A DNA stretch of 64,000 nucleotides from Burkholderiaceae bacterium (lineage in GTDB: Bacteria > Pseudomonadota > Gammaproteobacteria > Burkholderiales > Burkholderiaceae_C), in the NCBI GenBank assembly GCA_023954035.1, contig JAMLIT010000004.1:1-64000 (forward strand), written 5' to 3'. A model generated the notes under the pieces. That model was not told where the DNA came from. It ran no database searches and was given only the letters and a program-made list of their open reading frames with translations. The position numbers were made by a program, and so were the translations under genes. Below, piece by piece: positions 1 to 64,000 of the stretch (its first letter is position 1; every line of letters begins with the position of its first letter).

Positions 1-47
1 ACTGACCGCAATTAGTTCTAAGCCAGGAGCTGCCCCAATTTTTTCTG

Positions 48-929
48 CTATTCGGTGGGCGCGGGGACGACGCCGAAGCGTGGGCCCAGACTTTGTTCCA
101 AGCCGAACTCCACCAGGATGGCGCGCAGGCGCTCGGCGGCGCTGCGCTTTCGCTGGCCGGTGTAGCGGGCAATGATGAGTTCGTTTTTCATGCTGTGTTC
201 CCAGCCCACCAGCTCGGTGACCGTGACCTGGTAGCCCCTGGATTCCAGGTACAGGCAGCGCAGCACGTTGGTGATCTGGCTGCCCAACTCGCGCGTGTGC
301 AGCGGATGGCGCCACAACTCCGCGAGCGGCGTGCGCGCCAGTTGCAGCGCCTTGCCGGCGCGCAGGCACGCGGCCACTTCTGCCTGACAGCAGGGCACGA
401 TCACCATGGCGCGCGCACGCTTTTGCAGCCCGAACGCAATGGCGTCGTCGGTGGCGGTGTCACAGGCGTGCAAGGCAGTGACGATGTCGATGCGCTCGGG
501 CAGTTCGGCAGCGTCGGCCGATTCAGCCACCGAGAGGTTGAGAAACGCCATGCGGTCGAAACCCAGGCGCTTTGCAAGCTGGCGCGATTTGTCCACCAGG
601 TCAGCGCGGGTTTCAATGCCGTAGATCTGCCCGCGCCCCAGCGCCTTGAAGTACAGGTCATAGAGGATGAAGCCGAGATACGATTTGCCCGCACCGTGGT
701 CGGCCAATGAAGGCGCATGACCGCCGGCCGCTGACTCTTCGAGCAGCGGCTCGATGAACCGGAACAAATGGCTGACCTGCTTGAGCTTGCGGCGCGAATC
801 CTGGTTCAGGCGGCCGTCCCGGGTCAGTATATGGAGTTCCTTGAGCAGTTCCACCGACTGTCCGGGCCTCAGTTCAGGCAGGTCGGCCACTGTACTGTCA
901 GGTCCTTTCTCTGCCTTGCGCGCTTTCAT
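48..929 (-). CDS. SAM-dependent methyltransferase-like protein (Methyltransf_32 type)
   Basis: A 293-residue protein with a Rossmann-type methyltransferase core. A glycine-containing motif I (ADHGAGKSYLGF) lies near residue 75, and an acidic segment (IYGIETRADLV) that would bind the SAM ribose follows. HACDTATDDAIAFG occupies the motif IV region, and a CC pair (VIVPCCQAE) comes shortly after. This arrangement recalls the Methyltransf_32 family (GSTCD-like), whose substrates are mostly unknown. The start codon overlaps the stop of the DUF1415 gene by 4 nt (ATGA), so the two are probably co-translated. I am confident of the fold class but not of the substrate. Confidence 0.75.
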   Translation of the reverse strand: MKARKAEKGPDSTVADLPELRPGQSVELLKELHILTRDGRLNQDSRRKLKQVSHLFRFIEPLLEESAAGGHAPSLADHGAGKSYLGFILYDLYFKALGRGQIYGIETRADLVDKSRQLAKRLGFDRMAFLNLSVAESADAAELPERIDIVTALHACDTATDDAIAFGLQKRARAMVIVPCCQAEVAACLRAGKALQLARTPLAELWRHPLHTRELGSQITNVLRCLYLESRGYQVTVTELVGWEHSMKNELIIARYTGQRKRSAAERLRAILVEFGLEQSLGPRFGVVPAPTE

Positions 930-1549
930 ACGCCTTCGCCCTCACCCACTGGAGAACGCTGGGCACCCACACCCAATGCAGTCCAGCCGTCCATGCCCAG
1001 TTCTTCAAGCTGCTCCACGTTGCGCTCGAAAATCGCTTCGGCCTGCGGAAAAGCTTCGACAGCCCGATCGATGCTGTCTTCGCGCAGCAGATGCAGCGTG
1101 GGATACGGTGCGCGGTTGGTGCAGTTGCTGACATCGTCCTCTGCGGTTCCAGCAAAACGAAACTGCGGGTGGAAACTGGCGATCTGCAAGACTCCGGCGA
1201 GGTCCAGCGAGCTGAGGAGGGATTCGCACTCGTCCAGAAAATCATTGAAATCCAGGAAATCCGCGAAGCTGTTGGGGAGCATCAGCAAGCTGGTATCACG
1301 CTCCTGTGCAGGTAATCCAGCAAGCGCAAGCAGTTCTGACTCGAGCACGGCCAACACCTCCTCGGCACTGCGCGCGCGGCACACCACGTAATGGATTTGC
1401 TGCTTGCTGTGCACGCCCTTGGCAAACGGACACAAATTCAGCCCGATCACTGCACGCTCAAGCCAGCGTACGGTGTCTTGCACGACACCGGCATCGGCCT
1501 CTCTGCCAAAGGAAGAAGCACCCGCAGGCGGACGGAGAGGCGAAGTCAT
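926..1549 (-). CDS. DUF1415 family protein
   Basis: About 207 residues. It contains NLCPFAKGV near residue 40 with a conserved Cys, then LDECESLL, QIASFHPQFRFAG and NRAPYPTLHLLRE, which together are the signature of the DUF1415 family, cytosolic proteins of unknown function common in proteobacteria. I chose the ATG at 1549 because the only upstream alternative is a TTG at 1573 giving a Cys/Pro-rich extension; no strong ribosome binding site favours either. The stop overlaps the following methyltransferase gene by 4 nt. There are no membrane segments or signal peptide. Confidence 0.75.
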   Translation of the reverse strand: MTSPLRPPAGASSFGREADAGVVQDTVRWLERAVIGLNLCPFAKGVHSKQQIHYVVCRARSAEEVLAVLESELLALAGLPAQERDTSLLMLPNSFADFLDFNDFLDECESLLSSLDLAGVLQIASFHPQFRFAGTAEDDVSNCTNRAPYPTLHLLREDSIDRAVEAFPQAEAIFERNVEQLEELGMDGWTALGVGAQRSPVGEGEGV

Positions 1550-1637
1550 GGGCGGGCACCGGGTGGCAGACAAAGGACGATTTTATCGGTCACCCTGGGT
1601 CAGACAGCATGCAGCCCAAGCCGGCTGGCGCGCCCAT

Positions 1638-2867
1638 TCAGTTGGCGGGGCGCTCGAGCCGCTCCAGAGCAGCGATATCGAGCTGCGAGGCCACGCTGCG
1701 CAGCGCAGCAATATCCATGTTGTCCGCAGAAATGCTGATCAAAACGCCGTTCTTCAGCGCCATCTTGCGCTCTGCTGAGCTGCCGTCCTTGGCGTAGCTC
1801 TCGTGCAGGGTGCGTCCGCCTTCCTGCCAGGTTTTCTCGGCATGGTGCTGGTCTTCCTTTTCGCCCTGGGCCATGCTGAAAGCGGCTGCCGCCATGGCGC
1901 CCAGGCCACCCAGATCCATGATCTCCACATGCACCTTGCGCTCGCCACTTCCATAGTCTGCGCTGGCCTGGCTGGTGGGCAGGCCCAGCGCAGCGCCGTC
2001 CTGCACTTCAAAGCCGGTGCGCGCCAGGCCACCGAGCTGCTCCGGCAGGGCCGCCTTGAGCGTTTGCGCGCCCAGGGCCTTGCCGCCTCCCAACATGCTG
2101 GCTGCGGCTGCGGTGGCGTCGCGCGTAGCGGCGGCCATCGCTGCAGGGTCTTTCTGCGCGCTGGCCTTCTCCATGCTGCGCGCGGCCTCTTCCATCTTGC
2201 GCTGCATGGCCGCAATGCCCGCCCCATCGATGGTGACCTCACCGCCCGGCGTGCGCACCGAGACGGTGGGCGTATCACCGGAAGCCCAGGGACCGACACC
2301 GCGCGGCATGAAGAGCGCATTGATGGCGCCCACGATCAGGCCCAGCACAATGGCGGCGACGATCACCACCGCGGTGTAGGCCACCGACTTCTCGCGCGCA
2401 CTTTTCATCAGAATCGGCAGGCCGGCGTAGAGCAGGTAGATAGAGTAGAGGCCCGTGAGCAGGCTCAGCATGGCGAGCATGGGAAGCAGTGCAAACACGC
2501 CCCCCAGCATGGCCGAGGTGCTGGCGTAAACCGCCACCTTGAGCGCTTGCAGCCGGTTGCTCACCCCACCAAAGCGGGGCGCAAGCAAGTCGATGATGAC
2601 CGCCAGCACATACACGCCCACCAGGCTCAGCACGTACGACACCACCATGTTGACCAGGCCCCAAAGGAAGGGAACGCGCATGGACACACCAAACATCCCC
2701 ATGCCAATGACCGACATGCCAATGAAACCGCACACTGCGGGAATGGCGGCCAGAATCATGAGGTAGCCGGTGTAGAGGCTGGCGGTATCGGTCTGTTCGG
2801 TATCAATCACCTCCCAGGTCGGCCGGGGCGATAGCAAGATGGATTTGGCGCGTTCGACGATGCTCAT
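1638..2867 (-). CDS. YIP1 family integral membrane protein
   Basis: A 409-residue protein. The N-terminal MSIVERAKSILLSPRPTWEVI is the usual start of bacterial Yip1-domain proteins. About five hydrophobic segments follow (roughly residues 30-215), and the C-terminal half is soluble and rich in Ala, Met and Glu. The ATG at 2867 has a good ribosome binding site (AGGGAGGAACC), which decides the start over an upstream ATG-containing extension. The family is not biochemically defined in bacteria; the soluble C-terminal half has no recognisable domain. It appears to be transcribed alone, with a 178-nt gap separating it from pyrC' upstream. Confidence 0.75.
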   Translation of the reverse strand: MSIVERAKSILLSPRPTWEVIDTEQTDTASLYTGYLMILAAIPAVCGFIGMSVIGMGMFGVSMRVPFLWGLVNMVVSYVLSLVGVYVLAVIIDLLAPRFGGVSNRLQALKVAVYASTSAMLGGVFALLPMLAMLSLLTGLYSIYLLYAGLPILMKSAREKSVAYTAVVIVAAIVLGLIVGAINALFMPRGVGPWASGDTPTVSVRTPGGEVTIDGAGIAAMQRKMEEAARSMEKASAQKDPAAMAAATRDATAAAASMLGGGKALGAQTLKAALPEQLGGLARTGFEVQDGAALGLPTSQASADYGSGERKVHVEIMDLGGLGAMAAAAFSMAQGEKEDQHHAEKTWQEGGRTLHESYAKDGSSAERKMALKNGVLISISADNMDIAALRSVASQLDIAALERLERPAN

Positions 2868-2888
2868 GGTTCCTCCCTGTCGGAATAG

Positions 2889-2905
2889 ACCCGCAGACTG
2901 CGGGC
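2889..2905. other. Short perfect inverted repeat upstream of the YIP1 gene
   Basis: CCCGCAG and CTGCGGG flank a single A, 22 nt upstream of the YIP1 start codon. There is no T-run, so it is not a terminator. It could fold in the 5' untranslated region or act as a dyad operator. No regulator can be assigned. Confidence 0.3.
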
Positions 2906-3045
2906 CGGCGAAAGGGCGAACCATAAGCGCGGACTGCCTGCGGGGCAAGGGCTGGCGCAGAATGCGCCGCGCAAGCGTGCAATATGTCCGCTTCAGGCAC
3001 TGCCGCCCACCGTCCGGCCGGCCTAGGTCTCCAGGACTCTGGCGG

Positions 3046-4341
3046 TCAATCGCGTTCGAAGGCGACTTGTCCGCCTACCAGCGTCAAGCGCACCTGACCG
3101 GGAAGTTCGTAGCCGCCAAAGGGCGTGTGCTTGCCCTGGCTGCACAGCGTGCCTGGCGCCACCGTCCAATGGGCCCGCGGATCGGCGATGCACACATCGC
3201 CCACGCCACCCTCCACCAGCTTGCCAACGCTGGCGGACAAGGTTCCGAGCGCCCCGCCGAGCACCCGCGCCGGCTCGCAGGTCACCACGCCGAGTGCGCG
3301 CGCCAGCGGCACGCCAGCGTCCTGGGACCATTTCAATGCGAGGCTGAGCAGCAGCTCCAGGCCCGTGGCGCCGGGCTCGGCCTCGGCAAAGGGCAAGGTT
3401 TTGGCATCTTCGTCCACCGGGTTGTGGTCCGAGACCAGCGCGTCGATGGTTCCGTCCAGAAGCCCCGCCGCCAGCGCGTCGCGATCGCGCTGCTGGCGCA
3501 AGGGTGGCGCGAGGCGCGCGCGGCTGTCGAAGAAGCCGATGTCGTTTTCTGTCAGGTGCAGGCTGTTGGCACTGATGTCGCAGGTGACGGCCAAGCCTTC
3601 TTGCTTGGCGCGGCGCACCAGTTCCACGCCGGCCGCGCTGCTGATGCGGCACAGGTGCACACGCGCCTGCGTGCCGCGCAGCAGCTCGAAGATGGTGTGC
3701 ATGGCAATGGTTTCGGCGGCCACAGGAATGCCGACCAGGCCCAGTCGCGTAGCCAACGCCCCACTGGCGGCCACGCCCTTGCCCAGGCTCAGATCCTGTG
3801 GGCGCAGCCAGACCGTGTAGCCAAAGGTGGCGGCGTACTGCAGCGCGCGCTGCAGCACCTGGTTGCTTGCCAGCGCCACCTCGGCCTGACCGAAGCCCAC
3901 GCAGCCCGATTCGGTCAGCTCGGCCATTTCTGTCAACACTTCGCCGGCCAGGCCCCGGGTCAGGGCGCCCAGGGGAAACAGGCGCGCCTGGTGGAGTTTC
4001 TCGGCGCGGAACTTGAGCATTTCGACGAGGCCCGGCTCGTCAAGTACCGGGTCGGTATCGGGCGGGCAGACCAGACTCGTGATGCCACCCGCCACTGCCG
4101 CCGCCATCTCGGATTCGAGCATGCCCTCGTGTTCGTGCCCCGGCTCGCGCAGGCGGGCAGCGAGATCCACCAGACCCGGCAACACCAGGCAGCCGGCGGC
4201 GTCAATGCGCCGCGCTGGCGCGAAGTCGGCCGGCGCGCGACCCAGGCCGACGATGCGCCCTGCCGCCAGGGCGACGTCGCAGGTCTGGTCGAACCCGCTG
4301 GCGGGGTCGAGCACCCGGCCGTTCTGGATGAGGATCTTCAT
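3046..4341 (-). CDS. pyrC': Non-catalytic dihydroorotase-like protein (PyrC')
   Basis: A 431-residue amidohydrolase-fold protein of the dihydroorotase family (NGRVLDP start, CLVLPGLVDL, LREPGHEHEGMLESE). The metal-binding HxH of active dihydroorotases, expected in 'VDLHVHLREPG', is here VDLAARLREPG, so H61 is Ala and H63 is Arg. The later histidine of the HVSTA-type motif is also lost (CRISSAAG). The distal SDHNPVDEDAKTLPF segment is kept. In Pseudomonas an equivalent inactive PyrC' sits beside PyrB and is needed structurally for the dodecameric aspartate transcarbamoylase. The adjacent pyrB and the lost ligands argue for the same role here, so the active dihydroorotase should be encoded elsewhere. 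Confidence 0.85.
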   Translation of the reverse strand: MKILIQNGRVLDPASGFDQTCDVALAAGRIVGLGRAPADFAPARRIDAAGCLVLPGLVDLAARLREPGHEHEGMLESEMAAAVAGGITSLVCPPDTDPVLDEPGLVEMLKFRAEKLHQARLFPLGALTRGLAGEVLTEMAELTESGCVGFGQAEVALASNQVLQRALQYAATFGYTVWLRPQDLSLGKGVAASGALATRLGLVGIPVAAETIAMHTIFELLRGTQARVHLCRISSAAGVELVRRAKQEGLAVTCDISANSLHLTENDIGFFDSRARLAPPLRQQRDRDALAAGLLDGTIDALVSDHNPVDEDAKTLPFAEAEPGATGLELLLSLALKWSQDAGVPLARALGVVTCEPARVLGGALGTLSASVGKLVEGGVGDVCIADPRAHWTVAPGTLCSQGKHTPFGGYELPGQVRLTLVGGQVAFERD

Positions 4342-4396
4342 AATTTGATGCCAAATTGGCCGCTACCGCTTGCTCAGTAAGCGATAGCAGCTATCA
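4342..4396 (-). repeat. Dispersed palindromic repeat, copy a
   Basis: On the minus strand it reads ATAGCTGCTATCGCTT, spacer ACTGAGC, then AAGCGGTAGCGGCCAATTT. It is a slightly diverged member of the repeat family described at 21946, 36581, 50831 and 52353. It fills most of the gap between pyrB and pyrC', so it would be transcribed within the operon and could form a stem in the mRNA just before the pyrC' start. Confidence 0.6.
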
Positions 4397-4413
4397 ACAT
4401 GATAGTGTTCTTT

Positions 4414-5376
4414 CTAGGCCGTATTTCCAGCGATGATGGACATCACGGCCATGCGCACGGCAATGCCAAAGCCCACCTGCGGCAGGATCACGCTTTGCGG
4501 ACCGTCCACCACGGCGGAATGGATCTCGACGCCGCGATTGATCGGCCCCGGGTGCATGACGATGGCGTCCGGCTTGGCCAGCCGCATGCGCTCGGGCGTG
4601 ACGCCAAAACTCTTGAAATACTCCTGGCTGGACGGTAGCAGCGCGCCGCTCATGCGTTCGTTCTGCAGTCGCAGGGTGATGACCACGTCGGCATCCTTGA
4701 GCCCTTCTTCCAGGGTGTGGCAGACGCGCACGCCCATGGGCGCCATGTCTGCAGGCACCAGAGTACGTGGGCCCACAACCCGCACCTCGGCGCAGCCGAG
4801 CGTGGTCAGGCCATGGATATCCGAGCGAGCCACGCGCGAGTGCAGCACGTCGCCGACGATGGCGACGGTAAGATTGGAAAAATCCTTCTTGAAATGCCGG
4901 ATCGTCAGCATGTCGAGCAGGCCCTGCGTGGGGTGCGAATGGCGCCCATCACCGGCATTGATCACATGCACATGCGGCGCCACATGCTGGGCGATCAAAT
5001 AGGGCGCGCCCGATTCGCTGTGCCGCACCACAAACAGGTCCGCCGCCATGGCCGAAAGATTGGCGATCGTGTCGAGCAAGGATTCGCCCTTGCTGGCTGA
5101 GGAACGCGCAATGTCGAGATTGAACACGTCGGCCGACAGGCGCTTGGCGGCAATCTCGAACGTGGTGCGGGTGCGCGTGCTGTTCTCGAAAAACAGGTTG
5201 AAAACGCTCTTTCCGCGCAACAGCGGTACCTTTTTGACTTCACGATCGTTGACCGAGACAAAGGTTGCGGCCGTGTCAAGAATGTGCGTGACGATGTCGC
5301 GCGGCAAACCCTCGACGGAGAGCAGATGCACCAGTTCGCCGTTGCGGTTGAGTTGGGGATTGCGCTGGTTCAGCAC
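4414..5376 (-). CDS. pyrB: Aspartate carbamoyltransferase catalytic subunit
   Basis: A 320-residue protein that condenses carbamoyl phosphate with aspartate in the second step of pyrimidine synthesis. The carbamoyl-phosphate site [13 protein letters not shown] lies near residue 60. [15 protein letters not shown]-like and [18 protein letters not shown] segments, and a C-terminal [12 protein letters not shown] aspartate-binding segment, are all present. Length matches the family. There is no pyrI regulatory chain; the neighbouring inactive PyrC' is the expected partner instead. The start overlaps the end of pyrR by 7 nt, so translation is coupled. Confidence 0.97.
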
Positions 5377-5906
5377 GGCTCGGCCTCCCGCAGTTCGAAC
5401 ACGAATCCGCCGGCTTCCCCTTGCGCCAGGGCCAGAGCCTGTGATGGCGGCAGCGTGACGCGTGCTGCGGCGAAGTCCGCCTGCACAGGCAGTTCGCGCC
5501 CGCCCCGGTCCACCAGTACGGCCAGCCGCACCCGCGCCGGCCTTCCGTAGTCGTACAACTCGTTGAGCACGGCGCGCACGGTGCGGCCGGTGTACAGCAC
5601 ATCGTCCAGCAGCAGGATGTCGGCTCCGTTGACATCAAAGGGCAGGCGCGTCTGAGTGCTGACGGCCAAGCCGCGCTGGGCGAAGTCGTCGCGGTGCATG
5701 CTCGACGAGAGAATACCGGCGTCGCCTGCGAGGCCGAGATCGCGCTGCAGGCGTTCGGCCAGCCAGGCGCCCCCCGAGGCAATACCGGCCAGTTGTGTAT
5801 CGGAGCGGCGAAGGGTCCGCACTCCATCGACAAGCGCCAGGTAGAGTGCCTCGGCATCGAGCGGCAGTTCGCCCGGCGGAGCGTCGCTTGCAGAACGGGT
5901 GGTCAT
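5370..5906 (-). CDS. pyrR: PyrR: pyrimidine operon regulator / uracil phosphoribosyltransferase
   Basis: About 178 residues with the phosphoribosyltransferase fold. The PRPP loop [22 protein letters not shown] and the downstream [16 protein letters not shown] are typical of PyrR. In Gram-positives PyrR binds mRNA; in proteobacteria the regulatory role is less certain, and uracil salvage (uracil plus PRPP giving UMP) is the activity best supported by the motif. The ATG at 5906 overlaps the ruvX stop by 4 nt (ATGA), and a GAGGA lies about 9 nt upstream. An ATG 12 codons upstream exists but lies inside ruvX and is less likely. Confidence 0.93.
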
Positions 5907-6331
5907 GGGAGAGTCCTCAAAAATTGCTCCAGAATGATGCAAGCCGATGCGGCGTCGGCGTCCTTCGCGCCTTGCGACAGCGCTTCGGTCGTGCTGTAGC
6001 GCTCGTCCACCTCAAACACCGGCAAGTGAAACCGCCCATGCAATTGCCGGGCAAAGCGCTGGGCACGGCGCGTGTTCTCGTGGCTCGCGCCGTCTGGGTG
6101 GTAGGGCACGCCAACCACCAGCGCGTCGGGCTGCCATTCGCGAATGCGCTCGGCCACTGCGGCAAACCGGGCTTCGCCTTCGGCGCGCAGCGTAGGCTGT
6201 GGACTGGCGCTGCGCAGCATCCGCGTGCCGATGGCCACCCCGGTGCGCTTGAGACCAAAATCGAAAGCCAGAAAACTCTGGCAATGGGAGGGAACCGCCG
6301 GCGCCTCTGCGCGTGCGCTTCCCTGCGTCAT
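5903..6331 (-). CDS. ruvX: RuvX/YqgF putative pre-16S rRNA nuclease / Holliday junction resolvase
   Basis: 142 residues with an RNase H-like fold. The N-terminal FLAFDFGLKRTGVAIG carries the first catalytic Asp, VVGVPYHPDG follows, then VFEVDERYSTTEA, and the C-terminal KDADAASACIILEQFL carries the last acidic residue. The family (YqgF/RuvX) processes the 5' end of 16S rRNA in E. coli and has also been proposed as a resolvase. It overlaps algH upstream and pyrR downstream by 4 nt each, inside the algH-ruvX-pyrR-pyrB-pyrC' operon. Confidence 0.92.
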   Translation of the reverse strand: MTQGSARAEAPAVPSHCQSFLAFDFGLKRTGVAIGTRMLRSASPQPTLRAEGEARFAAVAERIREWQPDALVVGVPYHPDGASHENTRRAQRFARQLHGRFHLPVFEVDERYSTTEALSQGAKDADAASACIILEQFLRTLP

Positions 6332-6921
6332 GCGCGCCCGGCCCCAGGGGCGAGTCGCCAGGCTTCGAGCCCCAGCAAACCCAGGGCGCTGTCGTAGCGC
6401 GAGTCCACCGGGGTATCAAAAATGACGGCCAGATCGGCCCCGACACTGAGCCAGCTGTTCTCGGCCATTTCCGATTCCAGTTGCCCCTCGCCCCAGGAGG
6501 AGTAGCCCAGCGTCACCAGCACGCGGCGCGGGCCGGCGCCGGTGGCGAGCGCCTCCAGTACGTCCTTGGAGGTCGTCATCTCCAGTCCGCCGGGAATCAC
6601 CATGGTGGACGCATAGGCGGGCTCGTCGTCGGATTCGAGCTGCACTCGTTCGTGCAAGACGAAACCGCGCTCGGTCTGCACCGGTCCGCCAAGAAACACC
6701 GGCGCGCCCTGCAGATCGCTGCGCCCAAGCGAAAGCTCAACCTTCTCGAACAAGCCATCGAGCTTGATGTCGGTCGGCTTATTGATGATCAAACCGAGCG
6801 CGCCGCGCTCGCTGTGCTCACAAACGTAAACCACGCTGCGCGCAAACGCAGCGTCCTGCATGCCAGGCATGGCAATCAGGAAGTGGTTCGTGAGGTTCAT
6901 CGGCGCAAAATCGGCAGACAT
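6328..6921 (-). CDS. algH: YqgE/AlgH family protein
   Basis: 197 residues from the ATG at 6921. MNLTNHFLIAMPGMQDAAFARSV is the classic UPF0301 start, followed by YVCEHSERGALGLIINKP and VFLGGPVQTERGFVLHE. The biochemical role is unknown; it was named for an effect on alginate in Pseudomonas, and it nearly always precedes ruvX. An internal ATG at 6900 (MNLTNHF) is equally possible as the start. It is the first gene of the pyrimidine operon, and its start is only 21 nt from the divergent photolyase gene, so both promoters must lie inside or very near each other's 5' ends. Confidence 0.9.
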   Translation of the reverse strand: MSADFAPMNLTNHFLIAMPGMQDAAFARSVVYVCEHSERGALGLIINKPTDIKLDGLFEKVELSLGRSDLQGAPVFLGGPVQTERGFVLHERVQLESDDEPAYASTMVIPGGLEMTTSKDVLEALATGAGPRRVLVTLGYSSWGEGQLESEMAENSWLSVGADLAVIFDTPVDSRYDSALGLLGLEAWRLAPGAGRA

Positions 6922-6942
6922 CGGATTGATTTTACGTTCAAC

Positions 6943-8424
6943 ATGCCTGCTCCCTTCTCTCGCGGATTGGTCTGGTTCCGGCGCGATCTGCGTACACACG
7001 ACCACCCCGCCCTGCACCATGCCCTGCGCGACTGCGCCCAGGTGCACTGCGTTTTCGTATTTGACCAGGACATCCTCGCACCGCTGCCGCGCGCCGATCG
7101 GCGCGTGCAATTCATTCGCGACAGTTTGCTGGAACTTGACCTTGGCTTGCGAGCCCTGGCGAAGGACGCCGGTGTCGGCCTGATCGTGCTGCACGCAAGC
7201 GCGCGGACCGCAGTGCCCGAACTGGCCGAAAAATTGGACGTCCAGGCGGTGTTTGCCGGCAGGGACGACGAGCCATCGGCGCTGGAGCGCGATGCCCAGG
7301 TGCGCACGGCACTTGCCCGACGAGGGCGCGAGCTGCATCTCTTCAAGGACCACGCGGTGTTCGAGCCCTCGGAGCTGCTGACACAGGCGGGAACAACCTA
7401 CACGGTGTTCACACCCTACAAGAAGGCCTGGTTGCGAAAAATCGATGACAGCTTCCTCTCTCCATACAACGTCGCCAGCGGCGTGGGACGTCTCGCGCCA
7501 CGCACTGCCGGGTTGCCCTCTGGGGTTCCTACGCTCGCGGCGATCGGATTTGGCGCCAGCGAGGGCCTGTCTTTGAAGCTCCCGCCTGGAAGCTCAGGGG
7601 GTCGGGCGCTTTGGCAAGACTTTGGCAAACGCATCGACGGCTATGACCACGCGCGCAATTTTCCGGCCGTGAAAGGACCAAGCTATCTGGGCATGCACCT
7701 GCGTTTTGGCACGCTCTCTGTCCGCGAACTCGCGCGCGACGCCTACCAGCGCATGGAGGCAGGCAGCGCCGGTGCCGCCACCTGGCTTTCGGAACTGATC
7801 TGGCGCGACTTCTACCTGCAGCTGATGGCGCATTTTCCCCATGCCATGGAACGCAGTTTCAAGCCGGCTTACGACGCGATTGCCTGGGAAACTGGTCAGG
7901 AGGCCGAGATTCTCTGGTCCGCCTGGCAAACAGGGCGCACCGGCTACCCCTTGGTGGACGCGGCAATGCACCAGCTCAACACCACTGGCTACATGCACAA
8001 CCGCCTGCGCATGGTGGCAGCGAGCTTTCTGGTGAAAGACTTGGGCCTGGACTGGCGCCGAGGTGAGGCCTATTTCGCCAAGCTGCTCAACGACTATGAA
8101 TTGGCGTCCAACAACGGCGGATGGCAGTGGGCGAGTTCCAGCGGTTGCGACGCTCAGCCCTGGTTTCGCATATTCAATCCCATTACGCAAAGCCTCAAGT
8201 TCGATCCTGAGGGGCGTTTCATCCGCCGCTACCTGCCACAGCTTGCGGGCTTGAGCGAAAAACACATCCATGCGCCCTGGATTGCGCCTGCCGACGCCTT
8301 GCAGGCAGCGGGGGTGGTGCTGGGCCGGAACTACCCGCTGCCCATCGTAGACCACGCACAGGCGCGCGAACGCACGCTCGCACGCTATGCGGTGGTGAAG
8401 AATCCGGCGCGCCAGGCAAGCTGA
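6943..8424 (+). CDS. phrB: Deoxyribodipyrimidine photolyase
   Basis: 493 residues. It repairs cyclobutane pyrimidine dimers using blue light. The N-terminal GLVWFRRDLRTHDHPALHHAL is the antenna-binding Rossmann domain. The C-terminal FAD domain has WLSELIWRDFYLQLM, GYPLVDAAMHQLNTTGYMHNR and NNGGWQWASSSGCDAQPWFRIFNP, which includes the FAD and DNA-contact residues of class I CPD photolyases. The start ATG at 6943 gives the normal family length; a much longer open frame upstream runs through the opposite-strand algH gene and is not coding. It is divergent from algH and convergent with pilU. Confidence 0.95.
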   Translation: MPAPFSRGLVWFRRDLRTHDHPALHHALRDCAQVHCVFVFDQDILAPLPRADRRVQFIRDSLLELDLGLRALAKDAGVGLIVLHASARTAVPELAEKLDVQAVFAGRDDEPSALERDAQVRTALARRGRELHLFKDHAVFEPSELLTQAGTTYTVFTPYKKAWLRKIDDSFLSPYNVASGVGRLAPRTAGLPSGVPTLAAIGFGASEGLSLKLPPGSSGGRALWQDFGKRIDGYDHARNFPAVKGPSYLGMHLRFGTLSVRELARDAYQRMEAGSAGAATWLSELIWRDFYLQLMAHFPHAMERSFKPAYDAIAWETGQEAEILWSAWQTGRTGYPLVDAAMHQLNTTGYMHNRLRMVAASFLVKDLGLDWRRGEAYFAKLLNDYELASNNGGWQWASSSGCDAQPWFRIFNPITQSLKFDPEGRFIRRYLPQLAGLSEKHIHAPWIAPADALQAAGVVLGRNYPLPIVDHAQARERTLARYAVVKNPARQAS

Positions 8425-8434
8425 GCGCGGCGCG

Positions 8435-9625
8435 TCAGAGCGGTGCGGGAGAGGATCCGGGCCCCGACGGCGTCTCCAGATCGGCCATGCGCATGCCGGC
8501 CATTTCCAGCGGCGCGCCCGCGGCCAGGCGCAGGCGCAGCGTCAGATCGGTGCGGTTGTCGGCATAAGCCAGCATGTCGTCGCGGCTGATGGCTCCCCGC
8601 TCAAAGAGGGCAAAAAGCGATTGGTCAAACGTGCACATGCCCACTTGGCTGCTGCGCTCCAGCGCGGTGCGAATCTCGTGGATCTGGCCTTTTTGCAGCA
8701 GGTCGGCGACAAAGTTGGTGAGCAGCAGGAGCTCGACCGCGGGCACCTGGCGCACCTGCAGTCCAGGCAGCAGACGCTGCGCAATCACGGCTTTCAGGTT
8801 GAGCGAGAGGTCCAGCAGAATCTGCGCATGCGCCGTTTCGGGAAAGAAGTTGAGGATGCGCTGAATGGATTGACTGGCGTTGTTGGCGTGCAAAGTGGAC
8901 ACGCACAAATGCCCGGATTCGGCGTAATGCATCGCGTGCTGCATGGTTTCGCGGTCGCGGATTTCCCCAATCATGATCACGCTGGGCGCCTCGCGCATGG
9001 CGTGGCGCAAGGCCTCGTCGTAGGACAGCGTGTCCAAGCCCACCTCGCGCTGGGTGACCAGCGATCGCTGGTGTGAGTGCACGTACTCGATGGGATCTTC
9101 GATGGTAAGAATATGCCCGGGAACGCGCGCATTGCGGTGGTCCAGCAGGGCGGCCAGCGTCGTGGTTTTGCCGGCGCCGGCGGCGCCTACGGCCAGAACC
9201 AGTCCGCGCTTGAGAAAAGCGAGCTGCTGCACAGCCGCTGGCAGACCCAGGGCATCCAAGGTGGGGATGTGCGAGGAAACGTAGCGCACCACCATCCCGG
9301 GTTGGCCTCGCTGCATGTGCAGGTTGACCCGAAAACGCCCCGTTCCCGGGATTTGCAGCGCCAGGTCGCACTCCTTGCGGGCCTCAAACACCTCTGCTTG
9401 GGCTGCACTCATGATCGAGACAGCAAAGGTCTGGATGTCAGACGCCGAGAGTGCCGGGTGTTTCAGCGCCAGATAATCCCCATGGCGACGCACCGTGGGT
9501 GGCGCCCCGCAAATCAGGAACAGGTCGGAAGCCTCCTCCCGGACCATGGCTGCCAGCAGCCCTAGCAGCCTCGGGCAAGGCATTCCCGCACCGGCCTGCA
9601 CCGACTGCGTCTCCCCGCCCGGCAT
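8435..9625 (-). CDS. pilU: PilU-type twitching motility ATPase
   Basis: 396 residues of the PilT/PilU secretion-ATPase family that powers pilus retraction. Walker A is VGAAGAGKTTTLAAL near residue 140, the Asp box is ILTIEDPIEYVH, Walker B is VIMIGEIRDRETM, and the His box is STLHANNASQSIQRI. The N-terminal DLFLICGAPPTVRRHGDY and the RILNFFPETAHAQIL segment fit PilU better than PilT. ATG at 9625 forms a TGATG overlap with the chpA stop, so it is the last gene of the pilGHIJ-chpA operon. A TTG one codon upstream is possible. No pilT is visible in the window. Confidence 0.9.
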   Translation of the reverse strand: MPGGETQSVQAGAGMPCPRLLGLLAAMVREEASDLFLICGAPPTVRRHGDYLALKHPALSASDIQTFAVSIMSAAQAEVFEARKECDLALQIPGTGRFRVNLHMQRGQPGMVVRYVSSHIPTLDALGLPAAVQQLAFLKRGLVLAVGAAGAGKTTTLAALLDHRNARVPGHILTIEDPIEYVHSHQRSLVTQREVGLDTLSYDEALRHAMREAPSVIMIGEIRDRETMQHAMHYAESGHLCVSTLHANNASQSIQRILNFFPETAHAQILLDLSLNLKAVIAQRLLPGLQVRQVPAVELLLLTNFVADLLQKGQIHEIRTALERSSQVGMCTFDQSLFALFERGAISRDDMLAYADNRTDLTLRLRLAAGAPLEMAGMRMADLETPSGPGSSPAPL

Positions 9626-12600
9626 CAAGCGCTCACTGCCTCGTCCACGACCGTCTGTGAATAGTGGCGAACCAGACTGAGCAACTCTTCGTCAGAATAC
9701 GGCTTGCCAAGATAGTGGTTGACGCCTAGCTCGATCGCATGGTCGCGGTGCTTCTGAGCAATGCGCGACGTAATCATGACGATGGGCAGATCGCGCAGTG
9801 TGGCATCGGCACGGATATTGCGCGCAAGATCGAAACCGTCCATGCGCGGCATCTCGATATCGGACAACACCACCGTGGGGCGTTCTTCCTGCAGCCGTTC
9901 GAGAGCCTGCAGACCGTCGGCAGCGAGGGCCACACGGTATCCCTCGCGGAGCAGCAAACGCTGCGTGACGCGTCGCACGGTAATGGAATCGTCGACCACC
10001 AGAACCAGCGGCACCTGTGCCGCTGGCGCCATTGCGGCCGTTGGAATGACTTCACCACCACTTGGCTCACTGGCAAGTTCCGAGTCTTGAAGACTGCGCA
10101 GCTGCTCGCCATACACAGTGGCCAAAGCCACCGGGTTGTAGATCAATACCACCGCACCCGACGCGAGCACCGACATTCCCGCCAAGCCCGGCAAGCGGGA
10201 AAGCTGCGGTCCCAGGTTCTTCACCACCGCTTCCTGGTTGCCCAGCACGTCGTCCACGTGCATGGCGATGCGTTGCGAGGCGCTTCGGAAAATCACCACC
10301 GAGCGCGTCTTGCCCGCGCCCTCCTGGCTGCGCCTGGAGGCCTGCAGGAGCGCGCCGGCCCAGAAAAAAGGAATGCTCTCGCCCGCGACCTCGAACTGAC
10401 CGGACCGGTAGGCCACCTCGACGTCGGCCACGGGAACCCGGCGTACCAGCTCGACGACATTGGCCGGAACGCCAAATGCCAGTTCGCCCGCGCGCAGCAT
10501 GACCACCTGCGTCACGGCCGTCGTCAGTGGCAGGACCATTCGGAAGGCCGCGCCGGCCCCTGCCTCGCTGTGGGTTTCGATGCGACCACCCAGTGCCTGA
10601 ACCTCGGCACGAACCACGTCCATGCCGATGCCACGTCCCGCCAGCTCCGTCACTTCGCTGGCCGTGGAAAAGCCCGGCATAAAGATGAGGTTGGCCGTTT
10701 CCTCGTCACTCGCATCGGCAGCAGACGCAATCAAGCCTTGCTCTACCGCACGGCTTCGGATGGCATCCAGGTTCAAGCCGGCGCCGTCGTCCCTGAACTC
10801 TACAGAGACGTCGTTGCCCTCGTGGCGCAGAGCCACGCTGACCGTGCCGGTGGCGGGCTTGCCAGCGGCGGTGCGCACCTCGGGCGCTTCGATGCCGTGA
10901 GCGACGCAATTGCGGAGCAAATGCTCGAATGCCGGCGTCATGCGGTCCAACACGCCGCGGTCCATTTCGATCGAGCCGCCGGTAATGTCCAACTTGATCT
11001 GCTTGCCCGTCTCCTTGGAAGACTGACGTACCACGGCATACAGTCGCTCGGCAATGCCTTCGAATTCCACCATGCGGGTACGGAGCAGATCGCGCTGCAG
11101 TTCGCGCGCCTGTCGCCCCTGGGCGATCAAATCGTCTTCGGTACCTTCCACGACGCGCTGCAGGTTGCGCTGCACCGTTGCCACGTCGTTGACGGATTCG
11201 GCCATCATCCGGGTCAGCTCCTGCACCCGGGTGAAACGATCGAACTCGAGCGGGTCGAAACCTGCCGCGCTGTCCTTGGACAGCGCCAGGCGGGACTGCA
11301 TCTGCGACTCGGACTGGACTTCGATGTCGCGCAGTTGCTGGCGCAGCCGGTCCAGGTTGATCGAGAGGTCGCCCATGGAGCCCTTGAGCAAGCCCAGGCG
11401 CGACTCCAACCGGGAGCGTGTGATCATGACCTCGCCTGCCTGGTTGACCAGACGGTCGAGCAACTGCGCACGCACGCGCACCGAATGCTGAGCAGCCGCG
11501 CGGCTGGCAGAGGCCGTGGCCGCACCGATAGGCCGAGCAAGCACCGACGACTGAACGCGACTGCTTGAGGCCGGGGCCTCCTGGGACGCCTGATCGGGCG
11601 CGGCGGCTGGCGTCGCGAGCAGTTCGGCTGCTTCTTTTAGCTCTCCATCGGCGGCACGCAACACCCTGAAGTTCGCCTGCAGGGCATCGAAACTGCCCAG
11701 CAAGGGTTCAATGTCCTCCGAGGCGGTACTTTCCGCATCCAGCGCTTCGATGGCCGACTCGAGTCGGTGGGCCATTTCTCCCAGTCGCATGGCTCCGGCC
11801 AGGCGTGAACTGCCCTTGAGCGTGTGCAAGGCTCGCAAGACTTCGCTTCTGGCACCCAGGTTGTCCGGCCGTGCTGCCCATTGGCGCAAGGCACCACCGA
11901 GATGCGGCATCAGTTCGGCGGCTTCTTCCTCAAAAATGGGGAAGAGGTCCGGATCGATGACGTCCAGAGCATCAATATCGTCGTCAAGGTCGGAGCCCAA
12001 GCCGACGGCCCGGGAGATGGCGTCATCGATCTGCTGGTCGTGGTCGCGCACCGGCACGGAGAGGGCCGGAACCACCGTGCCTGCAAGGGGCGCCTCCGGC
12101 AGGGCCATGGCCTGCTTCTGGTCTTGCGCCTGCTCCCGGTCCACCGCCGCTGGCTCGGGCGTCTCGGGCTCGTCCTCCGCCTGCTCCGGCTGAAGCGCTT
12201 GCGGCATGGGTTCCTGCGAAGAGATCTCTGGCGTGGCGGGCACGGCGTCGCAAGCGCTGTCCGCGGGCGAATCCGCGTCGGACAGCGAGGGCGACAATGT
12301 GGTGCTGACCTCCGTTTCCAGGATTTCGCGCAGTGCTTGCACCACCTGCGTATCCGCTTCCTTGAGGAATCCGGCAGCGAACTGGTGCAGCAAGCGCCGA
12401 ACCTCTTCGGCGGCACGAAGAAACACGGAGGCCTGTTCGGGCTCGCCCATGGGCTGCAATTGCACGTGCTCCAGAGCATGCTCGAGCACCCGGGCCGTTT
12501 GCGACAAGGCATCGAATCCGACGGTCGCTGAGCTGCCAGCCAGAGAGTGCGCCAGCGCGACCGCGGTGTCCGGCAGGCGTTCGTGGAGTTCCAGGGCCCA

Positions 12601-15600
12601 CTCCTGCAGACAGGTGGTCAGGCGCCGCGACCATTCATCGGCTTCGTTGAGATAGACGTTGTACAGCGGGAGGCCGATGGTGAGATGTCCGATGACCTTG
12701 ACGTTGTCGTCCTTGGTTGCGGCTTCGCCTTGAGCCGGCTGGTCTTCCGGCACCTCAAGAAATGGCTCTTGGGTTGGGGTATCGGCGGCTGCAACGCTGC
12801 CCTCTCCCTGCGGCGCTTGCGAAGGTTCTGCGTGCTCGGGCTCTTCCATGACTTCGGCCGCAAGCGCACCCAAGGCCGATGCCTCTTCTGGCACGGGGCT
12901 GTCCTCTGGCACGGCTTCGTCCGGCCCCGACTGCTCCTGCCGACCATCGCCTGCGTCGGAAGCACCCAGCGCGGCTTCAAATTCGGCGAAGTCGATTTCG
13001 AAGCCGGAATCGAGCGCGATCGGCCCATGCAGGTCTTCGCTCGAAGCGCCTTGATCGCCAGGGAGCGAAAGTTCGGACGCAGCGTCCGAGGCGACGGGCA
13101 CCGGTTCGGACGGTTCTCCCGCCGCCTCTGCACGGGCCCCCCCGCTGGGTGCCAGATCTTCCCCTGTCGTAGACGCGAGACCTGCCGACGCTGCGGCCGC
13201 ATCTCGCACGCCTGGGACGTCCGCAGGCTGCTCCGACACCTCACCAGCGCCGGCCGAGCTCGCGCGCACCGGCGGCAGAATGAGCGGAAGGACATTTCCG
13301 TCCAGACGCATGGCTTCAGCCACGCTGCGAAAGGCGTTGGGATCCCAGGCAGAATCGTCGCCAGCGCCGATGTCCTGTGCCCAACGGCCAAAACCCTCCA
13401 GGGCCTGGCGCGAAGTCTCCAACAACGGCCTCTCGATGGGTTTTTGCTCGGCCAGCCAGCCGTTGAGCAATTGCTCCATTGCCCAGGCGGCTTCCCCGAA
13501 GTGGTTGAGCCCGACCATGCGCGAACTGCCCTTGAGGGTATGGAAGGCTCGACGCAGGGTGGTCTGTTCGCTCAGATCGCCCGGGGTAGCCTGCAAGGCC
13601 GCCACCGCAACCAGTCCGTTGTCCACCACCTCGCGTGCTTCTTCAAGAAATATCTCGAGCAGCTCGTCTTCGACCTCCGGTCCGCGCTCGTGAATCCGGA
13701 CGGCATCCTGACCGGTCCCGTGCTGGCTTTCACTGCTGGCTTCGGCTTTGATTTCCGTCTCGGCTGCAGCTTCTTCAGGCGTTGCAGGTGCTTCCTGGAC
13801 GTAGGCCTCAGGCTCTCCGGTCGCTTGCGCAGGTGCCGTCTCGACAGGAGGCTCTGGCACGGCGGCCTCGGCCAACTCCTTCGGTCCCAGCCGAGGCACC
13901 ACGTCGGGAAGAGGCACCGGCGCGCGCTCTTCGACCTTTTGGGCCACTTCCTGCGCGTCGTCCGGACTGTCTGTCGCGCGCGTGCGGGCCCGACCGGCAA
14001 TCAAGCGCAGCTCACCCAATTCCTCGTCATAGACAAACAGCTTGCGTGCCATGGCACGCTGATAGCTCAGCATGTCGATCATGAAACCCAGTGCACCGAG
14101 GCTATTGCCCAGCTTTTCGAAGAGCACCTTGCGCTCTTCTGCGTCCACCACATCCCTCATCAACAGCCGTTCTACGGTATCGCGCATCCGCAACACTGCC
14201 AGCGAAGCCTGGTCCAGACCCAGCACCGAGAGCACGCCACGCATCTGCGCGAGGCGGCTGGGCACAGACGTCAGCGGCGCAGTGTCCTCTGGGTTGCGGA
14301 AAAACTGGTCCATGGAACGTTCGGCTTCGCCCAGGGTGACGCGCAATTCGTCGACCACGCTGCCCATGGTCTGGTGGTCGCTGACGCGGCGGTACAGGTC
14401 CTCCATCCAGGGCTCAAGAGGTTCGGGTTCCCGGCCCGCGCTGACGCGGTCAAGGCGCTGTGCCAGATGCCCTGCGCGCACCACAAGCTGGTCGTCGGCC
14501 GTATCGGTCTCGTCGAGCGCCGCCTGCAAATACAGTACCGAGGTGGCGACCTCCATTGCCAAGGCTGCCGACGGCGGCTCCCCCGAGCGCACGGTTTGAT
14601 CCAGCGTGCGCGTCAGCGCCTGCGCCAGGCTTTCGCTGTTGCGATTGAGTTTTCGCAGGGAATCGCAGACCAGGCTGAACTGATCGGCCGCGGGCTTGAG
14701 CTTGTTGCGGTCGCCGCCAGCCAGCGCGGACCACGTTTCCGCCGCCGCTGCAATGCGTTTGCGTGCCTGCGCAAGCACCGCTGGGTCAAAGCGCCCGAAG
14801 CGCCGTGCTTCATAGTCCACCGGCTGAAAACGCTGCAGGCCAAAGGCCTGGCGCACCGCGGTCAGAAGGGGCAGCGACTCGCCCTCGCTCGGTCTGGCCT
14901 GGGCGCAGAAAAACAGCAGGTCCTGGACCAACCGGTCGGCAATGGCGCTCTCGCCACGGGCCATGGCCGCATACTGCATCAGAACCCGCGACGCCACCCG
15001 CTTGACGTAGACGTCCGGGACAAACATGCCACGTGAGAAAGCGTCGAAAAACGCCGCGCAGATCTTCCAGAACGCGCGGCCCTGGCGGTCTGCTTGCGCG
15101 GCAGCAAGCCCCAGTGACAGCTCGGCCAGGTCGCGAGCGGCATCAAAATCGCCGTCCTTGACGATGCGCAGCACATCCTGGTCCAGCCGGCTGCGCGTCT
15201 CGGGCCCAAAGCCCACCGGCGACTGGGAAATCGCAAACTCAGGCTCGCGAAATCGCCGTTCCGCTGGCCACAGGTCGGCAGGGTGTACCCGCTCCGCTCC
15301 TGTCAGCGCTTGAACGTCACGGTACTGGGGGAACAGCGCAACCGGCGACACCGCCTTGCCCGCCAGCACGATCTCGAGGTACTCGCTCAACGCAAAGCTC
15401 GCGCGCTCGATCGCGCCTGCGGCGTCGTCGGTACACAGCTCGGGGCGCTGCACAAAGCGTTGTACCGCACTCTCCATCGCGCGCAACAACAGCGCGGGCG
15501 CCGTCATGCCGACCATTTCCAATGCGCCGCTGGCCTGGTGCAGCTGTTGGCGCGCCATGCGCAGCGTGGCCGCATCCAGGGTGGCAAGGTCGGACTCGCG

Positions 15601-15756
15601 TGCAATCTCCGCGTCGTACACAAAGCGGCGCAAGGCCTTGACGGCCCCGTCGAGCGACTTGCGCAGTTCGTCCAACACCCAGGCCAAAGGCCCCAGGTCC
15701 AGTTCGCCTTGCCCCCCTTCGGCTACAGCAACGTTGGCGACATCATTTGGCAGCAT
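9625..15756 (-). CDS. chpA: ChpA/PilL hybrid chemotaxis histidine kinase of the type IV pilus system
   Basis: A very large 2043-residue CheA-type kinase. The N-terminal ~600 residues resemble the FimL-like region of PilL/ChpA. Three Hpt domains with intact phospho-acceptor motifs follow: HTLKGSS at H739, HSLAGSS at H1070 and HTLKGSS at H1311, separated by acidic Pro/Glu/Ala linkers. Then come the dimerisation and HATPase domains (HLLRNCVAHGIE, FRDDGAGLNLD, GRGIGMDVV), a CheW-like domain, and a C-terminal receiver (VLVVDDSITVRR) with acceptor D1966 in VVLSDIEMPRMDG. It receives signal from PilJ through PilI and phosphorylates PilG/PilH to control pilus extension, retraction and surface responses. 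Confidence 0.95.
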   Translation of the reverse strand: MLPNDVANVAVAEGGQGELDLGPLAWVLDELRKSLDGAVKALRRFVYDAEIARESDLATLDAATLRMARQQLHQASGALEMVGMTAPALLLRAMESAVQRFVQRPELCTDDAAGAIERASFALSEYLEIVLAGKAVSPVALFPQYRDVQALTGAERVHPADLWPAERRFREPEFAISQSPVGFGPETRSRLDQDVLRIVKDGDFDAARDLAELSLGLAAAQADRQGRAFWKICAAFFDAFSRGMFVPDVYVKRVASRVLMQYAAMARGESAIADRLVQDLLFFCAQARPSEGESLPLLTAVRQAFGLQRFQPVDYEARRFGRFDPAVLAQARKRIAAAAETWSALAGGDRNKLKPAADQFSLVCDSLRKLNRNSESLAQALTRTLDQTVRSGEPPSAALAMEVATSVLYLQAALDETDTADDQLVVRAGHLAQRLDRVSAGREPEPLEPWMEDLYRRVSDHQTMGSVVDELRVTLGEAERSMDQFFRNPEDTAPLTSVPSRLAQMRGVLSVLGLDQASLAVLRMRDTVERLLMRDVVDAEERKVLFEKLGNSLGALGFMIDMLSYQRAMARKLFVYDEELGELRLIAGRARTRATDSPDDAQEVAQKVEERAPVPLPDVVPRLGPKELAEAAVPEPPVETAPAQATGEPEAYVQEAPATPEEAAAETEIKAEASSESQHGTGQDAVRIHERGPEVEDELLEIFLEEAREVVDNGLVAVAALQATPGDLSEQTTLRRAFHTLKGSSRMVGLNHFGEAAWAMEQLLNGWLAEQKPIERPLLETSRQALEGFGRWAQDIGAGDDSAWDPNAFRSVAEAMRLDGNVLPLILPPVRASSAGAGEVSEQPADVPGVRDAAAASAGLASTTGEDLAPSGGARAEAAGEPSEPVPVASDAASELSLPGDQGASSEDLHGPIALDSGFEIDFAEFEAALGASDAGDGRQEQSGPDEAVPEDSPVPEEASALGALAAEVMEEPEHAEPSQAPQGEGSVAAADTPTQEPFLEVPEDQPAQGEAATKDDNVKVIGHLTIGLPLYNVYLNEADEWSRRLTTCLQEWALELHERLPDTAVALAHSLAGSSATVGFDALSQTARVLEHALEHVQLQPMGEPEQASVFLRAAEEVRRLLHQFAAGFLKEADTQVVQALREILETEVSTTLSPSLSDADSPADSACDAVPATPEISSQEPMPQALQPEQAEDEPETPEPAAVDREQAQDQKQAMALPEAPLAGTVVPALSVPVRDHDQQIDDAISRAVGLGSDLDDDIDALDVIDPDLFPIFEEEAAELMPHLGGALRQWAARPDNLGARSEVLRALHTLKGSSRLAGAMRLGEMAHRLESAIEALDAESTASEDIEPLLGSFDALQANFRVLRAADGELKEAAELLATPAAAPDQASQEAPASSSRVQSSVLARPIGAATASASRAAAQHSVRVRAQLLDRLVNQAGEVMITRSRLESRLGLLKGSMGDLSINLDRLRQQLRDIEVQSESQMQSRLALSKDSAAGFDPLEFDRFTRVQELTRMMAESVNDVATVQRNLQRVVEGTEDDLIAQGRQARELQRDLLRTRMVEFEGIAERLYAVVRQSSKETGKQIKLDITGGSIEMDRGVLDRMTPAFEHLLRNCVAHGIEAPEVRTAAGKPATGTVSVALRHEGNDVSVEFRDDGAGLNLDAIRSRAVEQGLIASAADASDEETANLIFMPGFSTASEVTELAGRGIGMDVVRAEVQALGGRIETHSEAGAGAAFRMVLPLTTAVTQVVMLRAGELAFGVPANVVELVRRVPVADVEVAYRSGQFEVAGESIPFFWAGALLQASRRSQEGAGKTRSVVIFRSASQRIAMHVDDVLGNQEAVVKNLGPQLSRLPGLAGMSVLASGAVVLIYNPVALATVYGEQLRSLQDSELASEPSGGEVIPTAAMAPAAQVPLVLVVDDSITVRRVTQRLLLREGYRVALAADGLQALERLQEERPTVVLSDIEMPRMDGFDLARNIRADATLRDLPIVMITSRIAQKHRDHAIELGVNHYLGKPYSDEELLSLVRHYSQTVVDEAVSA

Positions 15757-15802
15757 GGATTGGTTCCCGGCGGCGCGCGGCCTGTTCAGTATTCAGACAA
15801 AC

Positions 15803-18067
15803 TCAGGCGATCTTGAAGCGGGCAACCGATTGGCGCAATTCCTCCGCCATCGTGGAGAGTTCACGCACCTGCTGCGCCGTGGTCCGGGTGCCCTCTCCTG
15901 TCTGCTCGGTCACGGCAAAAATGTGCTGGATGTTTTCCGCCACCTCGTTGGCCAGCGTCGCTTCACGCGACGTGGAAGAGGAGATCGATTCGATCAGCTC
16001 GGCAAGGCGTCGGGAAACCCGGTCGATTTCAGACAAGGCCGTGCCGGCGCTGTCGGACAGTCGCGCTCCCTCCACCACGCCCTGCGTGGACCGCTCCATG
16101 GCCGCGACGGCGTCCTGCGTGTCGGTCTGAATGGCTTTCACGAGGGCAGAAATCTGTCGCGTGGCATCGCCTGAACGCTCTGCCAATCGCTGCACTTCTT
16201 CTGCCACCACCGAGAAGCCGCGTCCGGCTTCACCGGCGGATGCGGCCTGAATGGCGGCGTTCAAGGCCAGCACGTTGGTCTGCTCGGTAATGTCTGAAAT
16301 CAGCTCGGTGATTTCGCCAATCTCCTGCGACGACTCGCCCAGGCGTTTGATCCGCTTGGAAGTGTCTTGGATCTGATCGCGGATGGAGTTCATACCGCCG
16401 ATGGCATTCTGCACAGCCTGAAGACCCGAATCAGCAGCCTGCAGCGACTGGCGCGCCACCGTGGCAGATTCTTGCGCCTGCGTGGAGACCTCGTTGATGC
16501 GCGAAGCCATGTCCAGCACCGAGCGACCGGTTTCGCGGATCTCGCGCAGTTGTTCCGTCGATGCAGCCAGCAGTTCCGTCGACGTGTTGTCCACCAGCGC
16601 CGTGGTCTGTGCCACGCGGGTCGCCGTGTTCTGCACGCTGCCCACGATCTGGCGCAACTCTTCCACTGTGTAGTTCACAGAGTCGGCAATGGCGCCGGTG
16701 ATGTCTTCAGTCACGGTCGCTTCCTGGGTCAGGTCGCCCTCAGCGACGGACTGCAGCTCGTTCATGAGGCGCAAGATCGCCGCCTGGTTGGCGTCGTTGA
16801 TGCGCTTGGCCTCCTGCTCCTGACGCTGAGCGTCGCGGTGCTGGGCTTCCGCTGCCTGCTGGCGGCTGCGGCTGTCGAGCAGCTGCACACGGGAAATACC
16901 GACGCCGCACAAAATCACGAACAAGCCGGCCAACACCAGCGCAGTCAGTTGTACGGCACCCACACCGGTCTGCTCTGTGAGACGGTTTTGCAGCGCTTCG
17001 AGCTGGCGCCGCAATGGTTCACTGTCACCGATGATGGCCGTCTGCGCTTCGCGTGCCGAAACCAAGCCCTGCAGATTGCCGAGGATGGCGCTGGCTTGCG
17101 TACGTGTCTCCTCATACAGCTTGATCAGCGCGGTCAGCTGTTCGCGGGTCTGCGGATCGCGTGTTGCGCTCAAGCGCAGCTCCGGGCTGCCGTCAAGCAA
17201 GCCCTGCGCGATTTCCTTGAACGAATTCAGGTCCTTGCCCAGGAGAAACACCGCCTCCGGGCTCACGCCCTCAGTGGTCTGGAATTCGTTGGCCGACTTG
17301 CCGATACGCTGCGTCAGCATCACCAGCTGACCGGCCGCTGAAATCTCTGTCGCCGGCGCATTCTGCTGCAGCTTGAGCGAGGAGACCGTCTCCGCAATCT
17401 CCAGCAAATCGGACGACTGGCGGTTGATGGTGCGCAGGGCGTCGCCCACCTGCGTCAAGATTTTTTGCTGCCCCATCACCACGTTGGCGTTGCGCTCGGC
17501 CCGCTCCATCAGTGGCTGGATCGACTGGAGGTCGGACTGGTAGTTCTCGCCCAGCTCCTGGACGCCCAATTCGCTGTCGCCCGACTGCAGCGCGCGCACG
17601 TTGCGCGCCAAAACGCCCGAGCTCTCCACCACGTCAGGAAAAGCTTGGGGGCTGCCCACCAGAGCCTGAGAAACCGACTTTGCCAAGCGCTGCGACTGCA
17701 TCAGCGACTGACCGGTGGCTGCCAGTTGCTGCGCAGAACGGTCGGCCTGGCGCAACACCCAGCCGGCAATCAGCGCCAGAATCACCACGCCCAGCGCAAG
17801 AAGTCCAAGCAATCGCCGCTGGTGCGCTGCCGCTGTCGCCTCGCCCAGCAATGGCAGCGAAATGCGATCTACCGACAGTGGCGGCAAGTCCGCCCCGGCC
17901 GGATCGGGACTGCCTTGCACGCTGTTGAGCGCATCGCCCGGATAGTGCTCGCGCATCGGGTCACCCTGACCAGGCCCCGCGGCCGCGTCTTGGCCGGCAA
18001 GCGCACTGTCCTCGGTGGCGGCAGGAGCACGGTTGAACAATTTTCCAAAATTTTGAGCGACAGACAT
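15803..18067 (-). CDS. pilJ: PilJ methyl-accepting chemotaxis transducer
   Basis: 754 residues. A cytoplasmic N-terminal tail of about 90 residues precedes a membrane segment ([17 protein letters not shown]). A PilJ-type periplasmic sensing domain with two related halves follows, then a second membrane segment ([21 protein letters not shown]), a HAMP region, and a long MCP signalling coiled coil. The conserved hairpin tip is [34 protein letters not shown]. It is the receptor that feeds ChpA. The ATG at 18067 is preceded by GAGG. No methyltransferase gene follows it, unlike in P. aeruginosa, where pilK sits between pilJ and chpA. Confidence 0.95.
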
Positions 18068-18088
18068 GGAGCAGCCTCACAGAGAAAT

Positions 18089-18616
18089 TCAAGCACTGAT
18101 ACTCAGGAATGCGGGGTGCTGCGAGAGCACCTGCAGATTGAGCTCTTGCCAGCGAGCGCCGCCAGCGTCGATATAGGTCGTTCCGAAAAAATCCGGCGCG
18201 TCTTCGGCAGGAGGCTCGGAGTTCACGAATACGTCGGTGCTGCGCAACCCGGCGAGCCGGTCGACAAGCAAAGCCGCATTGACCTCCAGTGCAGCATTCA
18301 GGGCGAGCAAGCTGGACTCGCTCAGCGCCTGCTCGCTGCGCACCGCTCCATGACCCAGCAGACGCGCAAGATCCACCACGCCCGTCAGGCCGCCGCGCAG
18401 ATTGGCCACGCCAAGAAACCAGTCCCGCGTGTACGGCACGGCCTGCACCGAGGTCCAGGGAAAAATTTCACCGGCCTGCGCCAGGGGCATTAGGTAATTC
18501 TGGCCGGCCGTCTCCACAGCCAGCCAAGAGGATACGGACACGTTTTCACTGCGCGCAGCCTGCAGGCGGCTTGCGAGTCGAATCTGGAGTTCGCGGAGTG
18601 CTTCACGGTTTGCCAT
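18089..18616 (-). CDS. pilI: PilI, CheW-like coupling protein
   Basis: 175 residues with one CheW domain. The core is WLAVETAGQNYLMPLAQAGEIFPW, VPYTRDWFLGVANLRGGLTGVVDLARLLG and a central LLALNAALEVNAALLVDRLAGLR. It couples the PilJ receptor to the ChpA kinase. The ATG at 18616 (MANREALREL) gives the normal length; a longer open frame upstream overlaps pilH in another phase and is rejected. It sits 16 nt downstream of pilH and 21 nt upstream of pilJ in the operon. Confidence 0.93.
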   Translation of the reverse strand: MANREALRELQIRLASRLQAARSENVSVSSWLAVETAGQNYLMPLAQAGEIFPWTSVQAVPYTRDWFLGVANLRGGLTGVVDLARLLGHGAVRSEQALSESSLLALNAALEVNAALLVDRLAGLRSTDVFVNSEPPAEDAPDFFGTTYIDAGGARWQELNLQVLSQHPAFLSISA

Positions 18617-18632
18617 AGCAACTCGGCGCCAC

Positions 18633-18998
18633 TTAGTTGAGCGCGTCGATCTTGGCCTGAAGCTCGGCGGGATCCACCGGCTTGGTGATGTAACCACGCG
18701 CACCCTGGCGCATGCCCCAAACCCGGTCGGTCTCCTGGTTCTTGCTGGTGCACATGATGATGGGCACGTCGGCATACTGTGGGTCGCGGCTGATGGCGCG
18801 AGTGAGCTGAAAGCCATTCTGGCCCGGCATGACCACGTCCATCAGTATCAGGTCGGGCTTTTCTTCAGACAAACGCCTGAATGCCTCTTCGGCATTTTCT
18901 GCGGTTCGAACCTGCATGCCCTTTTTCTGCAGCAAATCCGTGAGGAACATCAATTCGGTCTTCGAATCATCGACGACCAGCACCTTCTGAATAGCCAT
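18633..18998 (-). CDS. pilH: PilH, single-domain response regulator
   Basis: 121 residues, a stand-alone receiver: KVLVVDDSKTELMFL at the N-terminus, acceptor Asp in LILMDVVMPGQNGF, and the switch Thr and Lys in CTSKNQ and GYITKPVDP. In P. aeruginosa PilH is thought to act on the PilU/retraction branch or as a phosphate sink of the Chp pathway. The start ATG shares one base with the pilG stop (TGATG), so it is translationally coupled. Confidence 0.94.
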   Translation of the reverse strand: MAIQKVLVVDDSKTELMFLTDLLQKKGMQVRTAENAEEAFRRLSEEKPDLILMDVVMPGQNGFQLTRAISRDPQYADVPIIMCTSKNQETDRVWGMRQGARGYITKPVDPAELQAKIDALN

Positions 18999-19396
18999 CA
19001 CATCGCTCCTTGGGAAACACTCGCAAACTGCTGCACCGCCTGCAGTAACTGGTCTTTGGTAAATGGCTTGGTAAGATAATCCTGGCATCCAACCATGCGG
19101 CCCCGAGCCTTATCGAAAACACCATCTTTTGAAGAAAGCATGACTACCGGCGTCTGTGCAAAATTCGGATTTCTCTTGATAATGGCGACGGTCTGGTAAC
19201 CGTCGAGCTTGGGCATCAAGATATCGCAAAAAATCACTTGGGGGTGATAATCGTTGACCTTGGCCAAAGCATCAAAGCCATCGTCGGCGAGAAGCACTTC
19301 ATGGCCTCCCTGCTTGAGAAATATTTCGGCACTGCGCCGAATGGTATTGCTGTCGTCCACCACGAGCACTTTGAAAGAGGCACCGGTTGTAGTCAA
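18998..19396 (-). CDS. pilG: PilG, single-domain response regulator
   Basis: 132 residues, a stand-alone receiver: FKVLVVDDSNTIRRSAEIFL, acceptor Asp in VIFCDILMPKLDGYQ, and Lys in YLTKPFTKD. PilG promotes pilus extension and cAMP-linked responses in Pseudomonas. The start appears to be a TTG at 19396: the frame is closed by a TGA two codons upstream, no ATG is available before the domain, and GGAG lies about 9 nt before the TTG. It is the first gene of the pilGHIJ-chpA-pilU operon. Confidence 0.92.
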   Translation of the reverse strand: MTTTGASFKVLVVDDSNTIRRSAEIFLKQGGHEVLLADDGFDALAKVNDYHPQVIFCDILMPKLDGYQTVAIIKRNPNFAQTPVVMLSSKDGVFDKARGRMVGCQDYLTKPFTKDQLLQAVQQFASVSQGAM

Positions 19397-19450
19397 TTGT
19401 CACTGCTCCGATGGAAAATAAAAATGCGCACCTGAGATAAGACCCAGGAT

Positions 19451-19624
19451 TCAAATCTGGATCATCTCAAAATCCTGTTTGCCCGCCCCGCATTCCGGAC
19501 ACGTCCACTGCTCCGGCACCTGGTCCCAGGACATGCCCGCGGGCAAGCCGCCTTCGGGATAACCCTTGGCCTCTTCATAAATCCAGCCACAAATCAGGCA
19601 CATCCAGCTTTTTGGTTCGGTCAC
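19451..19624 (-). CDS. Rubredoxin
   Basis: A 57-residue protein read from a GTG at 19624 (frame GTG ACC GAA CCA AAA AGC TGG). Two iron-binding pairs are present: MCLICGWIY (C9, C12) and TCPECGAGK (C42, C45). The conserved aromatic and Gly positions of rubredoxins (EEAKGYPEGGLPAG, WDQVPEQW) and the C-terminal DFEMIQI are also present. It carries one Fe(SCys)4 centre and acts as a one-electron carrier; the partner is not identifiable here. It lies between pilG and the divergent thiD-like gene, 54 nt upstream of pilG on the same strand, so it may share that operon's promoter. Confidence 0.93.
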   Translation of the reverse strand: MTEPKSWMCLICGWIYEEAKGYPEGGLPAGMSWDQVPEQWTCPECGAGKQDFEMIQI

Positions 19625-19720
19625 AGCTTAAGGGGGCTTCACATAGAATGCAACGATTGTATCCAGCCAAAACAGCGCGCTGCCGTTTTTGCGCCACCTT
19701 CCCTTGCGCCTTTAAGGTCC

Positions 19721-20656
19721 ATGTCGGACAACCTCCTTTCTACCCAGAACCCGGACCTGGCCGCCACGCCGACGCGCACCCCCGCCTGCGTGATGTTGAT
19801 CAACGCCAACGACCCGAGCGGCGCCGGGGGGCTCGCGGCGGACATTGCGACCACGGTGTCGGTAGGGTGCCATCCGGTCACGGTACTCACCGGAACGTAT
19901 ATCCGCGACACCGCGCAGGTCTTCGACCATTACGCGCTGGATGACGAAGCAGTGATGGAGCAGGCGCGGGCCGTTCTCGAAGATCTTCCCGTGCAAATCA
20001 TCAAGATCGGATTTGCGGGCACGCCGGAAAACCTCGGTGCCCTGGCCGAATTGCTGTCCGACTACCCCGAACTGCCTGTCGTTTCCTACATGCCCAATCT
20101 GTCGTGGTGGGAGGAAGATCGCATCGATCTCTATTGGGATGCGTTCCGCGAACTTGTTCTACCGCAAACCACAGTGTTGGTAGGAAACCACAGTACCCTG
20201 TGGCGGTGGCTGCTCCCCGACTGGGAAAAGGACGCCCACCCAGGTCCGCGCGACCTTGCCTGCGCCGCTGCCGAGATGGGCGTGGCTTACACACTGGTCA
20301 CCGGCATCGCCCTGCCCGAACAATTTGCCGACAATGCCTTGGCCACCCCAGAAACCGTTCTCTGCAGCGGCCGGGTCGAGTTGTTCGACGCAACGTTCAC
20401 TGGTGCCGGCGACACGCTGTCTGCCGCGCTTGCCGCCCTGCTCGCCACCGGCTGCGATCTGTCCGAAGCCTGCACCGAAGCCCTGGGCTATCTCGACGGC
20501 TGCCTGGAAGCGGGATTTCGGCCCGGCATGGGGCATGTCGTGCCCGACCGCATGTTCTGGGCCGAATCCGACGTCTCCGACGAGCCGCCTCCCGACAACG
20601 ATGAACCGCCCAGCCCCACCGAGTTTGGCCTGCCCCCGCATGACACAAAACACTGA
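19721..20656 (+). CDS. thiD: ThiD-like hydroxymethylpyrimidine / phosphomethylpyrimidine kinase (divergent)
   Basis: 311 residues of the ribokinase-like ThiD/PdxK group. [26 protein letters not shown] matches the ThiD N-terminus, IIKIGFAG the strand before the substrate loop, and [19 protein letters not shown] the nucleotide/anion-hole motif. In typical ThiD that motif is GTGCTLS with a catalytic Cys; here it is GAGDTLS with Asp, as in the wider PfkB family. The substrate loop is also divergent and the C-terminus has a Pro/Asp-rich tail. Thiamine salvage kinase is the conventional name; a B6-vitamer kinase is a real alternative because it overlaps the PLP-enzyme gene hemL by 17 nt. Confidence 0.75.
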
Positions 20657-21944
20657 CCGCAACCTTTTGCTTTTCCAACGCGCCCAAGCCGTGATCCCCG
20701 GCGGGGTGAACTCGCCGGTACGCGCATTCAAGGCCGTGGGCGGGACGCCGCGCTTCGTCCAGCGCGCGCAGGGTGCCTATTTCTGGGACGCCAACGACAA
20801 AAAGTACATTGACTACATCGGCTCCTGGGGGCCGATGATTCTGGGCCACGGCCATCCTGCCGTGCTGGAGGCGGTGCAAAAGGCGGCGACGGACGGTTTT
20901 TCGTTTGGCGCGCCGACCGAGCGCGAAGTTGAACTCGCCGAAGCCATCATCGAGCATGTCCCATCGATGGACATGGTGCGGCTGGTCAGCTCTGGCACCG
21001 AAGCAGGCATGAGCGCCATTCGTCTGGCGCGCGGCGCCACGGGGCGCAGCAAGATCCTGAAGTTTGAGGGCTGTTATCACGGCCATGCCGACGCGCTGCT
21101 GGTCAAGGCAGGCTCGGGCTTGGCGACCTTTGGCAACGCCACCAGCGCCGGGGTGCCCGCCGAAGTGGTACAGCACACCCTGGTGCTGGAATACAACAAC
21201 GTCGCGCAACTGGAAGAGGCATTTGCCTTGCACGGGCGCGACATCGCCTGTCTGATGATGGAGCCCATCGCCGGCAACATGAACTTCGTGCGCGCCAGCG
21301 TGGACTTCACCCGCCGCTGCCGCGAGTTGTGCACGGAGCACGGCGCCCTGCTGATCTACGACGAGGTCATGACCGGATTTCGCGTGGCGCTGGGCGGCGC
21401 GCAAAGCGTGTACGCCCGGCACATTCCAGGCTTTGCACCCGACATCACGGTCATGGGCAAGGTGATTGGCGGCGGAATGCCGTTGGCAGCCTTTGGCGGC
21501 CGGCGCGAGGTCATGGAGCTGCTGGCGCCACTGGGCGCCGTGTACCAGGCGGGCACGCTCTCGGGCAATCCGGTGGCCACGGCCTGCGGGCTGGCGACGC
21601 TGAAGGAAATCTCCAGACCGGGTTTTTACGACGCACTGGCAAGCCGCACGCGGGCACTGGTCACGGCGCTGGAAGCGGCAGCGGCTGACGAGGGCGTTCC
21701 CTTCTGTGGCGACAGCGAAGGCGGCATGTTTGGCTTTTTCCTGCTGCCCGAGCTGCCGCAGAACTACGCGCAGGTGATGCGCACCGATGGCGCGCGCTTC
21801 AACCGCTTGTTCCATGGCCTGCTCGAGCGCGGCGTCTACGTCGCCCCCGCCCTGTACGAGGCCGGCTTCGTCAGCGCGGCGCATACGGACCAGGACATTG
21901 CTGACACGGTGGCAGCGGCGCGCGAAACCTTTGCCTTACTATAA
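20640..21944 (+). CDS. hemL: Glutamate-1-semialdehyde 2,1-aminomutase
   Basis: 434 residues, PLP-dependent. It converts glutamate-1-semialdehyde to 5-aminolevulinate for haem. [21 protein letters not shown] is the diagnostic N-terminus, [18 protein letters not shown] the cofactor-binding region, and [19 protein letters not shown] and [17 protein letters not shown] hold the PLP Asp and Lys. The C-terminal [23 protein letters not shown] is complete. The ATG at 20640 gives the family length and overlaps the end of the thiD-like gene by 17 nt in another frame, so expression is coupled. Confidence 0.97.
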
Positions 21945-21945
21945 C

Positions 21946-22002
21946 TTTTGCAGCTAACAGCGCTTTTCCAATAAGCGCTAGAGGCCAAAAATACCCAAAT
22001 TT
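21946..22002 (+). repeat. Dispersed palindromic repeat, copy b
   Basis: Begins two bases after the hemL stop. The core is AGCGCTT, spacer TTCCAAT, AAGCGCTAGAGGCC, then AAAAATACCCAAATTT. The two AGCGCTT/AAGCGCT arms form a 7-bp stem. It fills nearly all of the 74-nt gap between hemL and the acyltransferase gene. No long T-run, so it is not a standard terminator. Confidence 0.75.
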
Positions 22003-22018
22003 CCGGCATTGTCCATCC

Positions 22019-22891
22019 ATGTTTGCTGTGTTCAAGTTCTTCTTTGCCGCGCTGGTTCTGGCAACCAACACACTGGTGCTGGTCGCGTCGATGATTCCAG
22101 TGGCGCTCGTCAAGCTGGTGCTGCCCATGCAGGGCGTGCGCCGGGCCTGCGACCGCGCCTTGATGGGCATTGCCGCCTTGTGGATGGACATCAACGCTTT
22201 CTGGCTGGACGCCGTGAACCGCGGCCGGTGGGACATCTCGGGAGTGGAGGGGCTGGATCCGCGCGGCTGGTACCTGGTGGCCAGCAACCACCAAAGCTGG
22301 GTCGACATCCTGGTGCTGCAGCGGGTCTTCAACCGGCGCATCCCCATGCTCAAATTCTTCACCAAGAAGGAGCTGATCTATGTGCCGGTGATCGGCTTTG
22401 CCTGGTGGGCGCTCGATTTCCCGTTCATGCAGCGCAAGGGCGGTGCCAGTGCCCGGGCAGACATGGAGGCAGGACGCAAGGCCTGTGCCAAGTTCCGGCT
22501 GGTGCCAACGTCCGTCATGAGTTTCGTCGAGGGAACGCGCCGGACCGCAGCCAAGCACACGGCGCAGAAATCCCCCTACCGCCACCTGCTCAAGCCCAAG
22601 GTCGGCGGCATCGGCATGGCGCTGGAGACGCTGGGCGACGCCTTCACCGGTTTTCTCGACGTCACCATCGTCTACCCGCAGGGCACGCCCACCTTCACCG
22701 ACGCCATGGCAGGGCGCATGGGCGATGTGGTGGTTCGCGCCCATCTGCGCAGCATTCCACCCGATGTGCTGCCGCCCGCTGGCGAACCCGCCCCGCGCGC
22801 GGCAGTGCAGGCCTGGGTGAACGAGCTGTGGCAGGCCAAGGACGAAGAGATTGGGCAGCTATTGAGCAGCACCGACGGCTTGGCAAACTGA
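22019..22891 (+). CDS. Acyltransferase of the PlsC/LPLAT family (YihG-like)
   Basis: 290 residues. An N-terminal hydrophobic stretch (VFKFFFAALVLATNTLVLVAS) anchors it in the inner membrane. The acyltransferase block I is ASNHQSWVDILVLQ (HxxxxD), and block III is MSFVEGTRRTAAKH (EGTR). The length and the KFFTKKELIYVPVIGFAWW segment match the E. coli YihG branch, which acylates lysophospholipid or lysophosphatidic-acid-type acceptors, rather than housekeeping PlsC. Probably transcribed alone or by read-through from hemL. It converges with purH. Confidence 0.85.
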   Translation: MFAVFKFFFAALVLATNTLVLVASMIPVALVKLVLPMQGVRRACDRALMGIAALWMDINAFWLDAVNRGRWDISGVEGLDPRGWYLVASNHQSWVDILVLQRVFNRRIPMLKFFTKKELIYVPVIGFAWWALDFPFMQRKGGASARADMEAGRKACAKFRLVPTSVMSFVEGTRRTAAKHTAQKSPYRHLLKPKVGGIGMALETLGDAFTGFLDVTIVYPQGTPTFTDAMAGRMGDVVVRAHLRSIPPDVLPPAGEPAPRAAVQAWVNELWQAKDEEIGQLLSSTDGLAN

Positions 22892-22990
22892 GCTTTCAGC
22901 CCTCAAAATTGGCACCCCGCACACCAGCAGCCGCCGCGCAAGGGCCTGGGCCGGCCGCGCCGCCCCGTCGCTCAGGGGGTGGTACCGACT

Positions 22991-24592
22991 TCAGTGGCGA
23001 AAGTGCCGCACGCCGGAGAAAACCATGGCTACGCCGCGCTCGTCGGCGGCAGCGATGACTTCCTGATCTCGCATGCTGCCGCCGGGCTGGATGACGCAGC
23101 TCGCTCCTGCATCCACCACCACGTCCAGGCCGTCGCGGAAGGGGAAGAACGCATCGCTCGCCACCGCCGTGCCTTGCAGACTCAAACCCGCATGCTGCGC
23201 CTTGATGCTGGCAATGCGCGCGGAATCGAGCCGGCTCATCTGCCCGGCACCGACGCCGCGGGTCTGCCCGCCCTTGCAGAACACGATGGCGTTGCTTTTG
23301 ACGTATTTGGCCACCTTCCAGGCAAACAGCAGGTCTTCCATCTCTTCGAGGGTGGGCTGCTTCTTGGTCACCACCTTGAGGTCGGTGAGCGAGATCTCGT
23401 GGTTGTCCGCTGTCTGCAGCAGCAGGCCCGAGCCAATGCGCTTGGCATCCATGGCGTTGCGGCCACGCTCCCAATCGGTCTTGCCGCCGTGCGCAGGCAG
23501 TGCAATCTTGAGCAAGCGCACATTCGCCTTGGCTTTGAACACCTCCAGCGCCTCCGGGCTGAAGTCCGGCGCCATCAGCACCTCGACAAACTGCTTGCTG
23601 ATTTGTGCCGCCGCTGCGCCATCGAGCGTCCGGTTGAGCGCGATGATGCCGCCAAAGGCGCTGGTGGGATCGGTCTGGAACGCCTTGGTGTAGGCACCAA
23701 GCGCGTCCAGACCCACGGCCACGCCGCAAGGGTTGGCGTGCTTGACGATGACGCAGGCTGCGGCCTCGAACGTTTTGACGCATTCCCAGGCGGCATCGGC
23801 GTCGGCGATGTTGTTGTAAGAAAGCTCTTTGCCCTGCAGTTGCACGCCCGTCACCAGTGAGCCCGGTGCCGGGCAGAGGTCGCGGTACAGCGCGGCCTGC
23901 TGGTGGCTGTTCTCGCCATAGCGCAGGTCTTGCACCTTGGTGAAAATGCCATTGCTCTGCCCGGCAAACAGGCTGCGCTGAGGCACATAGGTTTCCGACA
24001 GTTTTTCAGCTTCGAACGTGACCGACGACAAATAGTCACTGATGGCGCCGTCGTACTGGGCTACCCGATTGAATGCGGCCACCGACAGCGCAAAGCGCAG
24101 CTTGTCGGACAATTTTCCGTTCGCTTTCAATTCTTCCAGCACAGCGGGGTACTGCGAGGCATCGGTCAGCACACCCACGTCCTGCCAGTTCTTGGCAGCG
24201 CTGCGCACCATGGCAGGGCCACCGATGTCGATGTTCTCGATGGCGTCGGCGAGCGTGCAGCCGGGCTTGGCCACGGTGGTTTCAAAGGGGTAGAGGTTGA
24301 CCACCAGCAGATCGATGGTGTCTATGCCGTGCTCCTTGAGCGCGGCCATGTGCTCCGGCAGTGCGCGCCGGGCCAGCAGGCCGCCGTGCACTTTGGGGTG
24401 CAAGGTCTTGACGCGGCCGTCCAGCATTTCCGGAAATTGCGTGACTTCGGCCACTTCCGTGACGGGCAGGCCCGCTTCCTGCAGCAGCCTGGCGGTGCCG
24501 CCGGTCGACAGGAGCCCAATGCCCAGCGCGTGCAAGGCTTGCGCGAATTCAACGATGCCAGTCTTGTCGGAGACGGAGAGGAGTGCATTCAT
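22991..24592 (-). CDS. purH: Bifunctional AICAR formyltransferase / IMP cyclohydrolase
   Basis: 533 residues, the last two steps of purine synthesis to IMP. The N-terminal cyclohydrolase (MGS-like) domain has [38 protein letters not shown] and [19 protein letters not shown]. The C-terminal transformylase domain has [27 protein letters not shown] (catalytic Lys/His) and [19 protein letters not shown]. Length is normal for the family. On this strand it follows fis after an 83-nt gap that contains repeat copy c. Confidence 0.97.
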
Positions 24593-24617
24593 GGCTTGGG
24601 CCGCAGAGTTTTGAATA

Positions 24618-24667
24618 GAATTCGGCTCTAGCGCTCATCCAGCAAGCGCCAGTAGCTACAAATAAAA
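24618..24667 (-). repeat. Dispersed palindromic repeat, copy c
   Basis: On the minus strand it reads TAGCTACTGGCGCTT, spacer GCTGGATG, AGCGCTAGAGCCGAATTC. It lies between the end of fis and the start of purH. Diverged at a few positions from copies b, d and e but with the same order of parts. Confidence 0.65.
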
Positions 24668-24675
24668 GAGCGCCT

Positions 24676-24909
24676 TTAAAGCAGCTTGTGCTCCAGCAGC
24701 TTTTTGCGCAAGGTGTTGCGGTTCAGGCCCAGCCATTCGGCTGCGCGCGACTGGTTGTTGTCGGCGTGGCTCATAACCACTTCCAGCAGTGGTTTCTCAA
24801 CAGCGCGCACCAGCATGTCGTACATGCCGTCGGGCGGCTCGCCGTTGAGGTCGCGAAAATAGCTGTTCAGGCTCTCGCGTACGCAGGCGTCAATGTGTTG
24901 GCGGCTCAT
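24676..24909 (-). CDS. fis: Fis-family nucleoid-associated transcriptional regulator
   Basis: 77 residues from the ATG at 24909, which overlaps the dusB stop (ATGA). An alternative ATG three codons upstream exists. The C-terminal half is the Fis helix-turn-helix: VEKPLLEVVMSHADNNQSRAAEWLGLNRNTLRKKLLEHKLL. The N-terminal helices are shorter than in E. coli Fis, as usual in betaproteobacteria. The dusB-fis order matches enterobacteria, so transcription probably starts upstream of dusB. Confidence 0.93.
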   Translation of the reverse strand: MSRQHIDACVRESLNSYFRDLNGEPPDGMYDMLVRAVEKPLLEVVMSHADNNQSRAAEWLGLNRNTLRKKLLEHKLL

Positions 24910-25955
24910 ACTGCCCATCCCTCGGTTTCTTGTATTTCGTCTTTGGCGGTCGCGTGCACCTGCGGCAGCCGGTCCATCTGTCTTCCGAGCGCCTGCAGGA
25001 ATAACGCCACCGCACGGTGTTGCGCAGCGCTGTCGTCCAAGCCATTCATGCGCTGGCGAAAGGTCTCTGCGCCAGGAAGCGCCCGCAAATACCAGCCAAT
25101 GTGCTTGCGCGCACTGCGCACGCCGGTCTCTTCTCCATAGAGGCGGTAGTGGTCTTGCAGATGCGCCAGCAGCACGCGCTCCAGCTCGGCGATCAGCGGT
25201 GGCGCCAGATGTTCTCCGGTCGCCAGAAAGTGCCCGATTTCGCGAAAGATCCAGGGCCGCCCCTGCGCAGCGCGCCCGATCATCAAGGCATCGGCACCGG
25301 TAGCGGCGAGCACATCGCGCGCTTTCTGCGGTGAATCAATGTCGCCATTGGCCACCACGGGAATAGACACCGCCGCCTTCACGGCCGCCACCGTTTCGTA
25401 TTCGGCGGCGCCGCGGTAGCCCTGCTCGCGCGTTCGACCGTGCACGGTGAGCATCGCGATCCCGGCCGCTTCAAACCGGGTGGCCAGCGCCACGGCATTC
25501 TTGTGCTGCTGGCACCAGCCGGTGCGCATCTTGAGGGTGACGGGCACGCCGCGCGGGGCGCAGGCGTCCACCACGGCGCGCGCAATGGAGACCGCCAGGG
25601 CTTCGTCCTGCATCAGCGCCGAGCCGGCCCACTTGTTGCACACCTTCTTGGCTGGACAGCCCATGTTGATGTCGATGATCTGTGCGCCGCGCTCTACGTT
25701 GTGAACGGCCGCCTCGGCCATCATCGCGGCGTCGGTGCCGGCAATCTGCACCGCAATCGGGCCCGGTTCGCCACTGTGGTCGGCACGGCGCGACGTCTTC
25801 AGGCTGTTCCACAGATCGCGCCGCGAGGTCACCATCTCGCTGACTGCGTAGCCCGCGCCAAGCGTCTTGCACAGCATGCGAAACGGCCGGTCGGTGACGC
25901 CCGCCATGGGCGCGACAAACAACCGGTTGGGCAGCAGGAAAGACCCGATGTGCAT
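24906..25955 (-). CDS. dusB: tRNA-dihydrouridine synthase B
   Basis: 349 residues from the ATG at 25955 (MHIGSFLLPNRLFVAPMAGVTD). A flavin-dependent TIM barrel that reduces uridines in the tRNA D-loop. FMN contacts are in FVAPMAGVTDRPFR. The catalytic Cys lies in DINMGCPAKKVCNKWAGSALM. TVHGRTREQGYRGAAEYE and VVANGDIDSPQKARDVLAATGADALMIGRAAQGRPW are the phosphate-binding strands. The longer upstream open frame has no family similarity. It is the first gene of dusB-fis. Confidence 0.95.
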   Translation of the reverse strand: MHIGSFLLPNRLFVAPMAGVTDRPFRMLCKTLGAGYAVSEMVTSRRDLWNSLKTSRRADHSGEPGPIAVQIAGTDAAMMAEAAVHNVERGAQIIDINMGCPAKKVCNKWAGSALMQDEALAVSIARAVVDACAPRGVPVTLKMRTGWCQQHKNAVALATRFEAAGIAMLTVHGRTREQGYRGAAEYETVAAVKAAVSIPVVANGDIDSPQKARDVLAATGADALMIGRAAQGRPWIFREIGHFLATGEHLAPPLIAELERVLLAHLQDHYRLYGEETGVRSARKHIGWYLRALPGAETFRQRMNGLDDSAAQHRAVALFLQALGRQMDRLPQVHATAKDEIQETEGWAV

Positions 25956-26072
25956 GAAAATCCGAGAGCGCGCAGGAGCAAGAGGCGGCATTGTAGCTGC
26001 TCAAAATTTCAGCAACCTGTGCAGGTAGCTCGGACGCCTGTGCGAAGCCCCCGGAACGTCGGCGCGCAGCAC

Positions 26073-26528
26073 TCAATGCGCGGCGAACTTCTGCTCGCCC
26101 GCTGTGGGGGCCGTCAGATGGTGGCGTCTGAGCGCAGCCCTCAGCCATTCGCGGTTGTACAACACGTCAGGAGAGACGTCATTTGCGCCGCGCACCGCCG
26201 ACGTCGCTCCCAGATCGACAGGCTCGCCATCGGCCAACGGCCCGCGCAGCACTTGGCTGGCAAGGCTCGCATCAAGCACCTGCAATTGCGCCACCGATGG
26301 AGACCCGCTGCCCTGGCATCTCGATTGCAGCGCGAGGCCCAGGACCCGCAGTTCCTTGTCCAGCGCGGCCCAGTCGGCTCGCTCACGTCCTGCTTGCACG
26401 CAAGCGCCGCTGTGCACGCTCCAGACGCTGGCCGGCACCGTGGACTGCAGCGCCTGGCTGCAGCCCATGAGAAGCATGGCCCAGAATGCACCGGTGCAGA
26501 CGGGCACCCACCGCTTGATAGAAATCAT
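26073..26528 (-). CDS. Putative lipoprotein of unknown function
   Basis: 151 residues starting MISIKRWVPVCTGAFWAMLLMGCSQAL. The short basic N-terminus, hydrophobic stretch and LMGC at residues 20-23 resemble a lipobox with Cys23 as the lipidation site. The mature part is small and has two Cys (HSGACVQAG and LQSRCQG) that could form a disulfide. I do not recognise a family. The start at 26528 was chosen because it begins the signal sequence. Neighbours (dusB, a DedA-type gene) give no functional clue. Confidence 0.6.
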   Translation of the reverse strand: MISIKRWVPVCTGAFWAMLLMGCSQALQSTVPASVWSVHSGACVQAGRERADWAALDKELRVLGLALQSRCQGSGSPSVAQLQVLDASLASQVLRGPLADGEPVDLGATSAVRGANDVSPDVLYNREWLRAALRRHHLTAPTAGEQKFAAH

Positions 26529-26667
26529 GACCGCGTCCTGCGCGTGAGAAGATGGTTCACGATACAAAGGCTGGGAATTCCGGTCGTGCGCTGCGGGCGC
26601 AGGCACCCGTAGGACGGCGCCGCAGAGCGTGCAGCCGCCTCTCTGGCGCCCCTACACTCGCAGGCCT

Positions 26668-27171
26668 ATGGACGCTTGGACGCAGTTGTTGCAATGGTTG
26701 GCCCTGCCGCAATTCGGCCTGAGCACGGTGCTGGTGGTGTCCTTCGTTTCTGCCACGCTGCTGCCGCTGGGTTCGGAACCCGCGGTCTTCGGCCTGATTC
26801 AACTCAACCCCGAGCTTTTTTGGCCGGCCATCCTCGTCGCAACATTCGGGAACACCCTGGGTGGAGCGTTCAGCTGGTGGATGGGCCTGGGCGCACACAA
26901 AGTGACGGACCGACTGCGCGGCAGCAAGACCGATACGCGTGCGCTCGCTTGGCTAGAGCGTTTTGGCGCGCGCGCCTGCCTGCTGAGCTGGCTGCCCGTG
27001 GTGGGAGATCCGCTTTGCGCAGTGGCCGGCTGGCTCAAGCTGCCGTTTTGGCCCTGCGTTTTCTATATGGCGATTGGCAAGTTTCTGCGCTACCTGACGA
27101 TGACCGCCGCGCTGCTGGCCATGGTTCCCGGAAAGAGCGAAGGTTTGGCCCGCATGCTCTCCTTCTGGTAG
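26668..27171 (+). CDS. DedA/YqaA-type small inner-membrane protein
   Basis: 167 residues with about four hydrophobic segments. FVSATLLPLGSEPAVFGLIQL, then ILVATFGNTLGGAFSWWMGLG and FGARACLLSWLPVVGDPLCAVAGWLKLPFW, are the marks of the YqaA branch of the DedA/VTT (SNARE-associated) family, related to lipid flippases. The substrate is unknown for this branch. The ATG at 26668 gives the typical length. It is divergent from the lipoprotein gene and convergent with the diguanylate cyclase gene. Confidence 0.85.
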   Translation: MDAWTQLLQWLALPQFGLSTVLVVSFVSATLLPLGSEPAVFGLIQLNPELFWPAILVATFGNTLGGAFSWWMGLGAHKVTDRLRGSKTDTRALAWLERFGARACLLSWLPVVGDPLCAVAGWLKLPFWPCVFYMAIGKFLRYLTMTAALLAMVPGKSEGLARMLSFW

Positions 27172-27203
27172 CAGTACGACCGACCCTGCCCTGCTGCGCC
27201 GTC

Positions 27204-28556
27204 TCAGGAGTTGCCGACCGGCGCCCGGGTGCTTTCGATGAATCCTGCCTCTTCCAGAAGCAGGAAGTCTTCGTCAGCCGCGTCGCCTGCATCCTCGGGT
27301 TGCGACGGGCCGTTGACAGTGGAATCGGCCGCCTTGGCACGGTCGACCGGTTCCTCGACAACGACTTGGTTGCGCCCGCCCTCCTTGGCCAGGTAGGTGG
27401 CCGTGTCTGCGCGGGAAAAGAATTCAAGCACCGACTCGCCGTGCACGTACTGCGTGACGCCGATCGAGACCGTCACCCGGCAACGCATGCCTTCGGACCA
27501 GACGTGATCCTCGACCTGGGCACGCACGCGCTCGCAGGTGTTGAGCGCCGGGAGCAGGGACGTGCCGGGAAAGATCAGCAGGAACTCCTCGCCGCCGTAG
27601 CGCCCGAAAATGTCTTCGTCCCGCACGCTCTGCTGCGCCACGCGCGAGAAGGTGCGCAGCACTTCGTCTCCGCCCAGATGCCCCATTTCATCGTTGATGC
27701 GCTTGAAATGATCCAGATCCAGAATCGCGATGCACAGCGGCAGTCCAAGTTCGTCCGCCAACTGCTTTTGCTCTTCCAGCGCGGCAACGATGTAGCGCCG
27801 GTTGTAGCAGCCCAGCTGCGCGTCGCGCCGGGCGTCTGCCTCGATCGTGCGAATCTTGCGGCTGGCCTGGTTGAGCACCATGTGCAGCAAGGGCACCTTG
27901 CCCGTCAGATAGACGAAGCCTGGAAGCGCGACGGCCAGGGCCGCAAAATGCATGGCCTCGAGTTTCAACAGGGCGAGGTTCTGCTGCTCAAGATAATGCA
28001 GGGCCAGCACGCCGGCATATCCCAGCAGCTGGGCAGCGGCCAGGACAAAGGCGGTGTTTCTCGAGATCCGGTACATGCCGTAGGCGAGCGTCACGAAAGT
28101 GAATGGCGCCAGCAGGATCTGCATGGCAGGGTCCAGATAGACCAGCACAAGCATCGCGCCCAGACAGCAGACGACGATGGGAAGCTTCAGGCGCTTCTCG
28201 CGAAACTTTTGGTGCCAACCCGTGCGAAACAGCAGCACGAACCCTGCCACCCCCGCCGCCACCATGCCAAGGTAGGCCACCAGTGTGCGCCATTGCACAT
28301 AGCCCAGCCAGTGCACCAGAAACGCCACCGCCCCGTAGCCGCCAATGAGAACCAGCGCGATCAGCCACTTCTGCGCATTCGTACGCTGGCGGCGCAAGCG
28401 CAGGGCGTCCGAGTGCCGGCGGGAGAATTGGCCCGAATGGTCCTCCGTGTCATTGAAACCAGAGGCCATGGTGTCGGACAGGGGAAAACCTTCGCTCATC
28501 GCGAAACCCATGTCCCGGCGTGCCGAGAACACCGAGCGGAAACCGAATGCGCTCAT
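27204..28556 (-). CDS. Membrane-anchored GGDEF diguanylate cyclase
   Basis: About 450 residues from the ATG at 28556; a later ATG (MSEGFPL) is also possible. Six hydrophobic segments (about residues 60-240, WLIALVLIGGYGAVAFLV onward) precede a GGDEF domain. The active site is RYGGEEFLLIFPG, and the inhibitory I-site RDED sits five residues before it, so product inhibition by c-di-GMP is expected. LGCYNRRY replaces the usual LTGLYNRR. The substrate-binding DLDHFKRINDEMGHLGGDEVL is intact, so the enzyme is probably active. The C-terminal ~50 residues are an acidic tail. The sensing input of the membrane part is unknown. Confidence 0.9.
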   Translation of the reverse strand: MSAFGFRSVFSARRDMGFAMSEGFPLSDTMASGFNDTEDHSGQFSRRHSDALRLRRQRTNAQKWLIALVLIGGYGAVAFLVHWLGYVQWRTLVAYLGMVAAGVAGFVLLFRTGWHQKFREKRLKLPIVVCCLGAMLVLVYLDPAMQILLAPFTFVTLAYGMYRISRNTAFVLAAAQLLGYAGVLALHYLEQQNLALLKLEAMHFAALAVALPGFVYLTGKVPLLHMVLNQASRKIRTIEADARRDAQLGCYNRRYIVAALEEQKQLADELGLPLCIAILDLDHFKRINDEMGHLGGDEVLRTFSRVAQQSVRDEDIFGRYGGEEFLLIFPGTSLLPALNTCERVRAQVEDHVWSEGMRCRVTVSIGVTQYVHGESVLEFFSRADTATYLAKEGGRNQVVVEEPVDRAKAADSTVNGPSQPEDAGDAADEDFLLLEEAGFIESTRAPVGNS

Positions 28557-28627
28557 GACATGTGCCGCTGGCTGCGGAAAGAGTTGCGAAGAAGCGGGGC
28601 AGGGACCTCTGCGGGTACAGACAAGCA

Positions 28628-28657
28628 ATTAAACCGAAGATAACAGCTTGCAGTCAA
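28628..28657 (-). promoter_or_regulatory. Predicted sigma-70 promoter of the diguanylate cyclase gene
   Basis: On the minus strand TTGACT (28657-28652), an 18-nt spacer and TTTAAT (28633-28628). Transcription would start near 28621, leaving a leader of about 65 nt before the ATG at 28556. It argues against any start codon upstream of about 28620. Confidence 0.5.
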
Positions 28658-28695
28658 TTAATACGAAATGTTACATAACCGCCGTTTGCTTGCGG

Positions 28696-29790
28696 TCAGA
28701 CGTTGAAGAGAAAGTTCAACACGTCGCCGTCCCTCACCACGTATTCCTTGCCTTCCGCGCGCATCTTTCCGGCGTCTTTCGCGCCCTGCTCGCCGCGAAG
28801 GGCGATGAAGTCGTCAAAGGCAATGGTCTGTGCCCGGATAAAGCCGCGCTCGAAATCCCCGTGGATGACACCCGCGGCCTGCGGCGCCGTTGCGCCAACG
28901 GGGATGGTCCAGGCCCGCACTTCCTTGACGCCTGCCGTGAAGTACGTCTGCAGCCCCAGCAATTTGAACGCCCCCCGAATCATCCGCGCGAGTCCTGGCT
29001 CGCTCTGCCCCATCTCGGCCAGGAACATGTCGCGGTCTTCATCGCTCATCTCGGCCATTTCGGCCTCGATCTTTGCGCAAATGGCCACCACCGGCGCGTT
29101 CTGAGCAGCGGCATATTCCTTGAGGCGATCCAGATAGGGGTTATTCTCGAAGCCGTCTTCGCTCACGTTTCCGACAAACATCGCCGGTTTGGCGGTAATA
29201 AGGCAAAACGGCTTGAGAAGCGCCTGCTCTTCCTTGCCGACCTCCACCGAGCGTGCGGGTTTGCCTTCGTTCAGGGCTTCCTGTATGCGGGTGAGCAGGG
29301 CCACCAGCTTGGCGGCCTCCTTGTCATTGCCCGACTTGGCCGCCTTGCTGTAGCGATTGAGCGCCTTGTCCACCGTGGCCAAATCAGCCAGGCACAGCTC
29401 CGTCTGAATGACCTCGATGTCCGAGATGGGATCGACGTGCCCGGCCACGTGGATGACGTTCTCATCATCGAAACAGCGCACCACGTTGACGATGGCGTCG
29501 GTTTCCCGGATGTGCGCCAGAAACTGATTGCCCAGACCCTCGCCCTTGCTGGCGCCCGCCACCAGGCCGGCAATATCGACAAACTCGACGATCGCCGGAA
29601 CAATGCGCTCGGGCCGGATGATCTCGGCCAGTTGCTGCAAGCGCGGGTCAGGGACTTCCACGACGCCCACATTGGGTTCGATGGTGCAAAAGGGATAGTT
29701 CTCGGCCGCGATGCCTGCCTTGGTCAGCGCGTTGAAAAGGGTGGACTTGCCAACATTGGGCAGGCCCACGATGCCGCATTGAAGGCTCAT
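28696..29790 (-). CDS. ychF: YchF/OLA1-type redox-regulated ATPase
   Basis: 364 residues of the Obg-related family that prefers ATP. The P-loop is [22 protein letters not shown] at the N-terminus. G3 is [21 protein letters not shown], with the YchF-specific NxxE-like region replacing NKxD, and the C-terminal TGS-like domain ends [20 protein letters not shown]. It binds ribosomes and is linked to stress and redox responses in E. coli. Monocistronic here: the divergent ubiH-type gene starts 146 nt away. Confidence 0.96.
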
Positions 29791-29935
29791 GAAATTCCTT
29801 GAAGTGAGATCGCGCGCCGCGAAGAGGCCGTTCCCTTCCGCGGGTAGGTCTTTGCGAGCGATGTGGCAATCGGTGCGGGAAAGCGCACGATTTTAGCCAC
29901 CTGAGGGTTTCGGAGCAGGCTTCTACAATCCACCG

Positions 29936-31111
29936 ATGCCCAAGTCCTATGACGTCTGTATTCGCGGCGCGGGCGTGGTCGGCCGCACGCTGGCTCTGCT
30001 GCTTGCGCGCGAGCGCTTTCGCGTGGCTCTGGTCAACGATCCCGCTGCGCAAGAAAGCGGCCCTGCCGATGTACGTGCCTACGCGCTCAATGCAGCCTCT
30101 CACGCCCTGCTGGAGTCGCTGCGCTGCTGGCCCGATCCCGAGCATGCAACCGCCGTGCTGCACATGCATGTCTGCGGCGATCATGGCGGCGAGTTGCATT
30201 TTGACGCTGCAGCCCAGCAGGTTCCGGCGCTGGCATGGATTGCCGACGTGCCCGCGCTGCAAGCCCGCCTGGCAGAGGCCTTGCGCTACCAGCCACAGGT
30301 CGAACAGGTGGACGGCGCCGTTGATGCAGCGTTGACCGTGGTCTGCGAAGGCCGCGGCAGCCGCAGCCGCGAAGAACTTGGCGTTCGGTGGGATGCCTCA
30401 CCTTACTCGCAGACGGCTGTTGCTGCCCGCATCATCGGCACCCTGGCGCACGAGCAAACGGCGCGGCAATGGTTTTCGGCCGACGGCATTCTGGCGCTTC
30501 TACCGCTTGGCGGCGCGCAGGGCAAAGAAATGGCCGTGGTCTGGTCGGTCACGCCCGAACGCGCCACCGAGCTGCTGGCGCACAGCGAGCAGGTATTTGC
30601 CGGCGAACTCGCGCACGCCAGCGGTGGCTGCCTGGGCGCCCTGCAGATGCATGGCGAGCGCCGGGCCTGGCCGCTGCAACTGGCGTGCGCCGAGCGCTGG
30701 TGCGGGCCGATGGCAGGCGCCGCAGGCGCTGAATCGGCTTGGGTTCTGGCAGGTGATGCTGCCCATACCGTGCACCCCCTCTCGGGCCAGGGATTGAATC
30801 TGGGCCTGGGCGACGTACAGGCGCTGGCTCGGCTGCTCGCTGCGCGCGGCAGTTGGCGCGGCTTGGGAGACTTGCGGCTTCTGCGCCGGTACGAGCGGGA
30901 GCGAAAAAGCGCCTTGCTGCCCATGCGCCTGACGACTGACGCCCTCGCGCTCTTGTTTGCGCGACCAGAAGCGACGGTGCAAAGCCTGCGCAACTGGGGC
31001 ATGCAAGGATTTGACCGCAGCGGTCCACTCAAGCACTGGATGGCTCGCCAGGCCATGAACACCGACCCGGCCGCAAGTTTTGCTGCATTTCAAGGAAACA
31101 CTGTCCCATGA
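29936..31111 (+). CDS. UbiH/COQ6-family FAD-dependent ubiquinone hydroxylase
   Basis: 391 residues. The N-terminal VCIRGAGVVGRTLALLLARERFRVAL is the dinucleotide-binding GxGxxG fold. WVLAGDAAHTVHPLSGQGLNLGLGDVQAL is the conserved FAD/ubiquinone hydroxylase motif of the UbiH/UbiF/UbiI group. It hydroxylates the aromatic ring of a ubiquinone precursor; which position cannot be told from sequence. The DG motif in the middle is weak. The stop overlaps dsbC by 4 nt (ATGA). Confidence 0.88.
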   Translation: MPKSYDVCIRGAGVVGRTLALLLARERFRVALVNDPAAQESGPADVRAYALNAASHALLESLRCWPDPEHATAVLHMHVCGDHGGELHFDAAAQQVPALAWIADVPALQARLAEALRYQPQVEQVDGAVDAALTVVCEGRGSRSREELGVRWDASPYSQTAVAARIIGTLAHEQTARQWFSADGILALLPLGGAQGKEMAVVWSVTPERATELLAHSEQVFAGELAHASGGCLGALQMHGERRAWPLQLACAERWCGPMAGAAGAESAWVLAGDAAHTVHPLSGQGLNLGLGDVQALARLLAARGSWRGLGDLRLLRRYERERKSALLPMRLTTDALALLFARPEATVQSLRNWGMQGFDRSGPLKHWMARQAMNTDPAASFAAFQGNTVP

Positions 31112-31827
31112 AGACTCTCCATTGGCTGCTGGCCGGCGCCGCGCTGGCCACCGGCGTTTGCGCGCCAGCGCAGGAAAGCGCCATTCGAAAAACCCTGGCG
31201 GAACGCATTCCGCAGCTGGAGAAAATCGATGAAGTCCGCAGTACGCCCATGCCCGGCCTGTACGAAGTGCGCATCGGGACCGATGTGTTCTACAGCGACG
31301 CCAAGGGAAACTACCTGATCCAGGGGGAATTGATCGACACCCAGGCGCGGCGCAACCTCACCGAGGACCGCATTGCCAAGCTGAGCGCAGTCGATTTCTC
31401 CGACCTGCCGCTGGCCGACGCGTTCACCGTGGTGCATGGCAACGGCTCGCGCAAGCTCGCCGTGTTTGAAGACCCCAACTGCGGCTACTGCAAGCGCTTC
31501 GAGCGCGATTTGCAGAAAGTGCAGGACGTGACGATCTACACCTTCCTCTACCCCATCCTCAGCCCCGATTCGGCCGAAAAGTCGCGCAATATCTGGTGCG
31601 CCAAGGACCGCGTGGCCGCCTGGCAAGATCACATGCTTCGCGAGAAAGTGCCCGCAGCGGCCAGTTGCGACACCAGCGCGCTGCAACGCAACCTTGCGTT
31701 TGGCAAGAAGCACAAGATCACCGGCACGCCGACGCTGATCTTTGTCGATGGCAGCCGCGTGCCAGGGGCCATCAACGACGTAGAAGTTGAAAAGCGTTTG
31801 ACGCAGGCGCTATCGTCCGCGAAATGA
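31108..31827 (+). CDS. dsbC: Periplasmic thiol:disulfide isomerase DsbC
   Basis: 239 residues. A signal peptide (KTLHWLLAGAALATGVCAPAQES, cleavage near residue 22) precedes the dimerisation domain and the thioredoxin-fold domain. The active site is FEDPNCGYCKRFE, and the cis-Pro loop is ITGTPTLIFVDGSRVPGA. It rearranges wrong disulfides in exported proteins. It overlaps ubiH-type upstream and the M61 peptidase downstream by 4 nt each. Confidence 0.95.
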   Translation: MKTLHWLLAGAALATGVCAPAQESAIRKTLAERIPQLEKIDEVRSTPMPGLYEVRIGTDVFYSDAKGNYLIQGELIDTQARRNLTEDRIAKLSAVDFSDLPLADAFTVVHGNGSRKLAVFEDPNCGYCKRFERDLQKVQDVTIYTFLYPILSPDSAEKSRNIWCAKDRVAAWQDHMLREKVPAAASCDTSALQRNLAFGKKHKITGTPTLIFVDGSRVPGAINDVEVEKRLTQALSSAK

Positions 31828-33635
31828 GCGCCCGCCGCAGCCTGCCCGTCGCGCTCACCCACAAGCCTGCATCGGGCGTGCATTTCCGCGTTGAGCTGCG
31901 CGATCTGCACGCGCACCTCTTCGCCATCACGCTGCACTTGCCGCAGCCGCAGGCAAAGCAAACGTTCCAGCTGCCCGCCTGGATTCCCGGCAGCTATTTG
32001 CTGCGCGAATTTTCCAAGCACCTGCAGGGACTGCAGGCTTGGCAAGGCGGCCAACCCATCGCCCTGACGCAATTGGACAAATGCACCTGGCGCACCGATG
32101 GCGCCAGCAATGCCGCTCTGGAATTGCGCTACGAGGTCTACGCGGCCGACACCTCCGTGCGCAGCGCGTGGCTGGACGCCTCACGTGCTTTTTTCAATGG
32201 CACCAGCGTGTTCTTGCGGGCGCTTGGGTTTGAGCAAGCGCCGCACACTGTGCAGATCGTCGCACCGGCTGGAAAGCCAGATTGGCGCCTGGCCACGGCG
32301 CTTTGCGCTGAAAAGGTGGACGGCAGCGGATTTGGGCGTTACAGCGCCGGCAACTACGACGAACTCGTGGACTGCCCCGTGGAGATAGGTCCGTTCTGGG
32401 AAGGAGCGTTTGACACCGGCGGAATCCACCACCGTTGGGTAGTAAGCGGCGCCGCGCCGTCCTTTGACGGAGCGCGGCTGCTGGCCGACGCGCAAAAAAT
32501 CTGTGCTGCAGCCATTGCGTTCTGGCACGGCGCGGAGACCCCGCCGCTGTGCGACTACGTCTTTTTGCTCAATGCCGTGGACGATGGCTACGGCGGGCTC
32601 GAGCACCGCAGCTCCACGGCATTGATCGCCGCCCGGCGCGACCTCCCGCGCAGCCACGGCGACGGCGAAGCCACCTGGAAACCCGGCGACGGCTACATCA
32701 CACTGCTGGGCCTCATCAGCCACGAGTATTTCCACACCTGGAACGTCAAGCGCCTGCGGCCCAGCGAGTTCGAACATTACGACTACGCCCACGAGAACTA
32801 CACCCAGCTCTTGTGGTTCTTCGAAGGCTTCACCAGCTACTACGACGACCTGCTGCTGGTGCGTGCCGGCTTGGTGGACGCCGCCGGTTACCTCAAGCTG
32901 CTGGCCAAAACCATCAACCAGGTGCTGCAGACGCCTGGACGCCTGCAGCAAAGCGTCGCCCAGGCCAGCTTTGACGCCTGGGTGAAGTACTACCGTCAGG
33001 ACGAAAACACCCCCAACGCCACGGTCAGCTACTACACCAAGGGCGCTCTCGTGGCCTTGTGCCTGGACCTCAGCTTGCGGCGCGAAGGCCACACCACGCT
33101 GGACGCGGTGATGCGCGCACTGTGGCAGCGCTGCCAAGGTGGCCCGATGCAGGAATCCGATGTGCTGGCGGTGCTGCAGGAGCTTTCGGGGCGCAGCTAC
33201 GCCAGTGAGATCAAGGTCTGGGTCCATTCGATGGACGAACTACCACTTAGCGAACTGCTTGCAGCACATGGGGTGCAGATGCAGGCCGACGCAGCGCAGC
33301 CGGCACAACGCCTGGGGCTGCGCGTGGTGCCGGGCGATGGCGTGCGCATCAAGACCGTGCTGCGCGGCGGCCTGGCCGAGCGCGCCGGGCTGGCCGCGGG
33401 GGACGAATGGCTGGGCATTGAAACGTCTGCCGGAGCCTGGCGCCTGTTGCGCCTGGACGATTTGCCGCTGTATGCGCCGCCCGACGCGGCACAGGTGACG
33501 GCCCTCGTTGCACGCGACCAGCGGCTGCTTCGCCTGCCCCTTGAGCTCTCGGCCGGTCCGGACGCTGCAAGCGACACCGTGCAGCTGCGATTGACCGACC
33601 CGAACTTGGCGGCACGCTGGCTTTCGGCGAGCTAG
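31824..33635 (+). CDS. M61 family metallopeptidase with PDZ domain
   Basis: 603 residues. An N-terminal beta domain begins with [25 protein letters not shown] and has [18 protein letters not shown]. The zinc motif [14 protein letters not shown] (HExxH) lies near residue 300, after [11 protein letters not shown], and a downstream Glu ([17 protein letters not shown]) is the third ligand. The C-terminal ~100 residues form a PDZ domain ([21 protein letters not shown]). These are glycyl-type aminopeptidases related to M1. No signal peptide, so it is probably cytosolic. Translationally coupled to dsbC. Confidence 0.92.
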
Positions 33636-33691
33636 GGGCGCGCCCGCCCTTTCGGTATAGTTTCCTGTTTGGCATTGATGGGAGAAAAAGT

Positions 33692-34471
33692 ATGTCCTAC
33701 ACCTCGATCGAAGTGCGCACCGAAGCCGAGAAAGTCGGCGTGATCACACTCAACCGTCCCAAACAGCTCAATGCGCTCAACGACCAGCTCATGGACGAGC
33801 TGGGTGAGGCCCTGCACATTTTTGACAGCGACGAGGGCATCGGCTGCATCGTCCTCACCGGCAGCGAGAAGGCTTTTGCCGCTGGCGCGGATATTGGCGC
33901 CATGGCCAAGTTCAGTTTTGCCGATGCGTACAAGGGCGACTACATCTCACGCAACTGGGAAACCATCCGTTCCATTCGCAAACCGGTCATCGCCGCCGTC
34001 AGCGGCTTTGCGCTGGGGGGCGGCTGCGAGTTGGCGATGATGTGCGACTTCATCATTGCCGCTGACAACGCCAAGTTTGGCCAGCCCGAGATCAAGCTGG
34101 GCGTGATTCCCGGCGCCGGAGGCACGCAGCGCCTGCCGCGCGCAGTGGGCAAGTCCAAGGCCATGGACATGGCCCTCACCGGCCGCATGATGGATGCCGT
34201 GGAAGCCGAGCGCTCCGGACTGGTCAGCCGCGTCGTGCCGCTGGACAAACTGCAGGACGAAGCCTTGGGCGCTGCGCTGGTCATCAGCGATTTTTCGCGC
34301 ATTGCCGTGATGGCGGCCAAAGAATCTGTCAACCGCGCCTTCGAGAGCGGCCTGTCGGACGGCGTGATGTTTGAGCGGCGCCTGTTCCACGCGCTGTTTG
34401 CCACAGCAGACCAGAAGGAAGGCATGGACGCCTTCGTCAACAAGCGCAAGGCCGTGTTCACGCATCTTTGA
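33692..34471 (+). CDS. Enoyl-CoA hydratase
   Basis: 259 residues of the crotonase superfamily. The oxyanion-hole segment is [11 protein letters not shown], and the two catalytic Glu positions are in [15 protein letters not shown] and [19 protein letters not shown]. The length and the C-terminal [19 protein letters not shown] with [12 protein letters not shown] match short-chain enoyl-CoA hydratases used in fatty-acid or phenylacetate degradation. The ribosome binding site GGGAG is 8 nt before the ATG. It stands alone between the M61 gene and the tRNA gene. Confidence 0.93.
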
Positions 34472-34506
34472 TAGCGCGTTCCAAGATTTCACCCGGAAAT
34501 CTGTTC

Positions 34507-34512
34507 TATAAT
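34507..34512 (+). promoter_or_regulatory. -10 box of the tRNA gene
   Basis: A consensus TATAAT ends 9 nt before the first base of the tRNA. I see no good -35 hexamer at 16-18 nt, so only the -10 element is claimed. Confidence 0.55.
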
Positions 34513-34521
34513 TTTGCTCTC

Positions 34522-34598
34522 GGTGATATAGCTCAGTTGGTTAGAGCGCAGCATTCATAATGCTGATGTCGGTGGTTCAAGTCCACCTATCACCACCA
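34522..34598 (+). tRNA. tRNA with CAU anticodon (probably elongator tRNA-Met)
   Basis: 77 nt. The acceptor stem GGTGATA pairs with TATCACC, followed by A and an encoded CCA (34596-34598). The D-loop is AGCTCAGTTGGTTAGAGC, the anticodon arm GCAGCATTCATAATGCTG carries CAU, and the T arm is GGTGGTTCAAGTCCACC. The first pair G-C rules out an initiator tRNA. CAU also occurs in tRNA-Ile2, where the C is converted to lysidine; the body sequence does not settle it for me, though elongator Met is more likely. Confidence 0.93.
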
Positions 34599-34605
34599 GA
34601 TTCAA

Positions 34606-34635
34606 CCCCTTGCAGGCTGCCTGCAAGGGGTTTTT
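34606..34635 (+). terminator. Rho-independent terminator of the tRNA gene
   Basis: A perfect 11-bp stem CCCCTTGCAGG / CCTGCAAGGGG with a 3-nt loop, followed by five T. It begins 8 nt after the tRNA CCA, so the tRNA is a single-gene transcript. Confidence 0.92.
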
Positions 34636-34695
34636 GCTTTGTCTGCCGCAAGCTTGCAAGCCTAGAATCCTTCTTTTCAGCCCCTGGATAGACCC

Positions 34696-35124
34696 ATGAC
34701 CCGCTGCAGCCGCCCCCGCGCGTTTCGCCGTCCAAGCCTTGCCGTGTTGCTCACCCTGTGTGCGGCAGGCCTGCTGCCCGCCGCCCCGGCGCTGGCCCAA
34801 GTGCCCGGCGACTTGGGCGGTTCGCGCACTTTCCCCGATCAGGCCAAGCGCGGCACGCTTACCGTTTTGTCCACCGTGAATGCGGAAATCGACGGTAAAC
34901 CCGTGCGCATGGCGCCGGGCATGCGGCTGCTCAGCCCGCAAAATTCGCTCATCATGCTGCACACCGTGATCGGCAAGCAGTACGTGGTGAACTACCGGAT
35001 GGAGCCCAGCACAGGCATGCTCCACACCGCCTGGATTCTGAACAAAGCCGAAATCGCCCTGCCGCGCCCCGGCAGCACAGCGCAGCGCAACTTTCGCTTT
35101 GAGAGCGACGTCGATCCGCGATAA
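34696..35124 (+). CDS. Conserved exported protein of unknown function
   Basis: 142 residues with a clear Sec signal peptide: a basic N-terminus (RCSRPRAFRRPS), a hydrophobic core (LAVLLTLCAAGLLPAAPALA) and probable cleavage after ALA. The mature protein has TFPDQAKRGTLTVLS and MRLLSPQNSLIMLHTVIGKQY, suggesting a small beta-rich periplasmic protein with no recognisable motif. No cysteines remain after cleavage. It lies 69 nt upstream of miaB and may share its transcript. Confidence 0.7.
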   Translation: MTRCSRPRAFRRPSLAVLLTLCAAGLLPAAPALAQVPGDLGGSRTFPDQAKRGTLTVLSTVNAEIDGKPVRMAPGMRLLSPQNSLIMLHTVIGKQYVVNYRMEPSTGMLHTAWILNKAEIALPRPGSTAQRNFRFESDVDPR

Positions 35125-35193
35125 ACCGCGGGCATTTTTTGAGCTGTGCCAGGGCTGGCGGCGGCTTGGGGCATGGCCCTGCGAGATTTCTTC

Positions 35194-36528
35194 ATGAGCA
35201 AAAAAGTCTTTATCAAAACCTTTGGCTGCCAGATGAACGAGTACGACTCGGACAAGATGCTGGACGTGATGCGCGCTGCGGAAGGCTACGAACCGACGCA
35301 GGACGTCGAAGAAGCCGACCTGATCCTGTTCAACACCTGCTCGGTGCGCGAAAAGGCGCAGGAAAAGGTGTTTTCCGACCTGGGCCGGGTGCGCCACCTC
35401 AAGGAGCGCGGCGTGCAAATCGGTGTGGGCGGCTGCGTCGCCAGCCAGGAAGGCGCGGAGATCATCAAGCGCGCGCCGTATGTCGACATCGTGTTCGGGC
35501 CGCAGACCTTGCACCGTCTGCCGCAGCTTCTGGAGCAGCGCCGCGTGCAGGCCCGCCCGCAGGTGGACATCAGCTTCCCCGAAATTGAAAAATTCGACCA
35601 CCTGCCGCCCGCGCGTGTCGAGGGTGCATCGGCCTTTGTCTCCATCATGGAAGGCTGCAGCAAGTACTGCAGCTACTGCGTGGTGCCTTACACCCGCGGC
35701 GAAGAAGTCAGCCGACCGTTTGACGACGTGCTGGTCGAAGTGGCGGGCCTGGCCGACCAGGGAGTGAAGGAAATCACCCTGCTGGGCCAGAACGTCAACG
35801 CCTATCGCGGGCCCATGGGCGACACGGCCGAAATCGCCGATTTCGCCTTGCTTCTGGAGTACGTGGCCGAGATTCCCGGCATCGAGCGCCTGCGCTTCAC
35901 CACCAGCCACCCGAACGAGTTCACGCCGCGCCTGATCGAGGCCTACGCGCGCATTCCCAAATTAGCCAACCACCTGCACCTGCCCGTGCAGCACGGCTCG
36001 GACCGCATCCTGATGGCGATGAAGCGCGGTTACACGGCCATGGAATACAAGAGCACGGTGAAGAAGCTGCGCGCCATCCGGCCTGACCTGGCGATGAGCA
36101 GCGACTTCATCGTCGGCTTCCCCGGTGAGACCGAAGAGGATTTCGCCAAGATGATGAAGCTGATCGACGACATTGGCTTCGACAACTCCTTCAGTTTCAT
36201 CTTTAGCCCCCGCCCCGGCACGCCCGCCGCCAACCTCCACGACGAAACGCCGGGCGACGTGAAGCTCAAGCGTCTGCACCAGTTGCAGGCCGTCATCAAC
36301 ACCAACATCAAAACGATCAGTGAGCAACGCGTCGGCACGGTGCAGCGCATTCTGGTGGAAGGCGCATCCAAGCGCGACGCGGACGAGCTGATGGGCCGCA
36401 CCGAGTGCAACCGCGTGGTGAACTTCGCCGGCCAGCCAAGGCTGGTGGGGCAGATGGTGGACGTCACCATCACCGAAGCCAAGGCCTACACCTTGCGCGG
36501 CGAAGTGCTGGTGCGCGAGGCGGCGTAG
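35194..36528 (+). CDS. miaB: tRNA-2-methylthio-N6-dimethylallyladenosine synthase
   Basis: 444 residues from [20 protein letters not shown] radical-SAM methylthiotransferase that adds the 2-methylthio group to i6A37 of tRNAs. The N-terminal domain has three cluster cysteines ([31 protein letters not shown]). The radical-SAM CxxxCxxC is [18 protein letters not shown], and [11 protein letters not shown] follows. The TRAM domain ends the protein. The ATG at 35194 was chosen over upstream in-frame ATGs because the conserved N-terminus starts here. Confidence 0.96.
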
Positions 36529-36580
36529 AACACCGAAAGTGCCCCTGAAGCACGAACAGGGTCAAGTGCCATTTTGCTTC

Positions 36581-36639
36581 TATTTTTATAGCTTCTAACG
36601 CTTATCCAATAAGCGCTAGAGGCCTAAAATACTTGAAAT
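36581..36639 (+). repeat. Dispersed palindromic repeat, copy d
   Basis: Reads TTTATAGCTTCTAACGCTT, spacer ATCCAAT, AAGCGCTAGAGGCC, then TAAAATACTTGAAAT. It lies between the convergent genes miaB and ffh and ends one base before the ffh stop codon. One of the best copies of the family. Confidence 0.75.
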
Positions 36640-38019
36640 CTAGAAGGGCATCTTGGGCATGCCACTACCGCCCATGCCCTTCATACCGCCCATCTTCTTC
36701 ATCATCTTCATCAGGCCGCCGCCCTTCATCTTCTTCATCATGCCCTGCATCTGCTCGAACTCCTTGAGCAGGCGGTTGACTTCTTGAACCTGGACACCGG
36801 CGCCGTTTGCGATGCGCTTCTTGCGGGTGGCCTTGATGAGCTCGGGCTTGCGGCGCTCCTTGGGCGTCATGCTCTGGATGATGCCTTCCTTGCGTTTGAT
36901 GTCCTTCTCAGCCCGGTCCATGTCCACCGCGCCGGCCTTGGCCATCAATTGCGAAGGCAGCTTGTCCATCAGGCTCGACAAGCCGCCCATTTGCTTCATC
37001 TGCTGCAACTGGCCGAGGAAGTCGTTCAGGTCAAAGCCATCGCCGCTTTTCACCTTGGCGGCAAGCTTCTGCGCGGCCTCCATGTCGACGCCAGCCGACA
37101 CCTGCTCGACCAGGGCGACGATGTCGCCCATGCCCAGAATGCGGCCGGCGTGGCGCTCGGCGTCGAACACCTCCAGGCCATCGAGCTTTTCCGAAACGCC
37201 GGCAAACTTGATCGGCGCGCCCGTGATCTGGCGCACCGACAGTGCCGCGCCGCCGCGCGAGTCACCGTCGAGCTTGGTCAGGATGATGCCGGTCAGCGGC
37301 AATGCCTCCTTGAAGGCCTTGGCCGTGTTGATGGCGTCCTGGCCCTGCATGGCGTCCACCACAAACAGCGTTTCCACCGGTTTGATGGCCGCGTGCAGGT
37401 CCTTGATTTCCTGCATCAGCAACTCGTCAATGGCCAGGCGGCCGGCGGTGTCCACCAGCAGCACGTCAAAGTAGTGCTTCTTGGCGTAGTCAAGCGCGGC
37501 GCGGGCGATATCCAGCGGCTTTTGGTCCGGCGTGCTCGGAAACCATTCGGCGCCTGCCTGGGCAGTGACGGTTTTGAGCTGCTCAATGGCCGCTGGCCGG
37601 TACACGTCGCCCGAGACGGTCAGCACCTTCTTCTTGCGTTTTTCAATCAGGTGTTTGGCCAGTTTGGCCGTTGTCGTCGTTTTGCCCGCGCCCTGCAGAC
37701 CGGCCATCAGGATCACGGCCGGTGGCTGGGCATGGAGGTTGATGTCGGCGACCCCTTCGCCCATGGTGGCCGCAAGCTCGCGGTTGACGATGCCCACCAG
37801 CGCCTGGCCAGGCTTGAGCGAGCCCAGCACTTCCTGTCCCAGCGCCTTTTCCTTCACGCGGGCAATGAAGTCGCGCACCACGGGCAGCGCCACGTCGGCT
37901 TCCAGAAGCGCCATGCGCACTTCGCGCAGCATGTCCTGCACGTTCGATTCGGTGATGCGGGCCTGGCCGCGCATTTCTTTCACCAGGCGCGTGAGTTTGT
38001 CTGTTAGGGCGGAGGCCAT
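36640..38019 (-). CDS. ffh: Signal recognition particle protein Ffh
   Basis: 459 residues from the ATG at 38019 (MASALTDKLTRLVKEMRGQA). It binds 4.5S RNA and signal sequences and delivers nascent membrane proteins to FtsY. The GTPase has MAGLQGAGKTTTTAKLAKHL, VLLVDTAGRLAIDELL and LTKLDGDSRGGAALS. The methionine-rich M domain follows, including SMTPKERRKPELIKATRKKRIA, and ends with a Gly/Met/Lys-rich tail. A longer upstream frame (to 38304) is rejected because it runs through the divergent gene. Confidence 0.97.
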   Translation of the reverse strand: MASALTDKLTRLVKEMRGQARITESNVQDMLREVRMALLEADVALPVVRDFIARVKEKALGQEVLGSLKPGQALVGIVNRELAATMGEGVADINLHAQPPAVILMAGLQGAGKTTTTAKLAKHLIEKRKKKVLTVSGDVYRPAAIEQLKTVTAQAGAEWFPSTPDQKPLDIARAALDYAKKHYFDVLLVDTAGRLAIDELLMQEIKDLHAAIKPVETLFVVDAMQGQDAINTAKAFKEALPLTGIILTKLDGDSRGGAALSVRQITGAPIKFAGVSEKLDGLEVFDAERHAGRILGMGDIVALVEQVSAGVDMEAAQKLAAKVKSGDGFDLNDFLGQLQQMKQMGGLSSLMDKLPSQLMAKAGAVDMDRAEKDIKRKEGIIQSMTPKERRKPELIKATRKKRIANGAGVQVQEVNRLLKEFEQMQGMMKKMKGGGLMKMMKKMGGMKGMGGSGMPKMPF

Positions 38020-38102
38020 GCTAGGGAAATTCCGGTTGGCCGCTCGCGGCTGCGGGCGGTGGGCGCCAGGATGCGGGCCTGGGCGAAAGGTAAACTGCGC
38101 CC

Positions 38103-38900
38103 ATGATTTTAGCGAGTAGCTCTCCCTTCGCCGTTCTGCTGGGGATAGCTGCCGCAGCGGCCTATGCAGTGCCTGCCGCCTTGCCCTCCCGCCTGAGCGA
38201 AACGGGAGCGCGCATCGCGCTCTGGCTGGCCTGGGCATTGCACGGCAGCATGCTGGCTGCTGGCATGCTGCAAGGCGCGCCACGCTTCGGGTTTGCGCCC
38301 GCACTGTCGGTCACCGCCTGGCTGGTGCTGACGGTGTACGCGATCGAGCGCGAGCTGTTTCCCAAGTTGCGCACCCGCTGGGGCCTGGCTGCCTTGGGCG
38401 CCGTGGCGGTCGTGCTGGCGCTGGTGTTTCCTGGTCAGCCGCTGCACGTGAGCGCCACGGCATGGCTGCCGCTGCATCTTGCGCTGGGCATTTCGGCCTA
38501 CGGACTGTTTGGTGCGGCGGTCGTGCACGCCGCGCTGATGACGCGTGCCGAAGCGCGCCTTCGCCTGGCGGAAGACCCGCACAGCGGCCTCCCGCTCCTG
38601 ACGCTCGAGCGCCTCACCTTTCGCTTCGTGACGGCGGGATTTGTCCTGCTGACCGCCACCCTGGCCGCGGGTGTTTTGTTCAGCGAAGCACTTTACGGCC
38701 GCGCCTGGCGCTGGGACCACAAGGCCGTGTTTTCGGTGCTCTCGTGGCTGACCTTTGCCGCCCTGCTGCTGGGCCGCCGGCGCTTTGGCTGGCGCGGGCG
38801 CAGCGCGGTCCGGGTGCTCTACGCTGGCGCCGTATTGTTGCTTTTGGCATACGTGGGTTCGCGCTTTGCGCTGGAAGTCGTCCTGGGGCGTGCGCCATGA
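38103..38900 (+). CDS. CcsA/YpjD-like membrane protein (cytochrome c biogenesis family)
   Basis: 265 residues, about eight membrane segments. LHLALGISAYGLFGAAVVHAALMTRAEARL, LTLERLTFRFVTAGFVLLTATLAAG and AWRWDHKAVFSVLSWLTFAALLLGRRRFGWRGR are typical of the HemX/YpjD relatives of CcsA. They have the DHKAVFSxLSW and GWRGR motifs but lack the tryptophan-rich haem-handling loop of true CcsA. The exact function is unknown. It is divergent from ffh with 83 nt between starts, and it overlaps the next small gene by 4 nt. Confidence 0.88.
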   Translation: MILASSSPFAVLLGIAAAAAYAVPAALPSRLSETGARIALWLAWALHGSMLAAGMLQGAPRFGFAPALSVTAWLVLTVYAIERELFPKLRTRWGLAALGAVAVVLALVFPGQPLHVSATAWLPLHLALGISAYGLFGAAVVHAALMTRAEARLRLAEDPHSGLPLLTLERLTFRFVTAGFVLLTATLAAGVLFSEALYGRAWRWDHKAVFSVLSWLTFAALLLGRRRFGWRGRSAVRVLYAGAVLLLLAYVGSRFALEVVLGRAP

Positions 38901-39121
38901 AATTTCTCGTCCTCCTGGCCGTCTTGTTGGTGGCCTACTTGGTCTGGCGCGGCAAAAGGGTGGCCAAGGCGCCGTCGCGTCCCCGGACTCCCGCCCTGCC
39001 GACACCGCAAGACATGCTGGCCTGCGCACGCTGCGGCGTGCACGTGCCGCGCAGTGATGCCTGGATCAGCGACGGGCGCAGCTACTGCAGCCGCGAGCAC
39101 CAGCAACAAGATGGGAACTGA
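38897..39121 (+). CDS. PP0621 family small membrane protein with Cys pairs
   Basis: 74 residues: an N-terminal membrane segment (KFLVLLAVLLVAYLVWRGKR), a Pro/Ala linker and a C-terminal MLACARCGVHVPRSDAWISDGRSYCSREH. The CARC plus YCSREH pattern resembles a small metal-binding ribbon. I recognise it as the PP0621 type, of unknown function. The start overlaps the CcsA-like stop (ATGA) and the end overlaps the pilS start by 11 nt, so the three genes form one unit. Confidence 0.8.
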   Translation: MKFLVLLAVLLVAYLVWRGKRVAKAPSRPRTPALPTPQDMLACARCGVHVPRSDAWISDGRSYCSREHQQQDGN

Positions 39122-40841
39122 CGCCGGGCCTGCCCATCCGTCCCTGCCCGCGCGGCGCCGTGGCGCGGGGCAGGACGCCGCGTTTCTTCGCCTGTGGCAA
39201 GGATTTCTCACCGGCCGCGTGGTGGTGGCGCTCGCCTTGCTCATGCTGCAACTGGCGGGCCAGATGCTCAACCAGAATGCGGAACTGGTGGTCGTGCTTG
39301 TGTGCATCGTGTACCTCGGCGCCACGGTGACGGTCCGCCTGCTGGCGGGCAAGGTGGCGCCCTCGCCGGAAGCCGGCATGCACTGGCTGCCCTCGATCGG
39401 CGTGGATTTGGCCCTGGTCTGCGCGCTGCAACTGCTGCAGAGCGGCAGCATGAGCTTTACGCCATTGTTCGGGCTGCCGATTCTGATGGCTTCGGTGCTG
39501 GGCACGCTCACGCTGGCCATGGGCACCACGGCGGCCGTCACATTGCTGCTGCTGGCATGGGCCTGGTGGTTTGGTGACCCCAGCGGCAACGAGACCACGC
39601 AGCGATCGCTGCAAGCGGCACTCACCGGCACCGGCTATTTCATCGTCGCTTTCATGGTGCAGCAACTTGCGCTGCGGCTGGTGCGCGAGCAGCACATTGC
39701 GCAGAGCAGCCAGGCGACAGCGCGGGTGCAGAGCCAGGTCAGCGAGCTGGTCATTCAAAACCTGACCGAAGGGGTTCTGGTGGTGGACGAGGCCTTCGAA
39801 GTGCGCACCGCCAACCCCGCCGGGCTGCAGATGCTGGGCGCGCAGCCTGGCCTCCATCCTCCGTTTGCCTTGCACTCTCGGCCCGCCTGGCAAGCCCTTG
39901 CCGCCCTGGCGCGGCGCAGCTTTCGCCAGAGCGCGCCCCAGGTGGCGGACATCAATCTGATCAGCGACAAGCAAAGCCCGATTGGCCTGCACGTGCGCAC
40001 CTGGCTCACGGCCGCGCTCAGTTCCTCCGCCGATGCGCCGGGGCAGCGTCTGTGCGTGATGTTCCTGCACGACTTGCGCGAGCTCGAGGCCCGCTTGCGC
40101 ACCGAGAAGCTCGCTGCCATGGGGCGCATGTCGGCAGCCGTGGCCCATGAAATCCGCAACCCGCTGGCCGCCATCGTTCAGGCCAATGCGCTGCTCGACG
40201 AAGATTTGCACGAGCCCTCCCACAAGCGCCTGGCTCAGATGATTGGACAGAATGCTGATCGGCTGGCGCACATTGCCGAAGAAATCCTCGACATTGCCCG
40301 CGTGCAACACCAGATGGACCATGCCCCGGCGGCAGCCGTGGCGCTGGACGAAACAGTGGCTCAGATCTGGCGCGACTGGCAAGCCCACGCACCGACCCAG
40401 CGCCAGGGCCTGCTGCGCCTGGGCGCGCCGTCGATGCAGGTGGAGTTTGACGCCGAGCATTTGCGCCGGGTGCTGGTGAACCTGCTGGACAACGCCTTGC
40501 GCTACCGCAGTGGCGCAGCCGATTCCCTGCAACTGCACACGCGCATCGAATCGCCGGGCCAGGCCAGCGTGCAGGTCTGGAGCGATGGCCCCCCCATGGA
40601 GCAATCGGTCGAGAGGCATCTTTTCGAACCCTTTTTCTCATCCGAGAGCCGCTCCAGCGGACTGGGCCTCTACATCTGCCGCGGCCTGTGCGAGCGCCAC
40701 GGGGCGAGCATCAGCTACCAGCGGCTGCAACGCAGCGTCTGCGAGAAGGAGTGCGGAGGCAACGCGTTCACCGTGCGCTTTCGCAGCACCGGCATCCTGC
40801 CCCCGCCGGACGCGTCCCTTTTTGATACCGTGGTGGTTTGA
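39111..40841 (+). CDS. pilS: PilS-type sensor histidine kinase
   Basis: 576 residues. About six membrane segments (roughly residues 25-190, GRVVVALALLMLQLAGQML onward) precede a PAS-like domain (LTEGVLVVDEAFEVRTANPAG). The HisKA motif AAVAHEIRNPLAAIVQANALL carries the phospho-acceptor His, and the HATPase has VLVNLLDNALRYR and SSGLGLYICRGLCERHG. The six-helix membrane part and the adjacent NtrC-type regulator identify the PilS/PilR pair, which in Pseudomonas controls pilin transcription through sigma-54. The ATG at 39111 overlaps the preceding gene. Confidence 0.9.
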   Translation: MGTDAGPAHPSLPARRRGAGQDAAFLRLWQGFLTGRVVVALALLMLQLAGQMLNQNAELVVVLVCIVYLGATVTVRLLAGKVAPSPEAGMHWLPSIGVDLALVCALQLLQSGSMSFTPLFGLPILMASVLGTLTLAMGTTAAVTLLLLAWAWWFGDPSGNETTQRSLQAALTGTGYFIVAFMVQQLALRLVREQHIAQSSQATARVQSQVSELVIQNLTEGVLVVDEAFEVRTANPAGLQMLGAQPGLHPPFALHSRPAWQALAALARRSFRQSAPQVADINLISDKQSPIGLHVRTWLTAALSSSADAPGQRLCVMFLHDLRELEARLRTEKLAAMGRMSAAVAHEIRNPLAAIVQANALLDEDLHEPSHKRLAQMIGQNADRLAHIAEEILDIARVQHQMDHAPAAAVALDETVAQIWRDWQAHAPTQRQGLLRLGAPSMQVEFDAEHLRRVLVNLLDNALRYRSGAADSLQLHTRIESPGQASVQVWSDGPPMEQSVERHLFEPFFSSESRSSGLGLYICRGLCERHGASISYQRLQRSVCEKECGGNAFTVRFRSTGILPPPDASLFDTVVV

Positions 40842-40855
40842 CCGCCCCTGACCCG

Positions 40856-42298
40856 ATGAACTCTCAGCCCGCATCCATTTTGGTGATCGACGACGAGCCC
40901 GACCTGCGCACGCTGTACGAATTGACGCTGCTGCGCGAGGGCTATCGCATCGACACGGCCGGTACCGTGGCGCAGGCACGCGAGCTGCTTGCCAAGCAAG
41001 GCTACGACGTCGTCATTACCGACATGCGCCTGCCCGACGGCTTTGGCATGGAGCTGCTGCACGATCTGCGCCAGCAGCAGCGCCCCGAACGCTGTCTGGT
41101 GATGACGGCCTATGGTTCGGCGGAAAACGCGGTCGAGGCCTTGCGCGCGGGCGCCTTCGACTACCTCACCAAGCCGGTCGACCTCAAGCAGTTCCGTGCC
41201 GTGGTGGCCTCTGCGGTGCAGGGTACGGAGGGGGTTCAGCCTGTGCGCGCTGCGGCGGGCCGCCCGGTCGCGTCGGGGCGCTCCGGCGGCGCAGCACTGG
41301 AACGCCTGGTCGGCGAATCGGAAGCGATGCGCAACGTCAAGCAACGTGTGGTCAAGGTGGCGCGCGGCATGGCGCCCGTCCTGGTCCGGGGCGAGTCGGG
41401 CACCGGCAAGGAATTGGTGGCGCGTGCGCTGCACGAAAACAGCCAGCGCGCTGCAGGCCCGCTGGTCGCGGTCAATTGCGGCGCGATTCCCGAAGCCCTG
41501 CTGGAAGCGGAATTCTTCGGCGCGCGCAAGGGCTCGTACACCGGCGCAACGCACGACCGGCCGGGATACTTCCAGGCGGCGCAAGGCGGCACGCTCTTTC
41601 TCGACGAGATTGGCGACCTGCCGCTGGCCATGCAGACCAAACTGCTGCGCGCCATCCAGGAGCGTAGCGTGCGCCCGCTGGGTGCCACACAGGAGGAACC
41701 CGTGGACGTGCGCATCGTCAGCGCCACCCACCGCGACCTGGCGGCCGACGTGCAATCTGGTCGTTTCCGGCAAGATTTGTACTACCGCCTGAACGTCATC
41801 GAAGTGGTGATTCCACCGCTGCGCGAACGCCGCGAAGACCTGCCTGCCCTGTGCCGCGCGCTGCTCGCGCGCATTGCCCAGGAATCGGGGACGTCGGCGC
41901 CGGAATTGACCGACGGCATGGTGCAAGCCATCGCCGCCCATCCGCTGACCGGCAACGTCCGCGAATTGGAAAACCTGCTGCACCGGGCCGTGGCGCTGGG
42001 TGATGGCAATGAACTGCACGTGGACTGTGCGGTCTCCAGTGTCGCGCCCGCGCCAAGCGCCGCCGCCGTGTCCTCAGCGACTGGCGCGCCTTCTTCGGCC
42101 GAACCTTTGCCCCGTGACCTGCAGGCCTGGCTCGATCAGCAGGAGCGGAACATCCTGGTACGTGCGCTGCAGGAGAACCATTTCAATCGCACCGCCACCG
42201 CTGCGCGCCTGGGGATCAGCTTGCGCCAGATCCGGTATCGCATTGCCCGCCTGAACATCGCTGCGCCAGGCGACTCCCATGCCGACGACGACGCCTGA
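40856..42298 (+). CDS. pilR: PilR-type sigma-54-dependent response regulator
   Basis: 480 residues. The receiver (ASILVIDDEPDLRTLYEL, acceptor Asp in VVITDMRLPDGFG, FDYLTKPVDL) is followed by an AAA+ domain with Walker A RGESGTGKELVARALHENS and Walker B TLFLDEIGDLPLAMQ. The sigma-54 contact loop is GSYTGA, a tolerated variant of GAFTGA. The C-terminal Fis-type helix-turn-helix is ENHFNRTATAARLGISLRQIRYRI. It activates sigma-54 promoters, probably pilA. I chose the ATG at 40856; a TTG at 40838 overlapping the pilS stop is possible. Confidence 0.92.
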   Translation: MNSQPASILVIDDEPDLRTLYELTLLREGYRIDTAGTVAQARELLAKQGYDVVITDMRLPDGFGMELLHDLRQQQRPERCLVMTAYGSAENAVEALRAGAFDYLTKPVDLKQFRAVVASAVQGTEGVQPVRAAAGRPVASGRSGGAALERLVGESEAMRNVKQRVVKVARGMAPVLVRGESGTGKELVARALHENSQRAAGPLVAVNCGAIPEALLEAEFFGARKGSYTGATHDRPGYFQAAQGGTLFLDEIGDLPLAMQTKLLRAIQERSVRPLGATQEEPVDVRIVSATHRDLAADVQSGRFRQDLYYRLNVIEVVIPPLRERREDLPALCRALLARIAQESGTSAPELTDGMVQAIAAHPLTGNVRELENLLHRAVALGDGNELHVDCAVSSVAPAPSAAAVSSATGAPSSAEPLPRDLQAWLDQQERNILVRALQENHFNRTATAARLGISLRQIRYRIARLNIAAPGDSHADDDA

Positions 42299-42866
42299 CC
42301 TTGTCGATCTGTGGCGCGACGACTGGTATCAGCCTGCGGTCGCCCTGCCTTCACCGCATTGCGACGCCCGCCCGGACGGCGCGCAGATCGATCTGATCGT
42401 CGTTCATTCCATCAGTCTTCCGCCTGGAATCTACGGGGGCCGCGAAGTGGCGGATCTGTTTCTTGGCACGCTGGACTGCACTGCACATCCCTATTTCGAG
42501 CGCCTGCGCGGCCTGCGCGTCTCTGCGCATTTTTTTGTTCGGCGCTCGGGCTCCATATGGCAGTTTGTTGGCTGCGATCAGCGTGCCTGGCACGCAGGCG
42601 AATCGCGCTACCGCGGCAGAAGCCGATGCAATGACGACTCGATCGGCATCGAACTCGAGGGATTGGAGGGCGAACCCTTTGAGCCCATCCAATATGGCGC
42701 GCTCGCAAGGCTGTGTCGGGCCCTGGCTGCACGCTATCCCATTACCTTTCTTGCTGGGCACGAACACATCGCGCCTGGCCGCAAAGCGGATCCAGGTGCT
42801 GGCTTCGACTGGCACCAATTGAAGCGGGAACTCGCTCGACCCGCACTGCACTTTCCCACGCGCTGA
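42279..42866 (+). CDS. ampD: AmpD 1,6-anhydro-N-acetylmuramyl-L-alanine amidase
   Basis: 195 residues, a cytosolic zinc amidase in murein recycling. IDLIVVHSISLPPGIYGG holds the first zinc His. RVSAHFFVRRSGSIWQFVGCDQRAWHAGES, DDSIGIELEG and FLAGHEHIAPGRKADPGAGFDW hold the remaining ligands and catalytic residues. In relatives it removes the stem peptide from anhydro-muropeptides and so keeps ampC off. The start overlaps the end of pilR by 20 nt in another frame. Confidence 0.94.
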   Translation: MPTTTPDLVDLWRDDWYQPAVALPSPHCDARPDGAQIDLIVVHSISLPPGIYGGREVADLFLGTLDCTAHPYFERLRGLRVSAHFFVRRSGSIWQFVGCDQRAWHAGESRYRGRSRCNDDSIGIELEGLEGEPFEPIQYGALARLCRALAARYPITFLAGHEHIAPGRKADPGAGFDWHQLKRELARPALHFPTR

Positions 42867-43370
42867 GCGGTATCGCGCCCATCGCGCGGATCGCGCCGTC
42901 GCCGATAGCGCAGTGTGCTGTGAAGCAACAGAAACCGCATCGCACCGCGTTTGCGTGCTTTTCATTTCGGAGCACTGCTCTCATAATGCGAGCACTGGAA
43001 AAACCATGCCGACCCTGGACGACGAAGTCACCACGCTTTCGCAAATTCTGATCGACCACAGAGCGCTCGCTGCGCTGCGGTCTGCCGCAGTGACGACGGC
43101 AACTGAAGGCACGGGTTGCGGCCAGTCGCTTCTTCGAAACACATGGCATCGAATCACCTTGAGACCCCCCATGGCCTCGGCTTGCAGGCGTGCATTGCCA
43201 TCGCGTTCGATGAACCTCTTTGATGCATTCCTGCGCGCGTGCGGCGGTTGGCCGATGCGGCAGGCATGCCCCAGCATTCATGGCCCGGAGCGCCGCTCCG
43301 GGTCCGTGAATCTCTCCGTGTCCCATGCAGGCGTGGAGTGCTCTTTGCTCATTGACCCAAGGAGAACATG
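42867..43370 (+). other. 504-nt region without a convincing gene, upstream of the histone gene
   Basis: A possible promoter TTTTCA (42959-42964), 17-nt spacer, CATAAT (42982-42987) is flanked by two direct copies of GAGCACTG (42970-42977 and 42990-42997) exactly 20 nt apart, a spacing that suits a regulator binding one face of the helix. An open frame of 121 codons runs from ATG 43006 into the histone start, but only its first 30 codons look coding-like and I recognise no family. A strong stem-loop sits at 43276-43311. The region may be a long regulated 5' leader of the histone mRNA. Confidence 0.45.
43276..43311. other. Long imperfect inverted repeat in the histone gene leader
   Basis: A perfect inner pair CCCGGAGCG / CGCTCCGGG around one C is extended, after a small internal loop, by ATTCA / TGAAT. 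It ends 60 nt before the histone ATG and has no T-run, so it looks like an mRNA leader structure rather than a terminator. Confidence 0.5.
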
Positions 43371-43913
43371 ATGGCAACTGCGAAGAAGCCGGCCGCCAAG
43401 GCCGCAACCCCCGTGAAGAAAGCTGCGCCTGCCAAGACTGCCGCAGCAAAGAAGGCTCCTGCAAAAGCTGCGGCAAAGAAAACCGCCGCGCCTGCAAAAG
43501 CGCCTGTGAAGAAAGCAGCTCCAGCGAAGAAGGCTGCAGCACCCGTGAAAAAGGCAGCACCAGCGAAAAAGGCTGTGCCGGCGAAGAAGGCAGCAGCCGC
43601 GAAGCAAGCGGCGCCTGCCAAGAAAGCAGCTCCGGCGAAGAAGGCGGCTGCAGCAAAGAAAGCCACACCGGCCAAGAAAGCAGCTCCCGCGAAGAAATCG
43701 GCCCCGGCGAAAAAAGCGGCGCCCGCAAAAAAGGCTGCCCCCGCAAAGAAGAGCGCGCCCGCGAAGAAGAGCGCGCCCGCGAAGAAGGCTGCGCCAGCCG
43801 CAAAGTCTGCGCCTGCCAAGAAGCCTGCATCGAGCAAGGCGCCCGAAGCAGCGCCCCAGACCAAAATCAACCCTCAGGCGGCCTGGCCCTTTCCGACGGG
43901 CACCAAACCTTAG
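43371..43913 (+). CDS. Lysine-rich histone H1-like DNA-binding protein
   Basis: 180 residues made almost wholly of Lys, Ala and Pro in repeats of the type AAPAKKA, like the C-terminal tail of eukaryotic H1, chlamydial HctB or Bordetella BpH1. It should bind DNA without sequence preference and compact the nucleoid. The C-terminal KINPQAAWPFPTGTKP is not repetitive and may be a conserved tag. An AAGGAG ends 6 nt before the ATG at 43371, favouring it over the ATG at 43368. The tandem codon repeats make its length prone to slippage. A strong terminator follows. Confidence 0.92.
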   Translation: MATAKKPAAKAATPVKKAAPAKTAAAKKAPAKAAAKKTAAPAKAPVKKAAPAKKAAAPVKKAAPAKKAVPAKKAAAAKQAAPAKKAAPAKKAAAAKKATPAKKAAPAKKSAPAKKAAPAKKAAPAKKSAPAKKSAPAKKAAPAAKSAPAKKPASSKAPEAAPQTKINPQAAWPFPTGTKP

Positions 43914-43934
43914 GGCTGGCCGCGCTCTTGTCCA

Positions 43935-43960
43935 CCGGCGCCAGGCGCCGGTTTTTTTTT
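43935..43960 (+). terminator. Rho-independent terminator of the histone gene
   Basis: CCGGCG CCAGG CGCCGG followed by nine T, 21 nt after the histone stop. It sits between the histone and the convergent PfkB-kinase gene. Confidence 0.9.
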
Positions 43961-43985
43961 GGAGATTCCGGGCCGTGCCCGCGTT

Positions 43986-44885
43986 CTACACGGCGAAATC
44001 GAGCTGGTAGTTCTGCGGTCCGCGCGAGGCGATCTTGAGCGCGCCCAATCGATTGCCGAGCGCGGCACACCGCTGCAGCGACCAGCCTTGCTCCAGTCCA
44101 AACAAGAGCGCGCCGCGCCATGCATCGCCGCAGCCGGTGGGGTCGACCACCTGCCGTGCCGGCGTGGCTTCGACGATGGCTTTCGAACCCGCTTCCCACA
44201 CCTCACAACCTTCGGCTCCGAGGGTCACGACCAGGCCTCGCACGCGCTCGGAAATCTCAGCCAGGCCCAGTCCGGTGCGATCACAGAGCATTTTCCCCTC
44301 GTAGTCGTTGACCGTGACCCAACTGGCGAGCGCAACGAAATGGGCCAGCTCCTCGCCAGAAAACATGGGCAGGCCCTGGCCAGGATCAAACACAAACGGA
44401 ATGCCCGCCGCATGCAGCTGCGCCGCATGTGCGAGCATGGCCTCCCGGCCATCGGGCGCAACAATCCCCAGGCAGACGCCATGCGCGGCCGCGTCCTCGA
44501 TGCGGTTGCCGTGCGCCTGCATCATGGCACCGGGGTGAAAAGCCGTGATCTGGTTGTTGTCCATGTCCGTCATGATCATGGCTTGCGCGGTATAGGCATC
44601 GTCCACCTGACGCACGAAGGTGGTGGCGATTCCCATGGCCTGGAGCCGCTCGAGGTAGTCGGCACCGTCGCTGCCAAGCGTGGCCATGGGCAGGGCTTTC
44701 CCGCCCAGCAGGTGCAGGCTGTAGGCGATGTTGCCTGCGCAGCCGCCAAAATCCCGGCGCAGCGCAGGTACCAGAAACGAGACGTTCAGGATGTGCAGTT
44801 GATCGGCGAGTATCTGATCGGCAAATCGACCCTCGAAGGTCATGATGGTATCGAAGGCCAAAGAGCCGCAAATCAGTACTGCCAT
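43986..44885 (-). CDS. PfkB family carbohydrate/nucleoside kinase
   Basis: 299 residues of the ribokinase fold. LICGSLAFDTIMTFEG is the N-terminus, RRDFGGCAGNIAYSLHLLGG the substrate/glycine motif, and ARQVVDPTGCGDAWRGALLFGLEQG the ATP/anion-hole motif with catalytic Asp. WVTVNDYEGKMLCDRTG fits the adenosine-kinase-like subgroup, but the substrate cannot be fixed. ATG at 44885 is chosen over a TTG three codons upstream. It is the last gene of the accB-accC-prmA-DUF3426 run. Confidence 0.85.
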   Translation of the reverse strand: MAVLICGSLAFDTIMTFEGRFADQILADQLHILNVSFLVPALRRDFGGCAGNIAYSLHLLGGKALPMATLGSDGADYLERLQAMGIATTFVRQVDDAYTAQAMIMTDMDNNQITAFHPGAMMQAHGNRIEDAAAHGVCLGIVAPDGREAMLAHAAQLHAAGIPFVFDPGQGLPMFSGEELAHFVALASWVTVNDYEGKMLCDRTGLGLAEISERVRGLVVTLGAEGCEVWEAGSKAIVEATPARQVVDPTGCGDAWRGALLFGLEQGWSLQRCAALGNRLGALKIASRGPQNYQLDFAV

Positions 44886-44915
44886 ACCATTCAATCGTTG
44901 GAAGCCGACGCTTCG

Positions 44916-46601
44916 TCAGGGATAAAAGGCCAGCACCCGGTAGCCGGCAATGCGCGGGCCGGAGCTTGTGATGGCCATGGGAATCACGGCGCTCCATTCC
45001 GCGCCGGGGCGCAGCGGATTGGGAACGGAAAGGTCTTCAGGCTTAAGGACGCGTCGCAACACGGGCTGGTCGTCGGTATCGGTCAGCGTCAGTTCGATGG
45101 CCGGCGCTTCCACGGGCAGAGCGGCACGATTGCGCAGCGTGAGCGCAAATTGGTAGCGCTCGCCTTGTACCCGGTTGAACGAGGAGCCTTCGACCACGAC
45201 TGCGCCCATATCCCGGTAGTCGCCCACGCTGCAGTGCAGATACTCGCAGGCAAGAGCCCACAACGGTCGGCTTTGCGGCCACATGGCAGACAGCCTGGCG
45301 CGCTCATGCAGGCCGATCTGCGCCGCCAGTCCCAGCAGCAGCGCCAGTACGGCGAGCAGCAGGCCGGCGCGCACGCTGGCTGCGGACCAGAAGGCGCGCC
45401 GGCGCGCCTGGCGCACGAAGGACAGTTCACGCTCCGACTCCGAAAGATCCTGCGGCGCAGTCGCCAGCGCCGTGGGCTCTGGCGCGACCGTTGCCGCGGA
45501 TGGGCCCGTGTACGCGTCGACCGCCGCCAGCCCCTGCTGGACAGGTCCATCTTCCTGCACCAGGGTCCAGTCAGGATCGTCGGGATCCCCGGCGGCGTCT
45601 GCAGGCGCTTGCGGATCGGACGGCGTCGGCTGCTGCAGTGGGACCGCAGAAGGTCCCGCCGTGGCGAGAGGCGCACCCGCTGCAGGGGCAGGCGATGCCG
45701 GCAAAATCGGCTCGGTCGTCACTGGCGCGGACGCAGCCCATGGGGGCCTCGGCAAAGATCCGGCAGACAGGGGCTGGACTGCGGGCGCATCGCTTTTCCC
45801 CGTAGACCATTCGGCCACCTCGGCGATGAAATGGGCGAGATCGGGCTCAGGTCCATCGCCCTGGTCCCAGGACGCCGGCGGCGTCGATGCCGGCGGCGCG
45901 GGCGGCACTTCGTCGAAGAGTGCGGGCCAATCGCTGTCGCGTTCGTCCGGCTGCGCGGCGGGCAGTTCATAGCCGTGCGGACGCGCGGCCGGGGCAGGAC
46001 GGAGGAATCCATCGGTCAGCCCCTCTGCCGCCCGCCAAGGGTCTTGCCATGGCGAGCTCGTGCGGCCAGGCGCGGCGGGCGGCGCGGACTGGGACTGCGA
46101 TGTCGCCTCGCCCCGGTGAGCAGCTTCGCCAGCACGATCGTCCTGATCGTCGAACGGCTGCTGTGCCGGATCACGCAAAAACGCGGGGACATGGTCGGCC
46201 GGGGCCAGCTCTTGCGCCACTTGCTCGGCGTCCAGGTCGCCGATTTGCGTCGCGGCAAAGCCATCGTCCGAATCCTCCGAGTCCGAGGCGTCCTCAGGGG
46301 GCGACACTGCCGGCTGAACGGGCGCAGCCAGGCCGCGCGATGCCGCGACCGGGTCCCCCGCGCCACTGCCCCAGTTCCGCGCCTGGGGCAGGGGTTCCGG
46401 CGCGCGTTCCACCGGACCGCGCAAGCGATCCAGCGCCATCTCCGGGAGCAGGGGCTCCGGCGCGGCGGGCTCCAGCGAAAGCATTGCGTCGAAGACCTCC
46501 TTGCAGTGCCCACAACGCACCCAACCTTCGGAAATGCGCAGCTGGTCGGCCACCACCTTGAAGCGCGTGTGGCAGGCAGGGCAGCGGGTGGTCTGGCTCA
46601 T
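44916..46601 (-). CDS. Zinc-ribbon and DUF3426 domain membrane protein
   Basis: 561 residues. An N-terminal zinc ribbon of the MJ0042 type (TRCPACHTRFKVVADQ, VRCGHCKEVFDA) is followed by about 330 residues rich in Pro, Ala, Asp and Glu with low complexity. A single membrane segment (SVRAGLLLAVLALLLGLAAQIGL) precedes the C-terminal DUF3426 domain (VVVEGSSFNRVQGERYQFALTLRN, PLRPGAEWSAVIPMAI). The topology would put the ribbon in the cytoplasm and DUF3426 outside. Function is unknown; it regularly follows prmA in betaproteobacteria. Confidence 0.85.
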   Translation of the reverse strand: MSQTTRCPACHTRFKVVADQLRISEGWVRCGHCKEVFDAMLSLEPAAPEPLLPEMALDRLRGPVERAPEPLPQARNWGSGAGDPVAASRGLAAPVQPAVSPPEDASDSEDSDDGFAATQIGDLDAEQVAQELAPADHVPAFLRDPAQQPFDDQDDRAGEAAHRGEATSQSQSAPPAAPGRTSSPWQDPWRAAEGLTDGFLRPAPAARPHGYELPAAQPDERDSDWPALFDEVPPAPPASTPPASWDQGDGPEPDLAHFIAEVAEWSTGKSDAPAVQPLSAGSLPRPPWAASAPVTTEPILPASPAPAAGAPLATAGPSAVPLQQPTPSDPQAPADAAGDPDDPDWTLVQEDGPVQQGLAAVDAYTGPSAATVAPEPTALATAPQDLSESERELSFVRQARRRAFWSAASVRAGLLLAVLALLLGLAAQIGLHERARLSAMWPQSRPLWALACEYLHCSVGDYRDMGAVVVEGSSFNRVQGERYQFALTLRNRAALPVEAPAIELTLTDTDDQPVLRRVLKPEDLSVPNPLRPGAEWSAVIPMAITSSGPRIAGYRVLAFYP

Positions 46602-46637
46602 CGGCTGGGAGACTTGGAAACCGCTACGAGGGCGCGC

Positions 46638-47534
46638 TCAAGGGCGTCTGGCCGCCATCAACACCCAGCCGTCCTCGCTGTCCGCCACCGAAAGGGCCAA
46701 CCAGGGCGCGTAGGTTTCTTGCAGCTCGGCCGCCTGGCGATCGAGAATGCCGGCCAGAACCAGGTGCCCGCCGCTGGCCACGTGCGCGCTCAGCAGCGGG
46801 GCGAGCACACGCAGCGGAGTCGCCAGGATATTGGCCAGGACCACGTCGTAGCGGCCCGCTGCGCACTCCGGAAGGCCCGCACGCAATTGCACGCCGTTGG
46901 CGTCGGCGTTGTGGCGGGTCGACTCGACCGCGGCAGGGTCGATGTCAACCGCATCAATGTCGCGCGCGCCGAACTTTGCGGCGCCAATGGCCAGGATGCC
47001 GGAACCACAGCCATAGTCCAGTACGCGTGCCGGCCCCATGCCGCTGGCGTGGGCAGCAATCCAGCGCAAACACATGCGCGTGGTGGGATGCGTTCCGGTC
47101 CCGAAGGCCAGTCCAGGATCCAGGCGGATCAGGTGGCTGGCCTGCTCTGGCGGCTCATGCCAGGTAGGCACAATCCAGAACGTGGGCGTGATCGGCACCG
47201 GCGCAAACTGCGACTGCGTCAGCCGCACCCAGTCCTGCTCGGGCAGCGGCGCGAGGCCCAGAACCTCGCAGTGCGAAAAAAAATCTTGCGCGCGCAGCAC
47301 GTGCAGGGCCTCGTCAGCGATCTCCTGGGTGGCAAAGAGCGCCAGCACCCGGGTGCGCTGCCAGCTGCTCTGCGGCGCTGGCATGCCGGGTTCGCCAAAC
47401 AAGGCCTGCTCGGCGTCGGTATGGGCATCGGCGTCCTCGACGGAGACGCTGAGCGCGTCGAGCGCCTCCAGCGCATCGCTCAGCAGCTCGACCTGCTCTC
47501 GCGCGCAGGCCAGGCTCAGTTCATGCATGCTCAT
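46638..47534 (-). CDS. prmA: Ribosomal protein L11 methyltransferase
   Basis: 298 residues from MSMHELSL (an ATG two codons later is equally possible). An N-terminal L11-recognition domain (ALSVSVEDADA, EQALFGEPG) precedes the SAM domain: LDPGLAFGTGTHPTTRMCLRW, VLDYGCGSGILAIGAAKFGA and DVVLANILATPLRVLAPLL, with the NPxY-equivalent NIL. It trimethylates several L11 residues. The gene begins 16 nt after accC and follows accB-accC in one operon. Confidence 0.95.
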   Translation of the reverse strand: MSMHELSLACAREQVELLSDALEALDALSVSVEDADAHTDAEQALFGEPGMPAPQSSWQRTRVLALFATQEIADEALHVLRAQDFFSHCEVLGLAPLPEQDWVRLTQSQFAPVPITPTFWIVPTWHEPPEQASHLIRLDPGLAFGTGTHPTTRMCLRWIAAHASGMGPARVLDYGCGSGILAIGAAKFGARDIDAVDIDPAAVESTRHNADANGVQLRAGLPECAAGRYDVVLANILATPLRVLAPLLSAHVASGGHLVLAGILDRQAAELQETYAPWLALSVADSEDGWVLMAARRP

Positions 47535-47550
47535 CAGGGGCCGGGCCGTG

Positions 47551-48900
47551 TCAGCGCTTGCGCTGCGAAAGCCACTGTTCCAGGTAATGGATGTTGGTGC
47601 CGCCCGTAAGAAAGTTCGCATCCACCATCAATTCCCGATGGAGCGCCACGTTGGTGTGGATGCCTTCGATCACGGTTTCGGACAGGGCCGTGCGCATGCG
47701 CGCCAAGGCCTGCTCCCGCGTATCGCCGTGCACGATGATCTTGCCAATCATCGAGTCGTAGTTGGGCGGCACGTAGTAGTTGGTGTAGACGTGGGAATCA
47801 ACCCGCACGCCCGGTCCGCCCGGGGCGTGCCAGGTGGTGATTCGCCCTGGCGAAGGGATGAACTTGTAGGGGTCCTCGGCGTTGATGCGGCATTCGATCG
47901 CATGCCCGCGAATCTGGATCTGGCGCTGGGTGAACGGCAGCTTCTCGCCGGCCGCCACCATGATCTGCGTGCGAACGATGTCCACGCCGGTAATCCATTC
48001 GGTGACCGGGTGCTCGACCTGGACCCGGGTATTCATTTCAATGAAGTAGAACTCGCCGTTTTCGTAGAGGAACTCGAAAGTGCCTGCGCCGCGGTAGCCG
48101 ATCTTCTTGCAGGCGGCCACGCAGCGCTCGCCGATCTTTTCGATCAATTTGCGGGCAATGCCGGGAGCGGGCGCCTCTTCGATGACTTTCTGGTGGCGAC
48201 GCTGCATGGAGCAGTCGCGCTCGCCCAGGTAAACGGCGTTGCGGTGCTTGTCGGCAAGCACCTGAATTTCGATATGCCGCGGGTTCTGCAAGAACTTTTC
48301 CATGTAGACGGCGGGGTTGCCGAAGGCGGTTCCCGCTTCGGCCTTGGTCATCTGCACGGCGTTGACGAGCGCGGCCTCGGTATGCACCACGCGCATGCCG
48401 CGCCCGCCGCCGCCGCCGGCCGCCTTGATGATCACCGGGTAGCCGACCGACTTGGCAATGCGGCGGATCTGCACCGGGTCGTCGGGCAGTTCGCCCTCGG
48501 AGCCCGGCACGCACGGCACGCCCGCCTTGATCATGGCCTGCTTGGCAGAGACCTTGTCCCCCATGGTGCGGATCGACTCGGGGGTAGGGCCGATGAACTG
48601 GAAGCCACTTTTCTCCACGCGCTCGGCGAAGTCGGCGTTTTCGCTCAAGAAACCATAGCCCGGGTGGATCGCTTCGGCGTCGGTCACCTCGGCGGCCGAG
48701 ATGATGGCCGGCATGTTGAGATAGGACAGCGGAGAGGGTGCCGGCCCGATGCACACCGCCTCCTCGGCCAGTTTGATGTATTTGGCGTCGCGGTCGGCCT
48801 CGGAATACACCATGACCGCCTTGACGCCCAGCTCGTGGCAGGCGCGTTGAATGCGCAGCGCGATCTCTCCCCGGTTGGCGACCAGTATCTTTTTAAACAT
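47551..48900 (-). CDS. accC: Acetyl-CoA carboxylase, biotin carboxylase subunit
   Basis: 449 residues. It carboxylates biotin on AccB at the expense of ATP and bicarbonate, the first half of malonyl-CoA synthesis. [20 protein letters not shown] is the N-terminus, [17 protein letters not shown] the ATP-grasp glycine loop, [22 protein letters not shown] the metal-binding segment, and [17 protein letters not shown] the C-terminal lid. Length is standard. It lies 92 nt downstream of accB. Confidence 0.97.
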
Positions 48901-48992
48901 ACGCTGCCTTGGGCCGCATGTTTGCGACCGGATTTTTCTTAGTCATGCACTGCCTCCCGGCGCGCAGCCCCTGCGTTCGTGCACATGGGCGC

Positions 48993-49445
48993 CTACTCGA
49001 TGACGAAGAGCGGTTGGCCATATTCAACGGCCTGGCCGTTCTCGCCAAGAATGCGGGTGACCGTGCCAGACTTGTCGGCCTCGATCTCGTTGAGAATCTT
49101 CATGGCCTCGATGATGCAGATGGTGTCGCCTTCCTTCACCACGCTGCCGATCTCGACGAAGGCCTTGGCACCTGGGCTGGAAGCGCGGTAGAAGGTGCCC
49201 ACCATGGGCGATTTGACCGTATGGCCTGCGGGCTCGGCCGCCACAGGCGCTGGAGCGGGCAGCCCGGGTACGGGCGCCGCAGCCTGCGCGGCCGGCGCAG
49301 GCGCCGCAGCCGGGACCACCTGCTGAACGACGGTGCTGCCACTTTTGACGATGCGCACCTTGCCCTCGGCCTCGGTGATCTCCAGTTCGGAGACATTGGA
49401 TTCGGAGACGAGGTCGATCAGGGTTTTGAGTTTTCGAAGATCCAT
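48993..49445 (-). CDS. accB: Biotin carboxyl carrier protein of acetyl-CoA carboxylase
   Basis: 150 residues. The N-terminal [27 protein letters not shown] is followed by an Ala/Pro hinge and the biotinyl domain, with the biotinylated Lys in [15 protein letters not shown] and the thumb segment preceding it. It carries carboxybiotin from AccC to the AccAD transferase. It heads the accB-accC-prmA operon; the 120-nt gap upstream should hold the promoter. Confidence 0.97.
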
Positions 49446-49512
49446 GGAAGCTCCCGCTGGGGATTCAGAACAGGGCGCGAATTTACTCTAAATTCGATCT
49501 TGTTCGTGCATT

Positions 49513-49532
49513 TGGCGTGTTTCTCGCCCAAT
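49513..49532. promoter_or_regulatory. Possible dyad operator upstream of accB
   Basis: TTGGCG, TGTTTCT, CGCCCAA: an inverted repeat with one inserted base, about 70 nt before the accB ATG. It could be bound by a dimeric regulator of fatty-acid synthesis. It does not match the BirA operator known to me, so no regulator is assigned. Confidence 0.3.
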
Positions 49533-49565
49533 TTCGTAAAAATCTTCTGACGGAAATCGCATGCC

Positions 49566-50129
49566 TCAGCCCGGCTTGGCGACCCAATCCCGCAAGTCCT
49601 CGGGCTTGATCTGGCCCATTTTACGATGCACGACGCGGCCATCCGCCGAAAACACAACGGTGAACGGCAGGCCGCCCGCCAGGTTGCCCAGAGAACGGGA
49701 GAGGTCCGTCCCCTTCAAGCCGGCCATGCCGATCGGAAAGTCGACGGGGCTGCGCTCGAGGAACCTGCGCACCGCCGGCGTCTGGTCCACGGCCAGTCCC
49801 AGCACCTGCCAGCCGCGCGCGCGCTGCTCGGCGAAGAAAGCGTTGAGGAGCGGCAATTCGGCAATGCATGGCGGGCACCAGGTGGCCCAGAAGTTCAGCA
49901 GCAGCGGCTGGCCCCGGAAATCTGCTGCCGCCAAGACTTCGCCTGCGGGCGTCTCGAAGGCCAGGTCAAAAAAAACGCCACCGCCTTGGTGGGCTGCCTC
50001 CGCGGCATGGGGCTGCAGGCGCCACCAGGCCCACGCAGCGCCCATGGCCGCTGCAGTGGCCGCCACACCGCCGTAGAGAACGCGGCGTCGGCTGGGCCGG
50101 GGAGCGCCCGGCAAGGAAGAAGGGGTCAC
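49566..50129 (-). CDS. TlpA/ResA-like periplasmic thioredoxin
   Basis: 187 residues from a GTG at 50129. The N-terminus has SRRRVLYGGVAATAAAMGAAWA, which could be a Tat-like signal or a membrane anchor. The thioredoxin fold has the active site NFWATWCPPCIAELPLL and the distal FPIGMAGLKG and GGLPFTVVFSADGRVV (cis-Pro region). Such proteins reduce disulfides outside the membrane, for example in cytochrome c maturation. It overlaps the upstream gene by 4 nt (GTGA). Confidence 0.9.
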   Translation of the reverse strand: MTPSSLPGAPRPSRRRVLYGGVAATAAAMGAAWAWWRLQPHAAEAAHQGGGVFFDLAFETPAGEVLAAADFRGQPLLLNFWATWCPPCIAELPLLNAFFAEQRARGWQVLGLAVDQTPAVRRFLERSPVDFPIGMAGLKGTDLSRSLGNLAGGLPFTVVFSADGRVVHRKMGQIKPEDLRDWVAKPG

Positions 50130-50731
50130 GGCAGGGATTCCAGCAAGAGTTGGCGCACGGCTGCGATGCCGCCGCGCGGCGCACGTCCATCGCTGCCGCC
50201 GCGCAGCGCGCCGCGCAGGTCGTCAAGATCGTAAATGATCAGGTGCAGGCCCACGCGCTCGCCCCCGGCAATGCCGGGCAAAGCGATGCCCAGGGCCTCG
50301 ACGGGGCGCCCGTGCAAGCCCTTCACCGTGGTCGGGGTATAGCCCACCCCCTGCTCAATGAGCGCAATTTCTGCGGACTTGGGGTCGTCGCAGAACAATT
50401 GAAGGTAGATGTCGGAATGGCGCGTGGCCGTGCCCTGCCAGACGGCGCCGCCCAAATGCGGCCGGAACTGCGCCAGGCGCTCCATCCAGTGCAGCGCCAG
50501 CGCGCGCAGGGCGCGCAGTTCTTCGGGCTGCGTGTCGGCACAGAACAGGGCAATGTGCTCGCGGATGGCTTCGTCCAGCAAAGCCTTGTCGGGCAGCGGG
50601 GTGCGCGCGGGGGCGCCCAGCAACTCCAGCGCGCGGCGCTTGGCACGGCCCAGTTCGAGGCCATCTTCGACCACAAGACGCGCGGCGGTGCGGGCGATCT
50701 CCAGCGCAAGAGACGATTCGGCGATTGGCAT
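50126..50731 (-). CDS. Conserved protein of unknown function
   Basis: 201 residues, soluble, no signal peptide. Regular features are EIARTAARLVVEDGLELGRAKRRALELLG near the N-terminus, RHSDIYLQLFCDDPKSAEIALIEQGVGYTP in the middle, and GERVGLHLIIYDLDDLRGALRGG towards the end. The middle segment recalls nucleotidyltransferase-like strands, but I see no GS/DxD active site and claim no function. The location beside mpl (divergent) and tlpA (overlapping) is the only context. Confidence 0.7.
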   Translation of the reverse strand: MPIAESSLALEIARTAARLVVEDGLELGRAKRRALELLGAPARTPLPDKALLDEAIREHIALFCADTQPEELRALRALALHWMERLAQFRPHLGGAVWQGTATRHSDIYLQLFCDDPKSAEIALIEQGVGYTPTTVKGLHGRPVEALGIALPGIAGGERVGLHLIIYDLDDLRGALRGGSDGRAPRGGIAAVRQLLLESLP

Positions 50732-50830
50732 GGCGCCATTGTCGCCCGCTGCGCAGACCGCACGCAGGGGGCGGTCTTAGGGCTGCCGAGAAGCGCGCTC
50801 GCCATGGCTCTATGGTCGCCAAAAGACTAC

Positions 50831-50891
50831 TAAAACAATAGCTTGAAACGCTCTATGCATAAGCGCTAGGGGCCATATTTGCTCAAAATTT
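50831..50891 (+). repeat. Dispersed palindromic repeat, copy e
   Basis: Reads AATAGCTTGAAACGCT, spacer CTATGC, ATAAGCGCTAGGGGCC, then ATATTTGCTCAAAATTT. It lies between the divergent unknown gene and mpl, ending 39 nt before the mpl ATG, so it could influence the mpl promoter or leader. Confidence 0.72.
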
Positions 50892-50930
50892 CTGCGCCGT
50901 GCGGTGGCGCAAGCCACTAAGATGGCGCCC

Positions 50931-52355
50931 ATGCACATTCACATTCTCGGCATCTGCGGCAGCTTCATGGGGGGGCTGGCTGCGCTGGCACGCGAGGCCG
51001 GCCACCGCGTCACCGGCTGCGACGCCGGGGTGTATCCGCCCATGAGCGAGCAATTGCGCGCCCTAGGCATCGATCTGGTCGAAGGCTTTGGCACCGACCA
51101 GATGGCGCTGGCGCCCGATGTGTTCGTTGTGGGCAATGTGGTCAGCCGCGCCCGCTTGCCCGACGGCAGCGCCAAATTTCCACTGATGGAGGCAATTCTC
51201 GACGCCGGCGCCCGCTACACCAGCGGCCCCCAGTGGCTCAGCGAGCACATTCTGGCGGGTCGCCACGTGCTGGCCGTCGCGGGGACGCACGGCAAGACGA
51301 CGACCACATCGATGCTGGCGTGGATTTTGGAGTGCAGCGGCCTGGCCCCGGGTTTTCTGGTGGGGGGCGTTCCGCTCAATTTCGGCGTTTCCGCGCGCCT
51401 GGGCGCAATCGAGCGGCCGGGGCCGCAGCCCGGCGCACCCCTGTTCGTCATCGAGGCCGACGAGTACGACACGGCCTTCTTCGACAAGCGCAGCAAGTTC
51501 TTGCATTACCGGCCGCGCACCGCCGTGCTCAACAACCTGGAGTTCGATCACGCCGACATTTTTGACGATCTGGCCTCCATCGAGCGCCAATTCCACCACT
51601 TGTTGCGCACTGTGCCGGCGGCAGGCTGTGTGGTGGTCAATGGCCTGGAAGAGAGTTTGGCGCGGGTGCTGCACGCGGGCTGCTGGAGCCCTGTCCGCAG
51701 TTTCGGCAGTGCTGCCAGCGACTGGAGCGCAAGCGGCGAACCTGGCGCCTTCGACGTCTTGCTGCGCGGCAAGCGGGTCGCGCGGGTGGAGTGGGCGCTG
51801 ACGGGCACGCACAACCAGCTCAACGCTCTGGCAGCCATTGCCGCAGCGGCGCATGTCGGCGTCGAGCCGGGGGCGGCGTCGCAGGCGCTGCGGACCTTTC
51901 AGAGCGTGCGCCGGCGCATGGAACTGCGCGGGACCGTGCGTGGCATCGCGGTCTACGACGATTTTGCCCACCACCCGACGGCCATCCGCACAACCCTGGA
52001 CGGTCTGCGACGCAGCCTGGGTGACAGAGGGCGCATCCTGGCGGCCTTCGAGCCGCGCAGCAACACGATGAAGCTGGGCACCATGAAGTCGCAGTTGCCC
52101 TGGGCGCTGGAGAGCGCCGACCTGGCGTTTTGCCATACCGCCGGGCTGGACTGGGATGCCGGCGCCGCGCTCGCCGCCATGGGCACAGGCCCGCATGGGC
52201 GCGCCCACACCGCCGCGACGCTCGATCAACTGGTGCAACAAATCGCCCAGACGGCTCAGCCCGGCGACCACGTCGTATGCATGAGCAACGGGGCCTTCGG
52301 CAACGTGCATGCGCGCCTGCTGGCGGCACTGGCGCAACCAGGCACTATGAATTAA
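50931..52355 (+). CDS. mpl: UDP-N-acetylmuramate:L-Ala-gamma-D-Glu-meso-DAP ligase
   Basis: 474 residues, a Mur-ligase that reattaches recycled murein tripeptide to UDP-MurNAc. MHIHILGICGSFMGGLAALAREAGH is the N-terminal nucleotide fold, VAGTHGKTTTTSMLAWILE the ATP P-loop, FVIEADEYDTAFFDKRSKFLHY the Mpl-specific segment, and VYDDFAHHPTAIRTTLDGLR and AFEPRSNTMKLG the C-terminal domain. The ATG at 50931 matches the family start; ATGs 3 and 9 codons upstream are possible. It belongs with ampD (42.3 kb) functionally. Confidence 0.95.
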   Translation: MHIHILGICGSFMGGLAALAREAGHRVTGCDAGVYPPMSEQLRALGIDLVEGFGTDQMALAPDVFVVGNVVSRARLPDGSAKFPLMEAILDAGARYTSGPQWLSEHILAGRHVLAVAGTHGKTTTTSMLAWILECSGLAPGFLVGGVPLNFGVSARLGAIERPGPQPGAPLFVIEADEYDTAFFDKRSKFLHYRPRTAVLNNLEFDHADIFDDLASIERQFHHLLRTVPAAGCVVVNGLEESLARVLHAGCWSPVRSFGSAASDWSASGEPGAFDVLLRGKRVARVEWALTGTHNQLNALAAIAAAAHVGVEPGAASQALRTFQSVRRRMELRGTVRGIAVYDDFAHHPTAIRTTLDGLRRSLGDRGRILAAFEPRSNTMKLGTMKSQLPWALESADLAFCHTAGLDWDAGAALAAMGTGPHGRAHTAATLDQLVQQIAQTAQPGDHVVCMSNGAFGNVHARLLAALAQPGTMN

Positions 52356-52400
52356 ATAGCTGCTCGCGCTTGTTTAGCAAGCGCTGGAGGGGAAAATGGC
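52353..52400 (+). repeat. Dispersed palindromic repeat, copy f
   Basis: Starts at the mpl stop codon: AAATAGCTGCTCGCGCTTG, spacer TTTAG, CAAGCGCTGGAGGGGAAAAT. The element supplies the TAA of mpl, so its arrival probably set the present end of that gene. Confidence 0.7.
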
Positions 52401-52420
52401 TCGCGCAGTGTTTCCGCGCA

Positions 52421-52732
52421 CTAGTAACTGATCGACATGGACTCCAGGTCGATGCGCACCACGGGTTTGGCCAGGGCTCCGTTCGTCGCGCGGGCAAACT
52501 TCTGAAACCAGTCCGGGTCGGCGAGCAATGCGGGGCCGGCTGCGCGCGCGACGGTCAGCACCTTGTCGGCCAGAAGCACCTTGCCGCTGGCGCGCAGAGG
52601 CTCGCATTCGAGGCGGGTGAATTCGTCGTCCAGCCAGCGGCGCGCGGCCTCCGACGGCATGGGCGCGTGACCTTCAAGGTCGAAACGGAATTCCTGGTTG
52701 CGGTCGACGGTAACCGACACTTCGCTGTGCAT
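52421..52732 (-). CDS. Small conserved protein of unknown function
   Basis: 103 residues, soluble. MHSEVSVTVDRNQEFRFDLEGH is followed by EAARRWLDDEFTRLECEPLRASGKVLLADKVL and DPDWFQKFARATNGALAKP. No signal peptide, membrane segment or known motif. It follows aroG on the same strand with a 60-nt gap that holds a likely terminator, so it is probably expressed on its own or at low level by read-through. Confidence 0.65.
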   Translation of the reverse strand: MHSEVSVTVDRNQEFRFDLEGHAPMPSEAARRWLDDEFTRLECEPLRASGKVLLADKVLTVARAAGPALLADPDWFQKFARATNGALAKPVVRIDLESMSISY

Positions 52733-52753
52733 GGCGAGCCTTTCTTATGGAAA

Positions 52754-52779
52754 ACGAAAGCGCCGGGCGCGGGCCCGGC
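52754..52779 (-). terminator. Probable terminator after aroG
   Basis: On the minus strand GCCGGGC CCGC GCCCGGC, a perfect 7-bp stem, followed by GCTTTCGTTTT. The T-tract is interrupted, so termination may be partial. Confidence 0.5.
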
Positions 52780-52792
52780 CCCATGCACAAGC

Positions 52793-53920
52793 TTACACCG
52801 CCGCCTTGCGGCGCTCAGCGACGGCCGCCGAGAGTTCTCCGAGCGTGGCGAGGGAGTCCTCCCAGCCCAGGCAGGCGTCGGTGATGCTTTGCCCGTAGGT
52901 GAGCGCGGCGGGCTGGTCCTTGCCGGGCGTGAACTTCTGGGCGCCCGCGACCAGATGGCTTTCGATCATCAGCCCGAACACGCAGCGCGAGCCGCCTGCC
53001 ACCTGCGCGGCAATCTCCCGCGCCACGTCTTGCTGGCGTTCGTGCTGCTTGCTGCTGTTGGCGTGGCTGCAGTCGACCATCAGGGTGGCGGGGAGCTTGG
53101 CCGCCTGCAGGTCCTTGCACGCCGCGGCTACGCTGGCCGCGTCGTAGTTGGGCGCTTTGCCGCCGCGCAGAATCACGTGGCAGTCCTTGTTGCCCTTGGT
53201 ATCGACAATCGCCACTTGGCCGTTCTTGTGCACCGACAAGAAGTGGTGGCCGCGGCTGGCCGACTGGATCGCGTCGGTGGCGATGCGGATGTTGCCGTCG
53301 GTGCCGTTCTTGAAGCCGATGGGCGCCGAGAGACCGGAGGCCAGCTCGCGGTGCACCTGGCTTTCGGTGGTGCGCGCGCCGATGGCGCCCCAGCTGATCA
53401 GATCGCCGATGTACTGGGGCGAGATCACGTCGAGGAACTCGCTGCCCGCCGGCACGCCCAGGCGGTTGATGTCGATCAGCAGCTGGCGCGCGATGCGCAG
53501 GCCCTCGTCAATGCGGTAGCTCTCGTCCAGGTAGGGGTCGTTGATGAGTCCTTTCCAGCCCACCGTGGTGCGCGGTTTTTCAAAATACACCCGCATCACG
53601 ATTTCCAGCGTGTCCTTGTACTGCTCGCGCGCCGCCTGCAGCTTGCGGGCATAGTCCAGCGCCGCTTCCGGGTTGTGGATCGAACAGGGCCCAATGACCA
53701 CCAGCAGGCGATCGTCCTTGCCGGCCATGATGTCGTGGATGCTGCGCCGGGTGCGTTTGATCAGGCTCTCGGCCCTGGTCCCGCGAATCGGGAAAAAGCG
53801 GATCAGATGCTCTGGAGGTGGCAACACGGTGATTTCCTTGATGCGTTCGTCGTCGGTATCGCTGGTTTTCTCGACGCTTCGGTACCAGGCATCGCTGGAC
53901 GGATGTGCTGCTGCAGTCAT
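52793..53920 (-). CDS. aroG: 3-deoxy-7-phosphoheptulonate (DAHP) synthase, class I
   Basis: 375 residues from the ATG at 53920. It condenses PEP and erythrose-4-phosphate, the first step of aromatic amino-acid synthesis. Class I alpha motifs: LLVVIGPCSIHNPEAALDYARKL, KPRTTVGWKGLINDP, SPQYIGDLISWGAIGARTTESQ, and the metal/PEP residues in VDCSHANSSKQHERQQ. An open frame continues upstream to a GTG at 54106, but that would read through a terminator and a leader peptide, so the ATG at 53920 (AAAGAG 6 nt before it) is preferred. Expression is probably controlled by attenuation in the 170-nt leader, and enzyme activity by aromatic end products. Confidence 0.96.
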   Translation of the reverse strand: MTAAAHPSSDAWYRSVEKTSDTDDERIKEITVLPPPEHLIRFFPIRGTRAESLIKRTRRSIHDIMAGKDDRLLVVIGPCSIHNPEAALDYARKLQAAREQYKDTLEIVMRVYFEKPRTTVGWKGLINDPYLDESYRIDEGLRIARQLLIDINRLGVPAGSEFLDVISPQYIGDLISWGAIGARTTESQVHRELASGLSAPIGFKNGTDGNIRIATDAIQSASRGHHFLSVHKNGQVAIVDTKGNKDCHVILRGGKAPNYDAASVAAACKDLQAAKLPATLMVDCSHANSSKQHERQQDVAREIAAQVAGGSRCVFGLMIESHLVAGAQKFTPGKDQPAALTYGQSITDACLGWEDSLATLGELSAAVAERRKAAV

Positions 53921-53963
53921 GGATCTCTTTCGAAAGATGGAAAAAAAAGGAGGGCTGAACAAC

Positions 53964-53996
53964 AAAAAACCGCCGGGCTCTGCAGCGTCGGCGGTT
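53964..53996 (-). terminator. Attenuator terminator in the aroG leader
   Basis: On the minus strand AACCGCCG, a 13-nt loop, CGGCGGTT, with TTTTTT completing the U-tract (53969-53964). An 8-bp GC-rich stem with a run of six T, 44 nt before the aroG ATG and 36 nt after the leader-peptide stop. A terminator between a promoter and the gene it serves implies conditional termination. Confidence 0.85.
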
Positions 53997-54032
53997 GGGT
54001 GGGAAGTGTTCAGGTGCTTGCGCGCTTGCCTC

Positions 54033-54089
54033 TCATCCGCCAGGGACCGAGAACCAAAACCAAAAGTAGAAAGCGCTGCGCAATTGCAT
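54033..54089 (-). CDS. Aromatic-rich leader peptide of the aroG attenuator
   Basis: 18 codons from ATG 54089 to TGA 54035-54033: MQLRSAFYFWFWFSVPGG. Residues 7-13 are all aromatic (F Y F W F W F), which is far from chance composition. The codons are TTC TAC TTT TGG TTT TGG TTC. Codons 17-18 (GGC GGA) supply GGCGG at 54041-54037, complementary to CCGCC in the 5' arm of the terminator. A ribosome stalled at the aromatic codons would leave GGCGG free to pair and so prevent the terminator; a ribosome reaching the stop would cover it. No clear ribosome binding site precedes the ATG, so initiation may be leaderless or coupled to the upstream gene. Confidence 0.85.
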   Translation of the reverse strand: MQLRSAFYFWFWFSVPGG

Positions 54090-54130
54090 GAGCGCGAATG
54101 TATCACAGCGCGGGAGCACGACTTGCCCGC

Positions 54131-54682
54131 TCACTGTCCTCGTTTGCGCAACCAGGCCCAAGCGCGCTGCCAGGCGCTGGCCGGCGGTGGGCGCGCGGCG
54201 GGCTCGCTATGCAAGTTATCGCCCTGCTCGTACATGTCGATCAGCAGCAAGCCCTCTCCCAGGGTGCGCCAGGCCAGCAGTTCGACGCGATCGAAGGCCG
54301 GCCCCTCGCGCGGGCTGCGCTGCGCCAGCGCATGGTGCCAGGCCTCGACCGCCTGGCGCAGGCTGCGCAGCGCCAGCTGGTAGGCCCCCATCTCGTAGAG
54401 CGCGTGCCAGGCCGATCCCATGCCGGTGACGAAGAGCTGGTGTTCGCGCACGCACTGCACCAGGCTGGCCGCCTGGCGCGTGATTTCGGGGGTATCGGGC
54501 ATGGCCGGCGCCGCGGGCGCGGCGCGGCGCGTGGCAATCGCCTCATCGATTTGCTGGGCCAGCGCGCCAATGCTGTCGCGCAGCTGGCGCGACTCTTCGT
54601 CGGCGACGCCCGAGCGCAAGAAGCGGCTGACGTCGCCAAACGACTGGACGGTGAGCTGCGAGCGGGAGCGCGATGCGACCAT
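54131..54682 (-). CDS. Conserved protein of unknown function
   Basis: 183 residues, soluble and largely helical: VQSFGDVSRFLRSGVADEESRQLRDSIGALAQQI, RQAASLVQCVREHQLFVTGMGSAWHALYEMGAYQLALRSL, and LAWRTLGEGLLLIDMYEQGDNL, ending in a basic Pro/Ala/Trp tail. I recognise no family. It ends only 41 nt before the aroG leader peptide on the same strand, so the aroG promoter lies within its 3' end or the two are co-transcribed. It follows tldD by 41 nt. Confidence 0.68.
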   Translation of the reverse strand: MVASRSRSQLTVQSFGDVSRFLRSGVADEESRQLRDSIGALAQQIDEAIATRRAAPAAPAMPDTPEITRQAASLVQCVREHQLFVTGMGSAWHALYEMGAYQLALRSLRQAVEAWHHALAQRSPREGPAFDRVELLAWRTLGEGLLLIDMYEQGDNLHSEPAARPPPASAWQRAWAWLRKRGQ

Positions 54683-54723
54683 GGCCGCATTGTGCGCGAG
54701 GCGGCTGCGGCGCGGACCTTTGT

Positions 54724-56208
54724 TTACGCGGTGCCGCCCACTGTCAGCCCATCGATGCGCAGGGTAGGCTGGCCGACGCCGACGGGCACGCTCTGGCCTT
54801 CCTTGCCGCAGGTGCCGACACCGCTGTCGAGCCGCATGTCGTTGCCGATCATGCCCACGCGCTTGAGCGATTCGGGGCCGCTGCCAATGATGGTGGCGCC
54901 CTTGACCGGGTATTGGATCTTTCCGTTTTCGACCCAGAAAGCTTCGCTGGCCGAGAACACGAATTTGCCCGAGGTGATGTCCACCTGCCCCCCACCGAAG
55001 TTGGTGGCGTACAGGCCCTTCTTGATGCTGGCGACGATTTCCTTCGGGTCCTTGTCACCGCCCAGCATGTAGGTATTGGTCATGCGCGGCATGGGCACGT
55101 GCGCGTAGCTCTCGCGGCGGCCATTGCCGGTCGGCGCCACGCCCATCAGCCGGGCGTTGAGGCTGTCCTGGATGTAGCCCCTGAGGATGCCGTCCTCGAT
55201 CAGCACGTTGCGCCCGCTGGTGTGGCCCTCGTCGTCCACGTTGAGCGAGCCGCGCCGGTCTGGCAGCGTGCCGTCGTCGAGCACCGTGACGCCCTTGGCC
55301 GCCACGCGCTGGCCAATGCGGCCGCTGAAAGCGCTGGACCCTTTGCGGTTGAAGTCGCCCTCCAGACCGTGGCCGATGGCTTCGTGCAGCAGGATGCCGG
55401 GCCATCCGGGGCCCAGCACCACCGTCATTTCGCCGGCGGGCGCCGGGCGCGACTCGAGATTGACCAGGGCGGCATTCACGGCCTCGTCCACGTACTGGGC
55501 GATTTGTTCGTCGTCGAAATACGCCAGGCCAAAGCGCCCGCCGCCGCCCGCCGAACCCATTTCGCGCCGGCCGTTCTGCTCGGCAATCACCGTGACGGAC
55601 AGGCGCACCAGGGGGCGCACGTCGGCTGCCAGCGTGCCGTCAGCGCGCGCCACCAGCACCACGTCGTACTCGCTGGCCAAGCCGGCCATGACCTGCGCCA
55701 CGCGCGGGTCCTTGGCGCGGGCGCGTTGCTCGGCACGCTCCAGGAGCGCCACCTTGTCGGCGCTGCCCAGGGTGGAAATGGGATCGACGCCCGAATACAG
55801 CGATCGGCTTTTTGCTAGTTTTTTTGAAGCTACTCGCACCCGCCCCTGTTGCGCTGCGGTCGAAATAGACCGCACAGTGCGGGCTGCGTCGAGCAGCGAG
55901 GCTTCAGAAATGTCGTCGGAATAGGCAAACGCCGTTTTCTCGCCGCTGACGGCGCGCACGCCCACGCCCTGGTCGATCGAGAAGGAGCCGGTCTTGACGA
56001 TGCCCTCCTCCAGGCTCCAGCCCTCGCTGCGGGTCGTCTGAAAGTACAGGTCGGCGTCGTCCACGCGGTGCGCGCGAATCTCGGCCAGCGCGCGTGAGAG
56101 GTGGCTCTCGTCCAGACCAAAAGGGGTCAGCAGAAGGTTCGCGGCCAGGTCGAGGCGCTCGCGCGTGGGGGCCGCGTGCGACGCTGCAGAGGGAATACGG
56201 GTGCTCAT
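54724..56208 (-). CDS. tldD: Metalloprotease TldD
   Basis: 494 residues. The zinc motif is LLHEAIGHGLEGDFNRKGSSAFSG (HExxxH). VLGPGWPGILLHE precedes it, and GSAGGGGRFGLAYF and GTCGKEGQSVPVGVGQPTLRIDGLTVGG at the C-terminus are family marks. TldD pairs with TldE (PmbA), not seen here, to degrade unfolded peptides and to process microcin- and CcdA-type substrates in E. coli. Length is normal. Starts from the ATG at 56208. Confidence 0.95.
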   Translation of the reverse strand: MSTRIPSAASHAAPTRERLDLAANLLLTPFGLDESHLSRALAEIRAHRVDDADLYFQTTRSEGWSLEEGIVKTGSFSIDQGVGVRAVSGEKTAFAYSDDISEASLLDAARTVRSISTAAQQGRVRVASKKLAKSRSLYSGVDPISTLGSADKVALLERAEQRARAKDPRVAQVMAGLASEYDVVLVARADGTLAADVRPLVRLSVTVIAEQNGRREMGSAGGGGRFGLAYFDDEQIAQYVDEAVNAALVNLESRPAPAGEMTVVLGPGWPGILLHEAIGHGLEGDFNRKGSSAFSGRIGQRVAAKGVTVLDDGTLPDRRGSLNVDDEGHTSGRNVLIEDGILRGYIQDSLNARLMGVAPTGNGRRESYAHVPMPRMTNTYMLGGDKDPKEIVASIKKGLYATNFGGGQVDITSGKFVFSASEAFWVENGKIQYPVKGATIIGSGPESLKRVGMIGNDMRLDSGVGTCGKEGQSVPVGVGQPTLRIDGLTVGGTA

Positions 56209-56273
56209 CGCGGCATTTTAGGGCGCGACCCCCAACGCTGCGCTCTGTGCGGCAGAGTCCCCAGGCAACGGGC

Positions 56274-56609
56274 TCAGAGCGTCTGGTCGTCCAATGGCGC
56301 GCTGGCGGCGTGGGTTTGCACGGACTCGATGCCGCCGTCGCGTGCCTTGGCGCCCGAATACATCTGGCTTTGGCCGATGACCTGGCCGTTGAGCGCCTTG
56401 AGCGTGAAGTAGGGCGAGCCGTCCTTGGCCGACAGCCGGCCGTAGCGCGCGTCGTCGGGTCCGTTTTTGCGCACGGATTCGATGCCGCCCAGCGCGCTCG
56501 CCTTGGACGCATAGGTTTCGCTGGTCAGCACGACCTGGCCGTTTGCCGCCAGGAGGTTGAACACAAATTGGTCGTTCTTGGTCTTCTTCAGCTCGAACCT
56601 TGCGGCCAT
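56274..56609 (-). CDS. YegP family DUF1508 protein (two tandem repeats)
   Basis: 111 residues made of two copies of the DUF1508 motif: FELKKTKNDQFVFNLLAANGQVVLTSETY with SKASALGGIESVRKNG, then YFTLKALNGQVIGQSQMYSG with KARDGGIESVQTH. A small cytosolic protein like E. coli YegP, of unknown role. The ATG at 56609 is preceded by GAGGAG, which fixes the start. Confidence 0.92.
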   Translation of the reverse strand: MAARFELKKTKNDQFVFNLLAANGQVVLTSETYASKASALGGIESVRKNGPDDARYGRLSAKDGSPYFTLKALNGQVIGQSQMYSGAKARDGGIESVQTHAASAPLDDQTL

Positions 56610-56695
56610 GCGGATCTCCTCATTGCGCCAAAACGGCTTGGCCCCTTGCTTGTACCTGCAGCCCGCCGACATTGCAAGGCACGCGCCCTTGCCGA

Positions 56696-57856
56696 TCAGC
56701 GCGCCTGGGGGGAATCGCGCTGCGAGCGCACGATGGACATCAGAATGCCCAGCGACAAACCCAGCGTCACCATGGCCGTACCGCCGTAGCTGATGAAAGG
56801 CAGGGGCACGCCCACCACCGGCAAGATGCCGCTCACCATGCCCATGTTGACGAAGGCGTAGGTGAAGAAAATCATGGAAACGGCGGCCGCCATCAGCCGC
56901 GAAAACAAGGTGCCGGCCTGCATGGCAATGGCCAGACCGCGCCAGACGAGCAGCAAAAACCCAAGGATCAGCGCCAGGTTGCCCGCCAGGCCGAATTCCT
57001 CGGAAAACGCGGCAAAGATGAAGTCGGTGGTGCGTTCGGGAATGAATTCCAGGTGGGTCTGCGTGCCAGCCATGAAGCCTTTGCCAAAGGTCCCCCCTGA
57101 ACCGATGGCGATCATCCCCTGGATGATGTGAAAACCCTTGCCCAGCGGGTCGCGCGTCGGATCCAGCAGCGTGCAGATGCGCTGCTGCTGGTAGTCGTGC
57201 AGCACCGGCCAGCGCACGCCGTCGGCGCACAACTGCGGCTCGAACCCGACGATCAGCGCAATGCCGACGGCACCCAGCAACACGGGCGGCAGCACCAGCT
57301 TCCAGGACAAGCCGGCAAAAAAGATGACTGACAGGCCGGCCGCCAACACCAAAAGTGAGGTTCCCAGGTCGGGCTGCTTCATGATCAGGCCCACCGGCAT
57401 GGCCAGCAGCAGCCCTGCCACGGCAAAGTCCACCGCGCGCAGCTGTCCCTCGCGTTTCTGGAACCACCAGGCCAGCATCAAGGGCATGCCGATTTTGAGC
57501 AGCTCGCTCGGCTGGATCACCACCCCCAGGTCAATCCAGCGCTGCGCGCCCTTCTTGGTGATGCCGGCCACCGCCACGGCCACCAGCAGCAGCACGCCCG
57601 CGGCGTAGATGGGCGGGGCGAAGGCCATCAACCGCTGCGGCGGAATCTGCGCCACGACAAACAGCAGCGCCAGCGCAATGAGCATGTTGCGGCCATGGTC
57701 GGCAAAACGGGTGCCGTGGTCGTAGCCCGAGGAATACATGGCCAGCAAGCCGGCGCCAGCGAGCAGCAGCACCAGCAGCAGCAGCCAGCCGTCAAACCCA
57801 CGAAACAGCGGCAGAACGCGGGCCAGCAGCGTGGGTTGATTGATCGTCGTTTCCAT
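56696..57856 (-). CDS. rodA: RodA peptidoglycan glycosyltransferase
   Basis: 386 residues with about ten membrane segments, of the SEDS family (RodA/FtsW). It polymerises lipid II in the elongasome with PBP2 and MreB. Family marks are GTRFADHGRNML, ALLFVVAQIPPQRLM, MKQPDLGTSLLVLAAGLSVIFFAG, GKGFMAGTQTHLEFIPERTTDFIFAAFSEEFG and GVPLPFISYGGTAMV. The ATG at 57856 gives the usual N-terminus (METTINQPTLLARVL). The usual partners mreB-mreC-mreD-mrdA are not in the window. Confidence 0.96.
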   Translation of the reverse strand: METTINQPTLLARVLPLFRGFDGWLLLLVLLLAGAGLLAMYSSGYDHGTRFADHGRNMLIALALLFVVAQIPPQRLMAFAPPIYAAGVLLLVAVAVAGITKKGAQRWIDLGVVIQPSELLKIGMPLMLAWWFQKREGQLRAVDFAVAGLLLAMPVGLIMKQPDLGTSLLVLAAGLSVIFFAGLSWKLVLPPVLLGAVGIALIVGFEPQLCADGVRWPVLHDYQQQRICTLLDPTRDPLGKGFHIIQGMIAIGSGGTFGKGFMAGTQTHLEFIPERTTDFIFAAFSEEFGLAGNLALILGFLLLVWRGLAIAMQAGTLFSRLMAAAVSMIFFTYAFVNMGMVSGILPVVGVPLPFISYGGTAMVTLGLSLGILMSIVRSQRDSPQAR

Positions 57857-57887
57857 GAGGGCGATTATCGCGGGCGACAATCGCGCC

Positions 57888-58481
57888 ATGCCCGATGCCA
57901 ACACCACCCACTTGCTCTACCTGCACGGTTTTCGCTCGTCGCCCCAGTCGACCAAAGCGCGCCTTATGGCTGCGTATCTGGCGGAAAACCATCCCAAGGT
58001 GCAGCTTTGGTGCCCGCAGCTTGCGCCTTCGCCGCGCGCCGCGATGGACACGCTGCGCCAGGGCACTGCGCACTGGCCCCACGCCCACATGGCCGTCGTC
58101 GGCTCTTCGCTGGGCGGCTACTACGCCGCTTGGATGGCGCAGCAGGCGCGCTGCCCGGCCGTCCTGCTGAACCCGGCTGTGGACCCCGGGCGCGACCTGG
58201 CGAAGCACATTGGCGACCAGACGAGCTGGCACGACCCGGCCGAGCACTTCTATTTCGCGCCGGAATTTGTCGACGAGTTGCGCGCACTGGACCTGCGTGG
58301 CCAGCTGCCGGCAGCGCGCCAGATGGCCATCATCGCCAAGGGGGACGAGGTGCTGGACTGGCGCGAAATGGCGTCGCGGTACGCGGATGCGCAGATCACC
58401 CTGCTCGAAGGCGGCGACCATGCCTTGAGCGACTTCTCGCAGCATCTGCCGACAATTGCGCAGTTCCTGCGTCTGGCCTGA
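57888..58481 (+). CDS. YqiA/YcfP-type alpha/beta-hydrolase (esterase)
   Basis: 197 residues. LLYLHGFRSSPQSTKARLMAAYL is the N-terminal oxyanion segment, AVVGSSLGGYYAAWMAQQ the nucleophile elbow (GxSxG, Ser in GSSLGG), IIAKGDEVLDWREM supplies the acid, and LEGGDHALSDFSQHL the catalytic His. The family is a small esterase acting on short acyl and palmitoyl-CoA-type substrates in E. coli. It is divergent from rodA (31 nt) and 22 nt upstream of the phosphoesterase. Confidence 0.9.
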   Translation: MPDANTTHLLYLHGFRSSPQSTKARLMAAYLAENHPKVQLWCPQLAPSPRAAMDTLRQGTAHWPHAHMAVVGSSLGGYYAAWMAQQARCPAVLLNPAVDPGRDLAKHIGDQTSWHDPAEHFYFAPEFVDELRALDLRGQLPAARQMAIIAKGDEVLDWREMASRYADAQITLLEGGDHALSDFSQHLPTIAQFLRLA

Positions 58482-58503
58482 CAGTTTTTTCGCTCCGATT
58501 CCG

Positions 58504-59265
58504 ATGAAAATCGCCCTGCTTTCCGACCTGCACCTCTCCGTCCAGCCGCTGGACTTGCCACAGACCGGCGCCGACGTCGTCGTCCTGGCCGGCGACCTGC
58601 AACGCCCTGCACAGGGCATGGCCTGGGCGCGCCAGTTCACCCAACCCACGCTCTACGTCGCCGGCAACCACGAGTTCTATGGCTCGGACCTGGTGAGCAC
58701 CCTGGCGAGCCTGCGTGCAGAGGCGCAGGGCAGCCAGGTGCGCGTGCTGGAACGCGAGGAATGGCGCCATGGCGGGGTGCGCTTCCTGGCCTGCACCTTG
58801 TGGTCGGACTACCGGCTGTTCGACTCACCGGAGCAGCGGGAAGACGGCCTGCAAAAGGCGCAAGAGTTCGTGCGCGACTTCAGCCGCATTGGTCTGTCGC
58901 CGGATTTCCCGGACCGCTTTACGCCCGCCGTCTCGCAAATGCTTTTTGACCAGTCGGTCGCCTGGCTGGAAGCGCGCTTTGCCGAGCCTTTCGAGGGCTC
59001 AACGGTAGTGATTACTCACTTTGCACCATCTCCTGGCAGTATTGCACCCCAGTTTGTCGGCTCGCCGCTGAACGCCTGCTTTGTCTCCAACCTGGAAGCG
59101 CAGATCCTGCGCTGGCAGCCCCGCCTGTGGCTGCACGGCCACGTGCACCACAGCTGCGACTACCTGCTTGGCGCCACGCGCGTCGTGGCCAATCCACGCG
59201 GTTACGCCCCCAAAGGCGTGGTGGAAAACGCAGAATTTGCACCGGACCTGCTGATCGAGATCTAG
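58504..59265 (+). CDS. Calcineurin-like metallophosphoesterase
   Basis: 253 residues. Metal motifs: MKIALLSDLHLSVQPL (DLH), DVVVLAGDLQRPAQG (GD), YVAGNHEFYGSD (GNHE), ITHFAPSPGSI and WLHGHVHHSCDY (GHxH). This is a complete two-metal centre. Substrate is unknown; related proteins act on nucleotides or phosphodiesters. The ATG at 58504 was chosen because the conserved N-terminus starts there. Probably co-transcribed with the esterase gene. Confidence 0.92.
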   Translation: MKIALLSDLHLSVQPLDLPQTGADVVVLAGDLQRPAQGMAWARQFTQPTLYVAGNHEFYGSDLVSTLASLRAEAQGSQVRVLEREEWRHGGVRFLACTLWSDYRLFDSPEQREDGLQKAQEFVRDFSRIGLSPDFPDRFTPAVSQMLFDQSVAWLEARFAEPFEGSTVVITHFAPSPGSIAPQFVGSPLNACFVSNLEAQILRWQPRLWLHGHVHHSCDYLLGATRVVANPRGYAPKGVVENAEFAPDLLIEI

Positions 59266-59322
59266 AAACGTCCTGGCCGAAGCGCCTTTGGCTGCCCGCG
59301 CGGCCATGGGACAATTCGTCCA

Positions 59323-61440
59323 ATGCACGCACTTTTTGAAGATTCCGGCAAGTTTTTCGCCGGCCGCATCCTGTCAGAAACCGAGGCTTCGGCCCAGGTC
59401 GAACTCGACTCGGGCAAGCGGGTCAAGGTCAAGGCCGCCAACCTGCTGCTCAAGTTCGAGAAACCTGCGCCGGCCGAACTGCTTGCGCAGGGCCAGGCGC
59501 TTGCACAGTCCATCGACCTGCAGCTGGCGTGGGAGTTTGCGCCCGAGGGCGAATTTGGCTTCGCCGATCTGGCTCGCGACTATTTTTCCGAGCAGGCCAC
59601 GCTGACCGAGCAGGCGGCCGCGCTGTTTCGCCTGTACGAGGCGCCGCACTACTTCCGCCGCGCAGGCAAGGGGCGTTTCAAGAAGGCGTCGGCAGAGATC
59701 CTGGCTCAGGCGCTGGCGGCCATCGAGAAGAAAAAGGCCGTGCTGGCACAAATTACCGAGTGGGCCGAGCAATTGGGGCGCGGCGTTTGCCCGGCGCCGA
59801 TTCGCGAGCAGCTCTACAAGATTCTCTTTCGCCCAGACAAGAACGCGCCCGAATACAAGGCCGTGGTCGAGGCCAGCCGCGCCACGCACACCGCACCACT
59901 GGATCTGCTGCAAAAGGCCGGCGCCATCGATTCGAGCTACCAGTTTCACTGGAAGCGCTTTTTGTTTGACCATTTCCCCAAGGGCACGGCCTTCCCGCCG
60001 CTGGACGCGCCCCAGCCGCCCGCCGACCTGCCGCTGGCCCAGGTGCAGGCCTTTTCCATCGACGACTCGCAGACGACCGAGATCGACGATGCGCTCTCCG
60101 TCACCGGGCTGGGGACGGGCACGGTGACGCTGGGCATCCACATCGCCGCGCCCGGATTGGCAATTGCCCCCGGCAGCGCGCTCGACCAGCTCGGCCGCCA
60201 ACGCCTGTCCACCGTCTACATGCCGGGCTACAAGATCACCATGCTGCCCGGCAGCGTGGTGCAGATCTACACGCTGGACGAAGGCCACGACAACCCCGCG
60301 GTGTCGCTGTACTGCAGCATCGACGAGGCCACGCTGGAGATCACCGCCACCGAGACACGCCTGGACCGCGTGCCCGTGGTGGCCAATCTGCGCCACGACC
60401 AGCTCGACCACATCGTCACCGAAGACTGGCTGGGCGACGGGCAAAATTCGAACGAAAATACGCCCCAGCGCTTATCTGACCTGCGTCCGCAGCTATCGTT
60501 TTTATACCGCCTGGCCAAAGACCTCAAAGCCAAACGAGAACTGGTGCGCGGCAAGCCCGAGAACTTCAACCGGCCGGACTACAACTTCAAGCTGGTCGGA
60601 GGCAATGCAGATGGCGGCGAGCCCGACGGCAGCGAAACGGTACAGATCAGCACCCGCCAACGCGGCGCGCCGCTGGACCTGATCGTGGCGGAGGCCGCCA
60701 TCGTCGCCAACAGCACCTGGGGCCAGTGGCTGCACAGCCTGGGCGTGCCCGGCATTTACCGCAGCCAGGCCAGCATGGCGCCAGGCGTGAAAGTGCGCAT
60801 GGGCACCAAGGCCCTGCCGCACGCGGGCATGGGCGTCAAAAGCTACACCTGGGCCACCAGCCCACTGCGACGCTATGTCGATCTGGTGAACCAGTGGCAG
60901 ATCATTGCCTGCGCGCGCCACGGCGCCACGGCAGCGCTGGCCGCGCCCTTCAAGCCCAAGGACGCCGAGCTGTTCTCCATCATCAGCAGCTTCGACGCCA
61001 CCTACAGCGCCTACAACGGCTACCAGGCCGGCATGGAGCGCTTCTGGACGCTCAAGTACCTGGAGCAGAACGGCATCACCGAGCTGGAAGCCACGGTCTT
61101 CAAGGAAGGCCCGGGCGGCAGCTTTCTGGTGCGTGCCGACACGCTGCCGCTGGTGTTCCCGGTGCTGGGCGCGCAAAACCTGCCGCGCGGCGCACGCCTG
61201 CGCGTCAAGCTCGGCGAGGTGGACGAGATCACGCTTGATCTGCACGGCAGCTTGCTCGAACGCATCGACGACCCGCTGGACCCCAGAGACGACGGCCCGG
61301 TGGACGACGAAGACAGCGACGATGGCCGCGAAGCAGTGGCCGGACCGATCGCCATTGCCGTGGACGTGAACGAACCGGAAGCGGCCCCGTCCAAAACGGC
61401 CCCAACCGAAGCGGCTGCGGCCGACGCTGCTGCGCCGTGA
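59323..61440 (+). CDS. RNase II/R-family exoribonuclease (RNB domain)
   Basis: 705 residues. The N-terminal ~230 residues are not a clear cold-shock tandem. The RNB catalytic domain starts at QAFSIDDSQTTEIDDALSVTG with the acidic cluster that binds Mg, followed by STVYMPGYKITMLPGSVVQ, KPENFNRPDYNFKLVGG, and YTWATSPLRRYVDLVNQWQI. It degrades RNA 3' to 5'. The C-terminus is an acidic Ala-rich tail. Residues about 374-395 (QNSNENTPQRLSDLRPQL) are encoded by a copy of the dispersed repeat in the opposite orientation, between conserved blocks, so it is probably tolerated as a surface loop. Confidence 0.93.
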   Translation: MHALFEDSGKFFAGRILSETEASAQVELDSGKRVKVKAANLLLKFEKPAPAELLAQGQALAQSIDLQLAWEFAPEGEFGFADLARDYFSEQATLTEQAAALFRLYEAPHYFRRAGKGRFKKASAEILAQALAAIEKKKAVLAQITEWAEQLGRGVCPAPIREQLYKILFRPDKNAPEYKAVVEASRATHTAPLDLLQKAGAIDSSYQFHWKRFLFDHFPKGTAFPPLDAPQPPADLPLAQVQAFSIDDSQTTEIDDALSVTGLGTGTVTLGIHIAAPGLAIAPGSALDQLGRQRLSTVYMPGYKITMLPGSVVQIYTLDEGHDNPAVSLYCSIDEATLEITATETRLDRVPVVANLRHDQLDHIVTEDWLGDGQNSNENTPQRLSDLRPQLSFLYRLAKDLKAKRELVRGKPENFNRPDYNFKLVGGNADGGEPDGSETVQISTRQRGAPLDLIVAEAAIVANSTWGQWLHSLGVPGIYRSQASMAPGVKVRMGTKALPHAGMGVKSYTWATSPLRRYVDLVNQWQIIACARHGATAALAAPFKPKDAELFSIISSFDATYSAYNGYQAGMERFWTLKYLEQNGITELEATVFKEGPGGSFLVRADTLPLVFPVLGAQNLPRGARLRVKLGEVDEITLDLHGSLLERIDDPLDPRDDGPVDDEDSDDGREAVAGPIAIAVDVNEPEAAPSKTAPTEAAAADAAAP
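60442..60506 (-). repeat. Dispersed palindromic repeat, copy g, inside the exoribonuclease gene
   Basis: On the minus strand AACGATAGCTGCGGACGC, spacer, ATAAGCGCTGGGGCGTATTTT and TTCGAATTTTGC. The order of parts is the same as in copies e and f. It keeps the reading frame of the plus-strand gene and contains no stop in that frame. Confidence 0.6.
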
Positions 61441-62300
61441 AGCTGCCCGCCGCGCTCCAGTCGTTCAGCACGCTGCAACTGACGCTGGCGTTCTCGGTGC
61501 TGGCGCATGCGCTGCTGCTGTCCGTGCGCTTTGTTGCGCCCGAGCAGTTCGACCGGGTGTTCCAGGACACGCCGCTGGAGGTCATCCTCGTCAACGCACG
61601 CACCAACGAGCCGCCACCCGAAAAAGCCCAGGCGATTGCCCAGCACGCCTTGGCCGGCGGCGGCGAGGCGGCCAAGGGGCGCGCCACCAGTCCCCTGCCG
61701 TACTCGGCCCTGACGCGCGTGGGCAACGATTTTGAAGACGCGCAGAAAAAGGCCGACGCCCTGCTGGAGCAGCAAACCCAGCTGCTCGCCCAGTTGCGCC
61801 GCCAGGTGGCCGCCCTGCCGCCGCCCGACCCGCGCAAGCCCAGCGAAAACGCCGGTGAGCGGGCCCAGGAAGAGCGCCGTCGCCAGTTGGTGAAGATCCT
61901 GGCCGAAATCGAGCGGCGCATCAACGAAGAAAACGCGCGGCCGAAAAAGCGCTACATCAGCCCTTCCACCCGCGAAGCCGCCTACGCCGTCTACTACGAC
62001 GCGCTGCGCCGCAAGGTCGAAGACAAGGGCACCGAGAATTTCCCCGAAAAAGCCGGCAGCAAGCTCTACGGCGAACTGACCATGATCGTTACCGTCAACC
62101 ACGACGGTCGCGTGCTGGAGACCGAAGTGGTGCAGGGATCGGGCAACCCGCTGCTCGACCGGCGCGCCCAGGCGATTGCGCGTGCCGCCGGTCCGTTTGG
62201 TCACTTCACGCCGGAAATGCGCGCCAAGGCCGACCAGATTGCCGTGGTTTCGCGCTTCAAGTTCACCCGCGAGCAAACCTTGGAAACTTCGGTACGGTAG
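61437..62300 (+). CDS. TonB-like energy transducer protein
   Basis: 287 residues from a GTG at 61437 that overlaps the previous stop (GTGA). A single N-terminal membrane segment (LTLAFSVLAHALLLSVRFV) is followed by a linker rich in Glu, Lys, Gln and Arg, and a C-terminal TonB-like domain (YDALRRKVEDKGTENFPEKAG, LYGELTMIVTVNHDGRVLETEVVQGSGNPLLDRRAQAIA). The usual Pro-Lys/Pro-Glu spacer is weak, and no exbB-exbD genes are present, so it may be a TolA/TonB-like envelope protein rather than the iron-uptake TonB. Confidence 0.85.
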   Translation: MKLPAALQSFSTLQLTLAFSVLAHALLLSVRFVAPEQFDRVFQDTPLEVILVNARTNEPPPEKAQAIAQHALAGGGEAAKGRATSPLPYSALTRVGNDFEDAQKKADALLEQQTQLLAQLRRQVAALPPPDPRKPSENAGERAQEERRRQLVKILAEIERRINEENARPKKRYISPSTREAAYAVYYDALRRKVEDKGTENFPEKAGSKLYGELTMIVTVNHDGRVLETEVVQGSGNPLLDRRAQAIARAAGPFGHFTPEMRAKADQIAVVSRFKFTREQTLETSVR

Positions 62301-62356
62301 CCCCAAGCGCCCTGGGCGCGCGCCAGCCAAGGGCGCTGCGCCAGGAAGAAAACACG

Positions 62357-63223
62357 ATGTCTTCATCTGCTCCATCCCTCGATTGGTATTGCGTCCTGGG
62401 CAACCCGATTGCCCACAGCCGCTCACCGTGGATTCACGCCCGGTTTGCCGAACTGACCGGCGAGCGCCTGCACTACGAAGCGCGCCTGGTACCGCTGGAC
62501 GGTTTTGCCGACGCCATTGCGCAACTGGCCGCGGGCGGTGCGCGCGGCTGCAATGTCACCGTGCCTTTCAAGCTGCAAGCCGTGGCCTCAGCCACCCGTT
62601 GCAGCGAACGCGTGCAGTTGGCCGGCGCGGCCAACACGCTGAGCTTTGCGGACGGCGCCATCCTGGCCGACAACACCGATGGCCTGGGCCTGGTGGCCGA
62701 CATCACCCAGGGCGCCCGCTTTGACATCGCCGGGCGCGACGTGCTGCTGATCGGTGCCGGCGGCGCCGCCGCCGGGGCGCTGGCCCCGCTGCTGGCCGCC
62801 GGTCCGCGCCGCGTCGTCGTCGCCAACCGCACGCTGGCCCGCGCCGAGGCGCTGGTGCGCGCCCACGCGCCGCTGGCCATGCTGCAAAAAACAGAGCTGT
62901 TAGCGCAATCCACACAAGCGCTAGAGCATGATTTTGATCTGATTATCAACGCCACGGCCAGCAGCCTGGCGGGCGATGCAGCCCCTGTAGCGACGCAGGT
63001 CCTGCGCCCCGGCAGCCTGGCCTACGACATGATGTACGGTCCAGCCGCACAAGGCTTTCTCAACTGGGCGATGGCCGGCGGCGCCCAGGCGCGCGACGGC
63101 CTGGGCATGCTGGTGGAGCAGGCGGCCGAGGCCTTTGCCCTCTGGCGCGGAGTGCGCCCGCCGAGCGCACAGGTGCTGCAGGAGATGCGCGCTGCAGCAA
63201 CAGCGGGCGCAGGGCTTCCATGA
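62357..63223 (+). CDS. aroE: Shikimate dehydrogenase
   Basis: 288 residues; NADPH-dependent reduction of dehydroshikimate. YCVLGNPIAHSRSPWIHARFAE is the shikimate-binding N-terminus, GARGCNVTVPFKLQAV carries the catalytic Lys, LADNTDGLGLVADI follows, VLLIGAGGAAAGALAPLL is the cofactor fold, and VVANRTLARAEALV gives NADP preference. GMLVEQAAEAFALWRGVRP ends it. Residues about 179-194 are encoded by a repeat copy. The ATG at 62357 is preceded by AGGAAG. The stop overlaps mtgA (ATGA). Confidence 0.95.
   Translation: MSSSAPSLDWYCVLGNPIAHSRSPWIHARFAELTGERLHYEARLVPLDGFADAIAQLAAGGARGCNVTVPFKLQAVASATRCSERVQLAGAANTLSFADGAILADNTDGLGLVADITQGARFDIAGRDVLLIGAGGAAAGALAPLLAAGPRRVVVANRTLARAEALVRAHAPLAMLQKTELLAQSTQALEHDFDLIINATASSLAGDAAPVATQVLRPGSLAYDMMYGPAAQGFLNWAMAGGAQARDGLGMLVEQAAEAFALWRGVRPPSAQVLQEMRAAATAGAGLP
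62891..62938 (+). repeat. Dispersed palindromic repeat, copy h, inside aroE
   Basis: AGAGCTGTTAGCGC, spacer, ACAAGCGCTAGAGCATGATTTTGA. It matches the family core (AAGCGCTAGAG) and flanks, and it is read in frame as KTELLAQSTQALEHDFD within aroE, between the cofactor-binding strands. Confidence 0.6.
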
Positions 63224-63963
63224 AGGCCTTGTGGCGCTGGGTGGCGCTCGTGCTCATGGCGTTTGTCGCCCTGCAGCTCTTTTTCGTCCTGCGCATTGCT
63301 GCCATGGTCGTGGTGGATCCGCAATCGACCAGCTTTCAGCGCAGCGAAATCTGGACGCAAATGCTGTCGGTGGGGCGTGACGGCGAGCTGCACTGGCGCC
63401 AGCAGTGGCTGCCGTACGCGCAGATTGCCGAGCCTCTGAAGCGCGCGGTGATTGCCTCGGAGGACGATGGTTTCGTCAACCACGACGGCGTGGACTGGAA
63501 CGCCATCGAAAAAGCCTGGGAGCGCAACAACCGCGCCGAGGAGCAGGCCGCCAAAGCCAGCGCCCGCAAGAGCGACCGCCCCGTGCGCGCTCCCAAAATT
63601 CGCGGTGGTTCCACCATCACGCAGCAGCTGGCCAAAAACTTGCTGCTCTCGGGCGAGCGCACGATGCTGCGCAAGGGACAGGAATTCGTGCTGACCCTGC
63701 TGCTGGAAAAAATGCTGACCAAACAACGCATCCTCGAGATCTACCTCAACAGCGTGGAATGGGGCGACGGCGTCTTTGGCGCCGAGGCGGCGGCGCAGCG
63801 CTACTACAAAAAAAGCGCCAGCCGCCTGAGCAACCCAGAAGCCGCGCGCCTGGCCGTCATGCTGCCGGCGCCCAAGCGCTTCGAAAAAAACCCCGGCTCG
63901 GCCTACATCGCAGGACGCACGCGCACCATCCTGGGACGCATGGCGAGCGCGGAGTTGCCCTGA
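63220..63963 (+). CDS. mtgA: Monofunctional biosynthetic peptidoglycan transglycosylase
   Basis: 247 residues, GT51 family. One N-terminal membrane segment (WVALVLMAFVALQLFFVLRIAAMVV) precedes the catalytic domain: VIASEDDGFVNHDGVDWNAIEKA (catalytic Glu in EDDGF), RGGSTITQQLAKNLLLSGERTMLRKGQEF, and EIYLNSVEWGDGVFGAEAAAQRYY. It polymerises glycan chains from lipid II without transpeptidase activity. Complete, ending 37 nt before the window edge, and translationally coupled to aroE. Confidence 0.96.
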   Translation: MKALWRWVALVLMAFVALQLFFVLRIAAMVVVDPQSTSFQRSEIWTQMLSVGRDGELHWRQQWLPYAQIAEPLKRAVIASEDDGFVNHDGVDWNAIEKAWERNNRAEEQAAKASARKSDRPVRAPKIRGGSTITQQLAKNLLLSGERTMLRKGQEFVLTLLLEKMLTKQRILEIYLNSVEWGDGVFGAEAAAQRYYKKSASRLSNPEAARLAVMLPAPKRFEKNPGSAYIAGRTRTILGRMASAELP

Positions 63964-64000
63964 ATCACCGGGCACCCAAGCACGCAAAAGCGCCGCCCAT

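Follow-up and report, generated by a model that had tools for sequence, protein, structure and literature searches.

The closest known system to the leader described here is aroR of Corynebacterium glutamicum, which lies ahead of the DAHP-synthase operon aroF (PMC11802643, PMC4046766); a Phe-Tyr-Phe leader peptide is reported to precede the gene, and transcription to be attenuated in a ribosome-mediated manner. That leader has three aromatic codons and none for Trp, whereas the aroG leader has about seven, usually including Trp, and its host belongs to a different phylum. An upstream open reading frame with one or more Phe codons next to a terminator has also been predicted before aroF in Acholeplasma (motif uORFC-13-1). 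That motif, a prediction only and from another phylum, includes a ribosome-binding site and differs in structure (PMC8632094). The Escherichia coli trp and pheA/pheST leaders also use control codons but act on terminal branches or a tRNA synthetase and respond to one amino acid, whereas the aroG leader would act on the first common step (PMC11802643). Leaderless attenuation is represented by trpL of Sinorhizobium meliloti, whose RNA begins with the leader-peptide ATG; this attenuator lies before trpE(G) and serves Trp, and both the RNA and the peptide that it releases are reported to have functions in trans as well (PMC7298713). The C. glutamicum ilvBNC leader is described, in a title cited in PMC4046766, as being without a ribosome-binding site.

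The window analyzed here is a 64,000-nt stretch of contig JAMLIT010000004.1 from a Burkholderiaceae bacterium (GCA_023954035.1). Its aroG gene is preceded by the following elements, listed in the order of transcription.

54097..54107, minus strand: extended -10 element TGTGATACATT, with transcription predicted to begin on or next to the A of the leader ATG (54089) and no recognizable -35.
54033..54089, minus strand: leader peptide frame of 18 codons plus TGA, MQLRSAFYFWFWFSVPGG, probably leaderless.
54051..54071, minus strand: seven putative control codons TTC TAC TTT TGG TTT TGG TTC (F-Y-F-W-F-W-F).
54029..54042, minus strand: segment 2, the predicted antiterminator 5' strand, TGGCGG with the downstream GAGAGG.
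53985..54015 (limits approximate), minus strand: segment 3, a pyrimidine-rich stretch plus AACCGCCG, predicted antiterminator 3' strand and terminator 5' arm.
53964..53996, minus strand: predicted intrinsic terminator AACCGCCG-(13 nt)-CGGCGGTT followed by a T run, six T in all.
52793..53920, minus strand: aroG, class-I AroFGH-type DAHP synthase of 375 aa, with Ser in the motif FLSV.

The locus shares with the aroR type an aromatic leader and a putative attenuator before a DAHP-synthase gene, a likeness in working that need not reflect common descent. Our reading, drawn from sequence comparison, is that a classical ribosome-mediated transcription attenuator very probably controls aroG.

The aroG product was assigned to the AroFGH-type DAHP synthases (TIGR00034, E 2.3e-160), and the AroG model NF006723 was matched below its cut-off (543.6 of 568 bits). 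The Ser in FLSV sits at the position that we take to be Phe-type. An earlier note on this DNA had assumed a single aroG; this is wrong, since a second DAHP synthase, 56% identical and without such a leader, is encoded in the same genome (G000:C60:1038-2102) and no type-II enzyme was found in the assembly, which is about 89% complete. Two or more DAHP-synthase matches were counted by hand in 29 of 60 genomes of the family sample. The leader is flanked upstream by a 183-aa frame (54131-54682, minus strand) and aroG downstream by a 103-aa frame (52421-52732, minus strand), neither with an NCBIfam or Pfam match. Among 125 leader loci with long upstream sequence, relatives of the two frames were found in 36 and 49 loci, respectively, and tldD in 97.

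The 18-codon frame with its F-Y-F-W-F-W-F run, first pointed out in the earlier note, is present at 54089-54033. When the 330 nt upstream of aroG were shuffled 5000 times with dinucleotides preserved, a short frame with six aromatics in eight residues arose four times and one with at least seven, the number found in the window, never did, which places the frame far from chance. No Pfam or NCBIfam family matched the leader peptides (one window peptide; six and five from relatives).

Conservation was explored first in near relatives by design, namely the best 80 of 568 relatives (among them Giesbergeria, Simplicispira, Acidovorax, Variovorax, Polaromonas, Ramlibacter and Comamonas) together with the loci of the family genomes. 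The aromatic frame was recovered in 104 of the 107 unique loci of this round. Between leaders, the synonymous codons for Phe and for Tyr interchange and the aromatic run stays, the pattern of changing codons and kept aromatics that the earlier note had proposed to look for. The three misses were two contig ends, L009 and L075 (31 and 178 nt of upstream sequence), and a second copy, L002. An order-wide search of 220 sampled genomes, 172 of them with a match, contributed 28 loci taken among the matches listed, 60 further stretches were chosen from the order-wide table, and another 40 loci came from the family (26 first and 14 second copies). Once four duplicates, L009 (too short), and L177 and L236 (no match) had been removed from the 239 loci, 232 were scored.

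A short frame carrying a run of codons for the products of the pathway (at least five aromatics in eight residues), with synonymous codons interchanging, was found in 168 of these 232 regions upstream of DAHP-synthase genes, and in 166 of the 168 a putative intrinsic terminator lies between this frame and the structural gene. By identity of the DAHP synthase over the aligned part, the frame was present in 115/120 loci at 70% or above, 28/31 at 60-70%, 14/44 at 50-60% and 11/37 below 50%. The 64 regions without the frame belong mostly to more distant copies, and include L116-L118 and L123, which are 75-76% identical. The leader was absent from all 14 scored second copies of the family genomes (15 were fetched, L236 having no match).

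The window copy, a training row of model R1, was recovered by it at E 2.4e-23, and no other copy in the genome scored better than E 0.036. Run with stricter filters on 100 genomes of the order, R1 gave full-length matches in 22, under 12 family labels; 13 of these genomes are training rows and nine are new. By coordinate comparison with the order-wide search, 21 of the 22 matches lie directly before a DAHP-synthase gene, and the remaining one, in G435, was outside that search. Outside the order, the leader was seen in one of the 28 best-scoring loci of 104 genomes with a DAHP synthase (L260, in G287). In 143 genomes of the class, again with stricter filters, R1 matched G287 (E 6.9e-11) at full length, as it did two members of this family, and gave only partial, weak matches in four others.

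Several individual loci deserve mention. L260/L278 of G287 have an aromatic leader and a CCGCC terminator before aroG that resemble, by eye, those of family f4 (L151), and it is possible that G287 acquired its leader by transfer. L116, L117 and L118 come from small genomes (1.7-2.1 Mb, one genus label) with an aroG 74-76% identical, and no aromatic frame or terminator was found there, perhaps through loss of the leader. In G214, which belongs to another family, the copy nearest to the window AroG (L123, 75%) has Gly at what we take to be the selectivity position and no leader, and a more distant copy (L148, 62%) carries one, as if the leader followed enzyme type and not descent.

The terminator hairpin described in the earlier note is as it claimed: the arms AACCGCCG (53996-53989) and CGGCGGTT (53975-53968) form a perfect 8-bp stem with a 13-nt loop, and the T run upstream of aroG has six T, two of them inside the stem. 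Its alternative pairing also holds, as GGCGG at 54041-54037 can pair with the CCGCC of the terminator 5' arm. As in the E. coli trp and pheA/pheST leaders, terminator and antiterminator would share one strand. The 150-nt leader as a whole is unexceptional in stability (z -0.80, with 42 of 200 shuffles folding at least equally well); the evidence for an attenuator lies in the alternative pairing and its conservation. The GGCGG-like element has an exact match in 154 of 166 loci, falling in frame 0 of the leader in 115, frame 2 in 34 and frame 1 in five, and encodes Gly-Gly, Ala-Glu/Val/Asp or Arg-Arg according to the frame. Its occupation of all three frames indicates that it is kept as RNA and not as peptide.

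In all but one of 165 loci (164), the leader element can form five or more contiguous pairs with the terminator 5' arm. Leaders paired with their own arms scored 19.76 against 18.41 (sd 0.11) for permuted arms, with none of 2000 permutations as high; permutation, here and in the tests below, leaves ancestry common to the loci in place. Shuffled leader segments reached the own median score in 1.6% of cases. The earlier note had looked to covarying pairs in both structures for support, and both do co-vary across relatives. In 93 diverse sequences, four of eight terminator pairs and four of seven antiterminator pairs changed on both sides, counts reached by 0/500 and 2/500 shuffles, respectively, and neither covariation score was reached by any of 500. 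The number of further pair types was not exceptional, being reached by 205/500 shuffles for the antiterminator and 44/500 for the terminator. Paired cells made up 90% (antiterminator) and 97% (terminator), and fell to 18-58% and 26-60% when the strands were slid by one to three columns. At slide +3 the antiterminator had five pairs changed on both sides, but with nine such cells against 18 and with 58% of cells paired against 90% unslid. The outermost core pair of the antiterminator fails in 11 of the 93 rows, and the two inner pairs of the extension are broken in 22 and 24 rows, in an alignment with about five rows that are, by eye, off by one column.

Individual loci illustrate these compensations. 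The arm CCGTCGG goes with a leader GACGG (L104, L200, L208) or GACGA (L102), the terminator keeping a G-U pair; in L225 the arm CCGCTGG is matched by a leader CCAGCGG; and in L219 the arm, the leader (AGCGG) and the 3' arm (AGCGG) are all altered together. L082 and L213 have the CCGTCGG arm yet retain a GGCGG leader, with a G-U pair only.

The predicted antiterminator is longer than GGCGG/CCGCC alone. The GAGAG found 3' of GGCGG pairs with the pyrimidines before CCGCC (own score 11.02 against 10.25, sd 0.14, for permuted pairs; 0/2000 as high) and would extend it, the partner of GAGAG being weak in the window. Own antiterminators fold at a mean of -21.6 kcal/mol against -18.7 for chimeras (0/60 permutations as low) and the terminators at -19.5 on average; in the window the two values are nearly equal, -16.8 for the antiterminator and -17.1 for the terminator. 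In 79 antiterminator regions RNAalifold found only the five core pairs, and the inner part, too variable for alignment, was tested by permutation. A protector hairpin (segment 1:2) pairing TTCTC with GAGAG around GGCGG looked convincing by eye and in the window fold. It was rejected, and GAGAG reassigned to the antiterminator, because permuted pairs scored at least as high as own ones in 1997 of 2000 permutations (165 loci) and in 1785 of 2000 (112 non-redundant loci). We regard such a protector, or pause, hairpin as typical of trp-type leaders and not defining; segment 2 can instead be masked by a ribosome that has reached the stop codon.

Measured from the first base of the last aromatic codon, GGCGG begins 12 or 15 nt downstream in 112 of 165 loci; measured in the same way from the last Trp codon, it begins 15 or 18 nt downstream in 104 of the 140 loci that have one. 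With the footprint size that we assume for a ribosome, one stalled in the aromatic run would leave GGCGG free or just free. In many relatives the stop codon lies at least 21 nt past the start of GGCGG, and a ribosome there may not fully cover it.

A candidate promoter precedes the leader ATG at a nearly fixed distance. The genome contains a single TGTGnTACATT with an ATG 5-8 nt downstream. Of 166 loci, 130 have a TAnnnT hexamer whose end lies 6-8 nt from the leader ATG, against 7/166 with such a hexamer in a control 25-nt stretch farther upstream. An alignment anchored on the hexamer (134 loci, 5-9 nt) gave the consensus TGTGcTACATT, judged on the positions outside the selection (TGTGc before it and cAt within TACATT), with the TG of an extended -10, one base ahead of the hexamer, in 123 of the 134. 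No -35 better than control spacers was found in the -10-anchored alignment of these 134 loci, the built-in promoter scan found no promoter, and in more distant families the motif is, by eye, weaker or absent. A start 7 nt past the -10 would coincide with or adjoin the A of the leader ATG, and C stands at -1 in 71% of loci. A Shine-Dalgarno-like 4-mer precedes the leader ATG in only 3 of 166 loci and at least one in-frame candidate aroG start in 143 of 166, the latter test being laxer because several candidate starts were tried. Together, the extended -10 at 6-8 nt and the lack of a Shine-Dalgarno sequence make translation from a leaderless transcript probable for this leader. The candidate promoter, the probable leaderless start and the longer antiterminator go beyond what the earlier note had proposed, and the attenuation of aroG that it did propose is strongly supported by comparison, through the control codons, the GGCGG kept as RNA and the co-varying alternative pairing.

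The mechanism that we envisage is as follows. From the extended -10 promoter, RNA polymerase would begin transcription on or next to the A of the leader ATG, and a ribosome would load on the leaderless 5' end. When charged Phe-tRNA, and probably also Tyr- and Trp-tRNA, is scarce, the ribosome would stall in the aromatic run, the last aromatic codons lying about 12-18 nt before GGCGG. This would leave GGCGG and GAGAG to pair with two partners upstream of the terminator loop, the pyrimidine stretch and CCGCC, in an antiterminator that takes the terminator 5' arm, so that aroG would be transcribed. When charged tRNA is plentiful, the ribosome would reach the stop codon and cover GGCGG, CCGCC would pair with the downstream GGCGG, and transcription would end at the T run. 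Comparison shows the conserved control codons, the GGCGG kept as RNA, the co-varying alternative pairing, the promoter position and the absent ribosome-binding site; we infer stalling, termination, the amino acids sensed and the start site.

The hairpin could instead be a constitutive 5' UTR element or a terminator that belongs to something else, the frame being untranslated, a view that would fit the lack of a Shine-Dalgarno sequence for the frame and the unexceptional stability of the leader. It appears extremely unlikely given the synonymous variation with aromatics kept, two mutually exclusive pairings that co-vary, a promoter motif that keeps its distance from the ATG and the absence of the element at the scored second copies (0/14). 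The frame could also encode a TnaC-like nascent-chain arrest peptide that senses a free aromatic amino acid, stalling then not being due to uncharged tRNA. TnaC is reported to be stalled by free Trp (PMC8429421), and many near relatives share a Ser-x-x-Gly-Gly-Arg-Glu-like tail behind the strongly conserved aromatic peptide. That tail, however, is conserved as RNA in three frames (Gly-Gly, Ala-Glu/Val/Asp, Arg-Arg), the residues past the run shifting with the GGCGG frame, and conservation of peptide as opposed to RNA around the stall site was not found. The aromatics vary in number, order and spacing between leaders (YFFGYFWF, FFFGFF, FYFYFYGF), and for a biosynthetic gene that follows a terminator, induction by an end product would run in the wrong direction. 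An arrest peptide is in our view very unlikely.

Within the attenuator reading, the leader could respond to Phe alone, the Tyr and Trp codons being passengers that only tune the pace, and to this we give close to an even chance. Phe is the commonest control residue, with 735 (TTT 453, TTC 282) of the 1167 aromatic codons in 166 leaders, followed by Tyr with 281 (TAC 166, TAT 115) and Trp with 151. Among 139 full-gene loci, all 127 with a scored leader have Ser at what we take to be the Phe-type position, the two Gly-type copies, L123 and L002, are without the aromatic leader, and the 10 Ser-type loci without a scored leader include the duplicates L025, L035, L046 and L056, the contig ends L009 and L075, and L116 and L118. 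For the nearest tested case, the F-Y-F leader of C. glutamicum, a response to Phe but none to Tyr is reported (PMC11802643). Against Phe as the sole signal, the best ten-residue stretch has Phe in 166/166 leaders but also Tyr in 160, Trp in 141 and all three in 139, and in 120 of the 140 leaders scored for it the distance from the start of the last Trp codon to GGCGG is 14-18 nt, at which a stall should still free the antiterminator. Joint sensing of all three amino acids was the earlier note's proposal. We tentatively consider, as rather less than an even bet, that one leader on a leaderless transcript reads the charging of Phe-, Tyr- and Trp-tRNA jointly, a shortage of any one sufficing, and so sets the first committed step of aromatic biosynthesis. 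This would be the standing arrangement in a lineage whose sampled genomes yielded no TrpR, and the short terminated RNA, beginning with the ATG, may also act in trans as in Sinorhizobium. With E. coli as the positive control, none of 60 family genomes reached the cut-off for TrpR (PF01371), one giving a weak match below it, and a published survey reports that TrpR and TyrR are absent outside gammaproteobacteria (PMC5343134). Because all 127 scored-leader genes have that Ser, Phe is the safest signal for the aroG leader, and sensing of Tyr and Trp is plausible.

In searches against the Rfam leader families, which we take to comprise the Trp, Phe, His, Leu and Thr leaders, the leader had no match; only a tRNA passed the gathering score in the window, and raising E to 5 added one chance hit of 14.5 bits to an unrelated lncRNA family. 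A search of the open literature turned up no account of such a leader before aroG in this order, older comparative papers possibly holding a prior prediction, and the main text of an attenuator survey names no aroG or aroF (PMC2965389). As read from its sequence, the aroG leader follows the classical attenuator logic; its aromatic run is mixed, its start is probably leaderless, and it would control the first common step.

The leader offers a testable account of how entry into the shikimate pathway may be controlled without TrpR in a large bacterial group. With the control codons, the promoter and the three pairing strands marked in more than 100 loci, point changes could be used to test every step. 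It is also a well-conserved candidate for attenuation on a leaderless transcript, beside the Sinorhizobium trpL and C. glutamicum ilvBNC leaders.
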